Shown here piece by piece: positions 1 to 64,000 of a stretch of 64,000 nucleotides of DNA (positions within the stretch are counted from its first letter, which is position 1; each line of letters opens with the position of its first letter). The notes beneath the pieces were generated by a model. It made no database searches and was not told where the DNA came from. It was given only the letters and a program-made list of their open reading frames with translations. The DNA is from Mesoterricola silvestris (lineage in GTDB: Bacteria; Acidobacteriota; Holophagae; Holophagales; Holophagaceae), in contig NZ_AP027080.1 in NCBI RefSeq assembly GCF_030295405.1, forward strand, positions 806,001-870,000, given 5' to 3'. Both the position numbers and the translations under genes were made by a program.

Positions 1-51
1 TCATTAGGCGGCCGCGGCATGAAAACGCTGGCGGGCATCGGGGTGGAATAA
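1..51 (+). CDS. possible 3' end of a gene entering from the left
   Basis: The first 51 bases are open in the frame starting at base 1 and end in TAA, encoding a tail that finishes in GMKTLAGIGVE. It lies only 10 bases before the next start, as in an operon. The fragment is too short to identify, and the ATG at 19 could equally be chance. Confidence 0.25.
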   Translation, partial: SLGGRGMKTLAGIGVE

Positions 52-61
52 ATCATTTCTC

Positions 62-685
62 GTGGGTGGCAAAGTGAAACCCCTCAAGGTATTTAGCGGA
101 TTCTTCCTGTCGGCCGTGGTCATGGCTGGAACGGTCAAGGGGATGCGTCCCCGCCTCTACTTTGGGCATGACCCTCTGGGTGCGGTTCGTATTGTCGAAG
201 GGAAAATCATTGTCGATGCCAAAGCTGGGAAGGCCTTGGATTCCAGGCTTCAAGGAAACCTGAGATTCAAGGTCGTGGACGGCCCCGCGACAGCCTTCGT
301 CACCTCCAACGACGAAACCGCAAGCGTGGAATGGATGAGGAAGAACGACCAGAGGAACCGGCTCTCCATCAAAAAAGGTGATTTGTACCTGGATGGGGGT
401 GCCATTGACCTGGGCGGGGCGGAGGTGACTCAGCTTTTCGAAGCCTTGCCTTGGGATGGAGGCATCCTCTGCATCGGGAGGGTTTATTCCAAGGACGTGA
501 AGGAGAGGACGCGCACGGCCAGGGACCTGCTCCAGATTTCCCCTGAGGAAATTGAACCCTACTGCGTGATCTGGATCGATCCTGCCACCCACCGAGGAAG
601 CAACCGCTGGCTGTATGGGAAGGTCAGGAGGCCTTTGCTGGTATTTCCCTTGCCCGGGCGCTCGACCACTCCTCCGGTCCACTGA
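62..685 (+). CDS. secreted protein of unknown function
   Basis: A 207-residue protein beginning with GTG; a second GTG at 74 would give a cleaner signal peptide (Lys-Pro-Leu-Lys followed by the hydrophobic stretch VFSGFFLSAVVMAG), so export is likely. The mature part is mixed alpha/beta with many charged residues and no motif I recognise. It converges with kdpD across a 26-bp gap. An overlapping minus-strand frame of similar length exists, but this strand gives a signal peptide and normal composition, so I chose it. Function unknown. Confidence 0.6.
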   Translation: MGGKVKPLKVFSGFFLSAVVMAGTVKGMRPRLYFGHDPLGAVRIVEGKIIVDAKAGKALDSRLQGNLRFKVVDGPATAFVTSNDETASVEWMRKNDQRNRLSIKKGDLYLDGGAIDLGGAEVTQLFEALPWDGGILCIGRVYSKDVKERTRTARDLLQISPEEIEPYCVIWIDPATHRGSNRWLYGKVRRPLLVFPLPGRSTTPPVH

Positions 686-711
686 TCAGGGGCCTGACCT
701 CCGCCGAGCCG

Positions 712-3411
712 CTATTCCTCCACCGGCATCACCGGCGGCTTCGCTTCCAGGGGGAGGCTGATGCGGAAGCTCGCGCCGCCCTGGGGGCGGTTGCTGGCCT
801 GGATCTTTCCGCCGTGGGCGTCCATGACGCCCTTGCAGATGGCCAGGCCCAGGCCGGCGCCCAGGCGGGATTCGCCTTGCTGGAAGCGCACGAGCTTTTC
901 GAAGATCCGCTCCTCCTGGTCCTCCGGGATGCCGGGGCCGTGGTCGGAGACGCAGAGGGTGAGCGCCCGCTCGGTGGCCCAGGCCTTGATCTCGATGGGC
1001 TGGTCGGGGGGGGAGTAGCGGTGGGCGTTTTCCAGGAGGTTGATGAGCACCTGCTCCAGGAGCACGGGGTCGGCCTGGGCCCGGGGAAGGTTGGGGGGGA
1101 GGTCCAGGGTCACGGCGCGGTCGGGCATGAGGGGCTTGAGGCGGGCCAGGGCGCTCTGCACCAGGTCCGGGAGGGCCAGCCATTCCTTCTTGAGCTCCAC
1201 GCCCGATTCCAGGCGGGTGGCGTCCAGGAGGTTGGTCACGAGGCGGCTCAGCTGGTGGCCCTCGTCGTGGATGACGCCGGCGAGCTGGTGCCGGGCCTCG
1301 GGGGTCAGGGTCGCGTCGTTCTCCAGGAGGGCGCGGGCGGCGGAGGTGATGCCGGCCAGGGGCATGCTCAGGTCGTGGGACACGGAGGACAGGAGGGCGC
1401 TGCGCACCTGCTCCCGGTCCATGCGCCGCTGGGTGTCCAGGTTCTTCTCGGAGAGGATGGTGCGCTCCAGGGCCAGGGCGGTGTGGTTGGCGAAGGCCTC
1501 CATGAGGTGGCGCTGGTCGGGCTCCATGCTCTCCAGGCTGGAGGCGTCCAGGGGCTGGATGCCCAGGACGCCGATGAGGCCGTGGGAGCCCTTGAGGGGC
1601 AGGTACAGGGCGTGGGCCCCGGGCAGGGTGTCGGTGCCCAGGCCCGCGGCCTCGTGGTGGTCGTAGACCCACTGGGCCACGCCCAGCTCGTCCTCGCCCA
1701 TGGGCGGGGCCTTGGCGTCCCCGTGGGCCACGAGCCGGCCCCCGGGGCCCGGCAGGGAGATGGAGATGCTGCTCTGGAAGTGGTCGGCGAGGATGCGGAT
1801 GGAGACGTCCATCATGGCCTGGGAGCCGAAGGTGCGCGTCAGTTCGCGGCTCAGGCGGAACAGGGCCCTCAGGCGCTGCTCGCGGGTGCGGGCCAGGCGC
1901 ATCTGGGCCCGGATGCGCTCCGTGAGGTTGCCGATGACGGCCCCCGCCAGGAGCATCACGGCGAAGGTGGCGATGTGCTTGAGGTCGCCCACCACGAAGG
2001 AGCGCACCGGGGGCACGAAGAAGAAGTCCAGGGACAGGACGCTGAGCCCCGCCGCCGCCAGGGACGGCAGCCGCCCGAAGCGCGTGGCCACCAGGAGGAT
2101 GCCCAGCATGTAGATCATGACGTGGTCCGCCAGCTCGAAGCGGCGGCCCACCAGGAGGCAGATGCCGGTCATGACGGCCACCGTGACGGCGCCCCAGACG
2201 AAGTGGGCCGGGGCCAGCCCCGTGCCGGAGGAGGCGCGGCCGCGCCGGCTCTTGGGGGCGGCGGGGGTCTCGCCGGGGATGACGTGGATCTCGATGGTGC
2301 TGGTGAGCCGCACCAGGTCGTCCACCAGGGAATTGGACATGAAGGCCGGAAGGCGCGACCGGGTGGGCTTGCCCAGGATGATGCGGGTGACGTTGTGGGC
2401 CAGGGCGAAGGCCAGGATGTCCTCGCCGGTGGAGAGGTCCCCCTGGATCACCTCGGTCTCGGCCCCGAGGCGCTCGGCGAGGCGCAGGTTGTCCTCGAGG
2501 TGGGCCCGCTCCTCGTCGGAGTAGCGGATGTGCTTGCCGGTCTCCACGTACACGGCGATCCAGGGCGCGCCCATGGATTCGGCCATGCGCCGCCCGGCCC
2601 GGATCAGGCTCGCGGAGCGGGGCTTGGAATTGATGCACACGAGGATGCGCTCGCCGGCGGCCCAGGTCTTGCCCTTGAGGCCCTGGGTCTCCATGTAGCG
2701 GCGCATGTCGGCGTCCACGTGCTGGGCGGTGCGGCGCAGGGCCAGTTCGCGCAGCGCCAGGAGGTTGCCCTTGCGGAAGAAACGCTCCGAGGCGTACTGG
2801 GCCTGGTCGGGCACGTAGACCTTGCCCTCCTTCAGGCGCTCCAGCAGCTCCTCGGTGGGGATGTCCACCAGCTCGATCTGATCGGCGCGGTTGAGGATCG
2901 TGTCGGGGATGCTCTCCCGGACGATGACCCCGGTGATCTGGGCCACGGTGTCCTTGAGGCTCTCCAGGTGCTGGACGTTGACGGTGGAGTACACGTCGAT
3001 GCCCGCCTCCAGCAGATCGAACACGTCCTGCCAGCGCTTGACGTGGAGGGAGCCCTGCACGTTGGTGTGGGCCAGCTCGTCCATGAGGATCAGGGCGGGG
3101 CGCCGGCGCAGGGCCGCGGCCACGTCGAACTCCTCCAACTGCACCCCGCGGTAGGGGAGCTGCTTCTTGGGCAGGAATTCCAGGCCCGCGGTGAGGGCCA
3201 TGGTCTCGGCGCGGCCGTGGGTCTCCACGACGCCGGCCACCACGTCGACCCCCTCCAGCATCCGCAGCTGGGCGTCCTGGAGCATGGCGAAGGTCTTGCC
3301 CACGCCGGGGGCCATGCCGAAGAAGATCTTCAGCCGGGCCCGGGTCGTGCGGGCCTCCTCTTCTTGCACGGACTTCAAAAGGTCGTCGGGATCGGGTCGA
3401 TTGGGTTCCAC
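712..3411 (-). CDS. kdpD: KdpD-family sensor histidine kinase
   Basis: An 899-residue membrane histidine kinase of the KdpD type, which senses potassium limitation and normally phosphorylates KdpE to turn on the KdpFABC pump. Order of parts: KdpD N-terminal domain with Walker A GMAPGVGKT (residues 32-40) and the DELAHTN motif; a Usp-like domain around 255-380; four membrane helices around 405-500; a GAF-like domain; then HisKA (SSVSHDLSMPL) and the ATPase boxes NLLENAHRYS, DHGPGIPED and GLGLAICKG. It is full length. No kdpFABC or kdpE flanks it: it lies 12 bp downstream of thiC and faces a convergent gene, so its partner must be elsewhere. Confidence 0.93.
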   Translation of the reverse strand: MEPNRPDPDDLLKSVQEEEARTTRARLKIFFGMAPGVGKTFAMLQDAQLRMLEGVDVVAGVVETHGRAETMALTAGLEFLPKKQLPYRGVQLEEFDVAAALRRRPALILMDELAHTNVQGSLHVKRWQDVFDLLEAGIDVYSTVNVQHLESLKDTVAQITGVIVRESIPDTILNRADQIELVDIPTEELLERLKEGKVYVPDQAQYASERFFRKGNLLALRELALRRTAQHVDADMRRYMETQGLKGKTWAAGERILVCINSKPRSASLIRAGRRMAESMGAPWIAVYVETGKHIRYSDEERAHLEDNLRLAERLGAETEVIQGDLSTGEDILAFALAHNVTRIILGKPTRSRLPAFMSNSLVDDLVRLTSTIEIHVIPGETPAAPKSRRGRASSGTGLAPAHFVWGAVTVAVMTGICLLVGRRFELADHVMIYMLGILLVATRFGRLPSLAAAGLSVLSLDFFFVPPVRSFVVGDLKHIATFAVMLLAGAVIGNLTERIRAQMRLARTREQRLRALFRLSRELTRTFGSQAMMDVSIRILADHFQSSISISLPGPGGRLVAHGDAKAPPMGEDELGVAQWVYDHHEAAGLGTDTLPGAHALYLPLKGSHGLIGVLGIQPLDASSLESMEPDQRHLMEAFANHTALALERTILSEKNLDTQRRMDREQVRSALLSSVSHDLSMPLAGITSAARALLENDATLTPEARHQLAGVIHDEGHQLSRLVTNLLDATRLESGVELKKEWLALPDLVQSALARLKPLMPDRAVTLDLPPNLPRAQADPVLLEQVLINLLENAHRYSPPDQPIEIKAWATERALTLCVSDHGPGIPEDQEERIFEKLVRFQQGESRLGAGLGLAICKGVMDAHGGKIQASNRPQGGASFRISLPLEAKPPVMPVEE

Positions 3412-3423
3412 CCGGAAAGATTA

Positions 3424-5286
<1,863 letters not shown>

Positions 5287-5399
5287 CTAGGGGAGTGTAG
5301 CGCGCCGGGAAGGAAAATTTGCGGCCGGGATTCCATCGCTGGTTACAGTGGTGGACGATATCCTAGTGCGTCAATACAGTTCATAGGAATGGGGCATAC

Positions 5400-5921
5400 A
5401 TGACAGATCCCAACGCGTCCAGCCAACCCCGGACCCCGGCCATCCCCGACCAGCTCATCCAGATCGCCCATGAGCAGGAGGGCGGCGCGGAGCGCGTGAT
5501 CTCCCAGATGGAGGTGGTGCAGAACAGCTTCGAGGAGATCCAGGTGCTGGCCAAGGACTGCCAGGAGATCCTCACCCGGCTGGTGCCCCCCTCCGCCGAC
5601 CTCACCAACCTCATCGAGAAGATGGAAGCGATCGCCATCCACGCCGACAACGGCACCTACAACATCCAGGGCGTCTACGACCTCTTCCAGTACCAGGACA
5701 TCGTCCGCCAGAAGCTGGAGAAGGTGGGCCACCGCCTCATCGACGTCTCCGAGTACATCCTGAAGAACCTCCAGCCCATGGCCGCGGAGACCATCTTCTC
5801 GGCCTCCGCGGGGCGGGACATCCTGGACCGGCAGGCCCAGGAGGCCGATATCGTCAAGCCCGAGGCGGATGCCATCATCGCCGAGTTCTTCTCAAAATTG
5901 AGGGCCAACAAGCCGGGGTGA
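5400..5921 (+). CDS. CheZ-like chemotaxis phosphatase (putative)
   Basis: A 173-residue, Gln/Glu-rich, largely helical cytoplasmic protein. The segment LFQYQDIVRQKLEKVGHRL resembles the active-site helix of CheZ (DFQDLTGQ), where an Asp and a Gln four residues later act on CheY-phosphate; the D-I-V-R-Q spacing here is the same. The long helices before it fit the CheZ four-helix bundle and the charged C-terminal tail could bind CheY. No chemotaxis genes are adjacent. It could instead be another helical-bundle regulator, since only the short motif supports the call. Confidence 0.5.
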   Translation: MTDPNASSQPRTPAIPDQLIQIAHEQEGGAERVISQMEVVQNSFEEIQVLAKDCQEILTRLVPPSADLTNLIEKMEAIAIHADNGTYNIQGVYDLFQYQDIVRQKLEKVGHRLIDVSEYILKNLQPMAAETIFSASAGRDILDRQAQEADIVKPEADAIIAEFFSKLRANKPG

Positions 5922-5978
5922 TTTCCCGGCGGCCCCCTCCTGGGTTATCTTGTAGGGGACGGCCCCGGAGTCAGGCGA

Positions 5979-6341
5979 ATGGTTCGATCCCGAAAAATGA
6001 TGGTGCTCTTCCTCGGCTGTTTCCTCCTGGGTGCCCAGCCCGCTCCGCCGGATCCCGTCCTGAAGGCCCGCGCCGAGCGCGCCCAGGCCCAGGGCATCGG
6101 GGAGGGGGACCTGCCGCCGGTGCCCCGGGGCATCGTGGAACCGCCCCCCCTCCCTCCGCCCGAAACCCATCTCAAGGACACCCGGGGCGTCAAGGCCGCC
6201 AAGATCCGGCGCGCGTCGCGAACCGCCAAGGGCGGCAAGTCCGCCAAGTCGGCCAAGTCCGCCAAGTCCCCCAAGTCCGCCAAGACGAAGAAACTTCCGG
6301 CCAAGGGTGGCCGCAAATCGAGCAAGAGGGTGAAGGGTTGA
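5979..6341 (+). CDS. small exported protein with Pro-rich middle and Lys/Ser/Ala-rich tail
   Basis: A 120-residue protein with a signal peptide (MVRSRKMMVLFLGCFLLGAQ), then a proline-rich stretch (PPPLPPPE) and a strongly basic tail built on repeated AKS units. The tail resembles histone H1-like low-complexity tails, but the leader predicts export, so binding to acidic envelope polymers is a possible role (inference). Its stop codon overlaps the TTG start of pfkA, which implies translational coupling. No family recognised. Confidence 0.6.
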   Translation: MVRSRKMMVLFLGCFLLGAQPAPPDPVLKARAERAQAQGIGEGDLPPVPRGIVEPPPLPPPETHLKDTRGVKAAKIRRASRTAKGGKSAKSAKSAKSPKSAKTKKLPAKGGRKSSKRVKG

Positions 6342-7306
6342 AAATAGCCGTACTTACTTCCGGTGGGGACGCACCCGGCATGAATGCCGCCATCCGAGCA
6401 GCCGTTCGAACGGCCGACTCCCTGAACATCAGCGTCTACGGCGTGTGGCGGGGCTTCCAGGGGCTCGTGGAGCAGGACTGGCGCCCCCTCACCTCCCGGA
6501 ACTGCGCCAATATCCTCCAGCGGGGCGGCACCATCCTCAACACGGCCCGGTGCGAGGCCTGGCATCTCCCGGCCGTGCGCGCCAAGGCGGCCCAGGACCT
6601 GCGGGACGCGGGCGTGGACGCCCTGGTGGTCATCGGCGGCGACGGCAGCTTCACCGGCGCCGAGCTCCTGAACCGGGAGCACGGGATTTCCTGCGCGGGC
6701 ATCCCGGGCACCATCGACAACGACCTGCCCGGCACGGACCGGACCCTGGGCTTCGACACGGCGCTGAACACCGCGGTCCAGGCCATCGACCGCATCCGCG
6801 ACACCGCCAGCGCCCACGAGCGAATCTTCCTGGTGGAGGTCATGGGCCGCAGTTCGGGCATGATCGCCGTGAACACCGCCATCGCCTGCGGCGCCGAGGC
6901 GGTCCTCTATCCCGAATCGGAAGCCCAGGGCTACGACGCCCTGGTCACCCAGCTCAAGGCCGGGTGGCAGCGCGGGAAGCGCTCCAGCATCGTGGTGGTG
7001 GCCGAGGGGGATTCCACGGGCGGCGCCTACAAGATCAGCGAGCGCCTCCAGTCCGAGTACAACCTCGACCTGCGGGTCGTGGTGCTCGGTCACATCCAGC
7101 GGGGCGGGAGCCCCACGGCCCTGGACCGCATCTGGGGCAGCATGTGGGGGGCCGAGGCCGTGAAACGCCTCGCGGCGGGAGAGACTTCCTTCTATCTTGG
7201 TTCGCAGCACGGGGAGCTGGTCACCAACCCCTTCTCCCGCATCCGCGATCCCAAGCCCAATCCCCCCAAGGAACTGGCCGCGCTCGCGGGCATCCTGGCC
7301 CGGTAG
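6338..7306 (+). CDS. pfkA: ATP-dependent 6-phosphofructokinase
   Basis: A 322-residue phosphofructokinase that phosphorylates fructose 6-phosphate in glycolysis. The reading frame is open further upstream, but the family N-terminus (KIAVLTSGGDAPGMNAAIR) begins at the TTG at 6338, which overlaps the previous stop (TTGA) and follows an AGAGGG ribosome site. Seen: nucleotide motif GGDGSFTGA, catalytic PGTIDNDLPGTD, and substrate segment VVEVMGRSSG-like (VEVMGRSSGM). The Gly after GGD marks the ATP-type enzyme; PPi-dependent forms have Asp there. The length is standard. Confidence 0.95.
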   Translation: MKIAVLTSGGDAPGMNAAIRAAVRTADSLNISVYGVWRGFQGLVEQDWRPLTSRNCANILQRGGTILNTARCEAWHLPAVRAKAAQDLRDAGVDALVVIGGDGSFTGAELLNREHGISCAGIPGTIDNDLPGTDRTLGFDTALNTAVQAIDRIRDTASAHERIFLVEVMGRSSGMIAVNTAIACGAEAVLYPESEAQGYDALVTQLKAGWQRGKRSSIVVVAEGDSTGGAYKISERLQSEYNLDLRVVVLGHIQRGGSPTALDRIWGSMWGAEAVKRLAAGETSFYLGSQHGELVTNPFSRIRDPKPNPPKELAALAGILAR

Positions 7307-7329
7307 GGTCCCATCCAGAGGTACTTTCC

Positions 7330-8400
7330 ATGACAAAGCCAAAGATCGGCCCGCGCAAGGTCGCGGTCATCATGGCCGGCGGCCGCGGTACGCGCTTCTG
7401 GCCCCGGTCCCGGGGCGCCCGCCCCAAGCAGTTCCTGGCCATGGTGGGGGAGGAGACCCTCCTCAACGCCACCGTGAGCCGGCTGAGCCCGTCCTTCCTG
7501 CCCGGGGACATCTACATCGTCACCACCGAGGAACTGGCCGCCGAGACCCGGCGCATGCTGCCCCAGCTCCCCCCGGGCAACGTCCTGGTGGAGCCCGAGG
7601 GCCGCAACACCGCCCCCTGCCTCGCGCTGGCCCTGGCCGTCATCGAGAGCCGCACCCCCGACGGCGTCATGGTGGTCCTTTCCGCCGATTCCTGGATCGG
7701 GGACAAGGACAAGTTCCTGGAGGACATCGACACCGCCGTGCACCACGCCGCCGGCAAGCGCGACCTGGTGGTCTTCGGCATCCGCCCCACCTACCCGGAA
7801 ACCGGCTACGGCTACATCGAGACCGAAGGCAAGGGTAAGGTCCTGGGCGCCTCCGCCTTCCGGGAGAAGCCGACCTACGACAAGGCCGTGGAGTACCTGG
7901 AATCCGGCCGCCACTTCTGGAACGCGGGCATGTTCGTGTGGACCCTCCAGGACCTGCGCGCCGAACTCACCCGCCACTGCCCCGAGATCCTGGCGCCCCT
8001 CGACGAGTGGATGGCCGCCGGCGCCGATCCCGCCAGGCTGGCCCAGGCCTACGGCCGGCTCCCCAAGCTCTCCATCGACTACGCCCTCATGGAGAAATCG
8101 GACCGCGTGGCCGTGGTCCCGGCCCATTTCCGCTGGTCCGACGTGGGCTCCTGGCCCGCCGTGGTGGAATTCCACGAGAGCGACGCCGCCGGCAACGTCG
8201 TCCAGGGCGATGTCATCCTGCTGGAATCCAACAACTGCGCCGTCTTCGGCGGCAAACGCCTCATCGCGGGCTCCGGCCTGGAGGACCTGATCGTCGTGGA
8301 CGAACCCGACGCCCTCCTCCTCTGCCGCAAGGACCGCGCCCAGGACGTCAAGACCATCGTCGAGCGCCTTTCCGCCATGGGCCGCACCGACCTCCTCTAG
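7330..8400 (+). CDS. manC: mannose-1-phosphate guanylyltransferase
   Basis: A 356-residue nucleotidyltransferase making GDP-mannose from mannose-1-phosphate and GTP, for surface polysaccharides and glycans. The pyrophosphorylase signature MAGGRGTRFWPRSR near the N-terminus, the PKQF motif, EPEGRNTAP, the metal/sugar block FREKP and the FWNAGMFVW segment are all present. It ends where the nucleotidyltransferase core ends and lacks the isomerase cupin found fused in many ManC/AlgA proteins; that domain follows as a separate gene 10 bp downstream. It starts 23 bp after pfkA and is probably cotranscribed with it. Confidence 0.93.
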   Translation: MTKPKIGPRKVAVIMAGGRGTRFWPRSRGARPKQFLAMVGEETLLNATVSRLSPSFLPGDIYIVTTEELAAETRRMLPQLPPGNVLVEPEGRNTAPCLALALAVIESRTPDGVMVVLSADSWIGDKDKFLEDIDTAVHHAAGKRDLVVFGIRPTYPETGYGYIETEGKGKVLGASAFREKPTYDKAVEYLESGRHFWNAGMFVWTLQDLRAELTRHCPEILAPLDEWMAAGADPARLAQAYGRLPKLSIDYALMEKSDRVAVVPAHFRWSDVGSWPAVVEFHESDAAGNVVQGDVILLESNNCAVFGGKRLIAGSGLEDLIVVDEPDALLLCRKDRAQDVKTIVERLSAMGRTDLL

Positions 8401-8410
8401 GGAACCCCAG

Positions 8411-8773
8411 ATGACCCAGAAACCCGCCACCCTCCACGTCGACAAACCCTGGGGCAGCTTCGACCAGTTCGTCCTGAACCAGCCCTGCACCGTCAAGATC
8501 CTCACCTGCAGCCCCGGCGCCAAGCTGAGCCTCCAGCGCCACCGCCACCGCAACGAACTGTGGGTGGCCCTGGACGCCGGCGTCGTCGTGGAACTGGACG
8601 GCAAGGTCCTCACCCCCGACAAGGGCGCCCAGATCTGGCTCCCCGCCGGCAGCGTCCACCGCCTCAGCTGCGAAGCCTCCCGCACCAGCCCCGTGCGGGT
8701 CATGGAGATCAGCCTCGGCACCTTCGACGAGGACGACATCGAGCGCCTGGAAGACGTGTACGGCCGGAACTGA
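8411..8773 (+). CDS. cupin, mannose-6-phosphate isomerase type II-like
   Basis: A 120-residue single cupin matching the C-terminal isomerase domain of bifunctional ManC/AlgA. Seen: DKPWGSFDQF at the N-terminus, metal-binding LQRHRHRNELWVAL, the IWLPAGSVHRL second cupin motif and the closing EDDIERLEDVYGR. It would interconvert fructose 6-phosphate and mannose 6-phosphate, directly linking pfkA substrate to ManC product. Ten base pairs separate it from manC, so the bifunctional enzyme is split into two adjacent genes here. Confidence 0.85.
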   Translation: MTQKPATLHVDKPWGSFDQFVLNQPCTVKILTCSPGAKLSLQRHRHRNELWVALDAGVVVELDGKVLTPDKGAQIWLPAGSVHRLSCEASRTSPVRVMEISLGTFDEDDIERLEDVYGRN

Positions 8774-8905
8774 CCCGGCCCGAAGGGCAGGGTGGTGCCC
8801 ACCCCCGGAAAGGCGTATGCTGGACCCGAGGTGTTCCTCCAGGACCGGCTTGCCGCTCCTGGACCCAAGGAACTGCACGCCACCTATTGTCCCTTCAATC
8901 TCACC

Positions 8906-8926
8906 AGTCCCCCACGATCGGGGACT
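8906..8926. terminator. hairpin after the manC-cupin operon
   Basis: AGTCCCC (8906-8912) pairs with GGGGACT (8920-8926) around a 7-base loop. It lies 130 bp after the cupin stop and has no T-run, so it may be only an RNA hairpin. Confidence 0.4.
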
Positions 8927-8974
8927 CCCGCAAGACACTTCCCACCTAATCAACCCCGCCAAAACTTCCCACAC

Positions 8975-9000
8975 GAAACGCCCCCGCCTCGGGGCGTTTC
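8975..9000. terminator. strong hairpin, likely bidirectional terminator
   Basis: A perfect 10-bp stem, GAAACGCCCC (8975-8984) and GGGGCGTTTC (8991-9000), with loop CGCCTC. Reading rightward the stem ends in GTTTC and an AT-rich run follows. It marks the boundary between the core genes and the integrase region. The rest of 8774-9153 has no gene I can support. Confidence 0.65.
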
Positions 9001-9065
9001 ACTGTATTTGGAAAGAATTTAAGGAATAGGATCGCATTGAAAACAGTGGATTTATTGTTTGAATT

Positions 9066-9100
9066 GTCTAGACAAGTCTATGGCTGTCTACTGGAATCTA
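9066..9100. repeat. four TCTA repeats at exact 10-bp spacing before the integrase
   Basis: TCTA occurs at 9067, 9077, 9087 and 9097, each exactly 10 bp after the last and preceded by G, G, G and A. The first lies in the 12-bp palindrome TTGTCTAGACAA (9064-9075). One helical turn of spacing places all copies on the same DNA face, as in arm-type integrase, excisionase or cooperative repressor sites. It lies about 55 bp before the integrase start. Confidence 0.6.
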
Positions 9101-9153
9101 GGACGGTTTTTGAGGAAATTTTGAGGACGTTTTTGCTGGGGCGTTTCCTTTGA

Positions 9154-10470
9154 ATGTGGCATCATGCCCGCATGGCACGCACCAAAGGTGATTCCGACCT
9201 GATGACCAGAACCTCCCGCGCCAAGCTTCCGAAACGGAAGGCGCCCTACTGGATGTCCATGGAGAAGGGGCGCCGGCTGGGTTACTACAAGGGCTCGAAG
9301 GGTGGCAACTGGCTGGCCTGGTTCTACGACTCGACTGCCGAACCTCCGACCCTTCAGAAGGCCCTGGGGGCTGCAGACGACAATTCCGATGCTGACGGCA
9401 AGATGGTGCTCTCCTTCTCCCAGGCACAGGAGGCGGCACGGGAGTGGTTCAAGGAGGCCTACCACGAGGCCACTGGGGATCGGGTGACAACCGGCCCTTA
9501 CACGGTGAGGGAAGCGATCCAGGCCTACGTCGAGGATAGGAAGAAAAACAAAGCGAAGACCGCCAATCGGATGGATGGCGACCTGCAGCGTCACGTCATC
9601 CCAATCCTCGGTGACGTGGAACTCGCCAAGCTGACCCGGAAACGATTGGAGGATTGGAAAGCCACTGTTGCTGCCTCGCCCACGCACCGCGCCGGGGTTG
9701 AAGGGAAGTCCCCTGAGACTGAGGACGAAATTCGTGCCCGCCAGGAGACCACCAACCGGGTTTGGAAGAATTTCAAAGCTGCCCTGAATCTCGCTCATCG
9801 GGATAAGCGGATTTCGACGGATGCCGGTTGGCGGGACGTGATGCCATACCAGGGTACAAAGGTGGCTCGCCTGCGGTTTCTCTCCATCAAGGAACAGCAG
9901 CGGTTGGTGAATGCGGCGGCCTCCAATGACTTCCGTCGTCTGGTCCAGGCCGGCTTGTTCACCGGCGCCCGCGAAGGCGAGATTGCCCGCCTTCAGGCCA
10001 AGGACTTTGACGGTGTGCGCCGAACCATCTTCATCGAGCGGAGTAAGAGCGGCAAGTCCCGGTACGTCGATGTCTCTCCGGAGGCTGGGAATTTCTTCCA
10101 GGAATGCACCGCAGGGCTGGCTCCGGCTGGCAGAATTTTCCCGCGAACCTCGTACGACCGGAAGGAGAAGGCCCCATCAGGAGAATGGAGCCGGTCTGAA
10201 ATCTCCCGGATGATGAAGGCTGTATGCGAAGCTGCAAAACTGGAACCGCTCGTTTTCCATGAACTGCGGCACACTTGCGCCTCGACCTGGATTAATGCCG
10301 GAATGAGTCTCTTTCATGTTGCCCAGCAACTCGGTCACCGAGATACCAGGATGGTTGAAGATTACTACGGCCACTTGTGTCAGACGGCAAAAGCTGAGGC
10401 TATGGATCGTTTGGCCCCGGTTCTGGGAATTTACACCCCGGAAGGTAATACGGCACCTGAAGTTCAGTGA
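9154..10470 (+). CDS. tyrosine recombinase (phage/island integrase)
   Basis: A site-specific integrase of up to 438 residues; an ATG at 9172 (MARTKGDSD) is an alternative start and neither has a good ribosome site. The N-terminal arm-binding part precedes a SAM-like core-binding domain around residues 110-215. The catalytic set is complete: Arg in TGAREGEI, Lys in RSKSGKSR, HELRH, the LGHRD His and nucleophile Tyr in VEDYYGH. The phased repeats upstream and a tRNA-like half downstream suggest it moved an island or prophage into a tRNA gene. Only two doubtful genes follow before core-like DNA, so most of the element may be lost. Confidence 0.9.
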   Translation: MWHHARMARTKGDSDLMTRTSRAKLPKRKAPYWMSMEKGRRLGYYKGSKGGNWLAWFYDSTAEPPTLQKALGAADDNSDADGKMVLSFSQAQEAAREWFKEAYHEATGDRVTTGPYTVREAIQAYVEDRKKNKAKTANRMDGDLQRHVIPILGDVELAKLTRKRLEDWKATVAASPTHRAGVEGKSPETEDEIRARQETTNRVWKNFKAALNLAHRDKRISTDAGWRDVMPYQGTKVARLRFLSIKEQQRLVNAAASNDFRRLVQAGLFTGAREGEIARLQAKDFDGVRRTIFIERSKSGKSRYVDVSPEAGNFFQECTAGLAPAGRIFPRTSYDRKEKAPSGEWSRSEISRMMKAVCEAAKLEPLVFHELRHTCASTWINAGMSLFHVAQQLGHRDTRMVEDYYGHLCQTAKAEAMDRLAPVLGIYTPEGNTAPEVQ

Positions 10471-10517
10471 CGGGACCCACGTGACCCATGAGACGCTGCT
10501 GCTACGGGGGTATGCAA

Positions 10518-10564
10518 AAGCCCTCTCACGGCTTTATCTGGGGGTTCGAATCCCCTTCGGGATG
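10518..10564 (+). other. 3' half of a tRNA-Glu(CTC)-like sequence, probable att site
   Basis: An anticodon stem AAGCC/GGCTT (10518-10522, 10530-10534) encloses the 7-base loop CTCTCAC with anticodon CTC. After a 5-base variable loop there is a T-arm with loop TTCGAAT (10545-10551), then TCGGGAT and G. This matches positions 27-73 of a glutamate tRNA. No complementary 5' acceptor strand (ATCCCGA) or full D-arm lies upstream, so it is not an intact tRNA. Its place just after the integrase fits an attachment-site remnant. Confidence 0.6.
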
Positions 10565-10629
10565 GTGGTTATTGGGGAAAGCTCCGTGTTCGAAATAAAA
10601 CCCAACGATGGTACAATAGGAGTTTAATT

Positions 10630-11040
10630 ATGGGGGTTGCCGTGACAAAAGCCCACGTCGTTGGTGAAGAAAAGCGTCCTAGCAAATTCCTGCTTGAGTT
10701 TAAGGGAAACTTCATAAAAGCGGAGAGGGAAGCGGAGAGGGATAAGCGCCGATACACTTTTAAGCGGCAGCAGATCCCATGGGAAACGGCAGCCCTATTC
10801 GCAATGTTGGTGAATGAGGAGTCCGCCGAACCAGGGGGTTCCGTTGCGTGGGCCCTGCAGAAATTGTTGGACCTCGCCATAGCCAAGATCGACAAGAAGC
10901 GGCTGTTGCCGCAGACGGAGAAGCAGATCGAACAGTGCATCGCGCTTCTGTTCAATGATGTCCCCACCATGGAGAAACCGGCCATCGCTAGGGCAATGCC
11001 AACCAGCGCGGCTTCATCTCCCGTTCAGGAGGATCGCTAG
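10630..11040 (+). CDS. hypothetical cytoplasmic protein
   Basis: A 136-residue, highly charged protein with long predicted helices (AEREAERDKRRY and LLDLAIAKIDKKRL). No motif recognised. Codon use is less GC-biased than the core genes. It follows the tRNA-like fragment in the integrase's orientation and is probably cargo of the same element. The TTTAATT-ATG context offers only a weak ribosome site. Confidence 0.5.
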   Translation: MGVAVTKAHVVGEEKRPSKFLLEFKGNFIKAEREAERDKRRYTFKRQQIPWETAALFAMLVNEESAEPGGSVAWALQKLLDLAIAKIDKKRLLPQTEKQIEQCIALLFNDVPTMEKPAIARAMPTSAASSPVQEDR

Positions 11041-11138
11041 GCCCTGCGCCACCCAGGCTCCGGGGCCGGACTTGAATAGGGACACAAGTATTGGCCACCT
11101 AGCGCGTTCCCAAGGAAGAACGCACGGAACCCGATCTT

Positions 11139-11657
11139 GTGGGTGTTGCCAAGGACCTCGGCGCCCTTCCGAAGGCCATGCGTCGAGCCATGTTGGCTGG
11201 CCTCTTCCTGCGGTCTGCCCTGATTAATGTTCCGGTGGCCGAGCCCTTCGCCAAATCGCTCATCAGCGGTGCGAAGGTTCTCGGCCTGGACGAATTCCTG
11301 CGCGGGCAGTGGGTCGCTCCGCTGGCAACGGAAGGTCCCGAATTCTTTGTGGCCGACATCCTTGCCTTGCGAGGCGATCAGGACACGGCTCTGCGAACCC
11401 TTCTTTCCAACAAGGTGAACCAGTGGACGCTTCTCGTCGGGAGTCTGCCAATCGCCTACCGCGCATTTGGAGGGCATCAGAGTCTGCCGCTTGATGCCCG
11501 GCAGGTCGAGGAATTCTGGCTCACTCCCGGCGGCTCAGACGATGTTCGGCTTCGCCATGCTCTCCGAACTTACCCTCAAGCGCTGGGAAGCCCTGGCTCT
11601 ATTCCAGCTCTTCTCCCTGCAGTTCCCATGCCCCCAAAGGGAGATTCGCATAGGTAA
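11139..11657 (+). CDS. doubtful hypothetical protein
   Basis: A 172-residue frame starting with GTG. The first 120 residues look protein-like (LAGLFLRSALINVPVAEPFAKSL), but the C-terminus becomes Pro-rich and random-looking, and an overlapping minus-strand frame (11037-11477) competes. It may be a decayed gene. No family recognised. Confidence 0.3.
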   Translation: MGVAKDLGALPKAMRRAMLAGLFLRSALINVPVAEPFAKSLISGAKVLGLDEFLRGQWVAPLATEGPEFFVADILALRGDQDTALRTLLSNKVNQWTLLVGSLPIAYRAFGGHQSLPLDARQVEEFWLTPGGSDDVRLRHALRTYPQALGSPGSIPALLPAVPMPPKGDSHR

Positions 11658-11720
11658 AGCCTGGCATTATGGGTGCATTGCTGTTGCATCGAAGGTCATC
11701 CATCGTGGGGTGGGTTTGTG

Positions 11721-12902
11721 CTAGAACATGGGCGTAGGAACTGTTCCCCATCCACTTCCGTGGGGGAGTTCCTTGAGGTCAAGCAACTGGAGGTTGTGAA
11801 CCTCGATATCGACCATGAACTCTGGAATCCGACGGGCGTTGATGGCGAACAGTTCCGCAGGTGAATGCACATCCGCCCCTTCAATGGAAAGGAAGATGAG
11901 CCTGCGCACGATGCCCCCCTCTGGGCCTTTCGTTGGCATCATGGCCGCGTGCATGGCATGGTGACCACTCCTCAGGTGGCCGAAGGGGTTGATCACCCAG
12001 TCCGTGATCATGGCCAGCGAACGGTGCTGTTCGAACAGTTTCCAGTCGCCGCCGGTGTCCGCGATCATGCCCTGCATGATGTATTCGCGGGGCAGGAAGT
12101 AGACGAGGTAGTTCCGGTCTGCCTTGATGCATGTTCGCACGCCTTCGAGCTCCAGGATGTCCCCCATCCGGTGGTCCATCATGGGCACGTCCTCAGGCAG
12201 GATGGCCAGCACCGCAACCTTGGGTCCTTCGGTCCATAGGGTGAGATGCCGGACCGTATAGGCTCGAAGGAGGAAGGGCGCCGCCAAGGCAAGGGCGGCG
12301 AAGCCGAGGCCAGCAATGGCTTTCCTTAGGGTCGATGATGGCGCCAGGCGCCGTTCCACCAACGCGGGGAGGAACATGCCGGTCCTGCCCATGAGGGCCC
12401 GATAGCCTTCCGGATAGGCACTGACCATCCTCCGCTCTTCATCCTTGGCCAGGAAGTAGTAGATGATGGCCATGACCAGCCAGAGCACGGCCGTAAGGAA
12501 CCGCGGCCAGAGGATGGAGAGGCCGATTCCCGCCAGGCCCAGGGCCAGGTACTGGGGGTGGCGGATCCACGCGTACAAGCCTCCCAGCACGGCCCCCCGC
12601 TTTAACAGCTTGGCGGCGTAAATCTGGAATGCGCACACCAGGAAAAGCGCCATCCCCCCGAGGAACAGGGCGGATCCTGCGAGCCTCACTCCCACTAGGA
12701 AGCCGTCGTCCGGCAGCACCATGTGGGGCAGGTAGAAGGCGCTCAACCAGCGGGTTGCCGGATGGCTCGCCAATTTGAGGAGCACGGGGTTGAAGACGGC
12801 ATAGAAGAACCCCGCGAAGGGGCTGATCATGATCAGCACTTCGAAGGCGATGATGAAATAGATCAGAACCGCGCTTCCAAGGAAGGTCTTCCGGGTTCGC
12901 AT
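11721..12902 (-). CDS. membrane protein with isoprenylcysteine/phospholipid methyltransferase-like domain
   Basis: A 393-residue membrane protein. The ATG at 12902 is chosen because CAGGAGGTGGTG sits directly before it; the upstream ATG at 12935 has no such site. Several hydrophobic helices lead to a motif typical of ICMT/PEMT-like methyltransferases: YAWIRHPQYLALGL, then EERRMVSAYPEGYRAL. The C-terminal 190 residues form a soluble, His-rich domain (GHLRSGHHAMHAAMM) of unknown role. It is the last gene of the RND efflux operon and overlaps the 5' neighbour's end region closely. The substrate is unknown; lipid or thiol methylation is an inference. Confidence 0.7.
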   Translation of the reverse strand: MRTRKTFLGSAVLIYFIIAFEVLIMISPFAGFFYAVFNPVLLKLASHPATRWLSAFYLPHMVLPDDGFLVGVRLAGSALFLGGMALFLVCAFQIYAAKLLKRGAVLGGLYAWIRHPQYLALGLAGIGLSILWPRFLTAVLWLVMAIIYYFLAKDEERRMVSAYPEGYRALMGRTGMFLPALVERRLAPSSTLRKAIAGLGFAALALAAPFLLRAYTVRHLTLWTEGPKVAVLAILPEDVPMMDHRMGDILELEGVRTCIKADRNYLVYFLPREYIMQGMIADTGGDWKLFEQHRSLAMITDWVINPFGHLRSGHHAMHAAMMPTKGPEGGIVRRLIFLSIEGADVHSPAELFAINARRIPEFMVDIEVHNLQLLDLKELPHGSGWGTVPTPMF

Positions 12903-12931
12903 CACCACCTCCTGGCGGAAATATTTATATT

Positions 12932-14455
12932 TCATCTTGGTTCTGCGAAGCCCCGGGCCTCCAGGAGATTGCCGGTGGCAAGTTCCAAAGACGTGATGGC
13001 CTTGGCTTGGCCGATCTGGGCCTGGAGTTCGGCGGCCCGGGAGGTGTCCAGGTCAGTCTGCTTGGCCAGAACAAGGAACGTCGTACTCATGCCCTTCTCA
13101 AACTTCTTCCGTTCGGCCCGAAGATCCTCCTCACGGTAGATCCGGGTCAACCTGGCGGCTTCCACGCTTTCCTGGGCGGATTCCACATTCTCCAAAGCCA
13201 GCCGGACCTGAAGGCGAATTCCGAATTCCAGGTCATGCAGGGTCAAGTCGCTGCCACGTTCGTTGGCCCGGGCTTGGGCGAGGCTACCCTTGGCGGTGCG
13301 GTTGGCGATGGGAATGGCCAGATTCAGGCCCACCGAATAGCCTGGGTGGTCCAGGCTCGTGAGATCCCTGTTTGCGGTTCCAAGGCTGGTGCGGTTATCC
13401 GAGGTGCCGTTGTAGCTGACGAAGGCGTTCAATTGAGGGAGCAACCGGTTTTCGGCGGCCCTTCGCAGGGCGCCCATGGAGTCCTTGGCCAGACGGGCCA
13501 CTTTCAGTTCCACCCGCCGCTCCAGGGCCTGTTGCTCAAGTGAGGCTCGATCTGGCAGCACATAATAGGCTGTTGGTGCATCCGTGGGATCCATCCGGTC
13601 CGCAGGGGCATTCCTTGGGTAGAGGGTCCGCATCAGGACATCATTGGCATTCCGGGTTTGCGATCGGGCAGCAATGATCGCCAGTTTCTGCCGAGCGACC
13701 GCCGCCTCGGCCCCAGTGACTTCGATCTCGGCGAGGGTGCCAGCCCGGACCTTGCCTTTGTTGTCCTCAAGTTGCTCTTGGGCCAGGGTCAGGGCTGCAT
13801 GGGCATTTTCAAGATTGCGCGCTGCAAAGACGAGGTCCCAGTATTGGGTCTCCGCCGTTGCCACCAGGTTGATGAGGGCGAGGGAGAACTGGTGGTCGGC
13901 CGCTCGAGATCCGTTTCTAGCGACAATGACGTTGACCTCGTTGACGGGGCGCCCGAAGCCTTTCAGAATGCTCTGCGTATAGGTTCCCGAGACGCCCCCG
14001 CTGTATGGGTACTTGGTGCTGAAGCGGCCCAGGAGTGCACCCGTGTTGGGGTCTTGGTAGTCGCCTCGTGAGAAGCCATAAGCTGGGTTGTAGCTCACCT
14101 GCAGGTTGCCCCCCCACTCGAAGGGTTTCTGGACGCCAATGGAGAGGCCACGATTCCAGGCGGTCGTCTCCGTCGTGGCCAGGGGGCCAAGGGGAAAGAG
14201 CTGCTTGGTCGTGGCCGAATCCTGGTAGCCATATGCGAACCCGCTGACCAGGTTCCAGTCGAAGGCGCCCTGGGCGATGGCAACCCCTGCAGTTGTCGCT
14301 ACCCGGGCCTCCTGGGCAATCTGCACCTGGAGGTTGTTCTCCAGGGCGATGCGGATGGCCTCCTTGAGGGAGAGACGCTGGAGCGGAGCCTGGGCCAGCA
14401 GGCTGCATCCGGTCAGCAGGACGAGAAAGGTTGGCGTAAGAAACTGGGCTCTCAT
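12932..14455 (-). CDS. TolC-family outer-membrane efflux protein
   Basis: A 507-residue outer-membrane channel for tripartite efflux. It has a signal sequence with a possible lipobox (LLTGC), then the family start LSLKEAIRIALENN, and two internally similar halves with long coiled-coil helices (LTLAQEQLEDNKGKVRAGTLAEIEV and later ERKKFEKGMSTTFLVL). The paired GTLAEIE / GMSTTFL turns are characteristic. It overlaps the membrane-fusion gene upstream by 4 bp (ATGA) and lies between it and the methyltransferase-like gene. Confidence 0.9.
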   Translation of the reverse strand: MRAQFLTPTFLVLLTGCSLLAQAPLQRLSLKEAIRIALENNLQVQIAQEARVATTAGVAIAQGAFDWNLVSGFAYGYQDSATTKQLFPLGPLATTETTAWNRGLSIGVQKPFEWGGNLQVSYNPAYGFSRGDYQDPNTGALLGRFSTKYPYSGGVSGTYTQSILKGFGRPVNEVNVIVARNGSRAADHQFSLALINLVATAETQYWDLVFAARNLENAHAALTLAQEQLEDNKGKVRAGTLAEIEVTGAEAAVARQKLAIIAARSQTRNANDVLMRTLYPRNAPADRMDPTDAPTAYYVLPDRASLEQQALERRVELKVARLAKDSMGALRRAAENRLLPQLNAFVSYNGTSDNRTSLGTANRDLTSLDHPGYSVGLNLAIPIANRTAKGSLAQARANERGSDLTLHDLEFGIRLQVRLALENVESAQESVEAARLTRIYREEDLRAERKKFEKGMSTTFLVLAKQTDLDTSRAAELQAQIGQAKAITSLELATGNLLEARGFAEPR

Positions 14456-15597
14456 TTTCCGGGCCCCGCAAGACGGACCAGGGACCCGTCCCCAAGACCG
14501 GGCGGCGGGTTAAGCACAACCCGTTCACCCGTTTGAAGGCCTTTGAGGACCCGCACCCTCTGGCCGTTATCCTCTCCCAGCATCAGGGGACGCACGTGGG
14601 TATGGCTGGTCCCATCCACGACGAGGGCAGTCGGCTTCCCCTGGCGCGGGGCGACCGCCTCCAGGGGGAGTGTGAACCCGGCCTGGACCGGTTCGCCAAG
14701 GAGCACCAGGACCGCCCCTCCTGGCAGGAACAGCCCCTGCCTGTTGTCCAGGTCCACCTCCGCCGTCAGGGTGCGGGTACGTGGATCCAAGGCCCCCGCC
14801 AACCGTGCAATCCGGCCCGGCTGGGCCTGGGCGGGGTTCTGGTCGGGTAGTATTCGCACAGGATCCCCGGTCTTCACGCGCTTGGCAAGGTTCTGGTCCA
14901 GGTAGAAGGTCACGCGTAGGCGGTCCACCTGCGCCACGGTCACCAGGGGCTGGACGTTGGTGCTGGCACTGGCGTTCTGCACCATGGCCCCGGGATCCAC
15001 GAAGCGCTGGGTGACCACTCCGTCGAAGGGGGCCCGCACCGCCTGGTAGTCCCTGGAGATGCCCAGGGAGGACAGCCGGGATTCGGCCATGCGGGCGTCA
15101 GCCTGGGCCTGCTCGGCGTCCTTGGCGCTGATCAATTTGTCCTTGAGGAGGTCCGTCGCGCGCTCGGCGTTGCGGGTTTTGTTTTCGGCATCCGCCTTCA
15201 GGGCCGCCAGGTCCTGGTCCATCTCACGGCCTTCGATCACGGCCAGAAGCTGGCCCTTGCGGACGACGCTGCCCTTGTCCACGCGGATCTCCTTCACGAA
15301 GCCGCTGGCCCGGGCATACAGGGTGGTGCTCAGGAAGGGCAGGGCCTCCCCTTGCACCATGGGGTCGCCAAGGGTGGCCCCTTCGCCCATGACCAGGGAG
15401 TTCACCAGGGGACCGGCCTCCAAGGCCCTGCGGCGGGCCTCGGCCTGGCCAGCCAAGGCCCGGCGCTGAGTCAGGATGATCCCCATAATGGCGAGGGCGC
15501 TGACCATCAGGACGGCTATTCCGCCACGAAGTACCACCCGGGAAAGGGCATGTTCCCCGATGGGCGTGGGCGTGGAGATTGCTGGGTCGAGGTTCAT
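14452..15597 (-). CDS. RND efflux periplasmic adaptor (membrane-fusion protein)
   Basis: A 381-residue adaptor joining the RND pump to TolC. The ATG at 15597 overlaps the RND stop (ATGA) and gives the expected short cytoplasmic tail, one membrane helix (LRGGIAVLMVSALAIMGIIL) and a periplasmic body. The lipoyl halves are recognisable as VRKGQLLAVIEGREMDQDL and VRAPFDGVVTQRFVDPGAMV, with a helical hairpin between them (about residues 125-175) and beta-barrel domains after. It sits in the operon RND, adaptor, TolC, methyltransferase-like. Confidence 0.92.
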   Translation of the reverse strand: MNLDPAISTPTPIGEHALSRVVLRGGIAVLMVSALAIMGIILTQRRALAGQAEARRRALEAGPLVNSLVMGEGATLGDPMVQGEALPFLSTTLYARASGFVKEIRVDKGSVVRKGQLLAVIEGREMDQDLAALKADAENKTRNAERATDLLKDKLISAKDAEQAQADARMAESRLSSLGISRDYQAVRAPFDGVVTQRFVDPGAMVQNASASTNVQPLVTVAQVDRLRVTFYLDQNLAKRVKTGDPVRILPDQNPAQAQPGRIARLAGALDPRTRTLTAEVDLDNRQGLFLPGGAVLVLLGEPVQAGFTLPLEAVAPRQGKPTALVVDGTSHTHVRPLMLGEDNGQRVRVLKGLQTGERVVLNPPPGLGDGSLVRLAGPGK

Positions 15598-18500
15598 GCC
15601 TGGCTCCCCTGCTGGTCCTGCTGGAATTGGGTTTCGAGGAGATGGGCCGTGGGCGACTGCTTCCGGAGGAGGGAGTAGATCACCGGCACAACGAAGAGAG
15701 TGACGAAGGTGGCCATGAGCAGGCCGCCAATGACGGCCCGCCCCAGGGGAGCGTTCTGGCTGCCGGCCTCCCCAAGCCCCAGGGCCATGGGAACCATGCC
15801 GATGATCATGGCCAGGGCGGTCATGATCACAGGGCGGAGCCGGGTCCGGCCCGCCTCCAGCGCGGCCTGCACCGCGTTCAGATCGGGTCGGGCCACCCGC
15901 AGGTCGTTGGCGAACGTAACGAGCAGGATGGCATTGGAGACCGCGATACCCACGGCCATGATGGCGCCCATCAGGGAGACCACATTGACCGTGGTGCCGG
16001 TCAGGACCAGCATCCACAGGATTCCCACCAGGGCGCCCGGCACCGCGAAGAGGATGATGAAGGGATCCAGCCAGCTTTGGTACAGGACCACCATCAGCAT
16101 GTAGACCAGGATGATGGCGATGACCAGGCCGCCGGCGAGACTCCGGAAGGAGTTCTCCATCACTTCATTCTGGCCCTTGAGGGTGATCTTGACCCCTGGA
16201 GGCAGTTCGCCCAGGGCCTGGACCTGGGCCCGGATGTCCTTGACTACGCTGCCGAGGTCCCGGCCATCCACGTTGGCCATCACATCCAGCACCCGCTGGA
16301 CGGTGGCGTGGGAGACCTCCGCTGGTGTCACGGTTCTGGACAGGCTGGCGAAATTGCCCAAGGGTTCTGCGGGCTGGAGCGAGCCCATGGGGTTCGGGCG
16401 GGCGTCCGCCGCCTGGAGCAGGGCGGCCTTCCCGGGGAGCGCGAACGGCGTCGCCAGGAGCTTCCCGGGGGAGTCGATGGCTGGGATGGGGGACTTCACC
16501 ATGACCTGGTAGGTGATGCCGTTCCGTGGGTCCAGGAAGAAGTTCGGAGCGAGCTGGCCATTGCCTGAGAGAGATACCAGCAGGCCGTTGGTCACATCCC
16601 GGCTGCTGAGGCCCAGGCGCGCCGCCTTGGTGCGGTCCACGTCCACCTGGTAGGTGGGGGCGTCCAGGACCTGCTTGATGCGGATATCCACTGCGCCAGG
16701 AATGCGCTTCAGGCCCGCCTCCAGCTTGCGGGCCACCCCCATGCTCACGTCCAGGTTCTGGCCCTCCACCTTGAGGTCGATGGGCGCGGAAACGCCGAAA
16801 TTGAGCACCTGACTGACGATATCGGCAGGCTGGAAGTAGAGGCCGAGGCCCGGGAAGCGCTTGGGTATTTCCTCCCGGATGCGCTTCATGTAGGTGGCGG
16901 TGGGATGGTGGTGCTCCTGGAGCGAGATGAAGAGGTCCGCGTCCTGACTGGTGACGTTGTCCGAGGGAATGAATGCCTGGATGAAGAACGCCGGTGCCCC
17001 GATATTGGCGTTGAGGGTCCGCATCTCCTTCGCCGGGATGATGTCCCGGATGACCTTTTCCACCTGGATGATGATCCGTTCCGCTTCCTCGAGCCGGGTC
17101 CCAGGTGGAGTCCGGAGGTGCAGTTTCATCTGCCCTGCGTCCACGGCCGGGAAGAAGTCCTGCCCCAGGGCGAAGAACAGACCTCCACTCAGCAGAGTGA
17201 AACCTGCGAAGGCGACCAGCACGAACCGGCGGTGGTGGAGGACGCCATCCAGGGAGCGGCCGAAGGCCTCCTGGAACTGGAAGAAGAGCTCCTCACGCCG
17301 CACATTGAAGCGCGAGGGGAAATGCGGTTCCCCTGGCATGAGCATCCTGGCCAGGGTCGGCACCAGGGTGCGGCTCAGCACATAAGACGCCAGCATCGAC
17401 AGGACCACTGCAAGGGCGAGGGGGGTGAACAGATACTTGGCCGGACCAACCAGGAGCACCACGGGGAAGAACACAATGCAGATGGCCAGGGTCGCCACGA
17501 TGGCCGGGATGGCGATCTGGTAGGCGCCGTCCAGGATGGCCACCGTGATGGGCTTGCCCATGGCCCGGTTGCGGTGGATGTTCTCCACCTCAACCGTGGC
17601 GTCGTCCACCAGCATGCCGATGGCTAGGCTGAATCCGCCCAGGGTCATGAGGTTGAGGGTCTGCCCAGTGAGTTTGAGCCCGACCACACCGGTGAGGATG
17701 GCCAAGGGAATGCTGGTGCAGACGATGATGACGCTGCGCCAGGAACCCAGGAACAGGAGGATCATGATGGACACCAGGATGGTGGCGATGAAGGCCTCCT
17801 GGACCACGCCGCGGACCGCATTGCGAACGAACAGGCTCTGGTCGAAGTCCAGCTTCAGTTCCACGCCACTGGGGGCCGCCGCCTGGATCTGGGGCATCAT
17901 GGCCCGGGCGGCGTCCACTACGGCGATGGTGGACGCGTCGGCCTTCTTCATGAGTGCGATGTAGGTGGCGCGTTGGCCGTCTATGCGCACGATGTTGGTC
18001 TGGTCGGCGAAACCGTCGGTGACCTTGGCGATGTCGCGCAAGAGCACGGAAGCCCCGCCGACCACCTTCACGGGGATGGCCTCCAATTCCTCCAGGGTCG
18101 AAGCGCTGCCGTTCGTTTTGACCACCCATTCCCGGTTGCCCATGCGCACCGTGCCAGCCGGAGTGATGACATTCATGCTGTTCAGGGCGTTCACCACGTC
18201 GGCGGGGGACAACCCCTGGGCCGAAAGGCGTACCGGATCCACGTCGATGTTGATCTGGCGGGTCTTGCCGCCATAGGGCGCCGGGATCGCCAGGCCAGGG
18301 ATCGTGAAGAGCCGGATGCGCAGCGTGTTCATGGCCAAGTCCCAGAGCTTTTGTTCCGACACTGTGGCGCTCTTGGCGGTCACCTGGACGATGGGGACGT
18401 TGGAAGCGTTGAACTGGAGCACCAGAGGCGGCGTCATGCCGGGCGGCAGGAAACGCATGACCGCACTGTTGCTGGCGGTGATCTGGGCGATGGCGGCGCC

Positions 18501-18806
18501 GATGTCCGTGCCCGGGTGGAAGTAGACCCTCAGGAGGCCAACACTTTGGAGGCTAGTGCTGTCGATATGCTCGATACCGCCCACGGTCGTGGAGTAGACG
18601 TTTTCCGCATTTCGGATCACCCGGCGTTCCATCTCTTCGGCAGAAAGTCCGTTGTAGGTCCAGACCACCGAAACCACGGGGATGTCGATAGTAGGCAGGA
18701 TGTCCACCGGCATTCGGACCACGGACAGCCCGCCCATGAGCAGGATGAGCAGCGAGAAAATTGCCGTGGTATAGGGACGCCTCAGAGCGAGGCGGACAAT
18801 CCACAT
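15594..18806 (-). CDS. RND (AcrB/MdtB-type) efflux transporter
   Basis: A 1070-residue proton-driven inner-membrane pump. The second ATG (18806, MWIVRLALRRPYTT) is chosen because GGAG lies 6 bases before it; the ATG at 18818 would add four residues. The N-terminal helix is followed by the porter signature PTIDIPVVSVVWTYNG; the relay motif in TM4 reads GMLVDDATVEVENIHR, and the second half repeats GIAVSNAILLVTFAND. Family length and topology are complete, so the pump should be functional. It is the first gene of a four-gene operon headed by a FNR-type palindrome at 18885. Confidence 0.93.
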   Translation of the reverse strand: MWIVRLALRRPYTTAIFSLLILLMGGLSVVRMPVDILPTIDIPVVSVVWTYNGLSAEEMERRVIRNAENVYSTTVGGIEHIDSTSLQSVGLLRVYFHPGTDIGAAIAQITASNSAVMRFLPPGMTPPLVLQFNASNVPIVQVTAKSATVSEQKLWDLAMNTLRIRLFTIPGLAIPAPYGGKTRQINIDVDPVRLSAQGLSPADVVNALNSMNVITPAGTVRMGNREWVVKTNGSASTLEELEAIPVKVVGGASVLLRDIAKVTDGFADQTNIVRIDGQRATYIALMKKADASTIAVVDAARAMMPQIQAAAPSGVELKLDFDQSLFVRNAVRGVVQEAFIATILVSIMILLFLGSWRSVIIVCTSIPLAILTGVVGLKLTGQTLNLMTLGGFSLAIGMLVDDATVEVENIHRNRAMGKPITVAILDGAYQIAIPAIVATLAICIVFFPVVLLVGPAKYLFTPLALAVVLSMLASYVLSRTLVPTLARMLMPGEPHFPSRFNVRREELFFQFQEAFGRSLDGVLHHRRFVLVAFAGFTLLSGGLFFALGQDFFPAVDAGQMKLHLRTPPGTRLEEAERIIIQVEKVIRDIIPAKEMRTLNANIGAPAFFIQAFIPSDNVTSQDADLFISLQEHHHPTATYMKRIREEIPKRFPGLGLYFQPADIVSQVLNFGVSAPIDLKVEGQNLDVSMGVARKLEAGLKRIPGAVDIRIKQVLDAPTYQVDVDRTKAARLGLSSRDVTNGLLVSLSGNGQLAPNFFLDPRNGITYQVMVKSPIPAIDSPGKLLATPFALPGKAALLQAADARPNPMGSLQPAEPLGNFASLSRTVTPAEVSHATVQRVLDVMANVDGRDLGSVVKDIRAQVQALGELPPGVKITLKGQNEVMENSFRSLAGGLVIAIILVYMLMVVLYQSWLDPFIILFAVPGALVGILWMLVLTGTTVNVVSLMGAIMAVGIAVSNAILLVTFANDLRVARPDLNAVQAALEAGRTRLRPVIMTALAMIIGMVPMALGLGEAGSQNAPLGRAVIGGLLMATFVTLFVVPVIYSLLRKQSPTAHLLETQFQQDQQGSQA

Positions 18807-18884
18807 ACAATGCTCCATTCAGTGACGTCGATCCGGGAATCAGGACCAACAAGTCAAGAATGGTGGTTCGGGCTTGGGGATTCT

Positions 18885-18898
18885 TTGATCAGGATCAA
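18885..18898. promoter_or_regulatory. FNR-type palindrome ahead of the RND operon
   Basis: TTGATCAGGATCAA is a perfect TTGAT-N4-ATCAA palindrome, the classic binding sequence of FNR-like CRP-family activators. Its centre is about 85 bp upstream of the RND start and it lies between that gene and the CRP/FNR-fusion regulator at 18912, its likely user. Confidence 0.7.
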
Positions 18899-18911
18899 CT
18901 AAGGTCCGTTT

Positions 18912-19844
18912 TCAGGCTGGTTCGTCTTCCTGGGCCTGGGTACGGAGGCGATCCAGGTCGAGTACCTGGTATTTCCGAACGCTGAGCCGGTGCAGGACAC
19001 CCTCGGCGATCATCTGGCCGATGGCCCTGGACAGGGTCTCCGGAGCGATGCCCAGGGCCTTGGCGAGGGTGCCCGCAGCCAGTGGCAGGGTGACGAACGT
19101 GAAACCATCCTTGGCGGGTCGGTCCTGGACCAGGGCCAGGAGGGCGGCAGCCACCCGGGGGATGGCGCTGCGCTGGCTCAACTGGTCGACGACCTTGAAC
19201 ACTTCCCGCAGTCGATTCGCGAAGAGCTTGAACATGAGAAGAGCCACCGGGCCATCCTGGACCGCTCGCAGGAGGTCGCTACGTTCCAGGACCCGTACCT
19301 CCAGATCCTCCAGGGCCTTGACGGTCGTGGGGTAGCCTGAGCCATCAAATAGCGGTGGGAAGCCCACGATCTCGCCGGGGCCCCGCAGGCAGGTGGGCAC
19401 GCTACGCCCCGAGGGAAGTTGCCGGGAAGCCATGATCCGTCCGCGGTCGATGACGATGCAGCGCCGAGCGGGGTCCCCACCATGCCAGAGGTAGGTCCCG
19501 GCCTTGAACCGCTTCTTCTTGAGGTAGGGTGCCAAAAGGCCGACCAGGTCCTGGGCCAGGGCATCGACGGGGTTTGCTTTGGGGTCTTCGCTGGCCAGGG
19601 GCTCGGGTCGGAGCATCGCCCTGGCCTGCGCCGTGAGGCGCAGGTTGCGGGAAGGGCCGCCGGAGAGAGACACGAATCCTTTCCCGGAAAGCGCTCGCAG
19701 GTGGTCCCTCGCAGTGGCTACCGCCTTCCAGCCAAAGTGTGCCGCCAGTTCGCGGTACGTTGGATGTGTCCCGCGAAGGTCACAGGCGGCCAGGTGGTCC
19801 AAAACGTCCCTTTGGATGGCGGTCAATGGGCGTGGCAGCGTCAT
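18912..19844 (-). CDS. LexA-type winged helix fused to a CRP/FNR regulator (copy 1)
   Basis: A 310-residue regulator with two DNA-binding domains. Residues 1-75 match the LexA N-terminal domain in order: LTAIQRDVLDHL, GTHPTYRELAAHFGW, ARDHLRALSGKGFV. Residues about 105-220 are a cyclic-nucleotide-binding-like beta roll (LWHGGDPARRCIVIDRGRI, GEIVGFPPLF), and 225-310 a CRP C-terminal helix-turn-helix with recognition helix APETLSRAI, keeping the E-x-x-S-R of FNR. No Fe-S cysteine cluster is seen. Start chosen at MTLPRP to match copy 2 (23439). It is upstream of the RND operon in the same direction, with a FNR box between them. Confidence 0.88.
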   Translation of the reverse strand: MTLPRPLTAIQRDVLDHLAACDLRGTHPTYRELAAHFGWKAVATARDHLRALSGKGFVSLSGGPSRNLRLTAQARAMLRPEPLASEDPKANPVDALAQDLVGLLAPYLKKKRFKAGTYLWHGGDPARRCIVIDRGRIMASRQLPSGRSVPTCLRGPGEIVGFPPLFDGSGYPTTVKALEDLEVRVLERSDLLRAVQDGPVALLMFKLFANRLREVFKVVDQLSQRSAIPRVAAALLALVQDRPAKDGFTFVTLPLAAGTLAKALGIAPETLSRAIGQMIAEGVLHRLSVRKYQVLDLDRLRTQAQEDEPA

Positions 19845-19855
19845 GAGCCAAATTA

Positions 19856-19869
19856 CCACACAGATGTGG
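19856..19869. promoter_or_regulatory. palindrome at the start of the copy-1 regulator
   Basis: CCACA-CAGA-TGTGG is a perfect 5-4-5 inverted repeat 12 bp before the chosen ATG of the LexA/CRP fusion. The position suits autorepression by either of its DNA-binding domains. This is inference from position and symmetry. Confidence 0.4.
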
Positions 19870-19879
19870 GCCTAAAGGG

Positions 19880-19929
19880 CCAATCCCTCCGAGGATTGGG
19901 CTCTTCCTGATACCGCCGGGCGGTTATCA
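19880..19929. other. two hairpins in the divergent regulator-arsR gap
   Basis: CCAATCC/GGATTGG (19880-19886, 19893-19899) forms a 7-bp stem with a 6-base loop. TGATACCGCC (19908-19917) pairs with GGCGGTTATCA (19919-19929), allowing one bulged T. They may be leader hairpins of the leftward gene or protein sites. No gene fits in 19860-20058. Confidence 0.35.
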
Positions 19930-19977
19930 AACAGGAGAGGCGGCAACGGCGAGATTCGGTGGGTGCCTGATTTGGAT

Positions 19978-20006
19978 ATTTCGGTAATTTACGAAATGCC
20001 TATACT
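19978..20006 (+). promoter_or_regulatory. probable ArsR operator and -10 box
   Basis: ATTTCG (19978-19983) and CGAAAT (19992-19997) form a perfect inverted repeat spaced by 8 AT-rich bases, followed by the -10-like hexamer TATACT at 20001. An operator over the -35 region is the usual layout for ArsR-type autorepression; arsR begins at 20059. Confidence 0.6.
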
Positions 20007-20058
20007 GATGTTGATGGGAACTTGAGGCCTGGGGTTCTGATGGAAAAGGACGTGCGGC

Positions 20059-20442
20059 ATGGCAGACAATCTCCGTTCATTGGTGGACCAGTTGAAGGCA
20101 GTATCAAACCCTTTGCGCCTGCGGGTGCTGGCCTTGCTGGGGGCTGGTGAGGTATGCGTGTGCCAGGTTGCGGAGGCACTCTCCGTCCCAGCATCCTCGG
20201 TGTCTGAGGCCCTTCGTGAACTGCGCCGGGCCGGGTTCGTGACGGAGCGCAAGGAAGGGCGGTGGGTTTACGTCTCGATCCCGGAACCATCCTCCCCGCT
20301 TTTAGCTAGCCTGCTGCTTGAGGCCGGCTCCCTGCCTGAAACGGCCAGGGACCGCGCCCGAGTCATGAAAGTGAAGGGGCTCGCGGTCCAGGACATCTGC
20401 CGGAAGCAGATGGGCAAGCTTGAAGAGGTCGCCCATGCCTGA
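20059..20442 (+). CDS. arsR: ArsR-family metalloregulator
   Basis: A 127-residue winged-helix repressor. It has the ArsR thiol motif in the DNA-binding helix region (GEVCVCQVAEAL, a C-x-C binding site for As(III)/Sb(III)-like ions), the recognition helix SSVSEALRELRRAGFV and the wing ERKEGRWVYVS. AAGGA precedes the ATG by 8 bases. It is the first gene of an operon with ArsP-like permease, two thioredoxin-like proteins, a CcdA-like protein and a DGC protein, and probably represses that operon through the palindrome at 19978. Confidence 0.9.
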   Translation: MADNLRSLVDQLKAVSNPLRLRVLALLGAGEVCVCQVAEALSVPASSVSEALRELRRAGFVTERKEGRWVYVSIPEPSSPLLASLLLEAGSLPETARDRARVMKVKGLAVQDICRKQMGKLEEVAHA

Positions 20443-21508
20443 AGCCTGCGCCTGTTCCAGCCCCAAGCCTGCTGCCGGCGGGCCCACGTTCCTTGGCAAA
20501 GGGGGCTGGCTGCTTCTGGCCCTGCCGGTATGGCTGCTGCTCTATTTGTGCATCCAGCGCCTGTCGGAGATGATCGCCTTCAGGCTGTTCGGCCTTGCTC
20601 CCAAGTCCCACCTGGGCGAGGCGGTGGCCTTCTTCTTCTACGACACGCCCAAGGTCCTGCTGCTGCTCACCCTGATCGTATTCATTGTGACTTTCCTGCA
20701 GACCTTCATCAGTCCGGGGAGGGTGCGGGACGCGCTGTCCAAACGGAACCCCGGCCTCGGCAATGCCATGGCCTCGCTGTTCGGCATCATCACTCCTTTC
20801 TGCTCCTGCTCGGCGGTGCCTCTGTTCATAGGCTTTCTTAAGGCGGGCGTTCCCCTGGGCGTGACCTTCAGCTTCCTGGTGGCTGCCCCCATGGTCAACG
20901 AAGTGGCCCTGGGCATGCTGTTCGCCATGTTCGGCTGGAAGATCGCCCTGCTCTACGCCGGAACCGGCGTGGCCATAGCCTTCTTTTCCGGCCTCGTGCT
21001 GGGACGTATGAACATGGAACTCCACCTGGAAGGCTGGGTGCAGGACGCTCTCAAGGCCCCGGCCCTGGGCGAGGCCGAGGAAGAGCGGCCCACGCTTTCC
21101 GGGCGCATCGATCAGGCCATCCAGGGCGTGAAGGACATCGTCGGCAAGGTCTGGCTCTACATTCTGGTGGGCATCTTGGTGGGGGCCTTTATCCACGGTT
21201 ATGTGCCCGAGGCCTTCATGGCCAGCCTACTGGGCAAGAAGTCCTGGTACAGCGTGCCGCTGGCCGTTGCGATCGGCGTACCGCTCTATTCCAACGCGGC
21301 GGGCGTGATGCCCATCGTGGAAGCCCTGCTGGGCAAAGGTGCGGCCCTTGGGTCGACCCTGGCCTTCATGATGGCCGTCATCGGCTTGTCCCTGCCCGAG
21401 ACAGTCATCCTGCGCCGGGTCATGCGCCCCCGCCTCATCGGGGCGTTCGTGGGGGTGGTGGCCGTCGGCATTCTCCTGGTCGGTTATCTGTTCAACGCCA
21501 TTCTCTAA
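20435..21508 (+). CDS. ArsP/DUF318-type permease
   Basis: A 357-residue inner-membrane permease of the family that includes ArsP, an exporter of trivalent organoarsenicals. ATG at 20435 overlaps arsR (ATGCCTGA) and follows GAAGAGG. Seen: Cys-rich N-terminus (ACACSS), the family signature ITPFCSCSAVPLFIGF in TM3, and the second-half repeat VPLYSNAAGVMPIVEALL. About eight membrane helices with a charged cytoplasmic loop near residues 200-235. The adjacent ArsR supports a thiol-reactive metalloid substrate; the exact substrate is not certain. Confidence 0.85.
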   Translation: MPEACACSSPKPAAGGPTFLGKGGWLLLALPVWLLLYLCIQRLSEMIAFRLFGLAPKSHLGEAVAFFFYDTPKVLLLLTLIVFIVTFLQTFISPGRVRDALSKRNPGLGNAMASLFGIITPFCSCSAVPLFIGFLKAGVPLGVTFSFLVAAPMVNEVALGMLFAMFGWKIALLYAGTGVAIAFFSGLVLGRMNMELHLEGWVQDALKAPALGEAEEERPTLSGRIDQAIQGVKDIVGKVWLYILVGILVGAFIHGYVPEAFMASLLGKKSWYSVPLAVAIGVPLYSNAAGVMPIVEALLGKGAALGSTLAFMMAVIGLSLPETVILRRVMRPRLIGAFVGVVAVGILLVGYLFNAIL

Positions 21509-21518
21509 AGGAGTTCCC

Positions 21519-21761
21519 ATGCTCATCGAAGTCTTCGGGCCCGGTTGCGCCAAGTGCGAAACGCTGCTCAAGAACACCAAGGCCGCCGTGGAACAGGCCG
21601 GCGGTGAGCACGCGGTGGTGAAGATCTCCGACTTTGCGGTCATGGCCGCCCGCGGCATCCTCAGCACCCTCAGCACCCCCGCCCTGGCTATCGACGGCCA
21701 ACTCAAGTTCCAGGGCAAGGTGGCCAATTCCGCCGAAATTCTTGGTCTCATCAAGATCTGA
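21519..21761 (+). CDS. small thioredoxin/glutaredoxin-like protein
   Basis: An 80-residue redox protein of the type often annotated as thioredoxin family protein next to DUF318 permeases. Active site GPGCAKCE gives C-x-x-C; the cis-proline region reads STLSTPALAIDG. No signal peptide, so cytoplasmic. It follows the permease by 10 bp with AAGGAG before the ATG and probably reduces thiols of the permease or regulator. Confidence 0.85.
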   Translation: MLIEVFGPGCAKCETLLKNTKAAVEQAGGEHAVVKISDFAVMAARGILSTLSTPALAIDGQLKFQGKVANSAEILGLIKI

Positions 21762-21793
21762 AAACCCGTTTCCTGTAGACCATTGGAGGTCCC

Positions 21794-22174
21794 ATGTCCC
21801 TTTCGCGCCTTAGCGCCATGATGCTTGCCGCCTCGGTGGTTCTATCCGCGGACGTTCCCGCGTTGGACCCCGCCGGTCTCACCCAGCTCCTGAAAGCCGG
21901 AACCTGGACCGTCGTCGAATTCGGAGGCCCCACCTGTATTCCCTGCAGGAAGATGCAGCCCATCCTGGCCGAACTGCAACAGCAGTATGGCAAGCGCGCC
22001 CAGGTCCGGAACTTCTACGTCACGGAGCATCTCAAGGAAGCCCGGGAGCTCAAGATCATGGCCATGCCCACACAGGTGATCTTCGATCCTTCGGGCCGGG
22101 AGGTGGGCAGGCACATCGGTTATTGGGAGAAGGCCGAGTTCCAGGCGGCGCTGGTCCAGGTCGGCCTGAAATGA
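21794..22174 (+). CDS. exported thioredoxin-like protein
   Basis: A 126-residue thioredoxin fold with a short signal peptide (MSLSRLSAMMLAASVVLSA). The active site is GPTCIPCRK (C-x-x-C) and the cis-Pro loop is IMAMPTQVIF, so it is a periplasmic disulfide reductase or oxidase. It overlaps the CcdA-like gene by 4 bp; that membrane protein would feed it electrons. Confidence 0.85.
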   Translation: MSLSRLSAMMLAASVVLSADVPALDPAGLTQLLKAGTWTVVEFGGPTCIPCRKMQPILAELQQQYGKRAQVRNFYVTEHLKEARELKIMAMPTQVIFDPSGREVGRHIGYWEKAEFQAALVQVGLK

Positions 22175-22881
22175 ATGGACTCGTCGAGCGCCTGGCGGAC
22201 ACCGTCGCGCAGGCGCCGGCCTATCAACAACTTGGCCTAGTCTTTTTGGGCGGTCTCCTGACCTCGGCCAACCCTTGCGTCCTGGTTGCGGCCCCGCTGG
22301 TGGTGGGGTTCACAGGTGGCACGAGGGAGGGGCGGCACCATCCTATGGTGCTATCAGGCGTATTTGTGCTGGGACTGGCAGCAGCCTTCACCCTGCTTGG
22401 ACTGATCGCGGCGCTGACGGGGTCCCTCCTGGGCGACGTCGGTTGGGGGTGGAAGGCTGCCCTTGGCCTCATTCTCCTTGCGATAGGTCTGCACCTGCTG
22501 GGCATCTATTCCCTGCCTACGCCGACCCTGGGCCACTTGCGGCGGTTTCAGGGGGCCGGCCTGTTCGGCGCCTTCGCCCTGGGGGGGCTCACCGGAACCT
22601 TGTCGGCTCCCTGTGCCACACCCGCCCTGGCGGCGGTCCTGACCCTCGTGGCACTCCAGAAGAAGGTCTTCTGGGGCGGGGTTCTGCTATTCGGGTACGC
22701 CCTGGGCCATGGGCTCCTCCTGTTCCTGGCCGGCGCCTCCTCAGGCTGGGCCAGCAAGTACGTCGAGAGCAGGTTCTCTAGGGCTGTGGGGCGCTGGTTC
22801 CCGAGGGCCATGGGGGTTCTCCTTTCGGGGTGCGCCGTGTGGGTTTTATGGCTTGCCTGGCAGGCCCGGGCGGGGGCCTGA
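22171..22881 (+). CDS. CcdA/DsbD-type transmembrane electron carrier
   Basis: A 236-residue membrane protein with six predicted helices. The ATG at 22171 overlaps the upstream stop (ATGA). The two signature Cys-Pro/Ala-Pro-Cys sites of CcdA are seen as LLTSANPCVLVAAPLVVG and LSAPCATPALAAVL. It would carry reducing equivalents from cytoplasmic thioredoxin across the membrane to the exported thioredoxin just upstream, completing a redox relay in this metalloid-response operon. Confidence 0.85.
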   Translation: MNGLVERLADTVAQAPAYQQLGLVFLGGLLTSANPCVLVAAPLVVGFTGGTREGRHHPMVLSGVFVLGLAAAFTLLGLIAALTGSLLGDVGWGWKAALGLILLAIGLHLLGIYSLPTPTLGHLRRFQGAGLFGAFALGGLTGTLSAPCATPALAAVLTLVALQKKVFWGGVLLFGYALGHGLLLFLAGASSGWASKYVESRFSRAVGRWFPRAMGVLLSGCAVWVLWLAWQARAGA

Positions 22882-22979
22882 CTCGGCCTCCGGCGTCTCG
22901 GCCCGTTTTAATGACGACCGTGCCCGTGCGGAAGGGTTCCGCGCGCCCGGCCCGGCCCCTTTCCTGATGAGGTGAACCC

Positions 22980-23369
22980 ATGACCTGTGGGTGTTCTTCC
23001 GGCAAGAAACGGCTCGTCTACGCGTGCAGCGGTGCGGCCAACACCGGCTACCTCGCCGACCAAGTGGCCCGCAGGCTCTCGCTGCAGGGGGTGGCCAGAA
23101 TGACCTGCCTGGCCGGGGTCGGCGCGGAATTGGACAGTTTCCTGCGCGCCGCCGCAACGGCGGAAATGAATCTGGTCGTCGACGGGTGCCCCACCGCCTG
23201 TGGGCGGAAAACCTTCCAGCGCTACGAACTGCCATGTATGCCGGTCGTACTGACGGACTTCGGCGTGGAAAAGGGCACCACGCTGATCGACGAGGCCGTG
23301 CTCGCCAGGGTGGTGCAAGAGGTTGCGGTGCGGCATCTGGCCGCTCCGGAGGGTGAAACAAGCCGCTGA
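22980..23369 (+). CDS. DGC-domain putative zinc-binding protein
   Basis: A 129-residue Cys-rich cytoplasmic protein. Motifs of the DGC family are clear: VYACSGAANTGYLADQVARRL, MTCLAGVGAEL and VVDGCPTACGRK. Eight cysteines include an N-terminal CGCSSGKK. Members of this family often neighbour thioredoxin and DUF318/ArsP genes, as here; the biochemical role is unknown. It closes the arsR operon and converges with the second LexA/CRP regulator. Confidence 0.85.
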   Translation: MTCGCSSGKKRLVYACSGAANTGYLADQVARRLSLQGVARMTCLAGVGAELDSFLRAAATAEMNLVVDGCPTACGRKTFQRYELPCMPVVLTDFGVEKGTTLIDEAVLARVVQEVAVRHLAAPEGETSR

Positions 23370-23438
23370 AACCCGCGATCCGGTTCGATCCTGTGGAGGA
23401 GCGGTCCATTCCTGGGGTCCACCTTGCGATGATCGGGG

Positions 23439-24371
23439 TCAATGGCCGCCGGCGTCCTCCCCTTTGGCCAGACGCTTCAGGTCATCGGCCAAGAGCACCT
23501 GATACCGTCTCGGACCCAGCCGATGGATGAGGCCCCGGTCGACGAGTTGGGCCAGGGTGCGAGACAGGGTGGCCGGGGCCAGCCCGAGGGCTTCCGCAAA
23601 GGCCTTGGAGGGCTGGGGCAGGGTGACCAGGGTGTACGCCTCCTCCCGGATCAGGTCCCGCAGAGCTGCCGCCACCCTGGGCAGGGCGCGGTGCAGGGAG
23701 ACCTGCTCGATGGTGTCGAAGGCTTTGCGCAGTCGCTTGGCAAGAAAGCCCAGCAGGGCCATGGCTATCCTGGGCTCCTGCATGGCGCGGACCAGGTCCT
23801 GGCGGAGGACGTAGCGGATCCTGACCGCGTCCAGGGCCTCCACCGTGGCCGGGTAGCCGCCCTCATCGAAAAATGGCGCGAACCCTAGCACTTCCCCCGG
23901 ACTGAAGCGGAGCAAGGTCGCGGTTCTCCCATCGGCAAGCTGGCGAAAGGCCTTGAGGTGTCCCGCATCCAGGATCACCAAACGGTCGGCCAAATCCCCC
24001 TCGCGCCACAACATGGATCCTTTGGCGTAGGTCCTGGCTTGCATCCAGGGCGCCAACAGGTCCATCAACTCAAGAACAGCTTTGGACAAGGACAGGGAGG
24101 GGTCGGATGGCGCCGTGCGTCCCTTTCCGCTTGGGGCACTTGCCGCAGTCCTTCCCATTTCGGTCAGCCGCAGAGAGCGGGCCTGCCTGGGTTCCAGCTT
24201 CACCAGGCCCTTTGCCTGCAGGGCCTGCACGTGACTGCGGACCGTGGCCACCGACGACCAACCGAAGGCGCTAGCCAGTTCCCGGTAGCTGGGACGTCGG
24301 CCCTCCTCCTCCGCCTTGCGCAGATGGAGAAGCATCCGGGTTTGGATGGGGGAGGGTGGCAGGAGGGTCAT
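23439..24371 (-). CDS. LexA-type winged helix fused to a CRP/FNR regulator (copy 2)
   Basis: A 310-residue paralogue of the protein at 18912, with the same three parts: LexA-like N-terminus (SPIQTRMLLHL, RPSYRELASAFGWSSVATVRSHVQALQAKGLV), effector beta roll (LWREGDLADRLVILDAGHL, GEVLGFAPFFDEGGYPATV) and CRP helix-turn-helix with recognition helix APATLSRTL. The Glu of the FNR-type E-x-x-S-R is Ala here. The start is placed at MTLLPP by analogy with copy 1; a GTG at 24404 would add 11 residues. It is the last gene of FmdE-ChrA-regulator, whose promoter carries a FNR/DNR-type palindrome (26277). Confidence 0.87.
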   Translation of the reverse strand: MTLLPPSPIQTRMLLHLRKAEEEGRRPSYRELASAFGWSSVATVRSHVQALQAKGLVKLEPRQARSLRLTEMGRTAASAPSGKGRTAPSDPSLSLSKAVLELMDLLAPWMQARTYAKGSMLWREGDLADRLVILDAGHLKAFRQLADGRTATLLRFSPGEVLGFAPFFDEGGYPATVEALDAVRIRYVLRQDLVRAMQEPRIAMALLGFLAKRLRKAFDTIEQVSLHRALPRVAAALRDLIREEAYTLVTLPQPSKAFAEALGLAPATLSRTLAQLVDRGLIHRLGPRRYQVLLADDLKRLAKGEDAGGH

Positions 24372-24425
24372 CACTTGGAGGATACCGCACATCTGTTCGC
24401 CCACTGTAGCTTCCCGTGGCTCACG

Positions 24426-25583
24426 TCAATGAACCCAACCCGCCATTCCCAGCAGCGCGCCCAGGCCCAGGACGAAGGCCGGGTGCCACCGGAAGCGAAC
24501 CAGCAAAACCAGGGCCAGCCCGAACAGACCAAACCCTGGAAGGCCGTGGAGGGCGCCCGGGGCGAGCAGGAGGGCAGCGGCCAGGATGAGGCCCACCATG
24601 ACCGGCACGAGGCCAGCCAGGAGGTTCTGGGCGTGGCGCAGGTCCCTCATGCGACTGTAGAAGTGGGTCAGCAGCGCCATCAGGGCCAGGGCCGGCAGGA
24701 ACAGGGCCGCGGTGGCGACCAGTGCCCCCGGAACCCCCTGAAGGCGGTACCCCGCGAAGGTGGCCAGCACGGCGATGGGGCCTGGCGTCAGGTTGCTGAT
24801 GGCGACACCATCGATGAATTCCCTCGGCGTGAGCCAGCCCAGGGCCACCACCAGTTTCTGGTGCAGCACGGGAACCAGGACGAAACCGCCGCCGAAGAAG
24901 ATGAACCCCATCTTGATAAAGGTCCAGGCCGTGACCAGAAGGGAGGCCGCCACGGGGGCGGCCGCCAGCGGGGCCCCACCCAGGGCCAGAAGGGCGGGAA
25001 CCGGCCGGGAGGCCAATGCCCTGGATGGTGTCCGGGAAAGGGCCGCCTTGCCAGTTACCAGGCCCACCACGGCCCCGAGCCCCATGATGACCGGGGCGTT
25101 GACCCGGAGCAGGGCCAGCGCCAGGGCCACCGCCGCCAGCAAGCCGGCCTGCCAGGAGCGCAAGGCCTTGCGCCCCATGGACCAGGCCGCTCCGAGAATG
25201 AGCGCGATGACGACGGGGCCAAGGCCCTTCAAGGTTGCATTCAAGGCGGGCAGGGCGTGGAAGGTGAAATAGAGCCAGGAAAGGCCGATCACGAGGGCCA
25301 CGGAGGGGGCCATGAAGGCGACGGCACAGGTCATTCCGCCCAGGAAGCCGAAGAACCGGTGGCCAACGAAGTAGGCCGCATTGGTGGCGAATGAACCCAG
25401 GATCTGGCCAAGGGCCAAGCCGTGGAGCAGTTCTTCCGGATCCATCAGCTTGCGCCTTCGCACCAGTTCCTCTTCCATCAAGGCGAGGACCGCCATACCC
25501 CCGCCGAACCCGATGGCGCCCAGCTTCACAAACAGCAGGGCCAGGGGCTGGAGTCGGAGAAGGGGCTTCCGTGGCGGGTTCAA
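24426..25583 (-). CDS. chrA: chromate transporter ChrA
   Basis: A 385-residue long-chain CHR membrane protein. Both halves carry the family motif: FVKLGAIGFGGGMAVLALMEEELV at the N-terminus and FIKMGFIFFGGGFVLVPVLHQKLV in the second half, each followed by a GxxxxNxxxGP-like block (SNLTPGPIAVLATFAGY in the second). It expels chromate. Start is TTG at 25583, overlapping the FmdE stop (TTGA), so translation is coupled. Confidence 0.9.
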   Translation of the reverse strand: MNPPRKPLLRLQPLALLFVKLGAIGFGGGMAVLALMEEELVRRRKLMDPEELLHGLALGQILGSFATNAAYFVGHRFFGFLGGMTCAVAFMAPSVALVIGLSWLYFTFHALPALNATLKGLGPVVIALILGAAWSMGRKALRSWQAGLLAAVALALALLRVNAPVIMGLGAVVGLVTGKAALSRTPSRALASRPVPALLALGGAPLAAAPVAASLLVTAWTFIKMGFIFFGGGFVLVPVLHQKLVVALGWLTPREFIDGVAISNLTPGPIAVLATFAGYRLQGVPGALVATAALFLPALALMALLTHFYSRMRDLRHAQNLLAGLVPVMVGLILAAALLLAPGALHGLPGFGLFGLALVLLVRFRWHPAFVLGLGALLGMAGWVH

Positions 25584-26206
25584 ATGGCCGCGACCTTGGA
25601 GGCCGGCGCGGCGCAGGGCATACAGACCTTCTGCCCGTCATGGGTCCGGCCGTAGGATTCGATCACGAGGTCACCGCAGCGCTCGCACACGAAGGCGTTG
25701 AACTGTTCCGCGGGCCTGGGAACGACCGGTCCCTGCTCCACGGTGCCGATCTTGAGGATGTTCCCAACGGGGGCGTTCATGACGTTTTGGATGAGAGGCT
25801 CGACCATCTCGGCCGGCACCTGGGACGCGGGGATGCCCTTCATGCGGTACTCCTGGAAGAAGGGCGTCTGCCGGCTCGCGGCCTGGGCCTCGGCCCGGGG
25901 CACGACGCGAACCCGGCGGCCGGTGGCACGGTCGACCAAGGTCATTCCGAACTTGCCGAATCCGAGCTTCCGGATATTGCCCTTGCCGAAGGTGCACCCG
26001 GTAATCATCTGGACCCCGTCTGCGAAGCAGTGGGCACAATGGGCGTCGCCCAGTTCCAGGATGACTTCGAGCTGGCCGTCCCTGGCCCGGTCGACGCCGA
26101 GCGCCTCCAGGGCCGCCGCCCCGGCCCGCAGGCCCAGGGGCATGGCAGGGCATTTGTGGCCGTGGAGCAGTTGGCCAGCGCTGAGGAAGTCCTTGGGGTC
26201 GATCAT
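25580..26206 (-). CDS. FmdE-family protein with C-terminal zinc ribbon
   Basis: A 208-residue cytoplasmic protein. The FmdE domain (residues 10-150) has the metal-binding LLHGHKCPAMPLGLRAG, the Cys-rich GDAHCAHCFADGVQMITGCTFGKGN and RKLGFGKFGMTLVDR. The C-terminus is a zinc ribbon (CERCGDLVIESYGRTHDGQKVCMPC). FmdE-type proteins accompany molybdopterin enzymes, but many stand-alone copies have no known role. AAGGAG precedes the ATG. First gene of the FmdE-ChrA-regulator operon. Confidence 0.88.
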   Translation of the reverse strand: MIDPKDFLSAGQLLHGHKCPAMPLGLRAGAAALEALGVDRARDGQLEVILELGDAHCAHCFADGVQMITGCTFGKGNIRKLGFGKFGMTLVDRATGRRVRVVPRAEAQAASRQTPFFQEYRMKGIPASQVPAEMVEPLIQNVMNAPVGNILKIGTVEQGPVVPRPAEQFNAFVCERCGDLVIESYGRTHDGQKVCMPCAAPASKVAAI

Positions 26207-26276
26207 GGGAATCTCCTTCTCAGGGGGCGTTCAGCCACCTGTCTAGATGAAGATCCGTCATCCAAGGACTCTCCGG

Positions 26277-26292
26277 GTTGACCCAGGTCAAC
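26277..26292. promoter_or_regulatory. FNR/DNR-type palindrome ahead of the FmdE-ChrA operon
   Basis: GTTGACC-CA-GGTCAAC is a perfect 7-2-7 inverted repeat containing TTGAC-N4-GTCAA, typical of DNR/HcpR/FixK-like CRP-family sites. Its centre is about 78 bp before the FmdE start, nearly the same offset as the RND-operon site. The likely binder is the LexA/CRP fusion encoded at the end of this operon. Confidence 0.65.
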
Positions 26293-26366
26293 AACCGGCG
26301 TTTTCGCTAGCATGCTGCCCTCGGTCGCCGTTGAGCGCGCCAGCGAAGGTCAGGACCGTTCAGCCT

Positions 26367-26765
<399 letters not shown>

Positions 26766-27204
26766 TGGGGCTCCGTTGATCGGGATGTGGAGGATCGGTC
26801 TTTTCTGGGTCGCATGACACAGGCGCATTCCCCGTGCAGCAGGGAGCCCGCGTCCGTGGCCACGGGGAGGCCGGCTTGGTCCCAGGCCAGCATGCCGCCG
26901 TTCAGTAGCGCGAGTTGGTGGTACCTATGGGCCATCAAGACGGCAGCCGCCGCCTTGGTATAGACGCCGGAAGAATCCGCCAGAACCAGAAGCCGATCCA
27001 TCGGAAAGTCGCTTCCCTGCTCGGCAGCAATGGGATGGGGAAGGTGCAGACTTTCGGGCACGCCAAAGGCTTGCATCTGGACCAGTTCATCACTGCGCAG
27101 GTCCACCAAGAGCCCACCGCCCCTGAGGGCGTCCAGGGCCTCCTGGGGGGAGAGGAACCAGAGCCCCTGTATGACCTTGCCCTTCTGCTCTGACGTGAAG
27201 GGCG

Positions 27205-28626
27205 ATGGCCACCCTGGTAATGCGCGGGAACACTTGTGCTGCCCGTGGGCTATCATGTTTGAATCGCAAATGGATCTGTTTTGTAAAGCCACCGGTCGGA
27301 TATTCCCTCCTTCCTTCGGAGGCGAACGGTGCTTGCGGGCATCGTCTCTTGGGGGCGAAGGTGAGAAAACCAATAATTCGGACCCAGGATGGCCTTCCTT
27401 CCTTCAGTCCGGCCCGGCCTGGTGAGCAATCAGTATTGCGGAGACTCCTGCACAGCAGCAATCTCGTCACGGTGGAGATCCTTCGTTTATGGGCTCGGGC
27501 GCGAAAAACGGCGTTTATTTCCACGATCAGCAAGGCCTTTAAGCAAAGCGTCGCTGTCCAAGCGTTTCTGAAGACCCCGCCACTCCAACTGCGATCGCTG
27601 AACCTGAACCAGCGAAAGCAGTTAATGCTGCTGAAGGCCATGGGGATGGTCTGGCCACGAAATGGGGCTTTCAAACCTAAACGGGTTTACATTCTCTTTC
27701 CGTCCGATTCTAAGCATTTGACCGGTTCCAAGCGGAAGCACCCATTTGGGATTCTGGCGGACAATTCTGAAACGCACGTATTCGTATTCGAGGATGATTT
27801 GGAGGGGGCCAGTCGTCAGGTTGATGATATTTTGAAGATTCAATTAACAAGGCTGGCCCAGATTAAATTATTTCTTCATATTATTCATCGAAACAAAAAT
27901 GTTTCATTCATTGATGGTTATGGCCCCCAGTGGCCTTTGATTGCTGTGCCGTCCGCTGTCTGTTGCTGGCACCTTCCCTTGGGCCCGGGCTCGTCGGAGG
28001 AGGGGCACTATCGCTGCCTACACCTCTTCTGGCCTCATGCGAGCCGAAATGCCTTGAAGTATGTCATCCCACCTTGTGTCACATGGCGTGGTTGGTGTTC
28101 CTGTCTTACAGCCATTGATTCAATATTCCAGAACGCTGTTCGGAAATGTGTTCCGGTTGGTATGGCGAAGGTCCCTGGGAATGTCCGCCCCGCTTCAGAG
28201 TCAGTGACCCGCCATACATTTAGGCCATCCGGCCCAGGTCAAGGTCGCGAATCCTTTACGAGAACTTATACTTGCCGATATGACGGGGAAATCCTCCCGG
28301 TTGTCTATCCCGGGTTGCATCTCAGTGGGGGCACTGAGTCAAAATCGGACTTAACACCTGGTTGGGATATTTCCGAATTTTCCCAAAACTTTTCATCAAA
28401 CAGCAATGATATCAGCGTATACGAAGTCCAAATGCGTACCCATTACCGTCAGGATGGATGTTTCCCGCTTGACGGCAGTTCTCCGAATACCAATTCAAAA
28501 GATTTGAAAAAAATGATATTCAAGCAAATTTTTTCAAATAGACATAGATTATTAAATCCTATTAATACAATATTTGAATCAGATATTCACGCCCCAGATA
28601 ATCCAGATATTCACCCACCGGAGTAG
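27205..28626 (+). CDS. long open frame in low-GC DNA, doubtful gene
   Basis: A 473-residue open frame with codon use unlike neighbouring genes (many A/T-ending codons). The middle portion (KPKRVYILFPSD, ETHVFVFEDDLEGASRQVDDILKI) looks somewhat protein-like; the rest does not, and the N-terminus overlaps the rhodanese gene on the other strand. No ribosome site and no family recognised. It may be a remnant of foreign DNA. Confidence 0.25.
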   Translation: MATLVMRGNTCAARGLSCLNRKWICFVKPPVGYSLLPSEANGACGHRLLGAKVRKPIIRTQDGLPSFSPARPGEQSVLRRLLHSSNLVTVEILRLWARARKTAFISTISKAFKQSVAVQAFLKTPPLQLRSLNLNQRKQLMLLKAMGMVWPRNGAFKPKRVYILFPSDSKHLTGSKRKHPFGILADNSETHVFVFEDDLEGASRQVDDILKIQLTRLAQIKLFLHIIHRNKNVSFIDGYGPQWPLIAVPSAVCCWHLPLGPGSSEEGHYRCLHLFWPHASRNALKYVIPPCVTWRGWCSCLTAIDSIFQNAVRKCVPVGMAKVPGNVRPASESVTRHTFRPSGPGQGRESFTRTYTCRYDGEILPVVYPGLHLSGGTESKSDLTPGWDISEFSQNFSSNSNDISVYEVQMRTHYRQDGCFPLDGSSPNTNSKDLKKMIFKQIFSNRHRLLNPINTIFESDIHAPDNPDIHPPE

Positions 28627-29519
28627 TACCTTCCTTGGTACCTTTGGGCCCGCCAACCTTAGTACCTTGAGTTGCGGGGAAACCTGTGTCGTCACCCCCC
28701 TCTATTCCCCATACGGCATATAGGAATAATGGAAGCACGAGGGCGAAGGATTCGGCTGGTTGGCACACCGGACTTTCAGCCAAAGTTTGCCTCGCTGGGA
28801 ATCAAATGTCTTGGGGGCGCTGGCCTGGTTGCAGATCAGATTGGGATGTTCCCACCGCTATCTTTTGGGCCAAGAGGCGCCAAGAACTGACGGGGCGATC
28901 AAGTTGCCGAATCGCATTGCCGTGGGTGATGGCGCGCCAGTCGGTGGACGGCCTTGGCAGACCCTTCTGACCCCGTGGGGATCCTTCGAATCGAGGCTGT
29001 CGGTGACCGGGTTCGCCTCGTGGGGAAGTGTGGGGGAGGGCTGATGGAGGAACGCATCGACTACCTCAAGGGTCGGCATTGCGCCCTAAGCGCAGGTGGG
29101 GGCGGTGTTGATCATGCGGCCAAGCCATAATTGGACATCGCCAACCGCAATCTGGAAGATTTTGAAAATTCAAATCAATATATTAATTTATTAATATTTA
29201 TTCTGTTTCAAACATAAATTAATCAAAATTTTATAATTGAAAACAAACCTGGGGCGGGTCCAATTGGATGACCACCATCGCCATCCATACATCTACTCCC
29301 ACAAGGTCTTGCAGGCCCACACCCGGTCGGGCCCCCTCGATACAGGGACCCTGAGGCCGAGGCACCAGCACCAACATCAGATCGTTGAAGGGACGCTGGA
29401 TCCCCGTCAAACGTGTGTTTCCGGCAAGAGTGCGTGGCGGTCTAACCTGATGTGCTCGATTCTGCCCTTTAGCGGTCCAGCCGTCGAAGGACTCATGGTG
29501 GCCGTGGCTCGGTGAAGCC
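28627..29519. other. gene-poor stretch with an AT-rich island
   Basis: No convincing gene in about 890 bp; small frames at 28672-29044 and 29237-29515 have unnatural compositions. Bases 29156-29236 are almost pure A/T (runs such as TATTAATTTATTAATATTTA), striking in GC-rich DNA; this could be a relic of inserted foreign DNA or a strongly bent regulatory region. Confidence 0.4.
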
Positions 29520-30866
29520 TTAGTGAGAAACCTTCCCGTGATGGTCCCGGATGTGCCGGTGGCGGATCTTGGCGGGCGTGTTCGCCAGACCCGCCCCGAT
29601 CCAGGTGGCCAGGAGCACGGCGGGCCACGCGGACAGGAGCAGCGCCCGGCCACCCCACTCCACCGCCAAGGCGAGACCCGTCAACGGCGCGTTGTAGTTG
29701 GCCGCCAGATAGGCGCACACGGCGACCGCGCAGGCTAGGCCGAGGGTCATGTGGGGCGTCAGCGGATGGATGGCTCCCCCCAGGAGGGTCCCGACGGATA
29801 GGGTCACCACCAGCAATCCGGCGACGCCGGTGGTGCCAAGGGTGGCCCAGACGGCCAGGACCTTGAGGGCTAGAAGGGCCAGGATAGCCAAGGGAATGAA
29901 GTTGGCCTGAAACACCTGGAGGGCCACAGGGAGGCCACCCTGCAAGGTCCAGGTGTCACCGAAAAACCGCCAGGCGATCCAGGCGGTAAAGGAGGTGCAG
30001 AGCCCGCCCGCAAGACCTCGGGCCCGCCAGGACCACGCGCCGGTCCATTTCCGAATCCAGATGACGCCACGCTGGAACCGCCTGGAGAGAAGCCCCGCCG
30101 CAAGGCCGATGAGCACTGCCTCTGCGATGGGCCTCCAGGAGGTCGGGCCGAGGTCGGGGAAGGGCAGCAAAGGGTTGCTGTCCACGAGGCGGCCGTGGAC
30201 CCAGTGGGAAAGGAGGGAGGCCACGGAGGCGGGAAGGAGGGCCGTGCCGTCCAGGTCGCGCCGGAAGGGGGTTTCCATCGCCAGGATGGTTCCCGCCAGG
30301 GGGGCTCGGAAATAGGCGGCAACGCCCGCCGCGGCGCCCACCAGGAGGATCTGGCGCCGGGTGATGCCCTGCATGGGCCGGAACCGCCCGATGAACCTGT
30401 GGAGGTAGAGGGCCGCCCGGGCCCCCAGCCATTGGCTGGGCCCGCCCAGGCCGAGGGAGGCGCCAAAGCCCACGGTGGCCACGCAGGCGGTGGCCTCCAT
30501 GAGGTCGACCCTGGGGTTCAACTCCATGGGGGGGGTGTGGTACTGGATCACCACGTCGTTGAGCATGCCTACCGTGCGAAGGTGGAGGCGGTTGAGGATC
30601 CACCCGCTCGCAAAAAGCCCGAGAATTGGCGCTGCCAGCCGTAGCGCAGGCCCCAGGCGGTAGATGTGGCCCCAGAAGACCTGGTTGCACACGATCTCCA
30701 GGGTCGAGACGCCGACGCCAGCGACAAGTCCGATGGGGACGGCAAGCATAATCCAATGGCGCATCTTCACGATCTTGCGCATCCAAGCCTGCGTTGGGCG
30801 CAGCATGCCTGCGCGCCCAATTTGGGCTTCGAGTCCGTTGGGATCGACTGCCTCGAATTCAGGCAC
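29520..30866 (-). CDS. CLC-family channel/antiporter, probably fluoride-exporting
   Basis: A 448-residue polytopic membrane protein of the CLC superfamily. Start is GTG at 30866 with GAGG 5 bases upstream. CLC blocks: GFGASLGLGGPSQWLGARAALYL (GREGP equivalent), YFRAPLAGTILAMETPF, and a second half ending YLAANYNAPLTGLALAVEWGG. Where chloride CLCs have GSGIP this protein has TVGMLNDVV, with Met in place of the anion-binding Ser, a change reported for fluoride-selective CLC-F members. It lies 27 bp after enolase behind a fluoride riboswitch, so fluoride efflux is the likely role. Confidence 0.82.
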   Translation of the reverse strand: MPEFEAVDPNGLEAQIGRAGMLRPTQAWMRKIVKMRHWIMLAVPIGLVAGVGVSTLEIVCNQVFWGHIYRLGPALRLAAPILGLFASGWILNRLHLRTVGMLNDVVIQYHTPPMELNPRVDLMEATACVATVGFGASLGLGGPSQWLGARAALYLHRFIGRFRPMQGITRRQILLVGAAAGVAAYFRAPLAGTILAMETPFRRDLDGTALLPASVASLLSHWVHGRLVDSNPLLPFPDLGPTSWRPIAEAVLIGLAAGLLSRRFQRGVIWIRKWTGAWSWRARGLAGGLCTSFTAWIAWRFFGDTWTLQGGLPVALQVFQANFIPLAILALLALKVLAVWATLGTTGVAGLLVVTLSVGTLLGGAIHPLTPHMTLGLACAVAVCAYLAANYNAPLTGLALAVEWGGRALLLSAWPAVLLATWIGAGLANTPAKIRHRHIRDHHGKVSH

Positions 30867-30893
30867 ACGTCCTCGCGATAAGGGTCTTGATGT

Positions 30894-32162
30894 TCATTTC
30901 CCCCGGAAGGCCGCCGGTCCCGCAAAGCGGGCCTTTGCCCCAAGCTCACGCTCAATCCGAAGCAACTGGTTGTATTTTGCCACCCGCTCGCCTCGAGCGG
31001 GCGCACCGGACTTGATCTGGCCGACGCCCAAGGCCACGGCGAGGTCGGCGATGAAATCGTCCTGGGTTTCTCCCGAGCGGTGGCTCATCATGCACCGGAA
31101 CCCCCCATGCTGGGCCACCCGGGCAGTGGCGATGATTTCTGAGAGAGAGCCGATCTGGTTTGGCTTCAGAAGGACGGCGTTGGCCATATCCGCAGTCATG
31201 GCCTGCCGAACCCGGGCCTGGTCCGAAACGAAAATGTCATCTCCGACCAACTGGACCTGAGCGCCGGTCTCGCGGGTTAGGTGAACCCACCCGTCCCAAT
31301 CGTCCTCAGCCAGTCCGTCTTCGATGGAGATGATGGGGTACTTGCCGAGCCAGGACTTGTACAAGGAGGTCATCCCACGGGCATCCATGCTCTCTTCGGC
31401 AAAGGTATAGTTGCCCTTTTTGTAGAAACCGCTGGCCGCAGGGTCAAGGGCAATGAAAATGTCCTTCCCGGGCTTGTAGCCCGCTCCCTGGATGGCTTCC
31501 ACCAGGAGGTCCAGCGCCTCCTCCGGGTAGGTAATATCCGGCGCGAAGCCGCCTTCGTCGCCTACGGAGATCGAGAGGTCGCCCTCCTTTAGAATCGCGG
31601 CCAGCTTGTGGTAAGTTTCGGCCCCTGCCCGGAGTGCCTCGGCGAAGGAGGGCAGCCCGGCCGGAACGATCATGAATTCCTGCCAGTCCAGTGGGTTGTC
31701 GGCATGTGCTCCACCGTTCAACACGTTGAAGCAGGGCACGGGCAGCAGGTTCGCTTCCTCCCCGCCAAGGCTTCGGTACAGGGGTTGACCCTCCACGGCT
31801 GCCCACAGCCGGGCGCACGCCATGGAGACGCCCAGGATGGCGTTGGCTCCGAGACGGCTCTTATTGGGGGTGCCGTCGAGGTCGATCAGTAACTTGTCGA
31901 GCACGGCCTGGGGAGGAAGATCCTTGCCGACAAGGGCCCCGGCGATTTCATCTTCGACAGAATGGGTCGCCCCAAGGACGCCTTTGCCCTGGAACCGACT
32001 CTTGTCCCCGTCCCTACGCTCCAGCGCTTCAAATTTGCCGGTCGATTTCCCCGAGGGAACTGATGCCCGGGCCACCTTCCCTCCAGCCTCCATCACGACT
32101 TCAACGGTGGGAAAACCCCGGGAGTCCAGGATCTCCAAAGCAGCAAGGCGATCGACCTTCAT
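30894..32162 (-). CDS. eno: enolase, variant isozyme under fluoride riboswitch
   Basis: A 422-residue enolase interconverting 2-phosphoglycerate and phosphoenolpyruvate. Catalytic and metal segments are kept: LNGGAHADNPLDWQEFMIVP, GDEGGFAP, ISIEDGLAEDDW, QLVGDDIFV, VLLKPNQIGS, SHRSGETQDDFIADLAVA. Two departures from the consensus stand out: DSRGNPTVE reads DSRGFPTVE, and the mobile Ser39 loop SGASTG reads SGKSTG, putting a Lys beside the second Mg/phosphate site. AGGAG precedes the ATG. First gene of a two-gene operon with the CLC protein; probably a fluoride-induced paralogue. Confidence 0.93.
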   Translation of the reverse strand: MKVDRLAALEILDSRGFPTVEVVMEAGGKVARASVPSGKSTGKFEALERRDGDKSRFQGKGVLGATHSVEDEIAGALVGKDLPPQAVLDKLLIDLDGTPNKSRLGANAILGVSMACARLWAAVEGQPLYRSLGGEEANLLPVPCFNVLNGGAHADNPLDWQEFMIVPAGLPSFAEALRAGAETYHKLAAILKEGDLSISVGDEGGFAPDITYPEEALDLLVEAIQGAGYKPGKDIFIALDPAASGFYKKGNYTFAEESMDARGMTSLYKSWLGKYPIISIEDGLAEDDWDGWVHLTRETGAQVQLVGDDIFVSDQARVRQAMTADMANAVLLKPNQIGSLSEIIATARVAQHGGFRCMMSHRSGETQDDFIADLAVALGVGQIKSGAPARGERVAKYNQLLRIERELGAKARFAGPAAFRGK

Positions 32163-32302
32163 GGTTCACTCCTTTCAGGTGGACGAAGAATAGGCCACAA
32201 GATCTAAGAGCAGGGGGAGGGCGATAGGGAGGGGAAGCCGAGGGCTTCGCCCAGCGCTCCCACCCCACTTGCCGCGACGCCCACACATACCGCCCCCGTT
32301 CA

Positions 32303-32360
32303 ATCCAACTAGGCGCCATCAGCCAATGGGGCGGTTACAGGGTGGACACCATCACCGCGG
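32303..32360 (-). promoter_or_regulatory. fluoride riboswitch (crcB motif)
   Basis: On the minus strand: GGTGATGGTGTCCACC, then TAACCGCC, then GGCTGATGGCGCCTA. These match the fluoride riboswitch core (GGNGAUGG...CC, AAC-GCC, GCUGAUG..CCUA) in order and spacing. GGTG/CACC forms one stem, and GGTGTC can pair with GGCGCC to close the long-range helix. It ends about 140 bp before the enolase ATG. No terminator with a U-run follows, so control may be on translation or via the GAAGCC/GGCTTC hairpin near 32245. Confidence 0.9.
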
Positions 32361-32575
32361 AAAGGATACCGCCGCCCTGGTGGTAATGTCAGGTGGAATT
32401 GTGCAGGTCTTTTTGGGTGAAAATACGGAATCGCCTGATGAAGCCATGCTGAAACAACCGGGGTTCGGGTGTTTCCATTACGGGGGCCTGACCTGAGTAT
32501 CGTTCGCTGAAATCCGAGTTAAGGCGCACTTGAGCGCCCACGGCTCAACCAACTCGGACCAAATTCGGTTCCCCT

Positions 32576-34082
32576 TCAGCCCGAAGCCGCTGCCGCCGGA
32601 TAGTTCCAGGGCATCCACCTGGCCGGCTCCCGATCGACCTCTTTGGCGTGCTTCAGCAGCTCGAGCAGGTATTCGAACGGCTCCACGCCGTTCAGTTCCG
32701 TCGAGTGGATCAGGCTCATGAACGTGTCCCCGACCCGGGCTCCCGTGGCCGACCGGTAGAACAGGGAGTTCTTCCGGTGCATGATGGCCCGCTTCAGACT
32801 GGCCTCGCACAGGTTGTTGTCCAGCGGGGCCCCGGGCTCATGCAGGAACAGAGTGAGTTCCTTCCAGTGCTTGCGCATGTATGCGATGGCCTGTCCCAGC
32901 CCGGAGTTTGGCTCCACCTTGGCACCCTCGATCTGGTCTCGCAGCCAGGTTTCCAGGCCCGCCATGACCGGGCCACTCCCCTGCTGGTGAAAGGCCAGCC
33001 GGACCTGGGGGTCCATCCCCTCCCGCTTGGCCCGGGCATCGTTCCGGTAGACCACCTTGAGTTGGCCCAGCAGGTGCTCGACCTCCACCGGGAACTTGCC
33101 TTCGACCTCGACGAACCGGCGGTGTGCGTGGGCCAGGCAGTGGGCCAGGATGGTGTTGAGGTCCCCCGCCTCTCCTACCGTGTTCGCGGCCAGCCCATCA
33201 CACATCTGGATGGGAGCGGAGAGGCCCTCGGCGCGGTGCTTCAGGACGGCTTGCAGGTTCTCCCCGGCGTGGTGGTGGCCGGTTATGAACAAGGCAATCC
33301 GGTGGTCCACGGACCGGGACAGGATCGAGGTTGTGTAGGTCGCCTTACGTTCCAGGGGGGCCTTTTCCAGGATCCGCATGATGGTGTCGTCGTTGTAGAG
33401 CACCTCGCCTTGGGCGGCCTGCCGGGTGAGTTCCGCATGGGCTGGGGTCAATAGGCCCGCCGCCTTGAGCAGGAGTTCCCATTGGGTGGAGACCGGCATA
33501 GGGATGCCGAACGCAAGTTGGAGCCGCTCCAGGCGGTTCATGGGCAGGCCGGTGCCGTAGCGCAGCAGGCCCAGCAGAACGGCCACGCTGAGGTCGTAAT
33601 TCTCCTCGCCCATGCCCGCCGGCGCCTGGGCGGTGAACACTTGACCGCAGAGGTTGCAGCGGCGGCGCTCCAGTTCATAGATGGTCGCTTGGATCGGGGC
33701 CGCCCCCGTGATGCAAGCAGGGGCGAGGGCTCCTTCAGGGGATAGAACTTGCCGTTGGGGCAGTGGGGGCAGGGCTCACCGCTCGCGGTTCCCTCCAGGG
33801 TCCTCGGGATGCGCCTGGCCTTGGGATAGTCGCCAGCTCCATTGCGGCCATGGCCTTTCGGCTTCTCCCGCTTCTTCTTGGGACGGCCAGCCTGGTTGTG
33901 CATGGCCTCCTTGCACACTGCCGCGAACGACTCGGTTTTGGGGCCGAAAAACAGATACTTCAGGCGATCGAGACTGACGTCCTTCCGGCCTGCCTCATCC
34001 CGCAAAACGACCATGGTTTCGACGAGCACCCGGAAGTCGTCGTGCATCTCGCCCTCGCCCGCCATCTCGCGAAGCTTGACTA
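32576..34082 (-). pseudogene. tnpC: IS66 transposase TnpC, main part (frameshifted)
   Basis: Two frames make one protein. The upstream one carries LKYLFFGPKTESFAAV and a KKKREKPKGHGRNG linker; the downstream one (from 33640) carries the DDE_Tnp_IS66 domain: GLLRYGTGLPMNRLERL, YNDDTIMRIL, QMCDGLAANT, LAHAHRRFVEV and the C-terminal APLDNNLCEASLKRAIMHRKNSLFYRSATGARVGDTFMSL-type block (key residues E-x-x-x-R). The correct frame is lost near 33710-33720, where ITGAAPIQATIYELERRRC continues in another phase. The N-terminal codons lie beyond the IS5 insertion at 35583-35687. Confidence 0.85.
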
Positions 34083-34100
34083 GGGGCTGTCGGCAAACCC
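34083..34100 (+). repeat. left terminal inverted repeat of the IS5-family element
   Basis: GGGGCTGTCGGCAAACCC, preceded by TA (34081-34082). Confidence 0.9.
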
Positions 34101-34170
34101 AAGGCTATGAATAGCTAGGTTGTACTCATGATTCGAAAGCGGTATCCAGGTTCCACCGGGAGGTGGCTGG

Positions 34171-34560
34171 ATGCCGAGGAGCTTTCTGACTGACGTGATG
34201 TGGGACAAGTTGGCCCCCTTGCTGCCGCCAGAGAAGGGCGAGACAGGTCGGCCCTACAACGCCCACCGGCCTTGGATCGAGGCGATTCTCTGGAAGCATC
34301 GGACTGGAGCTCCCTGGAGAGATCTTCCTGAGGAGTTCGGGTCTTGGAAGAGCATCTACAGTCGGTTTAATCGCTGGAGCAAGGTTGGGGTCTGGCAGGC
34401 CGCGTTGGAGGTGTTGCGGGAAGATGCAGACACAGAGTGGCTGATGATCGACTCCACAGTGATTCGAGCGCACCAGCAGGCCTCCGGGGCTGAAAAAGGG
34501 GGCTCCAAAACCAGGCCATCGGCCGATCCCGAGGTGGCTTGTCCACCAAAGTGCACATGA
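34171..34560 (+). CDS. IS5-family transposase, first frame
   Basis: 129 residues: the N-terminal DUF4096-type domain (LTDVMWDKLAPLLPPEKG, GAPWRDLPEEFGSWKSIYSRFNRW) and the first catalytic Asp in LMIDSTVIRAHQ. The true product continues in the -1 frame: slippage at the run GAAAAAGGGGG (from 34492) would join it to QAIGRSRGGLSTKVHM. Programmed frameshifting is usual in IS427-type transposases. Confidence 0.88.
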   Translation: MPRSFLTDVMWDKLAPLLPPEKGETGRPYNAHRPWIEAILWKHRTGAPWRDLPEEFGSWKSIYSRFNRWSKVGVWQAALEVLREDADTEWLMIDSTVIRAHQQASGAEKGGSKTRPSADPEVACPPKCT

Positions 34561-34928
34561 TCTGCGATAGCCACGGGAACCCCCTCGACTTTGTCCTAAC
34601 TGGTGGTCAAACCCACGACTGTACCCAATCCTGCACGCTCCTGGTGGGACGGTCTGCTGTGGCAGTGCTCGCCGACAAAGGGTACGATGACAACCGGACC
34701 CGGAGCACCATCCAAGGGATGGGGGCCGAGGTGGTCATCCCCTCGAGGTCCTGTAGGAAGGCCCCCATCGACCATGATGCCTTCCTCTACCGGGCGCGCC
34801 ACGCCGTGGAGAACCTGTTTGCGAAGATGAAGCACTTTCGCAGCCTGGCCACGAGATACGACAAGACCACGCGGAACTACGCCGCCATGGTCGCAATCGC
34901 GTGTCTGGTTATCTGGCTCAGGCTTTGA
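34539..34928 (+). CDS. IS5-family transposase, second frame
   Basis: The catalytic C-terminal part, open from about 34500. It has the second Asp in VLADKGYDDNRTR and the Glu in HAVENLFAKMKHFRSLATRYDK (Y-x2-R-x3-E-x6-K arrangement). It is intact to its normal end, AMVAIACLVIWLRL. Expressed by -1 frameshifting from the first frame. Confidence 0.88.
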   Translation: MSTKVHMICDSHGNPLDFVLTGGQTHDCTQSCTLLVGRSAVAVLADKGYDDNRTRSTIQGMGAEVVIPSRSCRKAPIDHDAFLYRARHAVENLFAKMKHFRSLATRYDKTTRNYAAMVAIACLVIWLRL

Positions 34929-35026
34929 CCAGCCTGTCTTTATCCTGCTTTTTCCTTTCAATCCAATTCATCCCCGTTTGAACCTCGCAGCGTGTTGCCG
35001 TCACCTTGGGGTAGTGGAGGCATGCC

Positions 35027-35443
35027 ATGTCCATCCAGGATCCGCTTACACAGCAGATCATCGGCTTCAGCTACCGCGTAGCGAACACGCTGGGACACGG
35101 TTTCGTCGAGAAGGTGTACGAGAACGCCTTGGCCTTCGAGTTCCGGAAGGCCAAAATCGCCTTCGCCCAGCAACAAACAGTCGAAGTGTTCTACGAGGGG
35201 GAAAGGGTTGGGCACTACAAGGCCGACCTCATTGTTGAAGGCCGGGTCATCGTCGAGGTCAAGGCCATCCAGGCCCTGAGCGATGTTGATGTCGCCCAGG
35301 GGCTGAATTACCTGAGGGCCACTGGCCTCCCGACTTGCCTCCTCATCAATTTCGGCAAGGCGAAGATCGAGGTTCGCAGGCTGGGAATGAGCCCTGGCAG
35401 GGGTGCCGGGGAAATGGAACTTGAGGTCAAGGACCTCCTATAA
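35027..35443 (+). CDS. GxxExxY-family protein carried by the IS
   Basis: A 138-residue protein with the name motif GHGFVEKVYENAL and, further on, HYKADLIVEGRVIVEVKA, whose D...E-x-K pattern fits a PD-(D/E)xK nuclease-like fold. GGAGG lies 8 bases before the ATG. It lies inside the IS5-family terminal repeats, about 100 bp after the transposase, so it moves with the element. The function of the family is not established. Confidence 0.85.
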   Translation: MSIQDPLTQQIIGFSYRVANTLGHGFVEKVYENALAFEFRKAKIAFAQQQTVEVFYEGERVGHYKADLIVEGRVIVEVKAIQALSDVDVAQGLNYLRATGLPTCLLINFGKAKIEVRRLGMSPGRGAGEMELEVKDLL

Positions 35444-35564
35444 CACCGGCTGCGGCCCATGCCAGCGTCGGCCCTGCGGAAACGGGGATAAACGCAGATA
35501 TATGGGATAAAAAGGGATAGCTTCGCCTTTGACTTGGCCCTTCATCCTTACTCGGAAGTGCTTC

Positions 35565-35582
35565 GGGTTTGCCGACAGCCCC
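35565..35582 (-). repeat. right terminal inverted repeat of the IS5-family element
   Basis: GGGTTTGCCGACAGCCCC, the exact complement of the left end, followed by TA (35583-35584). Confidence 0.9.
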
Positions 35583-35687
35583 TAGGTGGCCGCGCAGTTT
35601 CTCCGTTGAGACTTCCCGGAACCGCAGGTCCGGACGCTGGGGAGGCGGTGTCGCCTTCTTGTGCTGCTTGTGTTGGCCATAACCCAA
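35583..35687 (-). pseudogene. tnpC: IS66 tnpC, N-terminal fragment
   Basis: Encodes GQHKQHKK...RPDLRFREVSTEKLRGHL in the same frame as the tnpC part beginning LVKLREMAGEGEMHDDF left of the IS5 element. Removing the IS and one TA copy restores one continuous frame. The start is probably TTG at 35687. Confidence 0.75.
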
Positions 35688-35730
35688 ATTTGAGGCTATT
35701 GCGAAATCGTGCAAGCGAATATAAATCGAA

Positions 35731-35946
35731 TCATGGCAATAATTTAGATAGATGCGCTTCTGGATGGTGCCCGAGGGGGCGCCAGGCTGGAGGCACCTTG
35801 GCACCCCGGGGGTCGCCCCCACAGATCAGCACCTGTAATTCGTGGGCGAGGAGCTTTGCAGAGGCCATCCCCGCTTTGGCCGGCCACCATCGGAACTGTC
35901 CCTTGGACAACCGCTTCTGGCAAAGCCAGTAGCCCTGGCCGTCATA
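35731..35946 (-). pseudogene. tnpB: IS66 tnpB, C-terminal fragment
   Basis: Translates as YDGQGYWLCQKRLSKGQFRW, then WPAKAGMASAKLLAHELQ and a normal TnpB end (GGDPRGAKVPPAWRPL). It continues the N-terminal fragment at 39452 across the recombinase-trio insertion. Confidence 0.8.
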
Positions 35947-36057
35947 TTATGTGGAGCTCCACATAATTCGATTTATGTTGAGACTTCCGTAATGTGGAGG
36001 CCCAGGTTTGGAGCCCCTCAATGTGCGGACAACAGGCCGTGGTTCTCCACATTACGG
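35947..36057 (+). repeat. left end of the RIT element
   Basis: Palindrome TTATGTGGAGCTCCACATAA (35947-35966), then the end repeat TTATGTTGAGACTTCCGTAA with ATGTGGAG (35973-35999), and an inverted copy of CTCCACATTACGGAA at 36044. The repeats are likely binding and crossover sites for the three recombinases. Confidence 0.75.
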
Positions 36058-36064
36058 AACTGGC

Positions 36065-37081
36065 TTACAGGGACTCCAGCCATTCCAGGATGGACTTGTC
36101 GGTTCTCCAAGTCGCTTCGGCCCCATCCATAGCGAGGGGCTTGGCCTTCGCTATCGCACGCCGCTTCATCTCGAGGTCCACCTTGGCGTAGCGGTTGGTC
36201 GTATTGATGCTGGCATGCCCCAGCCAGTGGCTGATGGTCGGTAGGTCAACTCCGGATTGGAGGAGGTGGACCGCGGTGCTGTGGCGCATGGAGTGGGGAT
36301 GGAGAAGCTTCCCCGTCAGCGTTGGAGCGCAGGCCCTGGCCTGGTGGCAATGCTTGGCCAGGAGGTAACGGACCCCGAATCGGGTCAGGGGCCCTCCCCG
36401 GTGATTGCGGAACAAGCGCTCCCTGGACCCGGGTTCCATGTCGATTGCGGCAAGGAAGGCTTTCAGCAGTTGGGCTGTCTGAGGCCAAAGTGGGCAGGCA
36501 CGCTCCTTTCGCCCTTTACCGAACAGGCGAACCTGGAAGGGCCTCTCCAACTGGAGGTCGCAGGGTCGGAGATCGAGTATTTCCTGGACCCGGGCTCCGG
36601 TGTTGAACATCGTTGCCAGGAGAACGAAATCCCGCCGGCCATCCAGAGTTGACTGATCGATGACCGCCAGAATGGCCTGGATCTCCTCGAATTCCAGGTA
36701 ATCGACCACGCGGGCGCCAGCCCGTTTGAACGGAACAGCCAGGATCCGCTGGCACCCTTCCAGACATTCGGGCCGGCAGGTGGCGACGTGACGGGCAAAG
36801 GCATGGATCGCCGCGAGACGCACATTCCGGGTCGAGGCCTTGTTGTGGCGGCCCTCCTCCAGGTGGTCGAGGAAGGCCATGACCACCTCAGGGGTGATGG
36901 CCTCCAGGCCCAGTTCGGCGACGGGACGTCCGAGATGGCCAGCCAGGAACTTGAGCAGCAGGGACAGGCTGTCCCGGTAGCTGAGGAGCGTGCAGGGGCT
37001 GAGGCCACGGGCCCTCGGAAGGAACTCCGAAAAGAACTCGCGCAGGGCCATGGCCAGGGGGTTGGGTTTGGCCTCCTTCAC
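36065..37081 (-). CDS. RIT tyrosine recombinase, third gene
   Basis: A 338-residue recombinase. Catalytic residues: Arg in FNTGARVQEILDLR, Lys in LFGKGRKER, HSMRH, His in LGHASINTTNRY and the Tyr at the end of that motif. A SAM-like N-terminal domain (SYRDSLSLLLKFLAGHLGRPV) precedes it. It overlaps the second gene by 4 bp. In RIT elements all three proteins are kept together, suggesting joint action. Confidence 0.9.
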   Translation of the reverse strand: MKEAKPNPLAMALREFFSEFLPRARGLSPCTLLSYRDSLSLLLKFLAGHLGRPVAELGLEAITPEVVMAFLDHLEEGRHNKASTRNVRLAAIHAFARHVATCRPECLEGCQRILAVPFKRAGARVVDYLEFEEIQAILAVIDQSTLDGRRDFVLLATMFNTGARVQEILDLRPCDLQLERPFQVRLFGKGRKERACPLWPQTAQLLKAFLAAIDMEPGSRERLFRNHRGGPLTRFGVRYLLAKHCHQARACAPTLTGKLLHPHSMRHSTAVHLLQSGVDLPTISHWLGHASINTTNRYAKVDLEMKRRAIAKAKPLAMDGAEATWRTDKSILEWLESL

Positions 37082-38073
37082 AATGACCCTCCGAGTCCCT
37101 CGAAGGATTCGAGCAGGGGCTTGCAGTGTTCGGCGAACTTCTCGCTCGCGGCACCCGCCAGGGAAGCAACGAATGGCAGGTAGTATTCCGTGGACACGGG
37201 TGAGACATGGCCCATGTAGGCGGACAGGAAAGGAAGCTTGGCCCCGAGGTCCGCACCTTCCCGGTACCAGCGCAGGAGGGCGTGGACGGCGAAGGTATGT
37301 CGCAGATCATGGACCCGCGGCGTGCCGCCGGTCTCGGTGTGGATGCCGGCGGCCTTGAATAGGCCCCGCAATCCATCGTAGATGCCTCCCCCTGAATACC
37401 CGTCCCTCCGGCCCTGGACGAGCAACGGCGAGGCCGCATCCATGGGGAGGTGGCGGTTCCGTCGAGCCGTCAGATACGCGTCAAGTTCCCGGCTTCCATC
37501 CACTGAAAGCGGGATCATGCGCGACTTGTAGAACTTGGATTCCCGGATCATCAACGTTTGTTCTGTGGGCAAGTAGTCGCCCAGCGTTAGGCGGAGCAGC
37601 TCGCCCCTGCGAAGCCCGCTCGTGTAGAGGAGGACGAGGGCAAGGCGATAGACCTCCCGGCGGAGGGGGCTCATCGGATGAGGCTTCAGCTCCTGGGTGG
37701 CATCCAGCAGGCGCGGAATTTCATGCTCATCAAAGATGTAGGGGCGAGGGTGTCGGGAGTATGGAGGGAACAGCGCCGGGTCGGGCAGAAAGCATCCGGG
37801 CTCCGTCCGTCGTCGATAGAGGCAGAAAAGGTAGATGATCCGCATCCGGGCCCGCCGGGTCCCGGTACCCACATGCTCGAAGGTCCGACACCATGCCCCG
37901 AACCTATTTGCGTCGAAATCCTCAGGACCATTGGCTTTTTCTGAAAGGAACCGGTCAAGGTGTAGGAGCACTCGGCCTGCGGCATCGAAGTTCAGGCCCA
38001 CGGATTGTTTGAGTTCCACGTACTGCGCCAGGATGGGCCCGAGGCAGGAAATGAATCCGATTGCGCCGGTCAT
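37078..38073 (-). CDS. RIT tyrosine recombinase, second gene
   Basis: A 331-residue recombinase with Arg in YTSGLRRGELLRL, HDLRHTFAVHALLRW, YMGHVSPVSTEYYL and its Tyr. The N-terminal half (LKQSVGLNFDAAGRVLLHLDRFLSE) matches the smaller RIT protein type. It overlaps both neighbours by 4 bp (ATGA), so translation is coupled. Confidence 0.9.
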   Translation of the reverse strand: MTGAIGFISCLGPILAQYVELKQSVGLNFDAAGRVLLHLDRFLSEKANGPEDFDANRFGAWCRTFEHVGTGTRRARMRIIYLFCLYRRRTEPGCFLPDPALFPPYSRHPRPYIFDEHEIPRLLDATQELKPHPMSPLRREVYRLALVLLYTSGLRRGELLRLTLGDYLPTEQTLMIRESKFYKSRMIPLSVDGSRELDAYLTARRNRHLPMDAASPLLVQGRRDGYSGGGIYDGLRGLFKAAGIHTETGGTPRVHDLRHTFAVHALLRWYREGADLGAKLPFLSAYMGHVSPVSTEYYLPFVASLAGAASEKFAEHCKPLLESFEGLGGSL

Positions 38074-39320
38074 GGCCGCACCCCTGTTGGCAGGGAAAGG
38101 GCGACCTCCCGAAGGTCCTCCACGGCAAGGCGGATGTAGACACAGGTACTCTCTGCATTCTTATGGCCGAGGACATCCCCGATCTCCTTGAGAGAACCAC
38201 CCTGCCGCAGCAGGTGAACGGCGAGGGAATGGCGCAGGCAGTGAGGCCCCTTGAAGGGGATGGGAAGGCCACAGCGTTTCACCCGGCTCCTGAAGGTGTA
38301 GGAGATGCCCTGAGGTCCCAGGGGGCCCGTGGGTGCGACTACCCGGAGAAAGACCTCTCTGACAGGACAGGGGGGTCGCCCATGCCGGAGGTAGTCGACG
38401 AGGCTGGCGCCAACCTCGTCAGTCAGCGGCAGGGTGAGGCCGTTTCCAGTTTTGGTCTGGATCAAGGAAATCCGCTCCAGGCGCCAGTCGATGTTCTCCA
38501 GCGCCAGAGTCCCCACCTCCACTGCCCGGAGGCCGTAGGTGGCCATCAGGAGAAAGATAGCGTAATCGCGCTTTCCCATCGGTGTGGATCGGTCGATGGC
38601 GTTGAGGAAGGCCTGCACGGACTCCCAGGAAAGGGCCCGTGGAAGCCGTTCGCCTCGGTAGACTCGGGAGGAAACGATCTGGTCCTCCAAACCCGGAAGG
38701 ATGTCTCCGGACATGGCCAGGAATTTGAAGAAGCCGCGCATCGCGGCCGCGATTTTCTGGAGATGGGCTCGGGCTGCTCGTCGCGCCCGGAATTTGACAA
38801 AGGATTCGATCATGCTGCCGTCGATGTTCCTTAGACGCTCGGGGCTGCCATCGAAACTGATGTAAACCAGGAACTCCTGGATGATCGATTCGTACCGCTG
38901 GATGGTGACGGGAGCGAATCCGCGGACATTCCGGAGGTATTCGCCGAAGGCCAGGGCCTTCAGTTCACGTATGGCGGGCGCAGGAGGGTGGAACCGGCCC
39001 TGGGCAAGGAAATACCGGTCAAGGCTGTTGACCAGGGTCGGGAGAAAATCCCTCGGATCCGCCCTTGGATGCCAAGGCTCGCGGCAGGAAAGGAGGGCCT
39101 CCCTAGTGAGTTGATGATCGGAGGTCACGCCCAGAGCAAGGAGACGTTCTTCCAGGCGGCAGATTTGTCGCAAGTATTCCCTGGCCGTTCTACGGGGATA
39201 ACCTCGCTCAAGCATCCAGTCCACGTAATCGCCCAGGGAAGGTCCCAGAACCGGCAGGGACGAAAGGGAGACGCGCTGGCGAACAACAGGAAGCATTTCC
39301 AGAAGCATCGGAGCCTCCAA
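38070..39320 (-). CDS. RIT tyrosine recombinase, first gene
   Basis: A 416-residue recombinase, the largest of the trio: Arg in TYGLRAVEVGTL, Lys in IQTKTGNGLTLPL, HCLRHSLAVHLL and LGHKNAESTCVYIR. The long N-terminal region (GDYVDWMLERGYPRRTAREYL) is typical of the first RIT gene. Its start lies about 125 bp from the right end of the element, leaving room for the promoter between the end repeats. Confidence 0.9.
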   Translation of the reverse strand: MEAPMLLEMLPVVRQRVSLSSLPVLGPSLGDYVDWMLERGYPRRTAREYLRQICRLEERLLALGVTSDHQLTREALLSCREPWHPRADPRDFLPTLVNSLDRYFLAQGRFHPPAPAIRELKALAFGEYLRNVRGFAPVTIQRYESIIQEFLVYISFDGSPERLRNIDGSMIESFVKFRARRAARAHLQKIAAAMRGFFKFLAMSGDILPGLEDQIVSSRVYRGERLPRALSWESVQAFLNAIDRSTPMGKRDYAIFLLMATYGLRAVEVGTLALENIDWRLERISLIQTKTGNGLTLPLTDEVGASLVDYLRHGRPPCPVREVFLRVVAPTGPLGPQGISYTFRSRVKRCGLPIPFKGPHCLRHSLAVHLLRQGGSLKEIGDVLGHKNAESTCVYIRLAVEDLREVALSLPTGVRP

Positions 39321-39404
39321 AGAGCCTGTGCCACCATTGGCACGGCTCCGATGCTAGGCCCATTAATGTGCAGTATTTACGGTCACCATTGTGGATGACC
39401 GCCC

Positions 39405-39445
39405 TTCCCCTGGAGGGACTCCACATTACGGAAGTCTCAACATAA
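39405..39445 (-). repeat. right end of the RIT element
   Basis: CTCCACATTACGGAAGTCTC followed by AACATAA, the inverted copy of the left-end repeat, ending directly at the GTCATA duplication (39446-39451). Confidence 0.8.
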
Positions 39446-39451
39446 GTCATA

Positions 39452-39624
39452 GGTCAGAAGCTTGATGGAGGTACCCGACCGGCCCCAGAAAACAAACCAG
39501 TGCCGGAGAAAGGATCTGCGGCCAGGACCTCCCGGCAGACCTGGGCCAGGCCGTCGATCCCGCGGCGGAAGTCCACGGGTTAGTCCGCCACCAAAATCCG
39601 CATTTTGGGGGTGATCTGGATCAA
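39452..39624 (-). pseudogene. tnpB: IS66 tnpB, N-terminal fragment (stop and frameshift)
   Basis: From TTG at 39624 (overlapping the tnpA stop): IQITPKMRILVAD, an in-frame TAA, then PVDFRRGIDGLAQVCREVL and AADPFSGT, a shift of frame, and FVFWGRSGTSIKLLTYD up to the RIT insertion. These are clear TnpB blocks, but the gene is doubly broken before the insertion is counted. Confidence 0.8.
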
Positions 39625-40019
39625 CCGCGGCTCCCCAGGAAGGCGGCCACGATGCTGGCGGTCTCCATGCCTCGCCCGGCCTCCAGGTGGATAACCATTC
39701 GCGCACCATCCCGGGCCGAGATCTCGATAGTCGTTGGCAGTGGTGCCACCGGCGCCAGGGTCGCGGGCAACTCGACGAAGGTGGGCTTCACCAGGCCGGT
39801 TTCGGAATGCTTCTCAACCCGCTTGCGCAGGGCGGTGTAGTCGAGTGGTAGGGCTCGGGCAATGGGGCATACGCCGAACGCCTTGGCCAGTGCCACCGCC
39901 CTGGACCAGAGTTCCTCGGGCATCGGTCCGGGACCCTTCCGTGCCTTTCGCCATTCCTGGATCTGATGGCGCAACTGATCCAGTTGCTCCTGGGAGGGGT
40001 CCTCCTGCGCCTTCTTCAT
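39621..40019 (-). CDS. tnpA: IS66 accessory protein TnpA-like
   Basis: A 132-residue protein. The N-terminus is a helix-turn-helix-like part (EELWSRAVALAKAFGVCPIARALPLDYTALRKRV) and the C-terminus carries IS66 TnpA-type features (TIEISARDGARMVIHLEAG). It overlaps tnpB by TTGA, as in intact IS66 elements. The gene itself is undamaged though the element is dead. Confidence 0.75.
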   Translation of the reverse strand: MKKAQEDPSQEQLDQLRHQIQEWRKARKGPGPMPEELWSRAVALAKAFGVCPIARALPLDYTALRKRVEKHSETGLVKPTFVELPATLAPVAPLPTTIEISARDGARMVIHLEAGRGMETASIVAAFLGSRG

Positions 40020-40085
40020 GGGGTCTCCAGCGATATCCCACGAGGCTACCGGCCGTCAGGCTACGCGGTCACGCACGCCTGCCGG

Positions 40086-40686
40086 AAACACACCCAACAA
40101 CTACATCCTGGGCAACCAGAAGCGGACCCGGCGGCATACGGACAATAGCATCGAGTACAAGTACTTCGACCGCCCCGGGGCTGGTCTGGACAAGATGGCC
40201 ATGTCCTTCACCTTCGACCCGGGCGATGAGCAGGGGGGAGGCGTGAGCCGTTCGGGCACCCCTTCCGAGCCCAAGCAGTATTTCGCCGGCTGGATGCTCT
40301 ACAACCGCTTCTGGTTCGTCAACGACCGCCACGCGGTCACCCTGGGGGGCGGCGAGATCATCAACCCGGGCCGGTACCTGGTGCTCATGCCGCCCATCAA
40401 CGGCGCCACCGCCGCCTCGGGCACGCCCTACTTCACTCAGAACGCTGGCGATCCATTCCACGCCTGGGACTGGTCGGCCACCTGCGATTACTTGCCCAGC
40501 CAGTTCATCACCATGCGCGCGGAGTTCAACCGCCGGGGCGCCAGTGTGCCCTACTTCACCGGCCCCGGCGGGCTGACCCCTCCAGGGGGGAATCAGGGCC
40601 CCCTTGGTTCCACCGTCCAGGATTGGTCCCCCGACCTCCGGAAGACGGAGAGCCGCATCACCATGGCCTTGATGGTCAAGTTCTAG
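40086..40686 (+). pseudogene. outer-membrane beta-barrel protein, 5' end lost
   Basis: About 200 residues from NNYILGNQKRTRRHTDNSIEYKYF to the C-terminal ALMVKF, ending in Phe as outer-membrane barrels do. Alternating strands (WMLYNRFWFVNDRHAVTLGGG, QFITMRAEFNRRG) support a porin-like fold. The frame runs upstream into the IS66 remnant, where the start and first part of the gene are missing; I do not see the missing part on the other side of the nest, so DNA was probably deleted too. Confidence 0.7.
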
Positions 40687-40698
40687 GAAGGAGATCCC

Positions 40699-40952
40699 AT
40701 GCTTAACCTCATCCTCGCGACCGCCCTGGGCGTGACCTCCCCCAATGCCCATTGCCCGGTGACTGGCCGCCAGGTCTCGAACCATGTCCTGTACCACCAT
40801 GTGACCGTGCGCGGTCAGCAGTATTACGTGTTCGACCGGGAGCCCCCGTTCGCCTGAAGAACTGCCCCGACTGCTACCTGGCCAGGGATGGCAGGCCTCT
40901 CAACGAGTTGAAAATCAGTCCGAAGGGACCCGGGCAGAAGGTATCCAAATGA
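40699..40952 (+). pseudogene. small exported Cys-motif protein with frameshift
   Basis: AAGGAG precedes the ATG at 40699. The first frame encodes a signal-like start, CPVTGRQVSNHVLYHHVTV and RGQQYYVFD before stopping at 40857. The continuation VRLKNCPDCYLARDGRPLNE is in another frame, ending at 40952. Joined, they give an 84-residue secreted protein with Cys pairs reminiscent of YHS/TRASH metal-binding modules. The shift lies near the C-run at 40842-40847. Confidence 0.45.
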
Positions 40953-41050
40953 TGATCACTTTGTGGTTGGTGCCCATGTTCCTCCTCTGGATCGCGCCCA
41001 TGGCACCCAAGGACCTACATTACCAACTCCTGGCCATTGCAGAAAGTTAA
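40949..41050 (+). CDS. short hydrophobic peptide
   Basis: 33 residues (MMITLWLVPMFLLWIAPMAP then KDLHYQLLAIAES); ATG overlaps the previous stop (ATGA). It could be a small membrane protein or the start of a truncated gene. Nothing is seen in 41051-41226. Confidence 0.35.
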   Translation: MMITLWLVPMFLLWIAPMAPKDLHYQLLAIAES

Positions 41051-41226
41051 CTACCCCTCAAGAAACTGATGGAAGCCCCCCAGCGAAGGCCGCTGGGCTC
41101 CTCAAATTCGACCAGACCTGGCCTGAGGATGTTCCAACGTTAGTGGTCGTCGACGATTTCCTAAAATACGCACGTTGAGGAAATTGGAAGCGCTTTCGCA
41201 GAGTCTGGCGAGTCTCTGTTCAGCCC

Positions 41227-41487
41227 CTACTCGTGGTTACCCAGCCATGTCTTCGTATCCTCCAACACCCGATTGATGCCGCACCCTTCCTGGTGTCGCC
41301 GGAGGTAGGTCGGGGTCTCGCAGTATGGGCAGGAGGGTGCTGATGCCACCGCCCGTCGAAGCGCCTCGGCGAGCTTCTCGATCAGGGTGACAGCGGCATC
41401 TGGGTTACGGGGGATCTCCCCCTCCTCCTTCAACATGCCAAGGCTCTTGAGTCCATTTACGGCCTGGGACTTTTCGGATGCGTCCAT
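41227..41487 (-). CDS. small hypothetical protein with C-x2-C motif
   Basis: 86 residues from an ATG preceded by GGGAGGGG. A helical N-terminal half (DAAVTLIEKLAEALRRAVASA) leads to CPYCETPTYLRRHQEGC, which could bind zinc with C-x2-C...H...C ligands. Cytoplasmic. Unknown function. Confidence 0.5.
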   Translation of the reverse strand: MDASEKSQAVNGLKSLGMLKEEGEIPRNPDAAVTLIEKLAEALRRAVASAPSCPYCETPTYLRRHQEGCGINRVLEDTKTWLGNHE

Positions 41488-41736
41488 CATCCCCTCCCGG
41501 TGGGGGCTCATCATACAGCCAATGATGACCCTGGCGCACACGCCAATGACAACGTTTGCCCGACAGGGGATCACCATGAAAGGTGAAAACTGGCTCGCGA
41601 ACCGCAGCAACCTTGCGTCTGGCCGAAGAACATGGCCAAAGCATCCCAGGCGCACCCCGATTTCCACAAAGGGTAATGAATGCGCGACAACTTCACACGG
41701 TGGCAACTCCGGCGATTACGCGTCTGGCGGCTTGCA

Positions 41737-42711
41737 CTAGGAAATTGGTTGCGTGCGGAAAATAAGGTAAAGACCTGCGAAGCTGGTGGTGCCAAAGGCG
41801 TCCGAGCGCGTGGCTCCTGCCTGGATCTCGAGGGTGAATCCGGGGGTGACCTTCCAGGCGGCGATCCCGGTGCAGACGTTCGAGGCTTGGCCCGTGGTGT
41901 GGTCCACGTCGTGGCCGATCTCAAGGCCCCACCTTGATAGGCGAAGGCTGGCTTCAGCGCCGACCTTCAGGCTCGAATCGAGGAGGGCCGCGTTGCGGCT
42001 CAAGGTGGAGGCCGATAGCCTCTCGAGCTGCTTGACGAGCCTGCCCGACAGGGCGTTGAAGACATCCGAATTCACGTTGCCGATCTGGCTGACATTGGTG
42101 GTCCCCTCGTAGGACCCATAGCTGTTGCGAACGTACGAGCCATATAATCGCCACACGGAGGTCCTGACTTCCGCATCGATCCCCACCCCGGTGTCGCTCA
42201 GGTTCATGTCGGCATAGCCTGTGACGTAGGTAGGCCCGGTGGGCGATTTGATCGCCTGGCTCCTGAATTGGACGGGATCGAAATCCGTGGTCCGCCTGGA
42301 GAATTCCAGGCCCAGCCGCCAGGTGCCCCCGTCCAGGGCGGGCTGGAGGAAATAGCGCCTGGACGTCAACAGCTTGGACATGTCGACCTGGGTGTAATGG
42401 AGGCCGAGGCAGAACAGGCCGAAGGCATACCCGCCGCCGAGGCTGGCCGTGGTCGTGAGGGTCGCGCTCCCGTCGGGGCTCGGGGCCGCCGGGGTGGAGG
42501 GCAGGTTGAACCTGTCACCACCAAGGAACAGATTGAGAGCCTTGGTCGCGTTCCAGTCGAACCTGCCCTGGAAATCGCTGCCATGGGCGTTGTCGGCCTG
42601 CCCGCCGAGCCTGAGCGTGAGATCGGGAGCGGGCGGCGGGGCCGCATCGGGATCGGCCGCCGGGAGTGCGAAGGCCGTCAGGGAGGCCATACCGGAAAGG
42701 AATCGCTTCAT
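41737..42711 (-). CDS. outer-membrane beta-barrel protein, unknown
   Basis: A 324-residue exported protein with a short signal peptide (MKRFLSGMASLTAFALPAAD). The body alternates polar and aromatic strands (FNLFLGGDRF-like, GGGYAFGLFCLGLHYTQVDM, GLEFSRRTTDF, LYGSYVRNSYGSYEG) and ends LYLIFRTQPIS, typical of an outer-membrane barrel or a periplasmic beta-rich protein. No family recognised. It lies 128 bp downstream of the repeat-protein gene. Confidence 0.65.
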   Translation of the reverse strand: MKRFLSGMASLTAFALPAADPDAAPPPAPDLTLRLGGQADNAHGSDFQGRFDWNATKALNLFLGGDRFNLPSTPAAPSPDGSATLTTTASLGGGYAFGLFCLGLHYTQVDMSKLLTSRRYFLQPALDGGTWRLGLEFSRRTTDFDPVQFRSQAIKSPTGPTYVTGYADMNLSDTGVGIDAEVRTSVWRLYGSYVRNSYGSYEGTTNVSQIGNVNSDVFNALSGRLVKQLERLSASTLSRNAALLDSSLKVGAEASLRLSRWGLEIGHDVDHTTGQASNVCTGIAAWKVTPGFTLEIQAGATRSDAFGTTSFAGLYLIFRTQPIS

Positions 42712-42839
42712 GGGTCACCTGGTCCACGTTTGTCGGGGGCTCCATGCCAGGAAATACCCAGGGCGAAAGCGCCCTGGGTATTTCCGGCACCTGGTTGGCG
42801 AAAGGTCCTGATCCGCCGTTCCTGGGGCAGAGCAGAGGC

Positions 42840-43316
42840 CTACTGGGGCGTGGTCTTCCGGGAACGGGTCGCGGTGTTCCCTTCGGGTCCCGTGGCGGTG
42901 TTGGAAACGGTGCGGCCACTGGCGTCCTTGGTCACGGTCTTGTTCCGGCTCGCGGTGTTCCCCTCGGGTCCGGTCGCCGTGCTGGACACGGTGCGCCCGT
43001 TGGCGTCCTTGGTCACGGTCTTGTTCCGGGTCGCGGTGTTCCCTTCGGGACCGGTCGCCGTGCCGGACACGGTCCGGCCATTGGCATCGACCGTGGAGGT
43101 CCTGCTCTTGCTGGCGGTCTGCCCTTCCGGTCCGGTGGCAGTGGAGCTCACGGTGCGCCCCGACCCCGTCGGTGTGACTGTCCGGGAACTGCTGGCCGTC
43201 TTCCCTTTGGGGCCGGTCGCGGTCCGGCTCGTGGTGCGCTGGGCGAGCATGGGCAGCGGTGCCAGAGCGGCGACCAGGAGGGCGATAAGGGCGTAGTGCT
43301 TGCTGTTGGATTGCAT
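42840..43316 (-). CDS. exported protein made of 27-residue repeats
   Basis: A 158-residue protein starting at 43316 (AGGAG 7 bases upstream) with signal peptide LIALLVAALAPLPMLAQ. The rest is about five copies of a 27-residue unit, core TATGPEGNTA-x-RNKTVTKD followed by ANGRTVS. Thr, Ser, Gly and Asn dominate, suggesting an extended beta or secreted surface protein. Copies differ slightly, so they duplicated in place. Function unknown; it might be an extracellular matrix or coat component. Confidence 0.75.
   Translation of the reverse strand: MQSNSKHYALIALLVAALAPLPMLAQRTTSRTATGPKGKTASSSRTVTPTGSGRTVSSTATGPEGQTASKSRTSTVDANGRTVSGTATGPEGNTATRNKTVTKDANGRTVSSTATGPEGNTASRNKTVTKDASGRTVSNTATGPEGNTATRSRKTTPQ
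42865..43230 (-). repeat. 81-bp tandem repeats inside the secreted repeat protein gene
   Basis: Five copies in phase, for example with the CGGGTCC-like core at 42884, 42965, 43046, 43127 and 43208, each 81 bp apart. The central three are the most similar. Confidence 0.8.
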
Positions 43317-43796
43317 GGGCGTTCTCCTTGGAGAGGAATGGGTTGGAAGCCGAATTGCCGCGTGGATGGCGAGATGACCCGACTTCCCGAATGGGGGATC
43401 TGGGGAGCGGACTTTTCGGCTGGCGTATGGAGGACTAGTTCCTGACTGGCATTGCCTGACCCCCGTCCCAGGGCGGATTCCCCTGGCTCGAGGAAGCGGT
43501 TCATCCTCCCAAACGATGGGCAAAACCCGGGGAAGGGGATGGAACGCCCTCTCGAACTCACATTCATATGGGCTCAACTGATATTTTCCCCTCCTCAACC
43601 GGCTGGGAATCAGGTGTTTCCAACGTGATGCCGCACGGCGCCCACGCCCGCCGCCCCCGATTCGAACCATCAGGAACCTTTCGACCCCTCCCCCTGTCAA
43701 TTGGGGCCAGCCTCCTCCCAGTTCCGTCCAGACAGCTCCAGGCGGCCGGCATTTGACCTACAACAGCAGAGGCCGATGCCCAGCCCGGAGGTACCC
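43317..43796. other. 480-bp gap without a supported gene
   Basis: Divergent promoters for the repeat protein (left) and the EF-hand/exporter operon (right) must lie here. I see no clear operator or hairpin and no frame with natural composition. Confidence 0.4.
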
Positions 43797-44054
43797 ATGA
43801 GATCCGCCATCCTCGCCCTTTCCCTTGTCCTCGCCGCACGCCCTTCCCCGGCCGCGGACCTGCCGCCCCAGGCCGTCAAGCTCCTCACCGAGCGCTTCCA
43901 GAAGGCGGATCTGGACCATGACGGTAAGCTCACGCGGGAGGAGGCCAAGGCTGGCATGCCGCGGGTCTTCAAGAACTTCGACAAGATCGACGCGGGCCGG
44001 AAGGGTTTCGTGACCCTCCAGCAGATCCTCGAGACCCTGGGGAAGGGCCGATGA
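43797..44054 (+). CDS. exported EF-hand calcium-binding protein
   Basis: 85 residues with GGAG 6 bases before ATG 43797. Signal peptide MRSAILALSLVLAARPSPAA; one canonical EF-hand loop DLDHDGKLTREE and a degenerate second (DAGRKGFVTLQQ). Periplasmic Ca2+ sensor or buffer. It overlaps the HlyD-type gene by 4 bp, so it belongs to the exporter operon. Confidence 0.85.
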   Translation: MRSAILALSLVLAARPSPAADLPPQAVKLLTERFQKADLDHDGKLTREEAKAGMPRVFKNFDKIDAGRKGFVTLQQILETLGKGR

Positions 44055-45181
44055 GGAAGGCCTGGCTGGCTCTGGCCGTCCTGGTGCTGCCTGCGGCCAA
44101 GGCTGCCCGCATCTACTTGGTGCCCACCCGGGTGCCCTGGGTGGCCGTGGTCCAGTCGGCGATCCACGCGACCTGCTCGGCGCCCGGTACCCTTGACGCG
44201 CTGCTGAGCGCGAACCTGGGCGCCAAGGCCAGCACGCGGGTGGCGGAATTGAGGGTGGATGTGGGGGACCGCGTGCGGGCCGGGCAGGTGCTCATGTGCC
44301 TGGACCGCACGGAATTGGCGGACCAGGTAAGGGAGGCCGCAGCCGCATCCGACGCCGCCGAACACCAGGTGCGGGTGGCCGCCGCGGCCCTCAAGCGGGC
44401 GGAAGTCCTCCAGGACCGGGCCGCCCGGGACCTGCGGCGCCATGAGAGCCTCCAGGTGGACGGGCTCCGGATCCTGTCCGAGGCCGACCTGGACGGCACC
44501 CGCACCCAGGCCCGCGCCGCGGTGGAGGACACAGGCCAGGCCCGGGCCGCACTGGCCCTGGCGGTGAGCGCCCGGGGCCAGGCCGGCGCCGGCCTGGCGG
44601 CGGCCCGCTCCCGTCTCCGGGACGCGACGATCCTGGCCCCCTTCGACGGGCTGGTCACCGCCCGCTGGAAGAGCCCGGGGGATGTGGTCACGCCCGGCAG
44701 CGCCCTCCTCAGCCTCGTGAACGTGCCTTCCCTGGTGGTGGTGGCCCGCTTCGACGAGAGCCTCATCGGCCGGATCCGGCCGGGGGCGGCGGCCCAGGTT
44801 CGTTTCGACAGCGCGCCGGACCGCTCCCTGCCGGGACTGGTGGCGCGGGTCAACCGGTCCGTGGATCCGGATACCCGGGAATTCACCGTCAACGTCGCCC
44901 TGGACGCGCTCCCGGAGGCCTGGGCCATGGGCGAACGGGCCCGGGTGGAGCTTCCGGACCAGCTCGTTCCTTCGGCCCAGACCATTCCGGCGGGCTTCCT
45001 CGCGGTGCGCCGCGGGCGCAAGGGGCTTTGGATCCTCAAGGGCGCCCGGGCGGAATTCCAAGCGGTGGCCGTGGGAGTCGCGGACGGGACCCGGCTGGAG
45101 GTGCTCACCCGGCTCCCGGCCGGCACGCGGGTGCTGGATCCCCGCGGCCTGTGGCCGGGAATGCGGGTGGCAGCGCCATGA
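44051..45181 (+). CDS. HlyD/MacA-type periplasmic adaptor
   Basis: A 376-residue membrane-fusion protein: N-terminal signal/anchor, lipoyl halves VAELRVDVGDRVRAGQVLMCLD and ILAPFDGLVTARWKSPGDVV, an Ala/Arg-rich helical hairpin between them (residues about 90-190), then beta domains. It overlaps the EF-hand gene upstream and the permease downstream, both by ATGA. It would link the ABC permease to an outer-membrane exit. Confidence 0.88.
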   Translation: MRKAWLALAVLVLPAAKAARIYLVPTRVPWVAVVQSAIHATCSAPGTLDALLSANLGAKASTRVAELRVDVGDRVRAGQVLMCLDRTELADQVREAAAASDAAEHQVRVAAAALKRAEVLQDRAARDLRRHESLQVDGLRILSEADLDGTRTQARAAVEDTGQARAALALAVSARGQAGAGLAAARSRLRDATILAPFDGLVTARWKSPGDVVTPGSALLSLVNVPSLVVVARFDESLIGRIRPGAAAQVRFDSAPDRSLPGLVARVNRSVDPDTREFTVNVALDALPEAWAMGERARVELPDQLVPSAQTIPAGFLAVRRGRKGLWILKGARAEFQAVAVGVADGTRLEVLTRLPAGTRVLDPRGLWPGMRVAAP

Positions 45182-46317
45182 ACCTGGCCATCAGGGACAT
45201 CCGCGCCAATTTCCTGAAGTTCGTCCTCACGGCCCTGGGGGTGGGACTGCTGCTCATGGCCGCCCGGTCCATGGCGGGGCTCTACCGGGGGATCGTCTAC
45301 GACGCCCTGGAGGTCATTGAGGAGAGCGGCGCGGACCTTTGGGTGGTGCAGGCCGGCACCGAGGGGCCCTTCGCCGAAGCCTCGGTGCTGGACCGCACCC
45401 TGGCCGATCGGACCCGGGGCGTACCAGGGGTCGGGAAGGCCCGCCAGTTCGAGCTGGTGCAGAAGCGCTTCCAGGTCGCCGGGAGCACCATCCGGGGCTC
45501 CCTGCTGGGCCTGGACTTCCCGGAGGACCGGGGCGAGTGGCTCCCCCTGGTGGCCGGGCGATCCCTGTCCGCGTCCACCGGGGAAGCGCTGGGGGATCCG
45601 TCCATGGGCCTGCGCCTCGGGGATCCCGTGACGGTGGGCCGGACCACCTGCCGGGTCGTGGGCCTCATGCGGGGGCTGGTGGACGCCAGCGGCAACCCAA
45701 TCCTGGTGGCGTCCCTGAACGACGTGCTGGAGATGGAGAGCTGGCGCCCCAGCGAATCGGTGCTCCTGGAGCGGGCCGCGGGCCTTCCCGTGCGCTCCGC
45801 CAAGCAGGGGAAGATCGCCGCCGTCATGGTCAATCTGGACCCGGGCGCCCGGGAAAGCGAGGTCGTGGCGGCGATTTCCCGGTGGGGGGACGTGGCGGTG
45901 CTCACCCGGGCCCAGGAGCGAGACGCCATGCTGCTGGGGCGCCTGGACAAGCTGAGGACGCAGATCCTCATGTTCCTGGTCACCCTGCTCATCGTCAGCG
46001 GCGTTGTGGTCTCTGTGACCATCTACACCATGACCATGGAGAAGACCCATGAAATAGCCCTGCTCAAGCTCATCGGCGCGCGGAACTCGGTGATCATCAA
46101 CATGATCGTCCAGCAGTCGCTGCTCATGGGCGGGCTGGCCTTCCTGCTGGCCCTGGGTGCGGGCAGGCTGCTGAACCCCCTGTTCCCCCGGCGTCTGGTG
46201 CAGCTCCCGGCCGACACGCTCTTGTTCGCCCTCGTGGTGCTCCTTATCTGCGGTGCCGGGAGCGCCCTGGGCATCCTGAAGGCCATGGGCGTGCGGGCCC
46301 AGGAGGTGCTGTCGTGA
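45178..46317 (+). CDS. ABC transporter permease, MacB/FtsX-type
   Basis: 379 residues with one N-terminal helix (KFVLTALGVGLLLMAARSM), a large periplasmic domain (MacB-PCD-like, residues about 45-250) and three C-terminal helices (QILMFLVTLLIVSGVVVSVTIYT..., HEIALLKLIGARN motif, then LLFALVVLLICGAGSALGIL). The EIALLKLIGAR segment is the coupling signature of FtsX-like permeases. It starts at 45178 overlapping the adaptor and ends overlapping the ATPase gene. Confidence 0.88.
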   Translation: MNLAIRDIRANFLKFVLTALGVGLLLMAARSMAGLYRGIVYDALEVIEESGADLWVVQAGTEGPFAEASVLDRTLADRTRGVPGVGKARQFELVQKRFQVAGSTIRGSLLGLDFPEDRGEWLPLVAGRSLSASTGEALGDPSMGLRLGDPVTVGRTTCRVVGLMRGLVDASGNPILVASLNDVLEMESWRPSESVLLERAAGLPVRSAKQGKIAAVMVNLDPGARESEVVAAISRWGDVAVLTRAQERDAMLLGRLDKLRTQILMFLVTLLIVSGVVVSVTIYTMTMEKTHEIALLKLIGARNSVIINMIVQQSLLMGGLAFLLALGAGRLLNPLFPRRLVQLPADTLLFALVVLLICGAGSALGILKAMGVRAQEVLS

Positions 46318-47003
46318 CCGCCATGCTGGAACTGCGGGGCGTGACCCGGGTGTACGGAACCGGAGAGAACGCGGTGAGGGCCGTGGACGGCGTGGACCTG
46401 CGCATCCTCCGGGGAGAGTTTGTGGCGCTCCTGGGGCCCAGCGGCTGCGGCAAGACCACCCTCCTCCTCATGGCGGGCCTCCTGGACGCGCCCACCCGGG
46501 GGGAAGTGTGGATCGCGGGGCGGCGCGCCGAAGGCGGGGACAAGGCCCGGGACTTCCGCCGCAACACCATCGGCTTCGTCTTCCAGAAGCCCAACCTGAT
46601 CCCCTTCCTCACCGCGGAGGAAAACGTCTGTCTCGGGATGCGGATCAACGACGTCTCCCGGGCCCAGGCGCGGGTCCGCTCCCTGGAGCTGCTGGACTAC
46701 CTGGGCGTGGCCGCACGGGCCGGGAACTACCCCAGCCAGCTCTCCGGCGGGGAGCAGCAGCGCATCGCCATCGCCCGCGCCCTTGCCAACCGGCCGGCCC
46801 TCATCCTCGCGGACGAGCCCACCGCCGCCCTGGACAGCGCCCGGGGGCGCCGGGTCTTCGAGCAGTTCAAGCGCGTTGCCTCGGAGCTGGGCACCGCGAT
46901 CATCTGCGTCACCCACGACCACCGTTCCCTGGATCTGGTGGACCGGGTGCTCGAGATGTCGGACGGACAGCTCATTCCCGCTTCAGCCCCAGTTCGGCCC
47001 TGA
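46314..47003 (+). CDS. ABC transporter ATPase, MacB/LolD-type
   Basis: 229 residues with Walker A GPSGCGKTT, Q-loop VFQKPNLIP, signature LSGGEQQRIAIARAL, Walker B LILADEPTAALD and the His switch VTHDHRS. GTG start overlaps the permease stop. Together EF-hand, adaptor, permease and ATPase form a MacAB-like efflux or lipoprotein-trafficking unit. Its 3' end overlaps the convergent LytTR regulator by 32 bp. Confidence 0.92.
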   Translation: MTAMLELRGVTRVYGTGENAVRAVDGVDLRILRGEFVALLGPSGCGKTTLLLMAGLLDAPTRGEVWIAGRRAEGGDKARDFRRNTIGFVFQKPNLIPFLTAEENVCLGMRINDVSRAQARVRSLELLDYLGVAARAGNYPSQLSGGEQQRIAIARALANRPALILADEPTAALDSARGRRVFEQFKRVASELGTAIICVTHDHRSLDLVDRVLEMSDGQLIPASAPVRP

Positions 47004-47697
47004 TGCGGGGGGCGGCGGGGCGACTGCTTTCCAGCTCGATTCCACCTTGCAGGCGAAGCAGAAGCCGGCCATCTTCCAGCGACCGGAAGCCCAGGATCGC
47101 GTCCTTGCGCACCAGCAGGTGCCGGTGGATCCTCAGCAGGCCCGGGAACAGGGTCTCCACCTCCACGAGGGCCTTCCACAGGGTCGGCATGCGCTCCCCG
47201 GTCGGGGGCACGGCGAACACCTGGTTGTCATCCACGACGAAATGGGAGAGCTTGTTCAGCTCCAGGAAGAGGGTCCCTTCGCCCGCCTTCACGGGGATGC
47301 GCTTCAAGGGAGCGGCCTGGGCCGGACGGGCCTCCTGGCCCAGGAACGCGGCCAGTCGGCCAAGGGCCTGGGCCAGGCGTTCCTCGGATACGGGCTTCAG
47401 CAGGTAGTCCACGGCCGAGCCGTCGAAGGCCTCCAGGGCGTGGCCGGGGAAGGCGGTCACCAGCACCACCGGCAGGTTCCGCCCGTGCTGCTTGAGCAGC
47501 TCCAGGCCCGTGACCCCGGGCATGCGGATGTCCAGGAAGAGGGCGTCCACGGCGGGGGCCTCCGCCAGCCAGGCCTGGAGGGTGGTGCCGCTGCGGAAGG
47601 CCCCCACCACCTCGCAGCCGGCCTCCTTCAGGAGCCTCACCAACCGCTCCTGGTTGAGCAGCTCGTCCTCGGCCACGGCGACGCGGATGGGGTTCAT
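46972..47697 (-). CDS. LytTR-family response regulator
   Basis: 241 residues: receiver domain with the acidic pocket AEDE, phospho-Asp in ALFLDIRMPG, Thr in VLVTAF and Lys in YLLKPV, then a LytTR DNA-binding domain (FLELNKLSHFVVDDNQVFAV, LFPGLLRIHRHLLVRKDAI). It overlaps the kinase gene by 4 bp (ATGA). Probable targets include the neighbouring secreted-protein cluster or the exporter. Confidence 0.92.
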   Translation of the reverse strand: MNPIRVAVAEDELLNQERLVRLLKEAGCEVVGAFRSGTTLQAWLAEAPAVDALFLDIRMPGVTGLELLKQHGRNLPVVLVTAFPGHALEAFDGSAVDYLLKPVSEERLAQALGRLAAFLGQEARPAQAAPLKRIPVKAGEGTLFLELNKLSHFVVDDNQVFAVPPTGERMPTLWKALVEVETLFPGLLRIHRHLLVRKDAILGFRSLEDGRLLLRLQGGIELESSRPAAPRIRAELGLKRE

Positions 47698-48782
47698 CGG
47701 CCTCCCTCCCAGGGCAGGTCCAGCTCGGCCCGCGTGAAGTCCCCGGCGCGGGACAGGCGGAAGGAGCCGGGGGGGTCCATGTTCTCCAGCCGTTTCCTCA
47801 GGTTGGACAGGCCCACCCCGGGGGACCAGGTTTCGGCCAGTGGAAAGCCTTCGTTCTCGACGCCGATGATCAACCGGTCCCCCTTGCGCGCCAGATCCAG
47901 GCGCACCTCCCCCCCCTCATCGGAGGGGGCGACCCCGTGCTTGATGGCGTTCTCCACCACGGGCTGGAGCAGGAGGGGCGGGATGCGGTAGGCCTCGCAC
48001 CCTTCGGGCCAGAGCCAGCGCACCTGGAGCCGGTCGCCGAACCGCACCTGCTCGATGGCCAGGAAGAGCTCCAGGAGCCGACGCTCCTCGGACAGGGGGA
48101 TGGTGCGGCGCCTGGCGCAGGCGGTGACCATGCGGTAGTAGCTGGAGAAGTCCAGGAGGGCCCGCTCGGTGGCGACGGGGTCCTTGCGCACCAGCTCAGC
48201 CAGCCCGCCCAGGGCGTTGTACAGCACGTGAGGGTCCAGTTCGGCTTGCAGCACGCGAGCTTCCGTCTCCTTCAGGGCCTCCCCGAGGAGGCGCTGGCGT
48301 TCCGCGGCCTCCCGCTTCTCGTCCTCCGCCGCTTCCCGCTCGGCCATGAACCACCCGACCAGGAAGATCAGGGGCAGGCCCGCGGCGTCCACCAGCACCA
48401 GGGGGTGGATGCCCAGGAGGCGGGAGGTGGCCAGAAGCCGGGCCGGGTAGGCGGGATCGCGCCCCAGGAGGAACTCGGGGACCAGGAAGAGCCCCGTGAT
48501 GGTCGCCATCCACAGCGCGTTCCAGACGATGGCCTGGGCCGAGCCCCGCACCAGGCCCAGGTGCCGCTCCCCGGAGCCCGTCCACTGCCAGGGCATGGGC
48601 CCCAGGAGGAGGCAGCCCATCATGAGGGTTCCGATGAAGGTGATCATGGTTCCGGAGGGGGTGACGGCCCTCCAGAAGAGGATCCGTTCGAAGAGCACCA
48701 GGAAGGCGAAGACGAACAGCGCCCCCCACCGGGAGAGGCGCAGCCGTCCTTGCAGTCGTTGACGAACCTGGCGGAATTGCAT
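47694..48782 (-). CDS. LytS-type sensor histidine kinase
   Basis: 362 residues from ATG 48782: four to five membrane helices, a coiled segment (EREAAEDEKREAAERQRLL), the His_kinase block LQAELDPHVLYNALGGLAELV (phospho-His in DPHVLYN) and an ATPase domain (LLLQPVVENAIKHGV, GVGLSNLRKRLE). Pairs with the LytTR regulator. The gap from the upstream 98-residue gene is only 11 bp, so it may be cotranscribed with the secreted-protein cluster. No good ribosome site is visible. Confidence 0.9.
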   Translation of the reverse strand: MQFRQVRQRLQGRLRLSRWGALFVFAFLVLFERILFWRAVTPSGTMITFIGTLMMGCLLLGPMPWQWTGSGERHLGLVRGSAQAIVWNALWMATITGLFLVPEFLLGRDPAYPARLLATSRLLGIHPLVLVDAAGLPLIFLVGWFMAEREAAEDEKREAAERQRLLGEALKETEARVLQAELDPHVLYNALGGLAELVRKDPVATERALLDFSSYYRMVTACARRRTIPLSEERRLLELFLAIEQVRFGDRLQVRWLWPEGCEAYRIPPLLLQPVVENAIKHGVAPSDEGGEVRLDLARKGDRLIIGVENEGFPLAETWSPGVGLSNLRKRLENMDPPGSFRLSRAGDFTRAELDLPWEGGR

Positions 48783-48793
48783 AGGGAGGGTGA

Positions 48794-49090
48794 TTATAGC
48801 CCCTCCGGAGAGCCCGAGGCGCGGGCGCGCATGCGGGAAACGAGGATCGAGACGAGGAGCCCATGGCGAACGGGCACGGCCGTCCCGCGCCGGCACTCCA
48901 CCCAGGCGAGGGGCGGGAAATCCAGGTTCATGAAGCCGTTGCGGATGCACCCCTCGATCCGCTCGAATTCCTCGAGACGGATCGTGCCGGCATAGTTCCG
49001 GCCCAGGAGGGCATCCTCGACGATCACCACGGCCCGGAAGGGCTCGCGGTCGTCGACCCGGAGGATGGGGAGCGCGTCCGTGGTTGCCAT
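48794..49090 (-). CDS. 98-residue hypothetical protein
   Basis: No signal peptide; residues such as DREPFRAVVIVEDALLGRN and GTIRLEEFERIEGCIRNGFM give a compact alpha/beta domain. Its ATG overlaps the stop of the DUF4382 lipoprotein gene and the LytS kinase follows 11 bp on. No family recognised; conserved placement between lipoprotein and kinase would suggest a role in signalling. Confidence 0.65.
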   Translation of the reverse strand: MATTDALPILRVDDREPFRAVVIVEDALLGRNYAGTIRLEEFERIEGCIRNGFMNLDFPPLAWVECRRGTAVPVRHGLLVSILVSRMRARASGSPEGL

Positions 49091-50841
49091 CAGTCGAACA
49101 GGTTGACCCAGTAGGCGTTCAGCGTGCCATCGCCCTTGGGCAGTCCGAAGACGGCGACCTTGGCCCCGGCCGTGAGGTGGGAGGCCCACTGGGTATCCAG
49201 AACGATGGGGGTCACGGTCACGACGCTGCCGATCTTCTTGTATTCGGTAACCACGGTCAGGGTCTGCAGGCCGCCGTTGGTGAGGCTGCCCAGGTTCACC
49301 GTCAGCGGAACAGGGGCCGCGGCTCCCTGGGGCGTGTAGCTCACCACCATCTGGCCGGAGGCGTACGGGGTGGTGATGGATTGGAGGGAGGAGGACAGCG
49401 CCGCGGGGATGAAGACGGCGTCGCGGGAGACCCAGGCGCCGTTCGTCCAGTCCAGGCTGCTCACAACCTGGGAGCGGGGTCCTGACGCGGGCATGGCCTG
49501 GGCGATGAAGGCATTGACGTCGGTGGAGGCGGCGTCGGGGTGAAGGGCGTTCCACCAGGAGAAGGCTGTTCCGAAGCCCAGGGTGTGGACCTCAGGGGTC
49601 GTGGTGATGACCTTGCTCACCGTGAACCCGGTGGCGGAGGCGGCGGTGACGTCGCCCTCGTAGGTGCCCCGTTCGATGGTGACGGTGGCGGCCACCATCG
49701 GGGCCGTATTGGGGTTGACCGCGGTGACCTGGAGTTTGAAGCCCTTGGCGAGGTTTGCCAGGAACGCGGGGCCCGTGCCGATGGGGGTGGCGCCGGCCTG
49801 GTAGTAGAACTGCGTGGCGGCGTCCACCCCGAAGACGGCCGGGATCCCGGTGGCCCTGAGGATCGTGAACCGGGCGTTGGCGGTGTCGACGTTCGTCACG
49901 TGGCCCGCGGGGGTCCAGGTGATCAGTTTGCTGGCATCGGCGGAGTACGCGATCCTCACCGCGGTGAGGGTGCCGTCGCCGTTGATTCGGGCAGTGGCAA
50001 GCAGGGCCTTCGGGGCCGTCAGGGCCGCGGGTACCGTGAGGGAGGACACGGCCGTCACAGGCAGGGTGTCCAGATCGTAGAACACCGCGGGGGTGGTGGC
50101 GTCCAGCAGCAGCCCGCGGGTATAGCCGTAGACGGTCTTGAACTGCAGCGATTTGGCGTCTGCGGCCACGGAGGCCACGGTGCCACGTACCGGGCGGATG
50201 CCCGCCTGGACCAGGGTCCTGACCCCGTTTTCCAGCATCTGCCGGATCTGGAACTCGACGTTATAGACCGTGTTTCCGCCCAGGCCGTGGGCCACGATGA
50301 ACTGCGGGTGTGCCAGGTTGAAGTCGGCCTGCACGGAAGTGGCCTGGCCCGCCACCACGGTGACCGGCGTGCTGAGGAGGACGGACACGACTGCGTTGCC
50401 GGTGGCGGGGTCCACGCCCCGCACCGCGATCTGGCTGGCGGGAATGGCGGTGGTGGATCCGGCGGGGACGAGGGTGATGTTGGAGGGGCTTCCGTCCACT
50501 TCCACCACGAGCCGGTCGTAGGTGCCCGGGGGGATCTGGGCGCTGTTGAGCAGCTCGGAGACGCCGTCCAGGTCCACCAGATTGAGGGTCTGGCCCGCGG
50601 TGGCGCCGTCGTAGAGGACGGCGCCGCCGGCCACGGTGGCGCCTACGGGCACCAGGGTGGCCTTTCGCACAATGACGCCAATCTGGGACCAGCTATCCAC
50701 CGGGGCGTCGGTGACCAGAAGGCTGACCGAACCAGTGGTGGCTGCCGGAGGAGGCGCGGTCGTGGAGGCGGTGTTGCCGCCGCAGGCCGTGGCGAGGAGA
50801 AGCGGGCCGCAGATGGCCAGCAGGAGGATCGGGGTTCGCAT
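49090..50841 (-). CDS. DUF4382-type lipoprotein
   Basis: 583 residues. Signal peptide with lipobox LLATACGG, then a Thr/Ala/Pro linker. Residues about 38-170 match the DUF4382 pattern (GSVSLLVTDAPVDSWSQIGVIVRKATL, NLVDLDGVSELLNSAQIPPGTYDRLVVEV). The rest is beta-rich and repeats short DUF5666-like strands (VRGTVASVAADAKSLQF, HVTNVDTANARFTI). Anchored to the outer membrane, presumably facing out. GGAG precedes ATG 50841. Confidence 0.85.
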   Translation of the reverse strand: MRTPILLLAICGPLLLATACGGNTASTTAPPPAATTGSVSLLVTDAPVDSWSQIGVIVRKATLVPVGATVAGGAVLYDGATAGQTLNLVDLDGVSELLNSAQIPPGTYDRLVVEVDGSPSNITLVPAGSTTAIPASQIAVRGVDPATGNAVVSVLLSTPVTVVAGQATSVQADFNLAHPQFIVAHGLGGNTVYNVEFQIRQMLENGVRTLVQAGIRPVRGTVASVAADAKSLQFKTVYGYTRGLLLDATTPAVFYDLDTLPVTAVSSLTVPAALTAPKALLATARINGDGTLTAVRIAYSADASKLITWTPAGHVTNVDTANARFTILRATGIPAVFGVDAATQFYYQAGATPIGTGPAFLANLAKGFKLQVTAVNPNTAPMVAATVTIERGTYEGDVTAASATGFTVSKVITTTPEVHTLGFGTAFSWWNALHPDAASTDVNAFIAQAMPASGPRSQVVSSLDWTNGAWVSRDAVFIPAALSSSLQSITTPYASGQMVVSYTPQGAAAPVPLTVNLGSLTNGGLQTLTVVTEYKKIGSVVTVTPIVLDTQWASHLTAGAKVAVFGLPKGDGTLNAYWVNLFD

Positions 50842-50861
50842 GGGGGCTCCTTGGATGGGGG

Positions 50862-51287
50862 CTACTGGCCCAGGAAGTAGTTTCGGAGGCCGTCGAACCG
50901 GGTCTGGGCCTCGCTGATGAAGCCCAGGGCCTTGGTTCTCTGGGCGGGGGTGAGGACGGGATCGAGCTCGCCGACCACCTGGTGGATCTCCAGGAGCACT
51001 TGGGTCCCGGCGGTGGCGGTGGCCTCCTGGAGGCCGAGGATGTCCTGGGTGGAGGTGCCGGGGTCCAGGCACGCCGTCACCATCCGCCGGCGCGCATCGT
51101 GGAGGGCGTTGGCCTTGGCCAGCAGGGCCGGGCGGTGTTTATCCAGGATGAGTCGCACGGCCTGTTCCTGGTCGGCGGTGAGATCCAGGCGGCGGGCGAG
51201 GAAGGCCGTGGCGTCGGTGCGGGACACCACGGGGAGGGAGAGGACCAGGGCCGGGACGGCCAGGAGGGATGGCAGGAGGGTGGCCAT
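50862..51287 (-). CDS. periplasmic LTxxQ/Spy-CpxP-like protein
   Basis: 141 residues; signal peptide MATLLPSLLAVPALVLSLPVVS; helical body with LDLTADQEQAVRLIL and LDPVLTPAQRTKALGF, two L-T-x-x-Q-like segments as in CpxP/Spy periplasmic chaperones. It is a paralogue of the protein at 51409. 20 bp precede the lipoprotein start. Confidence 0.75.
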   Translation of the reverse strand: MATLLPSLLAVPALVLSLPVVSRTDATAFLARRLDLTADQEQAVRLILDKHRPALLAKANALHDARRRMVTACLDPGTSTQDILGLQEATATAGTQVLLEIHQVVGELDPVLTPAQRTKALGFISEAQTRFDGLRNYFLGQ

Positions 51288-51298
51288 GATGGGCTCCT

Positions 51299-51412
51299 TC
51301 AGTGGGAGGTGGCCAGGCCCGCGGGGTCCGTAGGGGACCCGGCCCGGGACTGGGCGAAGGTGGGCACGGCGATAAGGGCGAGGGCAGCGAAGATGGCGAG
51401 GGCGCGGGTCAT
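51299..51412 (-). CDS. 37-residue exported peptide
   Basis: MTRALAIFAALALIAVPTFA forms a clean signal peptide, leaving a mature tail of 17 residues. ATG overlaps the upstream stop (ATGA) and the stop lies 11 bp before the next gene. It may be a secreted peptide, a translation-coupling leader, or a shortened relic. Confidence 0.55.
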   Translation of the reverse strand: MTRALAIFAALALIAVPTFAQSRAGSPTDPAGLATSH

Positions 51413-51912
51413 TGGCCGGCTCCTTGGGTGGATGGGGGAAAGGTCCCGGCCATGGCCCAGCCGTGGACGGGGGAGGTCTGGGCCTGGGGCCACAGGGCGG
51501 AGAGGTAGGTGCGGATGCCTTCGAGGCGCGCCGAGGCGTCCTCCCGGTACTGGGCGGTCCGGGCGAGCTGGGCGGGGTCCAGGATGGTCTCGATCTCCCG
51601 GCTGGCTCCGTCGACTTCCCGCATCAGGCGGTCGGTGAGTTCCTGGACATACCCTTTGGCTGCCAGCAGGGTGCCGGGTGAGGACTGGAGGCTCACGCAG
51701 TCATCCACCATGCGGCGGTGGGAATCCCGGAGGCGGCTTGCCAGAGCCGCCAAGCGCGGCTTCCGGGCTTCGAGAATCCGGCGCAGCGCCGCCTCCTGGT
51801 CCGGTGTGAGGTCCAGCCGGGACCCCAGGAAGAGGACCGAGGGATCCTGGCGGGCATTGGCCAGGGCCGTGATGAGGGCGGGAATGGCCAACAGGGGCCG
51901 GTTTTCGCTCAT
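51409..51912 (-). CDS. LTxxQ/Spy-CpxP-like protein, paralogue
   Basis: 167 residues, similar in order to the protein at 50862: LDLTPDQEAALRRILEARKP, DSHRRMVDDC, ETILDPAQLARTAQYREDASARLEGIRTY. The N-terminus (LLAIPALITALANARQ) is a weak signal sequence. First gene of the run secreted proteins, lipoprotein, 98-residue protein, LytS, LytTR, all on the minus strand with tight spacing. Confidence 0.72.
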   Translation of the reverse strand: MSENRPLLAIPALITALANARQDPSVLFLGSRLDLTPDQEAALRRILEARKPRLAALASRLRDSHRRMVDDCVSLQSSPGTLLAAKGYVQELTDRLMREVDGASREIETILDPAQLARTAQYREDASARLEGIRTYLSALWPQAQTSPVHGWAMAGTFPPSTQGAGQ

Positions 51913-52058
51913 GGTGATCTCCCTTCGCTGCCTGAATTAGACGGCGGAAGGAAGGACGGCGCCGGCGGATCGCCGGAACTGGCGGCCCCCTGGGTCGAAC
52001 TGACTTTCCAGGGGGTCGAACTTCCCTCTTTGAGATCAGGTCAAGAACACAGGTTCTC

Positions 52059-52103
52059 TTGACAAGGGAGCGGCGCGCCTTAGCCTGTGAGTGAGCACTC
52101 ACA
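52059..52103 (+). promoter_or_regulatory. promoter and TetR operator
   Basis: TTGACA at 52059 and TAGCCT at 52081 (16-bp spacing) form a promoter. TGTGAGTG-AG-CACTCACA (52086-52103) is a perfect 8-2-8 palindrome of TetR-operator type starting in the -10 region, 11 bp before the regulator ATG, which predicts autorepression. Confidence 0.75.
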
Positions 52104-52114
52104 CGCAGGTCTCT

Positions 52115-52684
52115 ATGTCCCCCTCCGATACCCGTGAATCCCTCTTGAACGCTGCCGCCGACCTTTTGGCCGGAAGCGGCCTGGGGGAAGCCACGACCCA
52201 GAAGGTCGCCCGCGGGGCCGGAGTGGCCGAAGGCACCATCTACCGGCACTTCGCCTCCAAGGAGGCCCTGCTGGAGGCCGTTTTCGCCCGGGCCTGGGTG
52301 CGTCTCAACGAGGCCATGGAGGCGGGCCTCCCTTCCCGCGCGGAACCCGAGGCCCGCCTGCGGGCCTACCTGGGCACCACGCTGGCCGTCATGGGTTCCC
52401 ATCCGCAGGAGACGGCCTTGCTGCGCGTGGAATTCTCCTACCTGATGGCTGGCGAGGCCTGCCCAGTCCCGCCTGGCTCCCTCCAATTCGTCCGGATCCT
52501 GGAGGAGAGTATCCGCCTTGCCCAGGAGGCGGGGAAGGCGCGCCCCGGGCTGGATCCCGCCGTGGCCGCCACCTTCATCTACAACGGGGTCTCCAAGACC
52601 TGGGCCACCTTGAGGGCGGGCCCGGACCTGCCCCGCGTCGTCGCCGGCCTCCAAGGCTTTCTGGACGCCGCCCTTTTCCCGTAG
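52115..52684 (+). CDS. TetR-family regulator
   Basis: 189 residues. The ATG at 52115 is preferred because an upstream GTG (52091) lies inside the palindromic operator. Helix-turn-helix: DTRESLLNAAADLLAGSGLGEATTQKVARGAGVAEGTIYRHFASKEALLEAVF. The C-terminal ligand domain is unremarkable. 46 bp upstream of the nitroreductase gene, which it likely controls. Confidence 0.9.
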   Translation: MSPSDTRESLLNAAADLLAGSGLGEATTQKVARGAGVAEGTIYRHFASKEALLEAVFARAWVRLNEAMEAGLPSRAEPEARLRAYLGTTLAVMGSHPQETALLRVEFSYLMAGEACPVPPGSLQFVRILEESIRLAQEAGKARPGLDPAVAATFIYNGVSKTWATLRAGPDLPRVVAGLQGFLDAALFP

Positions 52685-52730
52685 CAACTCGCCCAGTTCT
52701 GGGCCGAAACCGCCCTGCCGGAGGTCTGCC

Positions 52731-53429
52731 TTGACCGATTTCTTCGATGCCGTTGATTCCCGGAGATCCATCCGGGCCTTCCTGCCCGATCCCGTTCCCG
52801 CGGAGGTGCTGGACCGCTGCCTGGATGCCGCCCTGAAGGCCCCCAGCACCAGCAACCTCCAGCCCTGGCGCTTCGTCCTCCTGCAGAGCCCGGAGGCCAG
52901 GGCAGGGGCCGTGAAGGTGTGCCTGGGGCAGGCCCCCGCGGCCTCCGCCCCGCTCCTGGTGGCGCTGGTGTGCGCCCCGGACTCCTGGCGCCGGAACCGC
53001 GACGAGGTTGTGCGGATCCTCGCGGCCCGCGGGGACCTCCGTAAGGGGCTGGACACCTACTACAACCGCCTGATCCCGTTGGTCTACCTTCACGGCCCCC
53101 TAAACCTGCTGGGGTGGTGGAAGCCCGCCGCGACATGGCTGACAAGCTTCTTCCGGCCGTTCCCGACGCTCCTGACCCGCACCGGCGTCAGGGTCGGCGC
53201 CCAGAAGACCACCGCCCTGGCCGCCGCCACCTTCATGCTGGCCCTGCGCGCCGAAGGCTTCGATTCCTGCCCCATGGAAGGCTTCGACAACCGCCGCGCT
53301 GCGAAGTTGTTGGGATTGAAGGGCGAGGAGGAGGTCTGCATGTTCCTGGCAGTGGGAAAGCGCGCTCCGGACGGGATCCGCTTCGAGCGCGCTCTGCTGC
53401 CCCGGGACTGGACAGTTCAGACCATCTGA
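52731..53429 (+). CDS. nitroreductase-family FMN protein
   Basis: 232 residues starting with TTG, with GGAGG 7 bases upstream. Nitroreductase start FFDAVDSRRSIRAFLPDPVP with the FMN phosphate-binding Arg-Arg-Ser, then LKAPSTSNLQPWRFVLL and the C-terminal GFDSCPMEGFD, LGLKGEEEVCMFLAVGK. An NAD(P)H-dependent reductase of nitro or quinone compounds. An internal segment (LVYLHGPLNLLGWWKPAATWL) is unusually hydrophobic and may associate with a membrane. Confidence 0.9.
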   Translation: MTDFFDAVDSRRSIRAFLPDPVPAEVLDRCLDAALKAPSTSNLQPWRFVLLQSPEARAGAVKVCLGQAPAASAPLLVALVCAPDSWRRNRDEVVRILAARGDLRKGLDTYYNRLIPLVYLHGPLNLLGWWKPAATWLTSFFRPFPTLLTRTGVRVGAQKTTALAAATFMLALRAEGFDSCPMEGFDNRRAAKLLGLKGEEEVCMFLAVGKRAPDGIRFERALLPRDWTVQTI

Positions 53430-53438
53430 CGGGGGCCG

Positions 53439-53582
53439 ATGCTGTTCCGCCTTACCAGGCTAACCAAGCTGATCGCCAACCTGCCGTTCACGGGCCCCCG
53501 ATTGCGGGACCTGACCGCAAGCAGGACGTTCCTGGACTTTTCAATTCAGCAAGGTAGGCGGGACTTTGGACCGCTTTTGTAG
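53439..53582 (+). CDS. short frame after the nitroreductase, doubtful
   Basis: 47 residues (MLFRLTRLTKLIANLPFTGP then RLRDLTASRTFLDFSIQ), nine bases after the nitroreductase stop. It may be a small gene or the beginning of a truncated one. Confidence 0.3.
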   Translation: MLFRLTRLTKLIANLPFTGPRLRDLTASRTFLDFSIQQGRRDFGPLL

Positions 53583-53899
53583 TGCACCGAAATTGTCGGT
53601 TTATCCCTGTCGTGTCAACCGGTGTAGTCCGTCATGAATGCAATTCGTGCCGCCTCGTTGGGTGAGCAACCCTTGAAAGATTTGCAAGTCTTGTACTTCT
53701 GCCCCCAGGCCACTCCGTATTCCACCGGGGTAGCGGATTAAACATTGCGGTTTGAAACCGCTGCGTTCACGGTGCACGCACTTTGGAATCCTTGCCCGGG
53801 GATGCACGCAGCCATCGTTTCAGTCAAGTCGTCGGGTCCCTGCCTGCTCCACCCTCAAAGCAGCGACCTGACCATCATCGAAAGGGTGGGGGCATGGGT
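53583..53899. other. 317-bp gap without a supported gene
   Basis: No gene, hairpin or operator convinces me here. Base composition is lower in GC than the flanks, consistent with decayed DNA at the end of the TetR locus. Confidence 0.4.
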
Positions 53900-54868
53900 T
53901 CAAGGTTGGGCCAGGAATGCGGTGGCGAGGGCGTCGCCGCACTTGGCGCCGGATGCATTCCCGGACCCGATTAGGGTGACCTTGAGCGCTCGGTGCCTTC
54001 CAGCCAAGACAGGGTGGCCATCCCGGAGGAGGAATTCAGTGGTGGTGGAATTGTTGTTGAGCCCCGTAAGCACAAGCGCCCCATGGGTGCCCTTGTCCGC
54101 CAGAACGTAGATGATCAGTTGGTAGCCTGGGCGCTGGTCTGGGGGCACCTCCGCGACGGGGGCCACTGGCTTGGTCGGAGCGGGCGCTGGGGCCTCTCCA
54201 AGCAACTCCGCCCGGATCGCTGCCTTTCGGGCTTCCTGGCGGGTTTGGGCCTGCTGCGCGGCCTCCTCCAGGCTCAGCTTGGCCTTGTCGGCTTCGTACC
54301 GATCCTTATCGGCCTGGTTCCCCGCCGCGTCCGCAGTGAGCCTTTGATTGACCATCTGGTCCAGGGCGGCCGGATTGGCCTTGAGCAGCATGGCCATCCC
54401 GAATTGCCGAGTTGGAGCCTGGCTGGGCGCCCCCCCACCTCGACTGAGCGCGGCCAATTGAGCCATGGGTGTGCCATCCTGTGCCACCACCCCGCCTGCG
54501 GGCATTCTGGTTCGGATCCCCATGGTGCCCAGGGCCCTTCGGAAGGTATCCACGACGGGGTTCTGGGTCAGGCCGGCGATGTCGTTCGACATGCCCTCAT
54601 GGGCGGCGAACTCCGCCACCGTCAGAGTCAAGCCTGCCTGTTTGAGGCCCGCCAAGTCGAAAGCTGGGTCCAGAAAGACCCAATCACAGGCGGTTCCTTT
54701 TGGGGTGGGCTGCATTTTCGCGTGGAGGTTGAACTTCACGTTCAATAGGCCCTTCGGCTCTTTCGAGAAGTCCGTCGTTTCGGCGAAGCTCGCTGGGGTG
54801 GCCGTTGCGGGCGAACCGACGACCAGCATAGAAAGCGCGAGGGTGGATGCGGAAAGGCGGGAAAACAT
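53900..54868 (-). CDS. exported protein of unknown function
   Basis: 322 residues from ATG 54868 (AGGAG 7 bases upstream). Signal peptide MFSRLSASTLALSMLVVGSPATA. Then an alpha/beta domain, a charged helix (DKDRYEADKAKLSLEEAAQQAQTRQEARKAA, residues about 190-220), a Pro-rich hinge (APAPTKPVAPVAEVPP) and a C-terminal beta domain (YQLIIYVLADKGTHGALVLTGL). No family recognised. Lies 72 bp downstream of another exported unknown. Confidence 0.7.
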   Translation of the reverse strand: MFSRLSASTLALSMLVVGSPATATPASFAETTDFSKEPKGLLNVKFNLHAKMQPTPKGTACDWVFLDPAFDLAGLKQAGLTLTVAEFAAHEGMSNDIAGLTQNPVVDTFRRALGTMGIRTRMPAGGVVAQDGTPMAQLAALSRGGGAPSQAPTRQFGMAMLLKANPAALDQMVNQRLTADAAGNQADKDRYEADKAKLSLEEAAQQAQTRQEARKAAIRAELLGEAPAPAPTKPVAPVAEVPPDQRPGYQLIIYVLADKGTHGALVLTGLNNNSTTTEFLLRDGHPVLAGRHRALKVTLIGSGNASGAKCGDALATAFLAQP

Positions 54869-54940
54869 GGCCAACTCCTGGGTGGTCTTAGAGAATGGGA
54901 GACCGGGGTCACGGGTAATTAGGTGGCGCGGAGAACCCCT

Positions 54941-56158
54941 TCACCAGGCTGGAACGGGCGTGGTGGCCACCTTACCGCCCAGGGATTTGATGCGCTGGGC
55001 CCACCGGGCCAACTGCTCGATGGCGGCCTTTTCCTCCGCGCCGTTGAAGGCGATGCTCTTGATCGGCGGGTACAGGTTCAGGGTGAGGCCGGCCTCCACG
55101 AACGCCTTGTCTGCGGCCCAACTGAAGGAGTCCGGTTCGTCAGACCGCAGCCACAGGCCCTTGGCTTGGTGATCGCGGTACGCATCCGCGAGGCTCGGCA
55201 GTTCCCGTGCGCCGCCAAAGTCGAACTCGCTCGCCCCGATGAACCCGTCCAAGATCCGGTCCATGTGGGCCAGGTCAAGATTTCTCGCCTTACCAACCAG
55301 GATGGAGTTCGGGGTGAACACCAACCACAACGGGCCCGTCTGGAGTTCTCCATAGTAACCTCGGGTTCGGGCGCGCTCGAAGGGTTGGATCGCCATACTC
55401 CCCATGAAGGGCCGCGGCTCCAGGGTAAGGCCAATCCACGCATCGCCCCATTTGACGCCCCTGAAGGGAACCACCCACTCCGTCCCCGGGAATTTCAGGG
55501 TGCCATTGATTTCATTCGTTCCGTAGGCGACACAAGCCACCATGGACTGCATTACCGGGAAGTCCGCGGTGATCTGGGGACCGAGGGTGGTCCGGGGAAA
55601 TTTGACCGCCGGCCCCCGCTCGAAACCCCATGCTTTGAAGGATCGGGCGATGAACGTCTCGTCTACTCGGTCCAGGGTATACAGTGCCGAATCGAAGGCA
55701 AACCTCCATCGGGTGTCCGCCTTTTCTCCGTCTACCCACTTTTGGCCACGGTCGATGGACATCTGGGGGCCGGCCTTGGTAGCGCGGATCAACAGGATGG
55801 GGGACTCCACCACCGAGCGCTGGTCAAGCACACTTTTGGAGGTGACCCTGTAGACGTTGATCTCCTTGCCGCCCTCGATCCACATGCTGGGAGGGCTGTC
55901 GGGGAAGGGATGCTTAAGGCGTTCGCGCCAGTCCTTGGGGACGGGTGGGATGCGGGTGAACGTCGCTTCCCGGAGTTGGACCTTCTGGGTTCCAGTCAAA
56001 TCCCGAATGTACAAAAGTGCCCGCGGTGTGATCCCCTGGTCGGCATGGGTGGTGGCGGGTAACTTGACATCCCCCTTCGCCGCTTTGGCGCGTGGCGGCG
56101 CTCCGCCCAACATGCCGACAAGGACAAGCGAAATTGAGATGGCGCGCAGCGGGATCAT
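54941..56158 (-). CDS. exported protein of unknown function
   Basis: 405 residues; ATG 56158 has GGAG 7 bases upstream (an ATG at 56170 adds four residues). Signal peptide MIPLRAISISLVLVGMLGGA. Contains RALLYIRDLTGTQKVQL near the N-terminus and beta-rich segments such as TRWRFAFDSALYTLDRVDE. Short His/Asp clusters (FARTRGYYGEL-like, LAHMDRILDGF) do not match a family known to me. Probably an operon with the exported protein downstream. Confidence 0.7.
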   Translation of the reverse strand: MIPLRAISISLVLVGMLGGAPPRAKAAKGDVKLPATTHADQGITPRALLYIRDLTGTQKVQLREATFTRIPPVPKDWRERLKHPFPDSPPSMWIEGGKEINVYRVTSKSVLDQRSVVESPILLIRATKAGPQMSIDRGQKWVDGEKADTRWRFAFDSALYTLDRVDETFIARSFKAWGFERGPAVKFPRTTLGPQITADFPVMQSMVACVAYGTNEINGTLKFPGTEWVVPFRGVKWGDAWIGLTLEPRPFMGSMAIQPFERARTRGYYGELQTGPLWLVFTPNSILVGKARNLDLAHMDRILDGFIGASEFDFGGARELPSLADAYRDHQAKGLWLRSDEPDSFSWAADKAFVEAGLTLNLYPPIKSIAFNGAEEKAAIEQLARWAQRIKSLGGKVATTPVPAW

Positions 56159-56486
56159 GGGGAACTCCATGGGGATTGGGGCTGGATGTGAAGGTTCAGG
56201 TAGAAATGAGAAGAACTAAGAACCAAATCTTTGAAGGAAATCAGAGGGCTCCATTAGGTTGATGCGGATGCCGATCTATTTACAGGCAGGGGGCTGTCCA
56301 GGGCCCTTCCTGCATATGAGTGATAACGGAGTTGCCTCTTGCTGAAGATTTAACGGGGATTGGTATGGATCGAGGTTGCCACGGGGTTCAGTGTCATTTC
56401 AAGAAGAACTTAACGTTTATGCGTATGAACGTGATTATTTGTTGGTGTCAGGCACTTTGGAGAGCATTCCTCCAAAGGGGTCTGGC
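56159..56486. other. divergent gap between exported proteins and the accessory island
   Basis: About 330 bp with lower GC around 56320-56450. It should hold promoters for both directions. I see no perfect operator; GGCAGGGGGC near 56284 and GGGCCCTTCCTGC near 56298 could form an imperfect hairpin. Confidence 0.35.
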
Positions 56487-56861
56487 GTGGCTCAGAAAAA
56501 GAAGGAAGACCAGTGGGTTCCGATCACCGCTCGGATCAGTCCCGATTCCGCCGTTCGCTTGCGCGTGAACGCCGCCCGGCGGGGGATCCCTTTTGGCCGT
56601 GTCTTGGACGAATTGATCCAGGCTGGGCTTCAGCCGGAAAAGCCCCTGCGGGGTCCAGGCCTGGTCCCCAAGACCGCCGTGCCTTGGACCGTCGAGCGAT
56701 TGGGAAAAGCATTAGGGGACCTTGGCATCACACAGGCGGCGTTCTCCAGGGAATTGAAGCTGTCGCAGAAAGCCGTCAACAACTGGTTCTTGAAGGGCGA
56801 GATCCCGCCCCGAAGGCAAATGGAAATTGAACGTGCGATTGCAGCATTGAGGAAAGCCTAG
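56487..56861 (+). CDS. XRE-like helix-turn-helix protein
   Basis: 124 residues from GTG 56487 (AAGGGG 6 bases upstream); the frame is open to 56376. The N-terminal half (VPITARISPDSAVRLRVNAARRGIPFGRVLDELI) looks like a ribbon-helix-helix domain, and the C-terminal half is a helix-turn-helix (TVERLGKALGDLGITQAAFSRELKLSQKAVNNWFLKGEIP). Such a two-domain regulator could control the convergent protease operon; the stop codons overlap by 4 bp. Confidence 0.75.
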   Translation: MAQKKKEDQWVPITARISPDSAVRLRVNAARRGIPFGRVLDELIQAGLQPEKPLRGPGLVPKTAVPWTVERLGKALGDLGITQAAFSRELKLSQKAVNNWFLKGEIPPRRQMEIERAIAALRKA

Positions 56862-59800
56862 GGGCCACGCAGGATGTCCTGAATCAGCGGAGCACGGAGC
56901 ACTTCGTGGGCGAGGAGCAAGTCCACCAATTGCCTCCATTCATGCTCATTCAGGATGAGCGTTTCTTCCGCCAAAGTGATCCCTTCAGAGATCCAGACCT
57001 TGACGCGTTCCTGGACCTGGGTGGCAAGGGCCGGGGTAGAAGCGAGGATCTCCTCAGAAATCGAAATGACACCGATTACCGGGTCGAATCCGAAGGTGAT
57101 GATGGCACGCCTGGCTAGGTGGGAGGCGCGCTCCAAGTCGGAACTACAGCCTGCGGTTATGGCTTCAGAGCTGCGGGACACCATTGCCTCTCCGGCCCTC
57201 CCAGCCAAGAGGATTGCGAGATCTTCTCGAATAGATCGGGGGGTGGGCAGCCCACCATCGCCCTGGACGGCCTGGGTGATTCCTCCAGTGCCGTTTGCCC
57301 TGGAGATGATGTCCAGCCGCGTGATTTTGGAGTCAGGGCGGAGCTTGGCTTGGACGACCGCATGGCCAGCTTCGTGGGCTGCGCAAATGCGCCGGTCCTC
57401 GGTCCTCTCTTTGCGCGAAGAACGGGGCCCCAACTGTGTCCATTCGAGCGCCTGCTCGAGGTCTGCCTGAGTTATTTCGTGCCGCCCATCCCGGAGGGCC
57501 CATTGGACGGCCATCCGCACGAGGCCATGCAGGTCAGCAGCGCTGGAGCGGAACGAACGCTGGGCTAGATCCGGGAGGTCCAGGGATCCATGGGTGGGAA
57601 GATGGGAAAGGACGTTTCGCAGAATGGCTTCTCGCTCCTCCACGCCCGGAAGCTCTAACGGGATAAGGCCGTCGAACCGCCCAGGGCGCAGTAGGGCAGG
57701 GTCCAGCAACTCGGGATGGTTCGTCGCGGCAAGCACCAGCAAGGGCCGCTCTCGTTGCTGGAGGCCATCCATGGCTGTAAGGAGCGTGGTCACGCACCGG
57801 TGGGTGTCGGCGTCCATCGCTGTGGAACGTGAGATCCCAATGGCATCCAGTTCGTCCAGGAAGAGTACGGCGGGTGCGTGCCGCGCCGCCTCCTGGAAAA
57901 GCTCCCGGAGTCGGACCGATGCTGTGTCGCGGTACCGGCTGGCGAGGTCGCCCGGCGTCGCGGAGAAGAACGGCAAGTGGCTTTCGGCGGCCAGCGAGCG
58001 GGCAAGTGAGGTTTTCCCGCAACCCGGGGGACCGGTCAGGAGATAGCCCTTAGGCACCGGAAGGCTCCCATGGTTTTCCTGCAGAAGACGCACGGCCACC
58101 CGGAGGAGGGACTTCGCGTCCTCAAGCCCTACGAGCTGGTCAAAGCCGCCCTGCGGGAATTCCATCGCATGGGGTCGGCTTCCGGGAGCAGGACAGGGGG
58201 CCTCACGCGTCTCCTTGGCTTTACTTAAGCGGAGGATGAGATCGCCATCCTCTCGGACCAGGGGAAGGAAGTGTGGGGTCACGGTTGTCCCCGCCCGGGC
58301 CTGCTCCCGGAACACCCAATCCAAGCGGAGGCTGTCGAGGAAGCGGCCCACGGCCTCCCTGTCCCGAGGCGAACACCAGGTCCAAGCGGCCGCCGGCCGG
58401 TGGAAGGCCACCATCTGCCTTTTGACCCTGGGCGAAGCCATGGCCAGGACTGGGACGCCAACGAGACGGTCCAACCACTGGGGCTCACATCGCCGCGGCA
58501 GATGCAGCAAGACCGCATCAATCCTCCCAAGGGACGGCTGGTCTCCACCGTTGGCTTCCGGCAATTCATGGAACCGAAGGGCCCTTGCGCCCAGAGCCGC
58601 CTTGAAGGGTGCGAGCGATCCCCGCGTGGCTATCCGCAGGGGGACCGCGTCCAACTTTGCCTTGGCCAGGGCCCGTTCGGCGGGGCCTGCGGTCACGCGC
58701 AAAGTGGTTGCAGGTCGTTGACCCATTAGCTCGAGCAGGTCGGGAACAAGCCTGGAGGCGAAGACGTCGCCTTGGGCTTCCGCCTTGCGGGCATCGAGTT
58801 CGCGGCTTTCCGCCAGGAGGCAGAGGAGGGCTTCCTCCCTTCCCAGCTCAAGCTTGGGCAGTTTCAGGGCCTCGAGCTTCCGCCGTGCGGAGCGCATGAA
58901 AACCTCAATCAGATCCGAGCCAGTGAGACGGCTCATGGCAAGGACAAAGCCCTTGGCGAGGCGCGATACCAGCTCAGGTGAAAGGATGCGCCTCCCCTGG
59001 GCCTCCTCGTCACGGGAAGGCTCGCTGGCCTCGTCCAGGAGCCTGAGGAGTTGCGCTCGGCTCCAGGTTCTGGGCTTGTCCTCCCGGAAAAATTCCTGAC
59101 CCAGGTTCGACGTGATCATGATCCAGCAGCGGCTGAAATCGATGTCCTGCCCATGGAAGTTGTCGCGAGCTGAGCCATGGTCCAGGAGGCCGAGGATGGC
59201 CTGGAGGAAGGCCGGGTTCGCCTTTTCTAGCTCATCCAGGAGGATCACCGAGTCCGGATTATTTTTCACGAAATTCGTCAACAGCCCTGGTTGGGCGTCC
59301 CGGTAGCTGGGCGAAAAACCGAAAAGCTGGTCATGGGAATAGTCGGCGGAGTAGGTCCCGACGTCGATGACCAAGAACCCATGGGTGCCTTCGATGGCTT
59401 CCAGCCCAGTTGCGAAACTCCGACACAGGCTGCTCTTCCCGGTTCCTGGCGGGCCCAGCAGGGTGAAGAGTCCCTTCGTTCCGAGCGAACTGGGGCAATG
59501 GAGGCTCTGGTAGTAGGCCTCGACGAGCACCTTGACCGGACCGTCCTGGCCCAGGATACGTTCCTGAAGATGCATGCGCATCGCCTCCTGCCGTTGCTTT
59601 GGCGAACTCTTGGAAGGTGCGGGGCTTTGGGACTGGGATTCTGGGCTTCGGACGGACCGTTGGGGCCTGTTCGACCGGCGCATTTCCTGCCCGATATAGG
59701 TGTCCGAGAGGAGAACGCCTTTGGCAAGGAGGTGAAGGTCAAAGTTCCCTTGTCCCTCGAAGGCTGCCTGAAGAACTTTCCTGGCGGAAGCATCGTAGGC

Positions 59801-60055
59801 CATCACCGCGGCGATTTTGTCCTCGGAAACCTTGGTCGCGAACTGCCAACGCTGGGCCAAGTCTGGCGGCCAGGAGATGGCCGTGCGGGGGCACCTGAAG
59901 ATACCCTCAATGATAGTCTCCACCTGAGGCACTTCCTGGAGGCCGTAGAAACCTAGGGCAAGATCCTCGATGCTGAGGATGTCATGGCCTGAGGCGGTCG
60001 CACACCGCTTGGCAGCCTGAAAGAGCCGTTCCGTGGGGGAAGGTTCATTGCGCAT
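56858..60055 (-). CDS. Clp-type AAA+ / FtsH-type AAA+ / M41 zinc protease chimera
   Basis: 1065 residues. 1-125: Clp-N-like repeat domain (ERLFQAAKRCATASGHDILSIEDLALGFY). 160-400: Clp-type AAA+ with Walker A GPPGTGKS (201-208), HDQLFGFSPSYRDAQPGLLT, Walker B ILLDELEKAN and sensor ITSN. 400-630: a poorly conserved linker. 635-870: FtsH-type AAA+ with GPPGCGKT (675-682), LFLDELDAIG and RPGRFD. 885-1065: M41 protease with HEAGH (894-898) and the third zinc ligand in SSDLERA (Asp 973). Both ATPase sites and the protease appear intact. No membrane helix, so unlike FtsH it is soluble. Last gene of a three-gene operon. Confidence 0.9.
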   Translation of the reverse strand: MRNEPSPTERLFQAAKRCATASGHDILSIEDLALGFYGLQEVPQVETIIEGIFRCPRTAISWPPDLAQRWQFATKVSEDKIAAVMAYDASARKVLQAAFEGQGNFDLHLLAKGVLLSDTYIGQEMRRSNRPQRSVRSPESQSQSPAPSKSSPKQRQEAMRMHLQERILGQDGPVKVLVEAYYQSLHCPSSLGTKGLFTLLGPPGTGKSSLCRSFATGLEAIEGTHGFLVIDVGTYSADYSHDQLFGFSPSYRDAQPGLLTNFVKNNPDSVILLDELEKANPAFLQAILGLLDHGSARDNFHGQDIDFSRCWIMITSNLGQEFFREDKPRTWSRAQLLRLLDEASEPSRDEEAQGRRILSPELVSRLAKGFVLAMSRLTGSDLIEVFMRSARRKLEALKLPKLELGREEALLCLLAESRELDARKAEAQGDVFASRLVPDLLELMGQRPATTLRVTAGPAERALAKAKLDAVPLRIATRGSLAPFKAALGARALRFHELPEANGGDQPSLGRIDAVLLHLPRRCEPQWLDRLVGVPVLAMASPRVKRQMVAFHRPAAAWTWCSPRDREAVGRFLDSLRLDWVFREQARAGTTVTPHFLPLVREDGDLILRLSKAKETREAPCPAPGSRPHAMEFPQGGFDQLVGLEDAKSLLRVAVRLLQENHGSLPVPKGYLLTGPPGCGKTSLARSLAAESHLPFFSATPGDLASRYRDTASVRLRELFQEAARHAPAVLFLDELDAIGISRSTAMDADTHRCVTTLLTAMDGLQQRERPLLVLAATNHPELLDPALLRPGRFDGLIPLELPGVEEREAILRNVLSHLPTHGSLDLPDLAQRSFRSSAADLHGLVRMAVQWALRDGRHEITQADLEQALEWTQLGPRSSRKERTEDRRICAAHEAGHAVVQAKLRPDSKITRLDIISRANGTGGITQAVQGDGGLPTPRSIREDLAILLAGRAGEAMVSRSSEAITAGCSSDLERASHLARRAIITFGFDPVIGVISISEEILASTPALATQVQERVKVWISEGITLAEETLILNEHEWRQLVDLLLAHEVLRAPLIQDILRGP

Positions 60056-60077
60056 GCTGGGCTCTGGGGAGGAAAGG

Positions 60078-60674
60078 TCAGATGAAGTTGGGCAGGACCT
60101 TGGATTTGGGAACGATGGCTTGCCGAAGAAGGTCTGCGCGTTCGCGGTGGGTTTGGAGTTGATCCTCCAGATTGCGAATTTCCGCGGTGATGGATTGCAA
60201 GGCAGGAGGGTCCTCCTGGATCAGGCTCTCGTCCCAGATTCCGTCCCGGATACGGATTCGGAGGTAGGCCATAGTGGGCACCAGAACGGCAAGGGAAAGA
60301 TCCAGAATGGTTCTGTACGCCGGGTCGTCCTTGGGCGGGAGTTGCCGCGTCGGAAGATAGAGTTCCAGCCGTGGCGTAACCATGGGGCCGACTTGGGTGC
60401 TGATGAAGCGCAGCAAGCGGAAGCGACTCTGGACGCGCAGAAGGGCTCTCCAATCATCAGGAGAAGCAAATCCCCGTGCATCAAAGCGAGGGCCTTGGAC
60501 GATGATCAGGCTGCCATCATCGGCGCAACACAGGTCCAACCTGGCTCCGTTCCCTTCGGGAAAGGGGCTCGGCGCCAATGCCGAAACCCAATCTCCGGTG
60601 GCCTCGAAAAGGAATCCCTGCGGGTCCTTGAGCCCCTGGAAGTGTTCAAGGAGCTTGCGAGTGAATTGGTTCAT
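60078..60674 (-). CDS. 198-residue partner protein of the protease operon
   Basis: An alpha/beta N-terminal domain (LDLCCADDGSLIIVQGPRFDARGF, RFRLLRFISTQVGPMVTPRLELYLP) and a C-terminal coiled coil (ALQSITAEIRNLEDQLQTHRERADLLRQAI). No family recognised. 22 bp before the protease start, in the same direction, so a substrate adaptor or regulator role is plausible but unproven. Confidence 0.75.
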   Translation of the reverse strand: MNQFTRKLLEHFQGLKDPQGFLFEATGDWVSALAPSPFPEGNGARLDLCCADDGSLIIVQGPRFDARGFASPDDWRALLRVQSRFRLLRFISTQVGPMVTPRLELYLPTRQLPPKDDPAYRTILDLSLAVLVPTMAYLRIRIRDGIWDESLIQEDPPALQSITAEIRNLEDQLQTHRERADLLRQAIVPKSKVLPNFI

Positions 60675-60713
60675 CGTGACCTCGCAGTTGAGTGGCGCGA
60701 TCGACCTGGCCCT

Positions 60714-60947
60714 TCAGTTCGCCGCGGGAAGGGACAGCAGCAGGAACTCGAGGTCGGAATCCGAAAGGGGGGTCATTAGCAGCGTGTCCAGGATCTCCGA
60801 CTGCGTCATGCCCATGGATAGCAGTTCGTTCAGGAGACACGGTCCGAAGGACTGGAAGCCGGTCGTCACGACCTCGGCCTCACAGACCGATACCACCCCG
60901 GAATCCCTGGTTTGGCAAGGCGTGGTGAAGTGCAGGTCGTGGCGCAT
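60714..60947 (-). CDS. 77-residue first gene of the protease operon
   Basis: ATG 60947 has AGGAGG 7 bases upstream, the best ribosome site of the operon. Acidic, helical C-terminus (LLNELLSMGMTQSEILDTLLMTPLSDSDLEFLLLSL) and three Cys in the first half. No family known to me. Size and place suit an adaptor, an inhibitor or a protease trigger; 39 bp separate it from the next gene. Confidence 0.65.
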   Translation of the reverse strand: MRHDLHFTTPCQTRDSGVVSVCEAEVVTTGFQSFGPCLLNELLSMGMTQSEILDTLLMTPLSDSDLEFLLLSLPAAN

Positions 60948-61246
60948 CGGGGAACCTCCTGCGACCACTCTATCGGGCGGGGAAATGCAATATAAATCTA
61001 AGACATATCAACAATAAGCACGCGAGCCTCCCGGGGCCGCGCTGGATGGTTGAATGCGAGCCTCTCGCTCCTTGCCCACCCCGTTGAGACTTGGACCCCG
61101 TCCATCTCTCCCACCCTTGGGTGAAAGCCTTCGAAGGGGAAAGACACTCACCACCCCGCGCTGGTGGCAGCGATCACTGGGGTATTTGCCGGCGGCTTCA
61201 TCAGGTGGCCGTGCGCGGCCTTCAGCGTATCAACAAGGGGGCACGC

Positions 61247-61453
61247 ATGTGGACGGAGTTCATCCGCGAATTGGACGAAATGGACGGCCTTTTTCCGTGG
61301 TTGCCCAGTCAATGCCTACTCTGGATCACCGGTCCGAGCCCACAGTCAAGACGACACCGAAAGGTCATAGCCAGCGGTCGAAACACGTGGATCGCGTCCA
61401 GCCAAGGCTCTTTGGAGAAGATTTGGCCCTTGGAATACCTGGAGTATCCTTGA
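61247..61453 (+). CDS. small hypothetical protein, start of the small-gene array
   Basis: 68 residues (MWTEFIRELDEMDGLFPWLP, with a basic middle) from an ATG 7 bases after AAGGGGG; the AACAAGGG just before it resembles the array motif. Competing longer frames make it uncertain. The 300 bp upstream (60948-61246) contain the divergent promoters and no other gene I can support. Confidence 0.4.
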   Translation: MWTEFIRELDEMDGLFPWLPSQCLLWITGPSPQSRRHRKVIASGRNTWIASSQGSLEKIWPLEYLEYP

Positions 61454-61521
61454 CCAAAGCTTCAATCGTGCCTGACTGATTTCTGATAACAAGCGATAGC
61501 ACCAAACCAACGAGGCACCTT

Positions 61522-61605
61522 ATGTCCGATGGCCTTCACGACAGCACATGCTTCTGCCCGCCGTCCCCGTTCAAGGACAGCGAGATCGGGGAATGCCCGA
61601 CCTGA
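61522..61605 (+). CDS. 27-residue Cys-containing peptide, doubtful
   Basis: MSDGLHDSTCFCPPSPFKDS then EIGECPT. It follows the motif copy at 61488. Three Cys in 27 residues; the next Cys-rich gene starts 9 bases after its stop. Confidence 0.35.
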   Translation: MSDGLHDSTCFCPPSPFKDSEIGECPT

Positions 61606-61614
61606 AGGCGGCCC

Positions 61615-61806
61615 ATGCGCCAAATTCGCTGCATCATCGCAGGACACCCCGTCACTTCCAACTGGTGCGACCGCTGCCACACATCTCCCGTCATACCCGA
61701 ACCCCGGGTTCCCATCCCTGAAAGAAAGCCTGCCTCATGCGGGGTCTGCGGGGGGTGGGGTGGGCACAAGGAAGACTGCTGGGCCGCAACCGACTGCCCG
61801 TTCTGA
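61615..61806 (+). CDS. 63-residue Cys-rich zinc-finger-like protein
   Basis: Cysteines in WCDRCHTS and SCGVCGGWGGHKEDCWAATDC give C-x2-C pairs suited to one or two zinc sites (zinc-ribbon or treble-clef-like). Basic N-terminus, no signal peptide. No family recognised; phage and island genes of this size often encode such modules. Confidence 0.5.
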   Translation: MRQIRCIIAGHPVTSNWCDRCHTSPVIPEPRVPIPERKPASCGVCGGWGGHKEDCWAATDCPF

Positions 61807-61891
61807 CAAAGCATTCGCCCAGGCGCCTTTGGCGCGAACAAACGTTCCCAGCACTCCACCTTTCTGGTTTCAACTTCACCAAGGAGCCCCA

Positions 61892-62107
61892 ATGACCACG
61901 GACCCTTTCATCCTGGATCTTCTCCATCACCCCGAGAAAGCCGAGGCGGTAATCGCGTCATCCGACCCCAAAAGTCTTGCCATCATTCTGATCTCTCTCC
62001 GCCTTGCAGAACAGAATAGCGTCCACGCCAACGCCGCTTCTCTTGTGGAACTCTTTTCCGCCAGGGTTGCTGAGCAGCCAAAGAAACCTCCCAGAGAGTG
62101 TGAATAA
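61892..62107 (+). CDS. 71-residue hypothetical helical protein
   Basis: AAGGAG 7 bases before the ATG. Acidic, helical (DLLHHPEKAEAVIASSDPKSLAIILISLRLAEQ). Follows the motif copy at 61837. No family recognised. Confidence 0.6.
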   Translation: MTTDPFILDLLHHPEKAEAVIASSDPKSLAIILISLRLAEQNSVHANAASLVELFSARVAEQPKKPPRECE

Positions 62108-62215
62108 TGTGGGCTCACGGAACAATACTTCGAGTCCTCTGAAGGGACCATCGGAACCGATCAGTAGCCACTCCGCCAACAAGCGCTACCACAACCCAAA
62201 CCAATTGGAGACACT

Positions 62216-62497
62216 ATGAAAACGACGGTCATTCTCAACACTGTCCTCGGCTCTGACTCTGCGAACTCATTCCTCAAGCAGTTCAAAAATGAACTCGATC
62301 TGCCATTCGTTCCGACCCCTGGCCAGGATCTTTCTCCGGTTGTCTGGCTCAAATTCCGGGTTAGTGAGGTGGTCTACGACATCCAGGCGAATTCCGTCGA
62401 GGTGACCGGCGAACACTGCGCGGGATTCGACCGGGAAGGGCACGACCTGGAGCATATCGCCAGCACCATGGCCCAGGCTGGGTGGCAGGCAATCTAG
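62216..62497 (+). CDS. 93-residue hypothetical protein
   Basis: GGAG precedes the ATG. N-terminal strand MKTTVILNTVLGSDSANSFL, a LKFRVSEVVYDIQANSVEVTG beta region and a His/Asp-rich end (EHCAGFDREGHDLEHIAST). A motif copy lies before it (62178) and another 2 bases after its stop (62499). Confidence 0.65.
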   Translation: MKTTVILNTVLGSDSANSFLKQFKNELDLPFVPTPGQDLSPVVWLKFRVSEVVYDIQANSVEVTGEHCAGFDREGHDLEHIASTMAQAGWQAI

Positions 62498-62547
62498 GAA
62501 CAAGCGTTCCCGACATCATCGACACCCTATCCATAGAGGAGACCCGT

Positions 62548-62907
62548 ATGACCCATAAAACGCCTAAGCCCTTCAAGCCGTTTTCGAACCGCCCAAAAAG
62601 TTCCACCAAATCTGGGTTTACTTGGAAACCGGGGACATATGAAGACGTGCTCAATATCCTTGAAAAGGCTTACAACGGAGGGATGCCTCAACCTGTTGTT
62701 GCCGCCATCACCTACTTTGCAGAAGCGATGCACGGGCTCGAATGTCCCGCTCCCTCCTGGGACCAGAAGTCCTTATACCGGGTTGCACTGGTCGGAGCCA
62801 ATTTGGCGCTCCAGAGAAAGACAGTGGAGAGTGCGGGTGCTTGGGAGATGGACCCCCATTGGATCGCCCTCAATCCTAATCTCAAGCCACTATTCCCTAT
62901 CGCCTAA
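62548..62907 (+). CDS. 119-residue hypothetical protein
   Basis: GAGGAG 6 bases before ATG 62548. Basic N-terminal tail (THKTPKPFKPFSNRPKSSTK) then a helical domain (YEDVLNILEKAYNGGMPQPVVAAITYFAEAMHGL). No family recognised; a nucleic-acid-binding or structural role is possible. Confidence 0.65.
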   Translation: MTHKTPKPFKPFSNRPKSSTKSGFTWKPGTYEDVLNILEKAYNGGMPQPVVAAITYFAEAMHGLECPAPSWDQKSLYRVALVGANLALQRKTVESAGAWEMDPHWIALNPNLKPLFPIA

Positions 62908-62950
62908 CCACCGGCCGGAATCAAGCGTTCTCAGTTTAAGGAGGTCCATA

Positions 62951-63172
62951 ATGGCCAAGCCGACACGAGACTCGGAATGGCGCAAAGATGCCGTCGATTA
63001 CCTCCGGAAGTATGTTCCGCACAAGCAGAGACAAGAGATGGACGGAACCAAACTGTTTATCTTCTGGAGTGAACACAGGAAGACGATCCCATATTTCCCG
63101 GGATCGGGGGACCCTTGGCAGTCGTTCCACTCCGCCTGCTCCAGATACATTGGCCCCACCGCTTACATGTGA
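62951..63172 (+). CDS. 73-residue hypothetical protein
   Basis: AAGGAGG before ATG 62951. Basic and aromatic (WRKDAVDYLRKYVPHKQRQ, FIFWSEHRKTIPYFPG), suggesting a small DNA-binding or tail-like phage protein. Unknown family. Confidence 0.6.
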   Translation: MAKPTRDSEWRKDAVDYLRKYVPHKQRQEMDGTKLFIFWSEHRKTIPYFPGSGDPWQSFHSACSRYIGPTAYM

Positions 63173-63239
63173 TGCTCGTTGCCCTGGCCACCAAAGAAAG
63201 AACAAGCTGTTTTCTGACCCCCACCAAGCGGAGAGCACC

Positions 63240-63539
63240 ATGCAGAAATCCGAGACAGGGAAGATCGTTGGCTCAATTGAGGTGGATGAACCCCTCGTGC
63301 TTTCAGGCATGGTGACTGGCAATGTGCGCGTTGTCAGAGGGGGGAGGCTAACTCTCAATGGAATGGCATGTTCTGGGGTCACTGTTGAAGAGGGAGCGTG
63401 GGCAATGTTGAATGGGACGGTGAAGGGTGGGGTGGTGAACAACGGGGGGGAAATCAGCATCACTGGCACGGTTCACGGCGTGGTTGTCAAGAAGGCCGGG
63501 ACGACTGTCATTCAATCTTGCGCCGTCATTAAGCCCTGA
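63240..63539 (+). CDS. 99-residue beta-solenoid (bactofilin-like) protein
   Basis: Short repeats of Gly-x-Val/Ile with spacing of about six residues (IVGSIEVDEPLVLSGMVTGNVRVVRGGRLTLNG, MLNGTVKGGVVNNGGEISITGTVHGVVV) predict a right-handed beta-helix as in bactofilins. The length covers little more than the core, without the usual long tails. Could polymerise or form a small scaffold. GGAG precedes the ATG. Confidence 0.65.
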   Translation: MQKSETGKIVGSIEVDEPLVLSGMVTGNVRVVRGGRLTLNGMACSGVTVEEGAWAMLNGTVKGGVVNNGGEISITGTVHGVVVKKAGTTVIQSCAVIKP

Positions 63540-63613
63540 TTCCAAGCGAGACCACCAATCAGATTGACGAAGCCGGATCCGAAGTCGTTCACAATCGTCC
63601 AAAGGAGAATCCC

Positions 63614-63817
63614 ATGGCCGAAAGAGTGATAAGCCGGGAAGAAATTGCGTTGTCTGTTTTTGCTGGGATGGTGGCCGCCTCGGCAGGAGATGCCGAGGGG
63701 GGAATTCAGTTTTTCAACCATCCCAAGTTCGCGGCCGCCAGACGTAAAACGGCCTGCGAAACGGCATTCAGCCTAGCGGATGATTTCATCCGTGAACGCG
63801 ATCAGCAATCCAAGTAA
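63614..63817 (+). CDS. 67-residue hypothetical protein
   Basis: AAGGAG 6 bases before ATG. Helical: VISREEIALSVFAGMVAASA and CETAFSLADDFIRERDQQSK. Similar in style to small phage-encoded proteins; no family recognised. Confidence 0.6.
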   Translation: MAERVISREEIALSVFAGMVAASAGDAEGGIQFFNHPKFAAARRKTACETAFSLADDFIRERDQQSK

Positions 63818-63874
63818 TTCCCATTTGGCAATAGACGGCAACATGCAGCAAATATCAATTTGCGCGAAAGGGCC

Positions 63875-64000
63875 ATGGTGATTAATCGTATGCCAGCATC
63901 AGAAATTGCCAGGGGCCCCGCCGAGGAATGCGAACTTATGGGTAAGCGCCTCGAAGCTTTGCATGCCAAGGGGGAGTTCGAGCGCGGGTTCAAAGCTCTT
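63875..64000 (+). CDS. 5' part of another small gene, cut by the window edge
   Basis: Frame open from ATG 63875 to the end: 42 residues (ECELMGKRLEALHAKGEFER near the end). It continues the orientation of the array. Nothing can be said about function. Confidence 0.35.
   Translation, partial: MVINRMPASEIARGPAEECELMGKRLEALHAKGEFERGFKAL

What the first reader, a model, noticed from the sequence alone, without database searches (positions are those of the whole stretch)
56858..60055. Soluble chimera of a Clp unfoldase and an FtsH protease in one chain
One protein carries a Clp-N-like domain, a Clp-type AAA+ ring module (Walker A 201-208), an FtsH-type AAA+ module (675-682, RPGRFD) and an intact M41 protease (HEAGH 894-898, Asp 973). 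FtsH is normally membrane-bound with a single AAA+ module, and Clp unfoldases normally recruit a separate ClpP. Two stacked ATPase rings feeding a built-in zinc protease, without membrane helices, is an arrangement I do not know to be described. All catalytic motifs look intact. The accessory setting hints at defence, island control or stress proteolysis (inference).
Basis: partly seen in the sequence, partly recalled or inferred. Interest (0 to 1): 0.88.

Follow-up and report, generated by a model that had tools for sequence, protein, structure and literature searches.

The report
Soluble two-ring zinc protease machine
This gene encodes a single-chain protein-shredding machine that joins a Clp-type unfolding motor, a signalling-type receiver domain, an FtsH-type motor and an FtsH-type zinc protease without membrane anchors; scattered relatives with the same layout in three bacterial phyla show that it is a real but rare, apparently undescribed protease family, often found beside defence or signalling genes.

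Summary
Window 56858-60055(-) encodes an intact 1065-aa protein: Clp-type AAA+ module, FtsH-type AAA+ module and M41 zinc protease, with intact catalytic motifs and no transmembrane segment. The N-terminus matches Clp_N only weakly. The unexplained stretch between the two rings is a receiver (response-regulator) fold, degenerate in this copy but with a complete phospho-acceptor set in at least one relative. It is not a one-off chimera: ten full-length proteins with this layout (plus one cut by a contig end) occur in the host's phylum, Bacteroidota and Clostridia, and both rings form single-origin groups in trees. The host carries a 40%-identical second copy and a two-gene version split inside the Clp module; split pairs recur in two relatives. 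A 198-aa partner gene lies 22 nt upstream and is conserved with the second copy. Copies lie beside an integrase and Mza genes (this one), McrBC-like genes, a CRISPR array with Cas6-RT-Cas1, a TIR gene, or kinase/phosphatase operons. Best reading: a cytosolic, signal-gated, two-ring AAA+ zinc protease used in conflict or stress signalling. The architecture is shown; the biological role is inferred.

The parts
56858..60055 (-). Clp_N-like / Clp AAA+ / receiver-like / FtsH AAA+ / M41 protease, 1065 aa
59666..60055 (-). N-terminal Clp_N-like helical domain (residues 1-130)
   Evidence: family N-HMM hits host ClpC N-domain 1.2e-8; no Clp_N among the Pfam matches shown
58736..59608 (-). Ring 1: Clp D2-type AAA+ module with its small domain (about residues 150-440)
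   Evidence: AAA_2 1.8e-23; ring-1 tree 100/100 apart from canonical Clp
59432..59455 (-). Walker A of ring 1, GPPGTGKS 201-208
   Evidence: sequence, alignment
59231..59242 (-). Walker B of ring 1, LLDE 272-275
   Evidence: sequence, alignment
58304..58705 (-). Receiver-like domain between the rings (about residues 451-584), degenerate here
   Evidence: model of the relative's domain and its PDB matches; weak Response_reg hits in two relatives
57446..58150 (-). Ring 2: FtsH-type AAA+ module (about residues 636-870)
   Evidence: Pfam AAA 3e-44, FtsH_fam 1.6e-85
58010..58033 (-). Walker A of ring 2, GPPGCGKT 675-682
   Evidence: sequence, alignment
56876..57403 (-). Peptidase M41 domain (residues 885-1060)
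   Evidence: Pfam 5e-24
57362..57376 (-). Zinc site HEAGH 894-898
   Evidence: HEXGH motif present in 13 of 13
57137..57139 (-). Asp 973, third zinc ligand by homology to FtsH
   Evidence: invariant in 13 of 13
60078..60674 (-). Partner protein, 198 aa, 22 nt upstream in the same direction, C-terminus LPNFI; probable adaptor
   Evidence: homologue beside the paralogue, E 1e-18
56376..56861 (+). Convergent helix-turn-helix protein (161 aa) whose end overlaps the protease's end by 4 nt; relation unknown
   Evidence: weak YdaS/Cro-type HTH, below cut-off

Best explanation
It is a cytosolic ATP-dependent zinc protease in one chain. By analogy with Clp and FtsH it assembles as a hexamer in which the Clp ring sits on the FtsH ring and the M41 chamber. 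Substrates are recruited through the Clp_N-like domain and the small partner encoded with it, are gripped and unfolded by ring 1, passed to ring 2, and cut in the M41 chamber. The receiver-like domain joins the two rings and gates their coupling: by phosphorylation in relatives that keep the acceptor site, and as a pseudo-receiver bound by a partner in this copy. The system spreads in islands with defence or signalling genes and most likely acts as a regulated protease in conflict or stress responses. Shown: domain content, intact motifs, solubility by hydropathy, receiver fold (predicted for a relative), common origin, partner adjacency, the split form, island settings. Inferred: hexamer, ring stacking, substrate path, gating, partner as adaptor, biological role.
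For: Domains and motifs. Full-length relatives with the same order in the host's phylum (G354, G109), Tannerellaceae, Clostridiales, Lachnospiraceae and others. Ring 1 forms one group at 100/100 and ring 2 one group at 82/80, with largely matching sub-groups, so the fusion looks like a single old event. The split pairs in three genomes nest near the fused pair, and the break lies inside the Clp small domain, so the two chains must pair. No membrane helix in 13 of 13. The inter-ring domain of a relative is predicted as (beta-alpha)5, pLDDT 72.5; the 50 best PDB matches are response-regulator receivers or receiver-like proteins, RssB among them; two relatives have weak Response_reg matches at the same place. 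G109 keeps the receiver residues (LVDDD, LLDL, YLFS, FPKR). A small partner gene lies next to five of the ten full-length copies. Settings: integrase plus Mza genes, UvrD/McrBC-like genes, CRISPR array with Cas6-RT-Cas1-Cas2 and NYN, TIR gene, kinase/PP2C/FHA operons.
Against: No hexamer or ring stack was modelled; the full-length model is poor (pLDDT 52). Ring 1 looks dead in G109 and G1390 and lacks pore-loop residues in the split versions, so threading through ring 1 is not general. Receiver phospho-residues are missing here and in the paralogue. No baseline was run for how often random genes lie near defence genes; the CRISPR setting is one genome. The partners of this clade and of G354/G109 are not demonstrably homologous (hhalign E 0.0074, probability 5%).
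Confidence: 0.6

Rival explanations
1. Ring 1 is not a second motor but a substrate-binding and regulatory cap: only the FtsH ring threads and the receiver transmits the cap's state to it.
For: Ring 1 has lost Walker B in G109 and G1390, and the split versions lack about five residues at the pore loop, while HEXXH and the third ligand are kept in all 13. The pore-loop motif typical of Clp (GYVG) is replaced by SYRD/SYTD in the host's two fused copies.
Against: Walker A, Walker B, sensor 1 and the arginine finger of ring 1 are intact in this copy, its paralogue and most relatives; the aromatic pore residue is kept.
Confidence: 0.25
2. It is a mobile stress-proteostasis protease, a soluble counterpart of the ClpK + FtsH genes of heat-resistance islands.
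For: Plasmid islands carry clpK and ftsH close together, and such islands are known to confer heat tolerance (PMC8290217, PMC8407380; abstracts).
Against: There ClpK and membrane FtsH are separate proteins; both rings here form groups apart from the canonical proteins compared; none of the neighbouring genes annotated here is an Hsp20 or chaperone gene.
Confidence: 0.17
3. It serves the mobile element itself (control of integration or transfer) rather than host defence.
For: A tyrosine integrase about 4.4 kb away; a 43%-identical integrase beside the split pair; HxHxH relaxase-like genes downstream of two split pairs.
Against: Gut relatives lie in kinase/phosphatase operons; G109 lies in a CRISPR locus; no integrase was seen near the paralogue.
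Confidence: 0.12
4. Assembly artefact or accidental gene fusion.
For: None.
Against: Same order and length in ten proteins from three phyla; a paralogue in the same genome.
Confidence: 0.01

Closest known systems
FtsH / m-AAA family (AAA+ with peptidase M41)
   Same: FtsH-type AAA+ directly followed by M41, HEXXH and third Asp; about 31-38% identity over residues 638-1002
   Different: No membrane anchor, an extra Clp-type AAA+ ring, a receiver-like domain and a Clp_N-like domain; far below the NCBIfam FtsH cut-off (288 versus 600 bits)
ClpA/ClpC/ClpB (Hsp100) unfoldases
   Same: D2-type AAA+ module, N-terminal Clp_N-like double repeat, Arg finger
   Different: Only one Clp AAA+ module, no IGL/IGF-type ClpP-docking tripeptide between sensor 1 and Arg finger, own zinc protease in the chain
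FtsH ternary systems of Kaur et al. 2020 (PMC7159879)
   Same: FtsH-type AAA+ in a conflict-type setting, with a two-AAA+ protein
   Different: There both AAA+ domains are FtsH-type, the first inactive, and MoxR and vWA proteins belong to the core; here the first is Clp-type with a protease at the C-terminus, and no MoxR or vWA was found among the neighbours examined
[quoted passage not shown]
   Same: A Clp and an FtsH encoded close together on mobile islands
   Different: Separate proteins: canonical membrane FtsH and two-AAA+ ClpK
RssB-type receiver adaptors of ClpXP
   Same: A receiver fold coupled to a AAA+ protease; RssB is among the structural matches
   Different: RssB is a separate adaptor protein; here the receiver is built in between two AAA+ modules

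Membership tests
FtsH (AAA+ M41 protease) | FtsH-type AAA+ module followed by M41 | tested here: met
   Pfam AAA 3e-44, M41 5e-24
FtsH (AAA+ M41 protease) | HEXXH plus third Asp zinc ligand | tested here: met
   H894, E895, H898, D973; kept in 13 of 13
FtsH (AAA+ M41 protease) | N-terminal transmembrane anchor | tested here: not met
   max hydropathy 1.44 versus 2.0-3.0
FtsH (AAA+ M41 protease) | NCBIfam family score cut-off | tested here: not met
   288 bits versus 600
Clp/Hsp100 unfoldase | Clp-type AAA_2 module | tested here: met
   AAA_2 1.8e-23; ClpA D2 7.9e-26
Clp/Hsp100 unfoldase | Clp_N domain | tested here: inconclusive
   not among the Pfam matches shown; family N-HMM matches ClpC N-domain 1.2e-8 in a tiny database
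Clp/Hsp100 unfoldase | ClpP-docking IGL/IGF loop | tested here: not met
   absent between sensor 1 and R365 in the sequence
Response-regulator receiver | (beta-alpha)5 receiver fold | tested here: met
   model of relative L076, pLDDT 72.5, top PDB matches all receivers or receiver-like; the window sequence was aligned to it at 22% identity but not modelled well by itself
Response-regulator receiver | phospho-acceptor Asp and acidic pair | tested here: not met
   His instead of Asp at the end of strand 3 in this copy; complete in G109
FtsH ternary conflict systems (Kaur 2020) | MoxR and vWA partners, two FtsH-type AAA+ domains | tested here: not met
   first AAA+ is Clp-type; no MoxR or vWA gene among neighbours examined; not every neighbour was scanned
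YbjN-domain partner | PF10722 match of the partner | tested here: inconclusive
   met by the partner of L094 (1.2e-6), weak for G354 (0.51), none for the window partner
Known anti-phage system (PADLOC) | specific match to a known system | tested here: not met
   only generic AAA hits (IetA, TRIP13, PDC-M37B, DolB, mad8)

The most novel reading that the evidence does not exclude
A further class of bacterial AAA+ protease: a soluble, two-ring, receiver-gated M41 protease with a dedicated small adaptor, used as a signal-switched effector in anti-phage or CRISPR-linked immunity.
Probability: 0.3. Interest if true: 0.87.

Novelty: new variant of a known kind. Interest (0 to 1): 0.72.

Why it matters
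Bacterial AAA+ proteases are usually listed as Lon, FtsH, Clp, HslUV and the actinobacterial proteasome (general knowledge). This family breaks two rules at once: M41 without a membrane, and a Clp ring joined to its own protease through a receiver domain. It offers a one-chain system in which to ask whether two unlike AAA+ rings work as a relay, how a receiver controls a protease directly, and, in the natural split versions, how the two halves reassemble. If the defence setting is functional, it adds a protease effector to bacterial immunity.

Tried and rejected
Single-protein pattern scan of genome contigs found nothing; the N-half alignment was needed. Viral contigs gave no full-length relative, and no phage or plasmid record covers 80% of the query. 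Plasmid proteins first taken as soluble relatives (Methylibium, P. aeruginosa, Euzebya) have membrane segments and were dropped. The idea that the split pair is a frameshifted copy was rejected because it recurs in two other genomes. Apart from the two host copies, the partner was not found in 396 genomes of the host's phylum at E 0.001, so it cannot be used to find distant copies. The full-length structure prediction was too weak to place domains. A tRNA attachment site was sought and not found near the window copy. Paper searches found no description of the architecture.

Full report
Observation. The ORF at 56858-60055 (minus) is intact, 1065 aa. Pfam finds AAA_2 at 195-367, AAA at 671-800 and Peptidase_M41 at 885-1060; NCBIfam finds the FtsH family over 638-1055 and the ClpA second AAA+ module over 150-411, both below family cut-offs. 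The protein has no membrane-like segment: its highest 19-residue hydropathy is 1.44 and the family's range is 1.07-1.72, while 21 canonical FtsH proteins reach 2.0-3.0.

Copies in the same genome. A full-length paralogue (40% identity) lies at G000:C1:3938779-3941955. A third version is split into two adjacent genes, 407 and 699 aa (L010:6785-8008 and 8013-10112). The same two-gene form occurs in two other genomes of the family (L041, L042). The break falls within the small domain of the Clp module, so the two products must associate to complete it. In the trees the split forms group together, near the host's fused copies; with fused forms elsewhere in the family, a later fission is the simplest reading.

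Relatives. A scan with the alignment of the two N-terminal halves found full-length relatives in Tannerellaceae, Clostridiales and Lachnospiraceae. Genome searches added G717 and G549 in the order of the Lachnospiraceae genome, G354 and G109 in the host's phylum, and G1177 (cut by a contig end) and G1390 (degenerate) in the phylum of the Clostridiales genome. The family is rare: 3 of 344, 1 of 247, 3 of 396 and 3 of 398 genomes, counts that include the starting genomes. No other genome among 93 of the class has a fused copy. Ring 1 separates from 12 canonical Clp modules with 100/100 support and ring 2 from 21 canonical FtsH modules with 82/80, which fits one fusion event.

The missed domain. 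Between the rings lies a domain of about 130-180 residues. For the Tannerellaceae relative, modelled with three further aligned rows including the window's, it is predicted as five alternating strands and helices, pLDDT 72.5. The 50 best matches in the PDB are response-regulator receivers or receiver-like proteins, including RssB, the adaptor of ClpXP. G354 and G109 give weak Response_reg matches at this place, 0.0013 and 0.012. G109 keeps an acidic pair (LVDDD), the acceptor (LLDL), the hydroxyl residue (YLFS) and a lysine (FPKR); the window copy and its paralogue do not. Here it is therefore probably a pseudo-receiver.

Partner. A 198-aa protein is encoded 22 nt upstream, and a homologue (E 1e-18) precedes the paralogue; both end in LPxFI. 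Small proteins also adjoin G354 and G109 (homologous to each other, 9e-38) and the Lachnospiraceae copy (a YbjN domain, 1.2e-6). Whether all of these are one family is not shown. An adaptor role is inference.

Setting. Window copy: about 4.4 kb from a tyrosine integrase that lies just beyond the window end, followed by AIPR (MzaE) and DUF4420 (MzaD) genes, further large genes, a probable cytosine methyltransferase and a probable AAA nuclease (the last two read from sequence). Paralogue: UvrD-like and McrBC-like genes downstream. Split copy: a 43%-identical integrase and a DrmD-like helicase. G109: between a CRISPR array (20 listed copies, the outermost degenerate) and a Cas6-RT-Cas1/Cas2 module, with an NYN-domain gene. 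Lachnospiraceae: a TIR gene and a YbjN gene. Tannerellaceae, G717 and G549: operons of an FHA protein (with a kinase domain in the scanned copy), PP2C and a large kinase (WD40-type in the scanned copy). This pattern suggests conflict or stress signalling, but no random-locus baseline was run and the counts are small.

Mechanism. From established knowledge of Clp and FtsH, the likely arrangement is a hexamer with the Clp ring above the FtsH ring and the M41 chamber at the exit. In this copy both rings keep Walker A, Walker B, sensor 1 and the arginine finger. The pore loops are unusual: SYRD in ring 1 instead of GYVG, and RYRD in ring 2 instead of the MFVG stretch of FtsH. In G109 and G1390 ring 1 has lost Walker B, and in the split forms several pore-loop residues are missing, so ring 1 may act as a regulatory cap in parts of the family. 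The M41 zinc ligands are kept in all 13 sequences compared.

Known or new. No paper found describes the architecture (only openly licensed papers were searched). The nearest published idea, the FtsH ternary systems of Kaur et al. 2020 (PMC7159879), differs in its AAA+ content and partners. No solved chain was seen to cover the architecture by sequence or by fold. It works like a AAA+ protease; it does not qualify as FtsH (no membrane anchor, score below cut-off) or as Clp (own protease, no ClpP loop).

Limits. The host's phylum is not named by the tools. Distribution was sampled only in groups reachable from the hits. The receiver assignment rests on a model of a relative, not of the window sequence alone. 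Gene calls in neighbourhoods are ORF-based, and only selected neighbours were scanned against Pfam or PADLOC.

Noticed in passing
L171:4-1603 (-): A 533-aa protein with an N-terminal receiver-like domain fused to both halves of an L-asparaginase, near Cas2; an unusual combination.
   Followed up: no
L171:2489-14003: CRISPR array, Clp-M41 protease, small partner, NYN protein, Cas6-RT-Cas1 and Cas2 in one stretch; effector genes not seen on the contig.
   Followed up: partly
L091:1671-12301, L090:2235-12365, L092:9251-19758: Conserved operon of FHA protein, PP2C phosphatase, large kinase and Clp-M41 protease in Lachnospirales and Tannerellaceae.
   Followed up: partly
L094:3-7500 (-): TIR protein, probable channel-like membrane protein, Clp-M41 protease and YbjN protein in a row.
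   Followed up: no
L172:8573-11458 (-): G1390 copy without the N-terminal domain, with both Walker B motifs degenerate but HEAGH intact: possibly a pseudo-ATPase protease.
   Followed up: no
L010:11231-13696 and L041:14860-17271: Homologous relaxase-like proteins with HxHxH motifs downstream of two split pairs, suggesting mobile elements.
   Followed up: no
window 56376-56861: Convergent YdaS/Cro-like helix-turn-helix gene overlapping the end of the protease gene by 4 nt.
   Followed up: no
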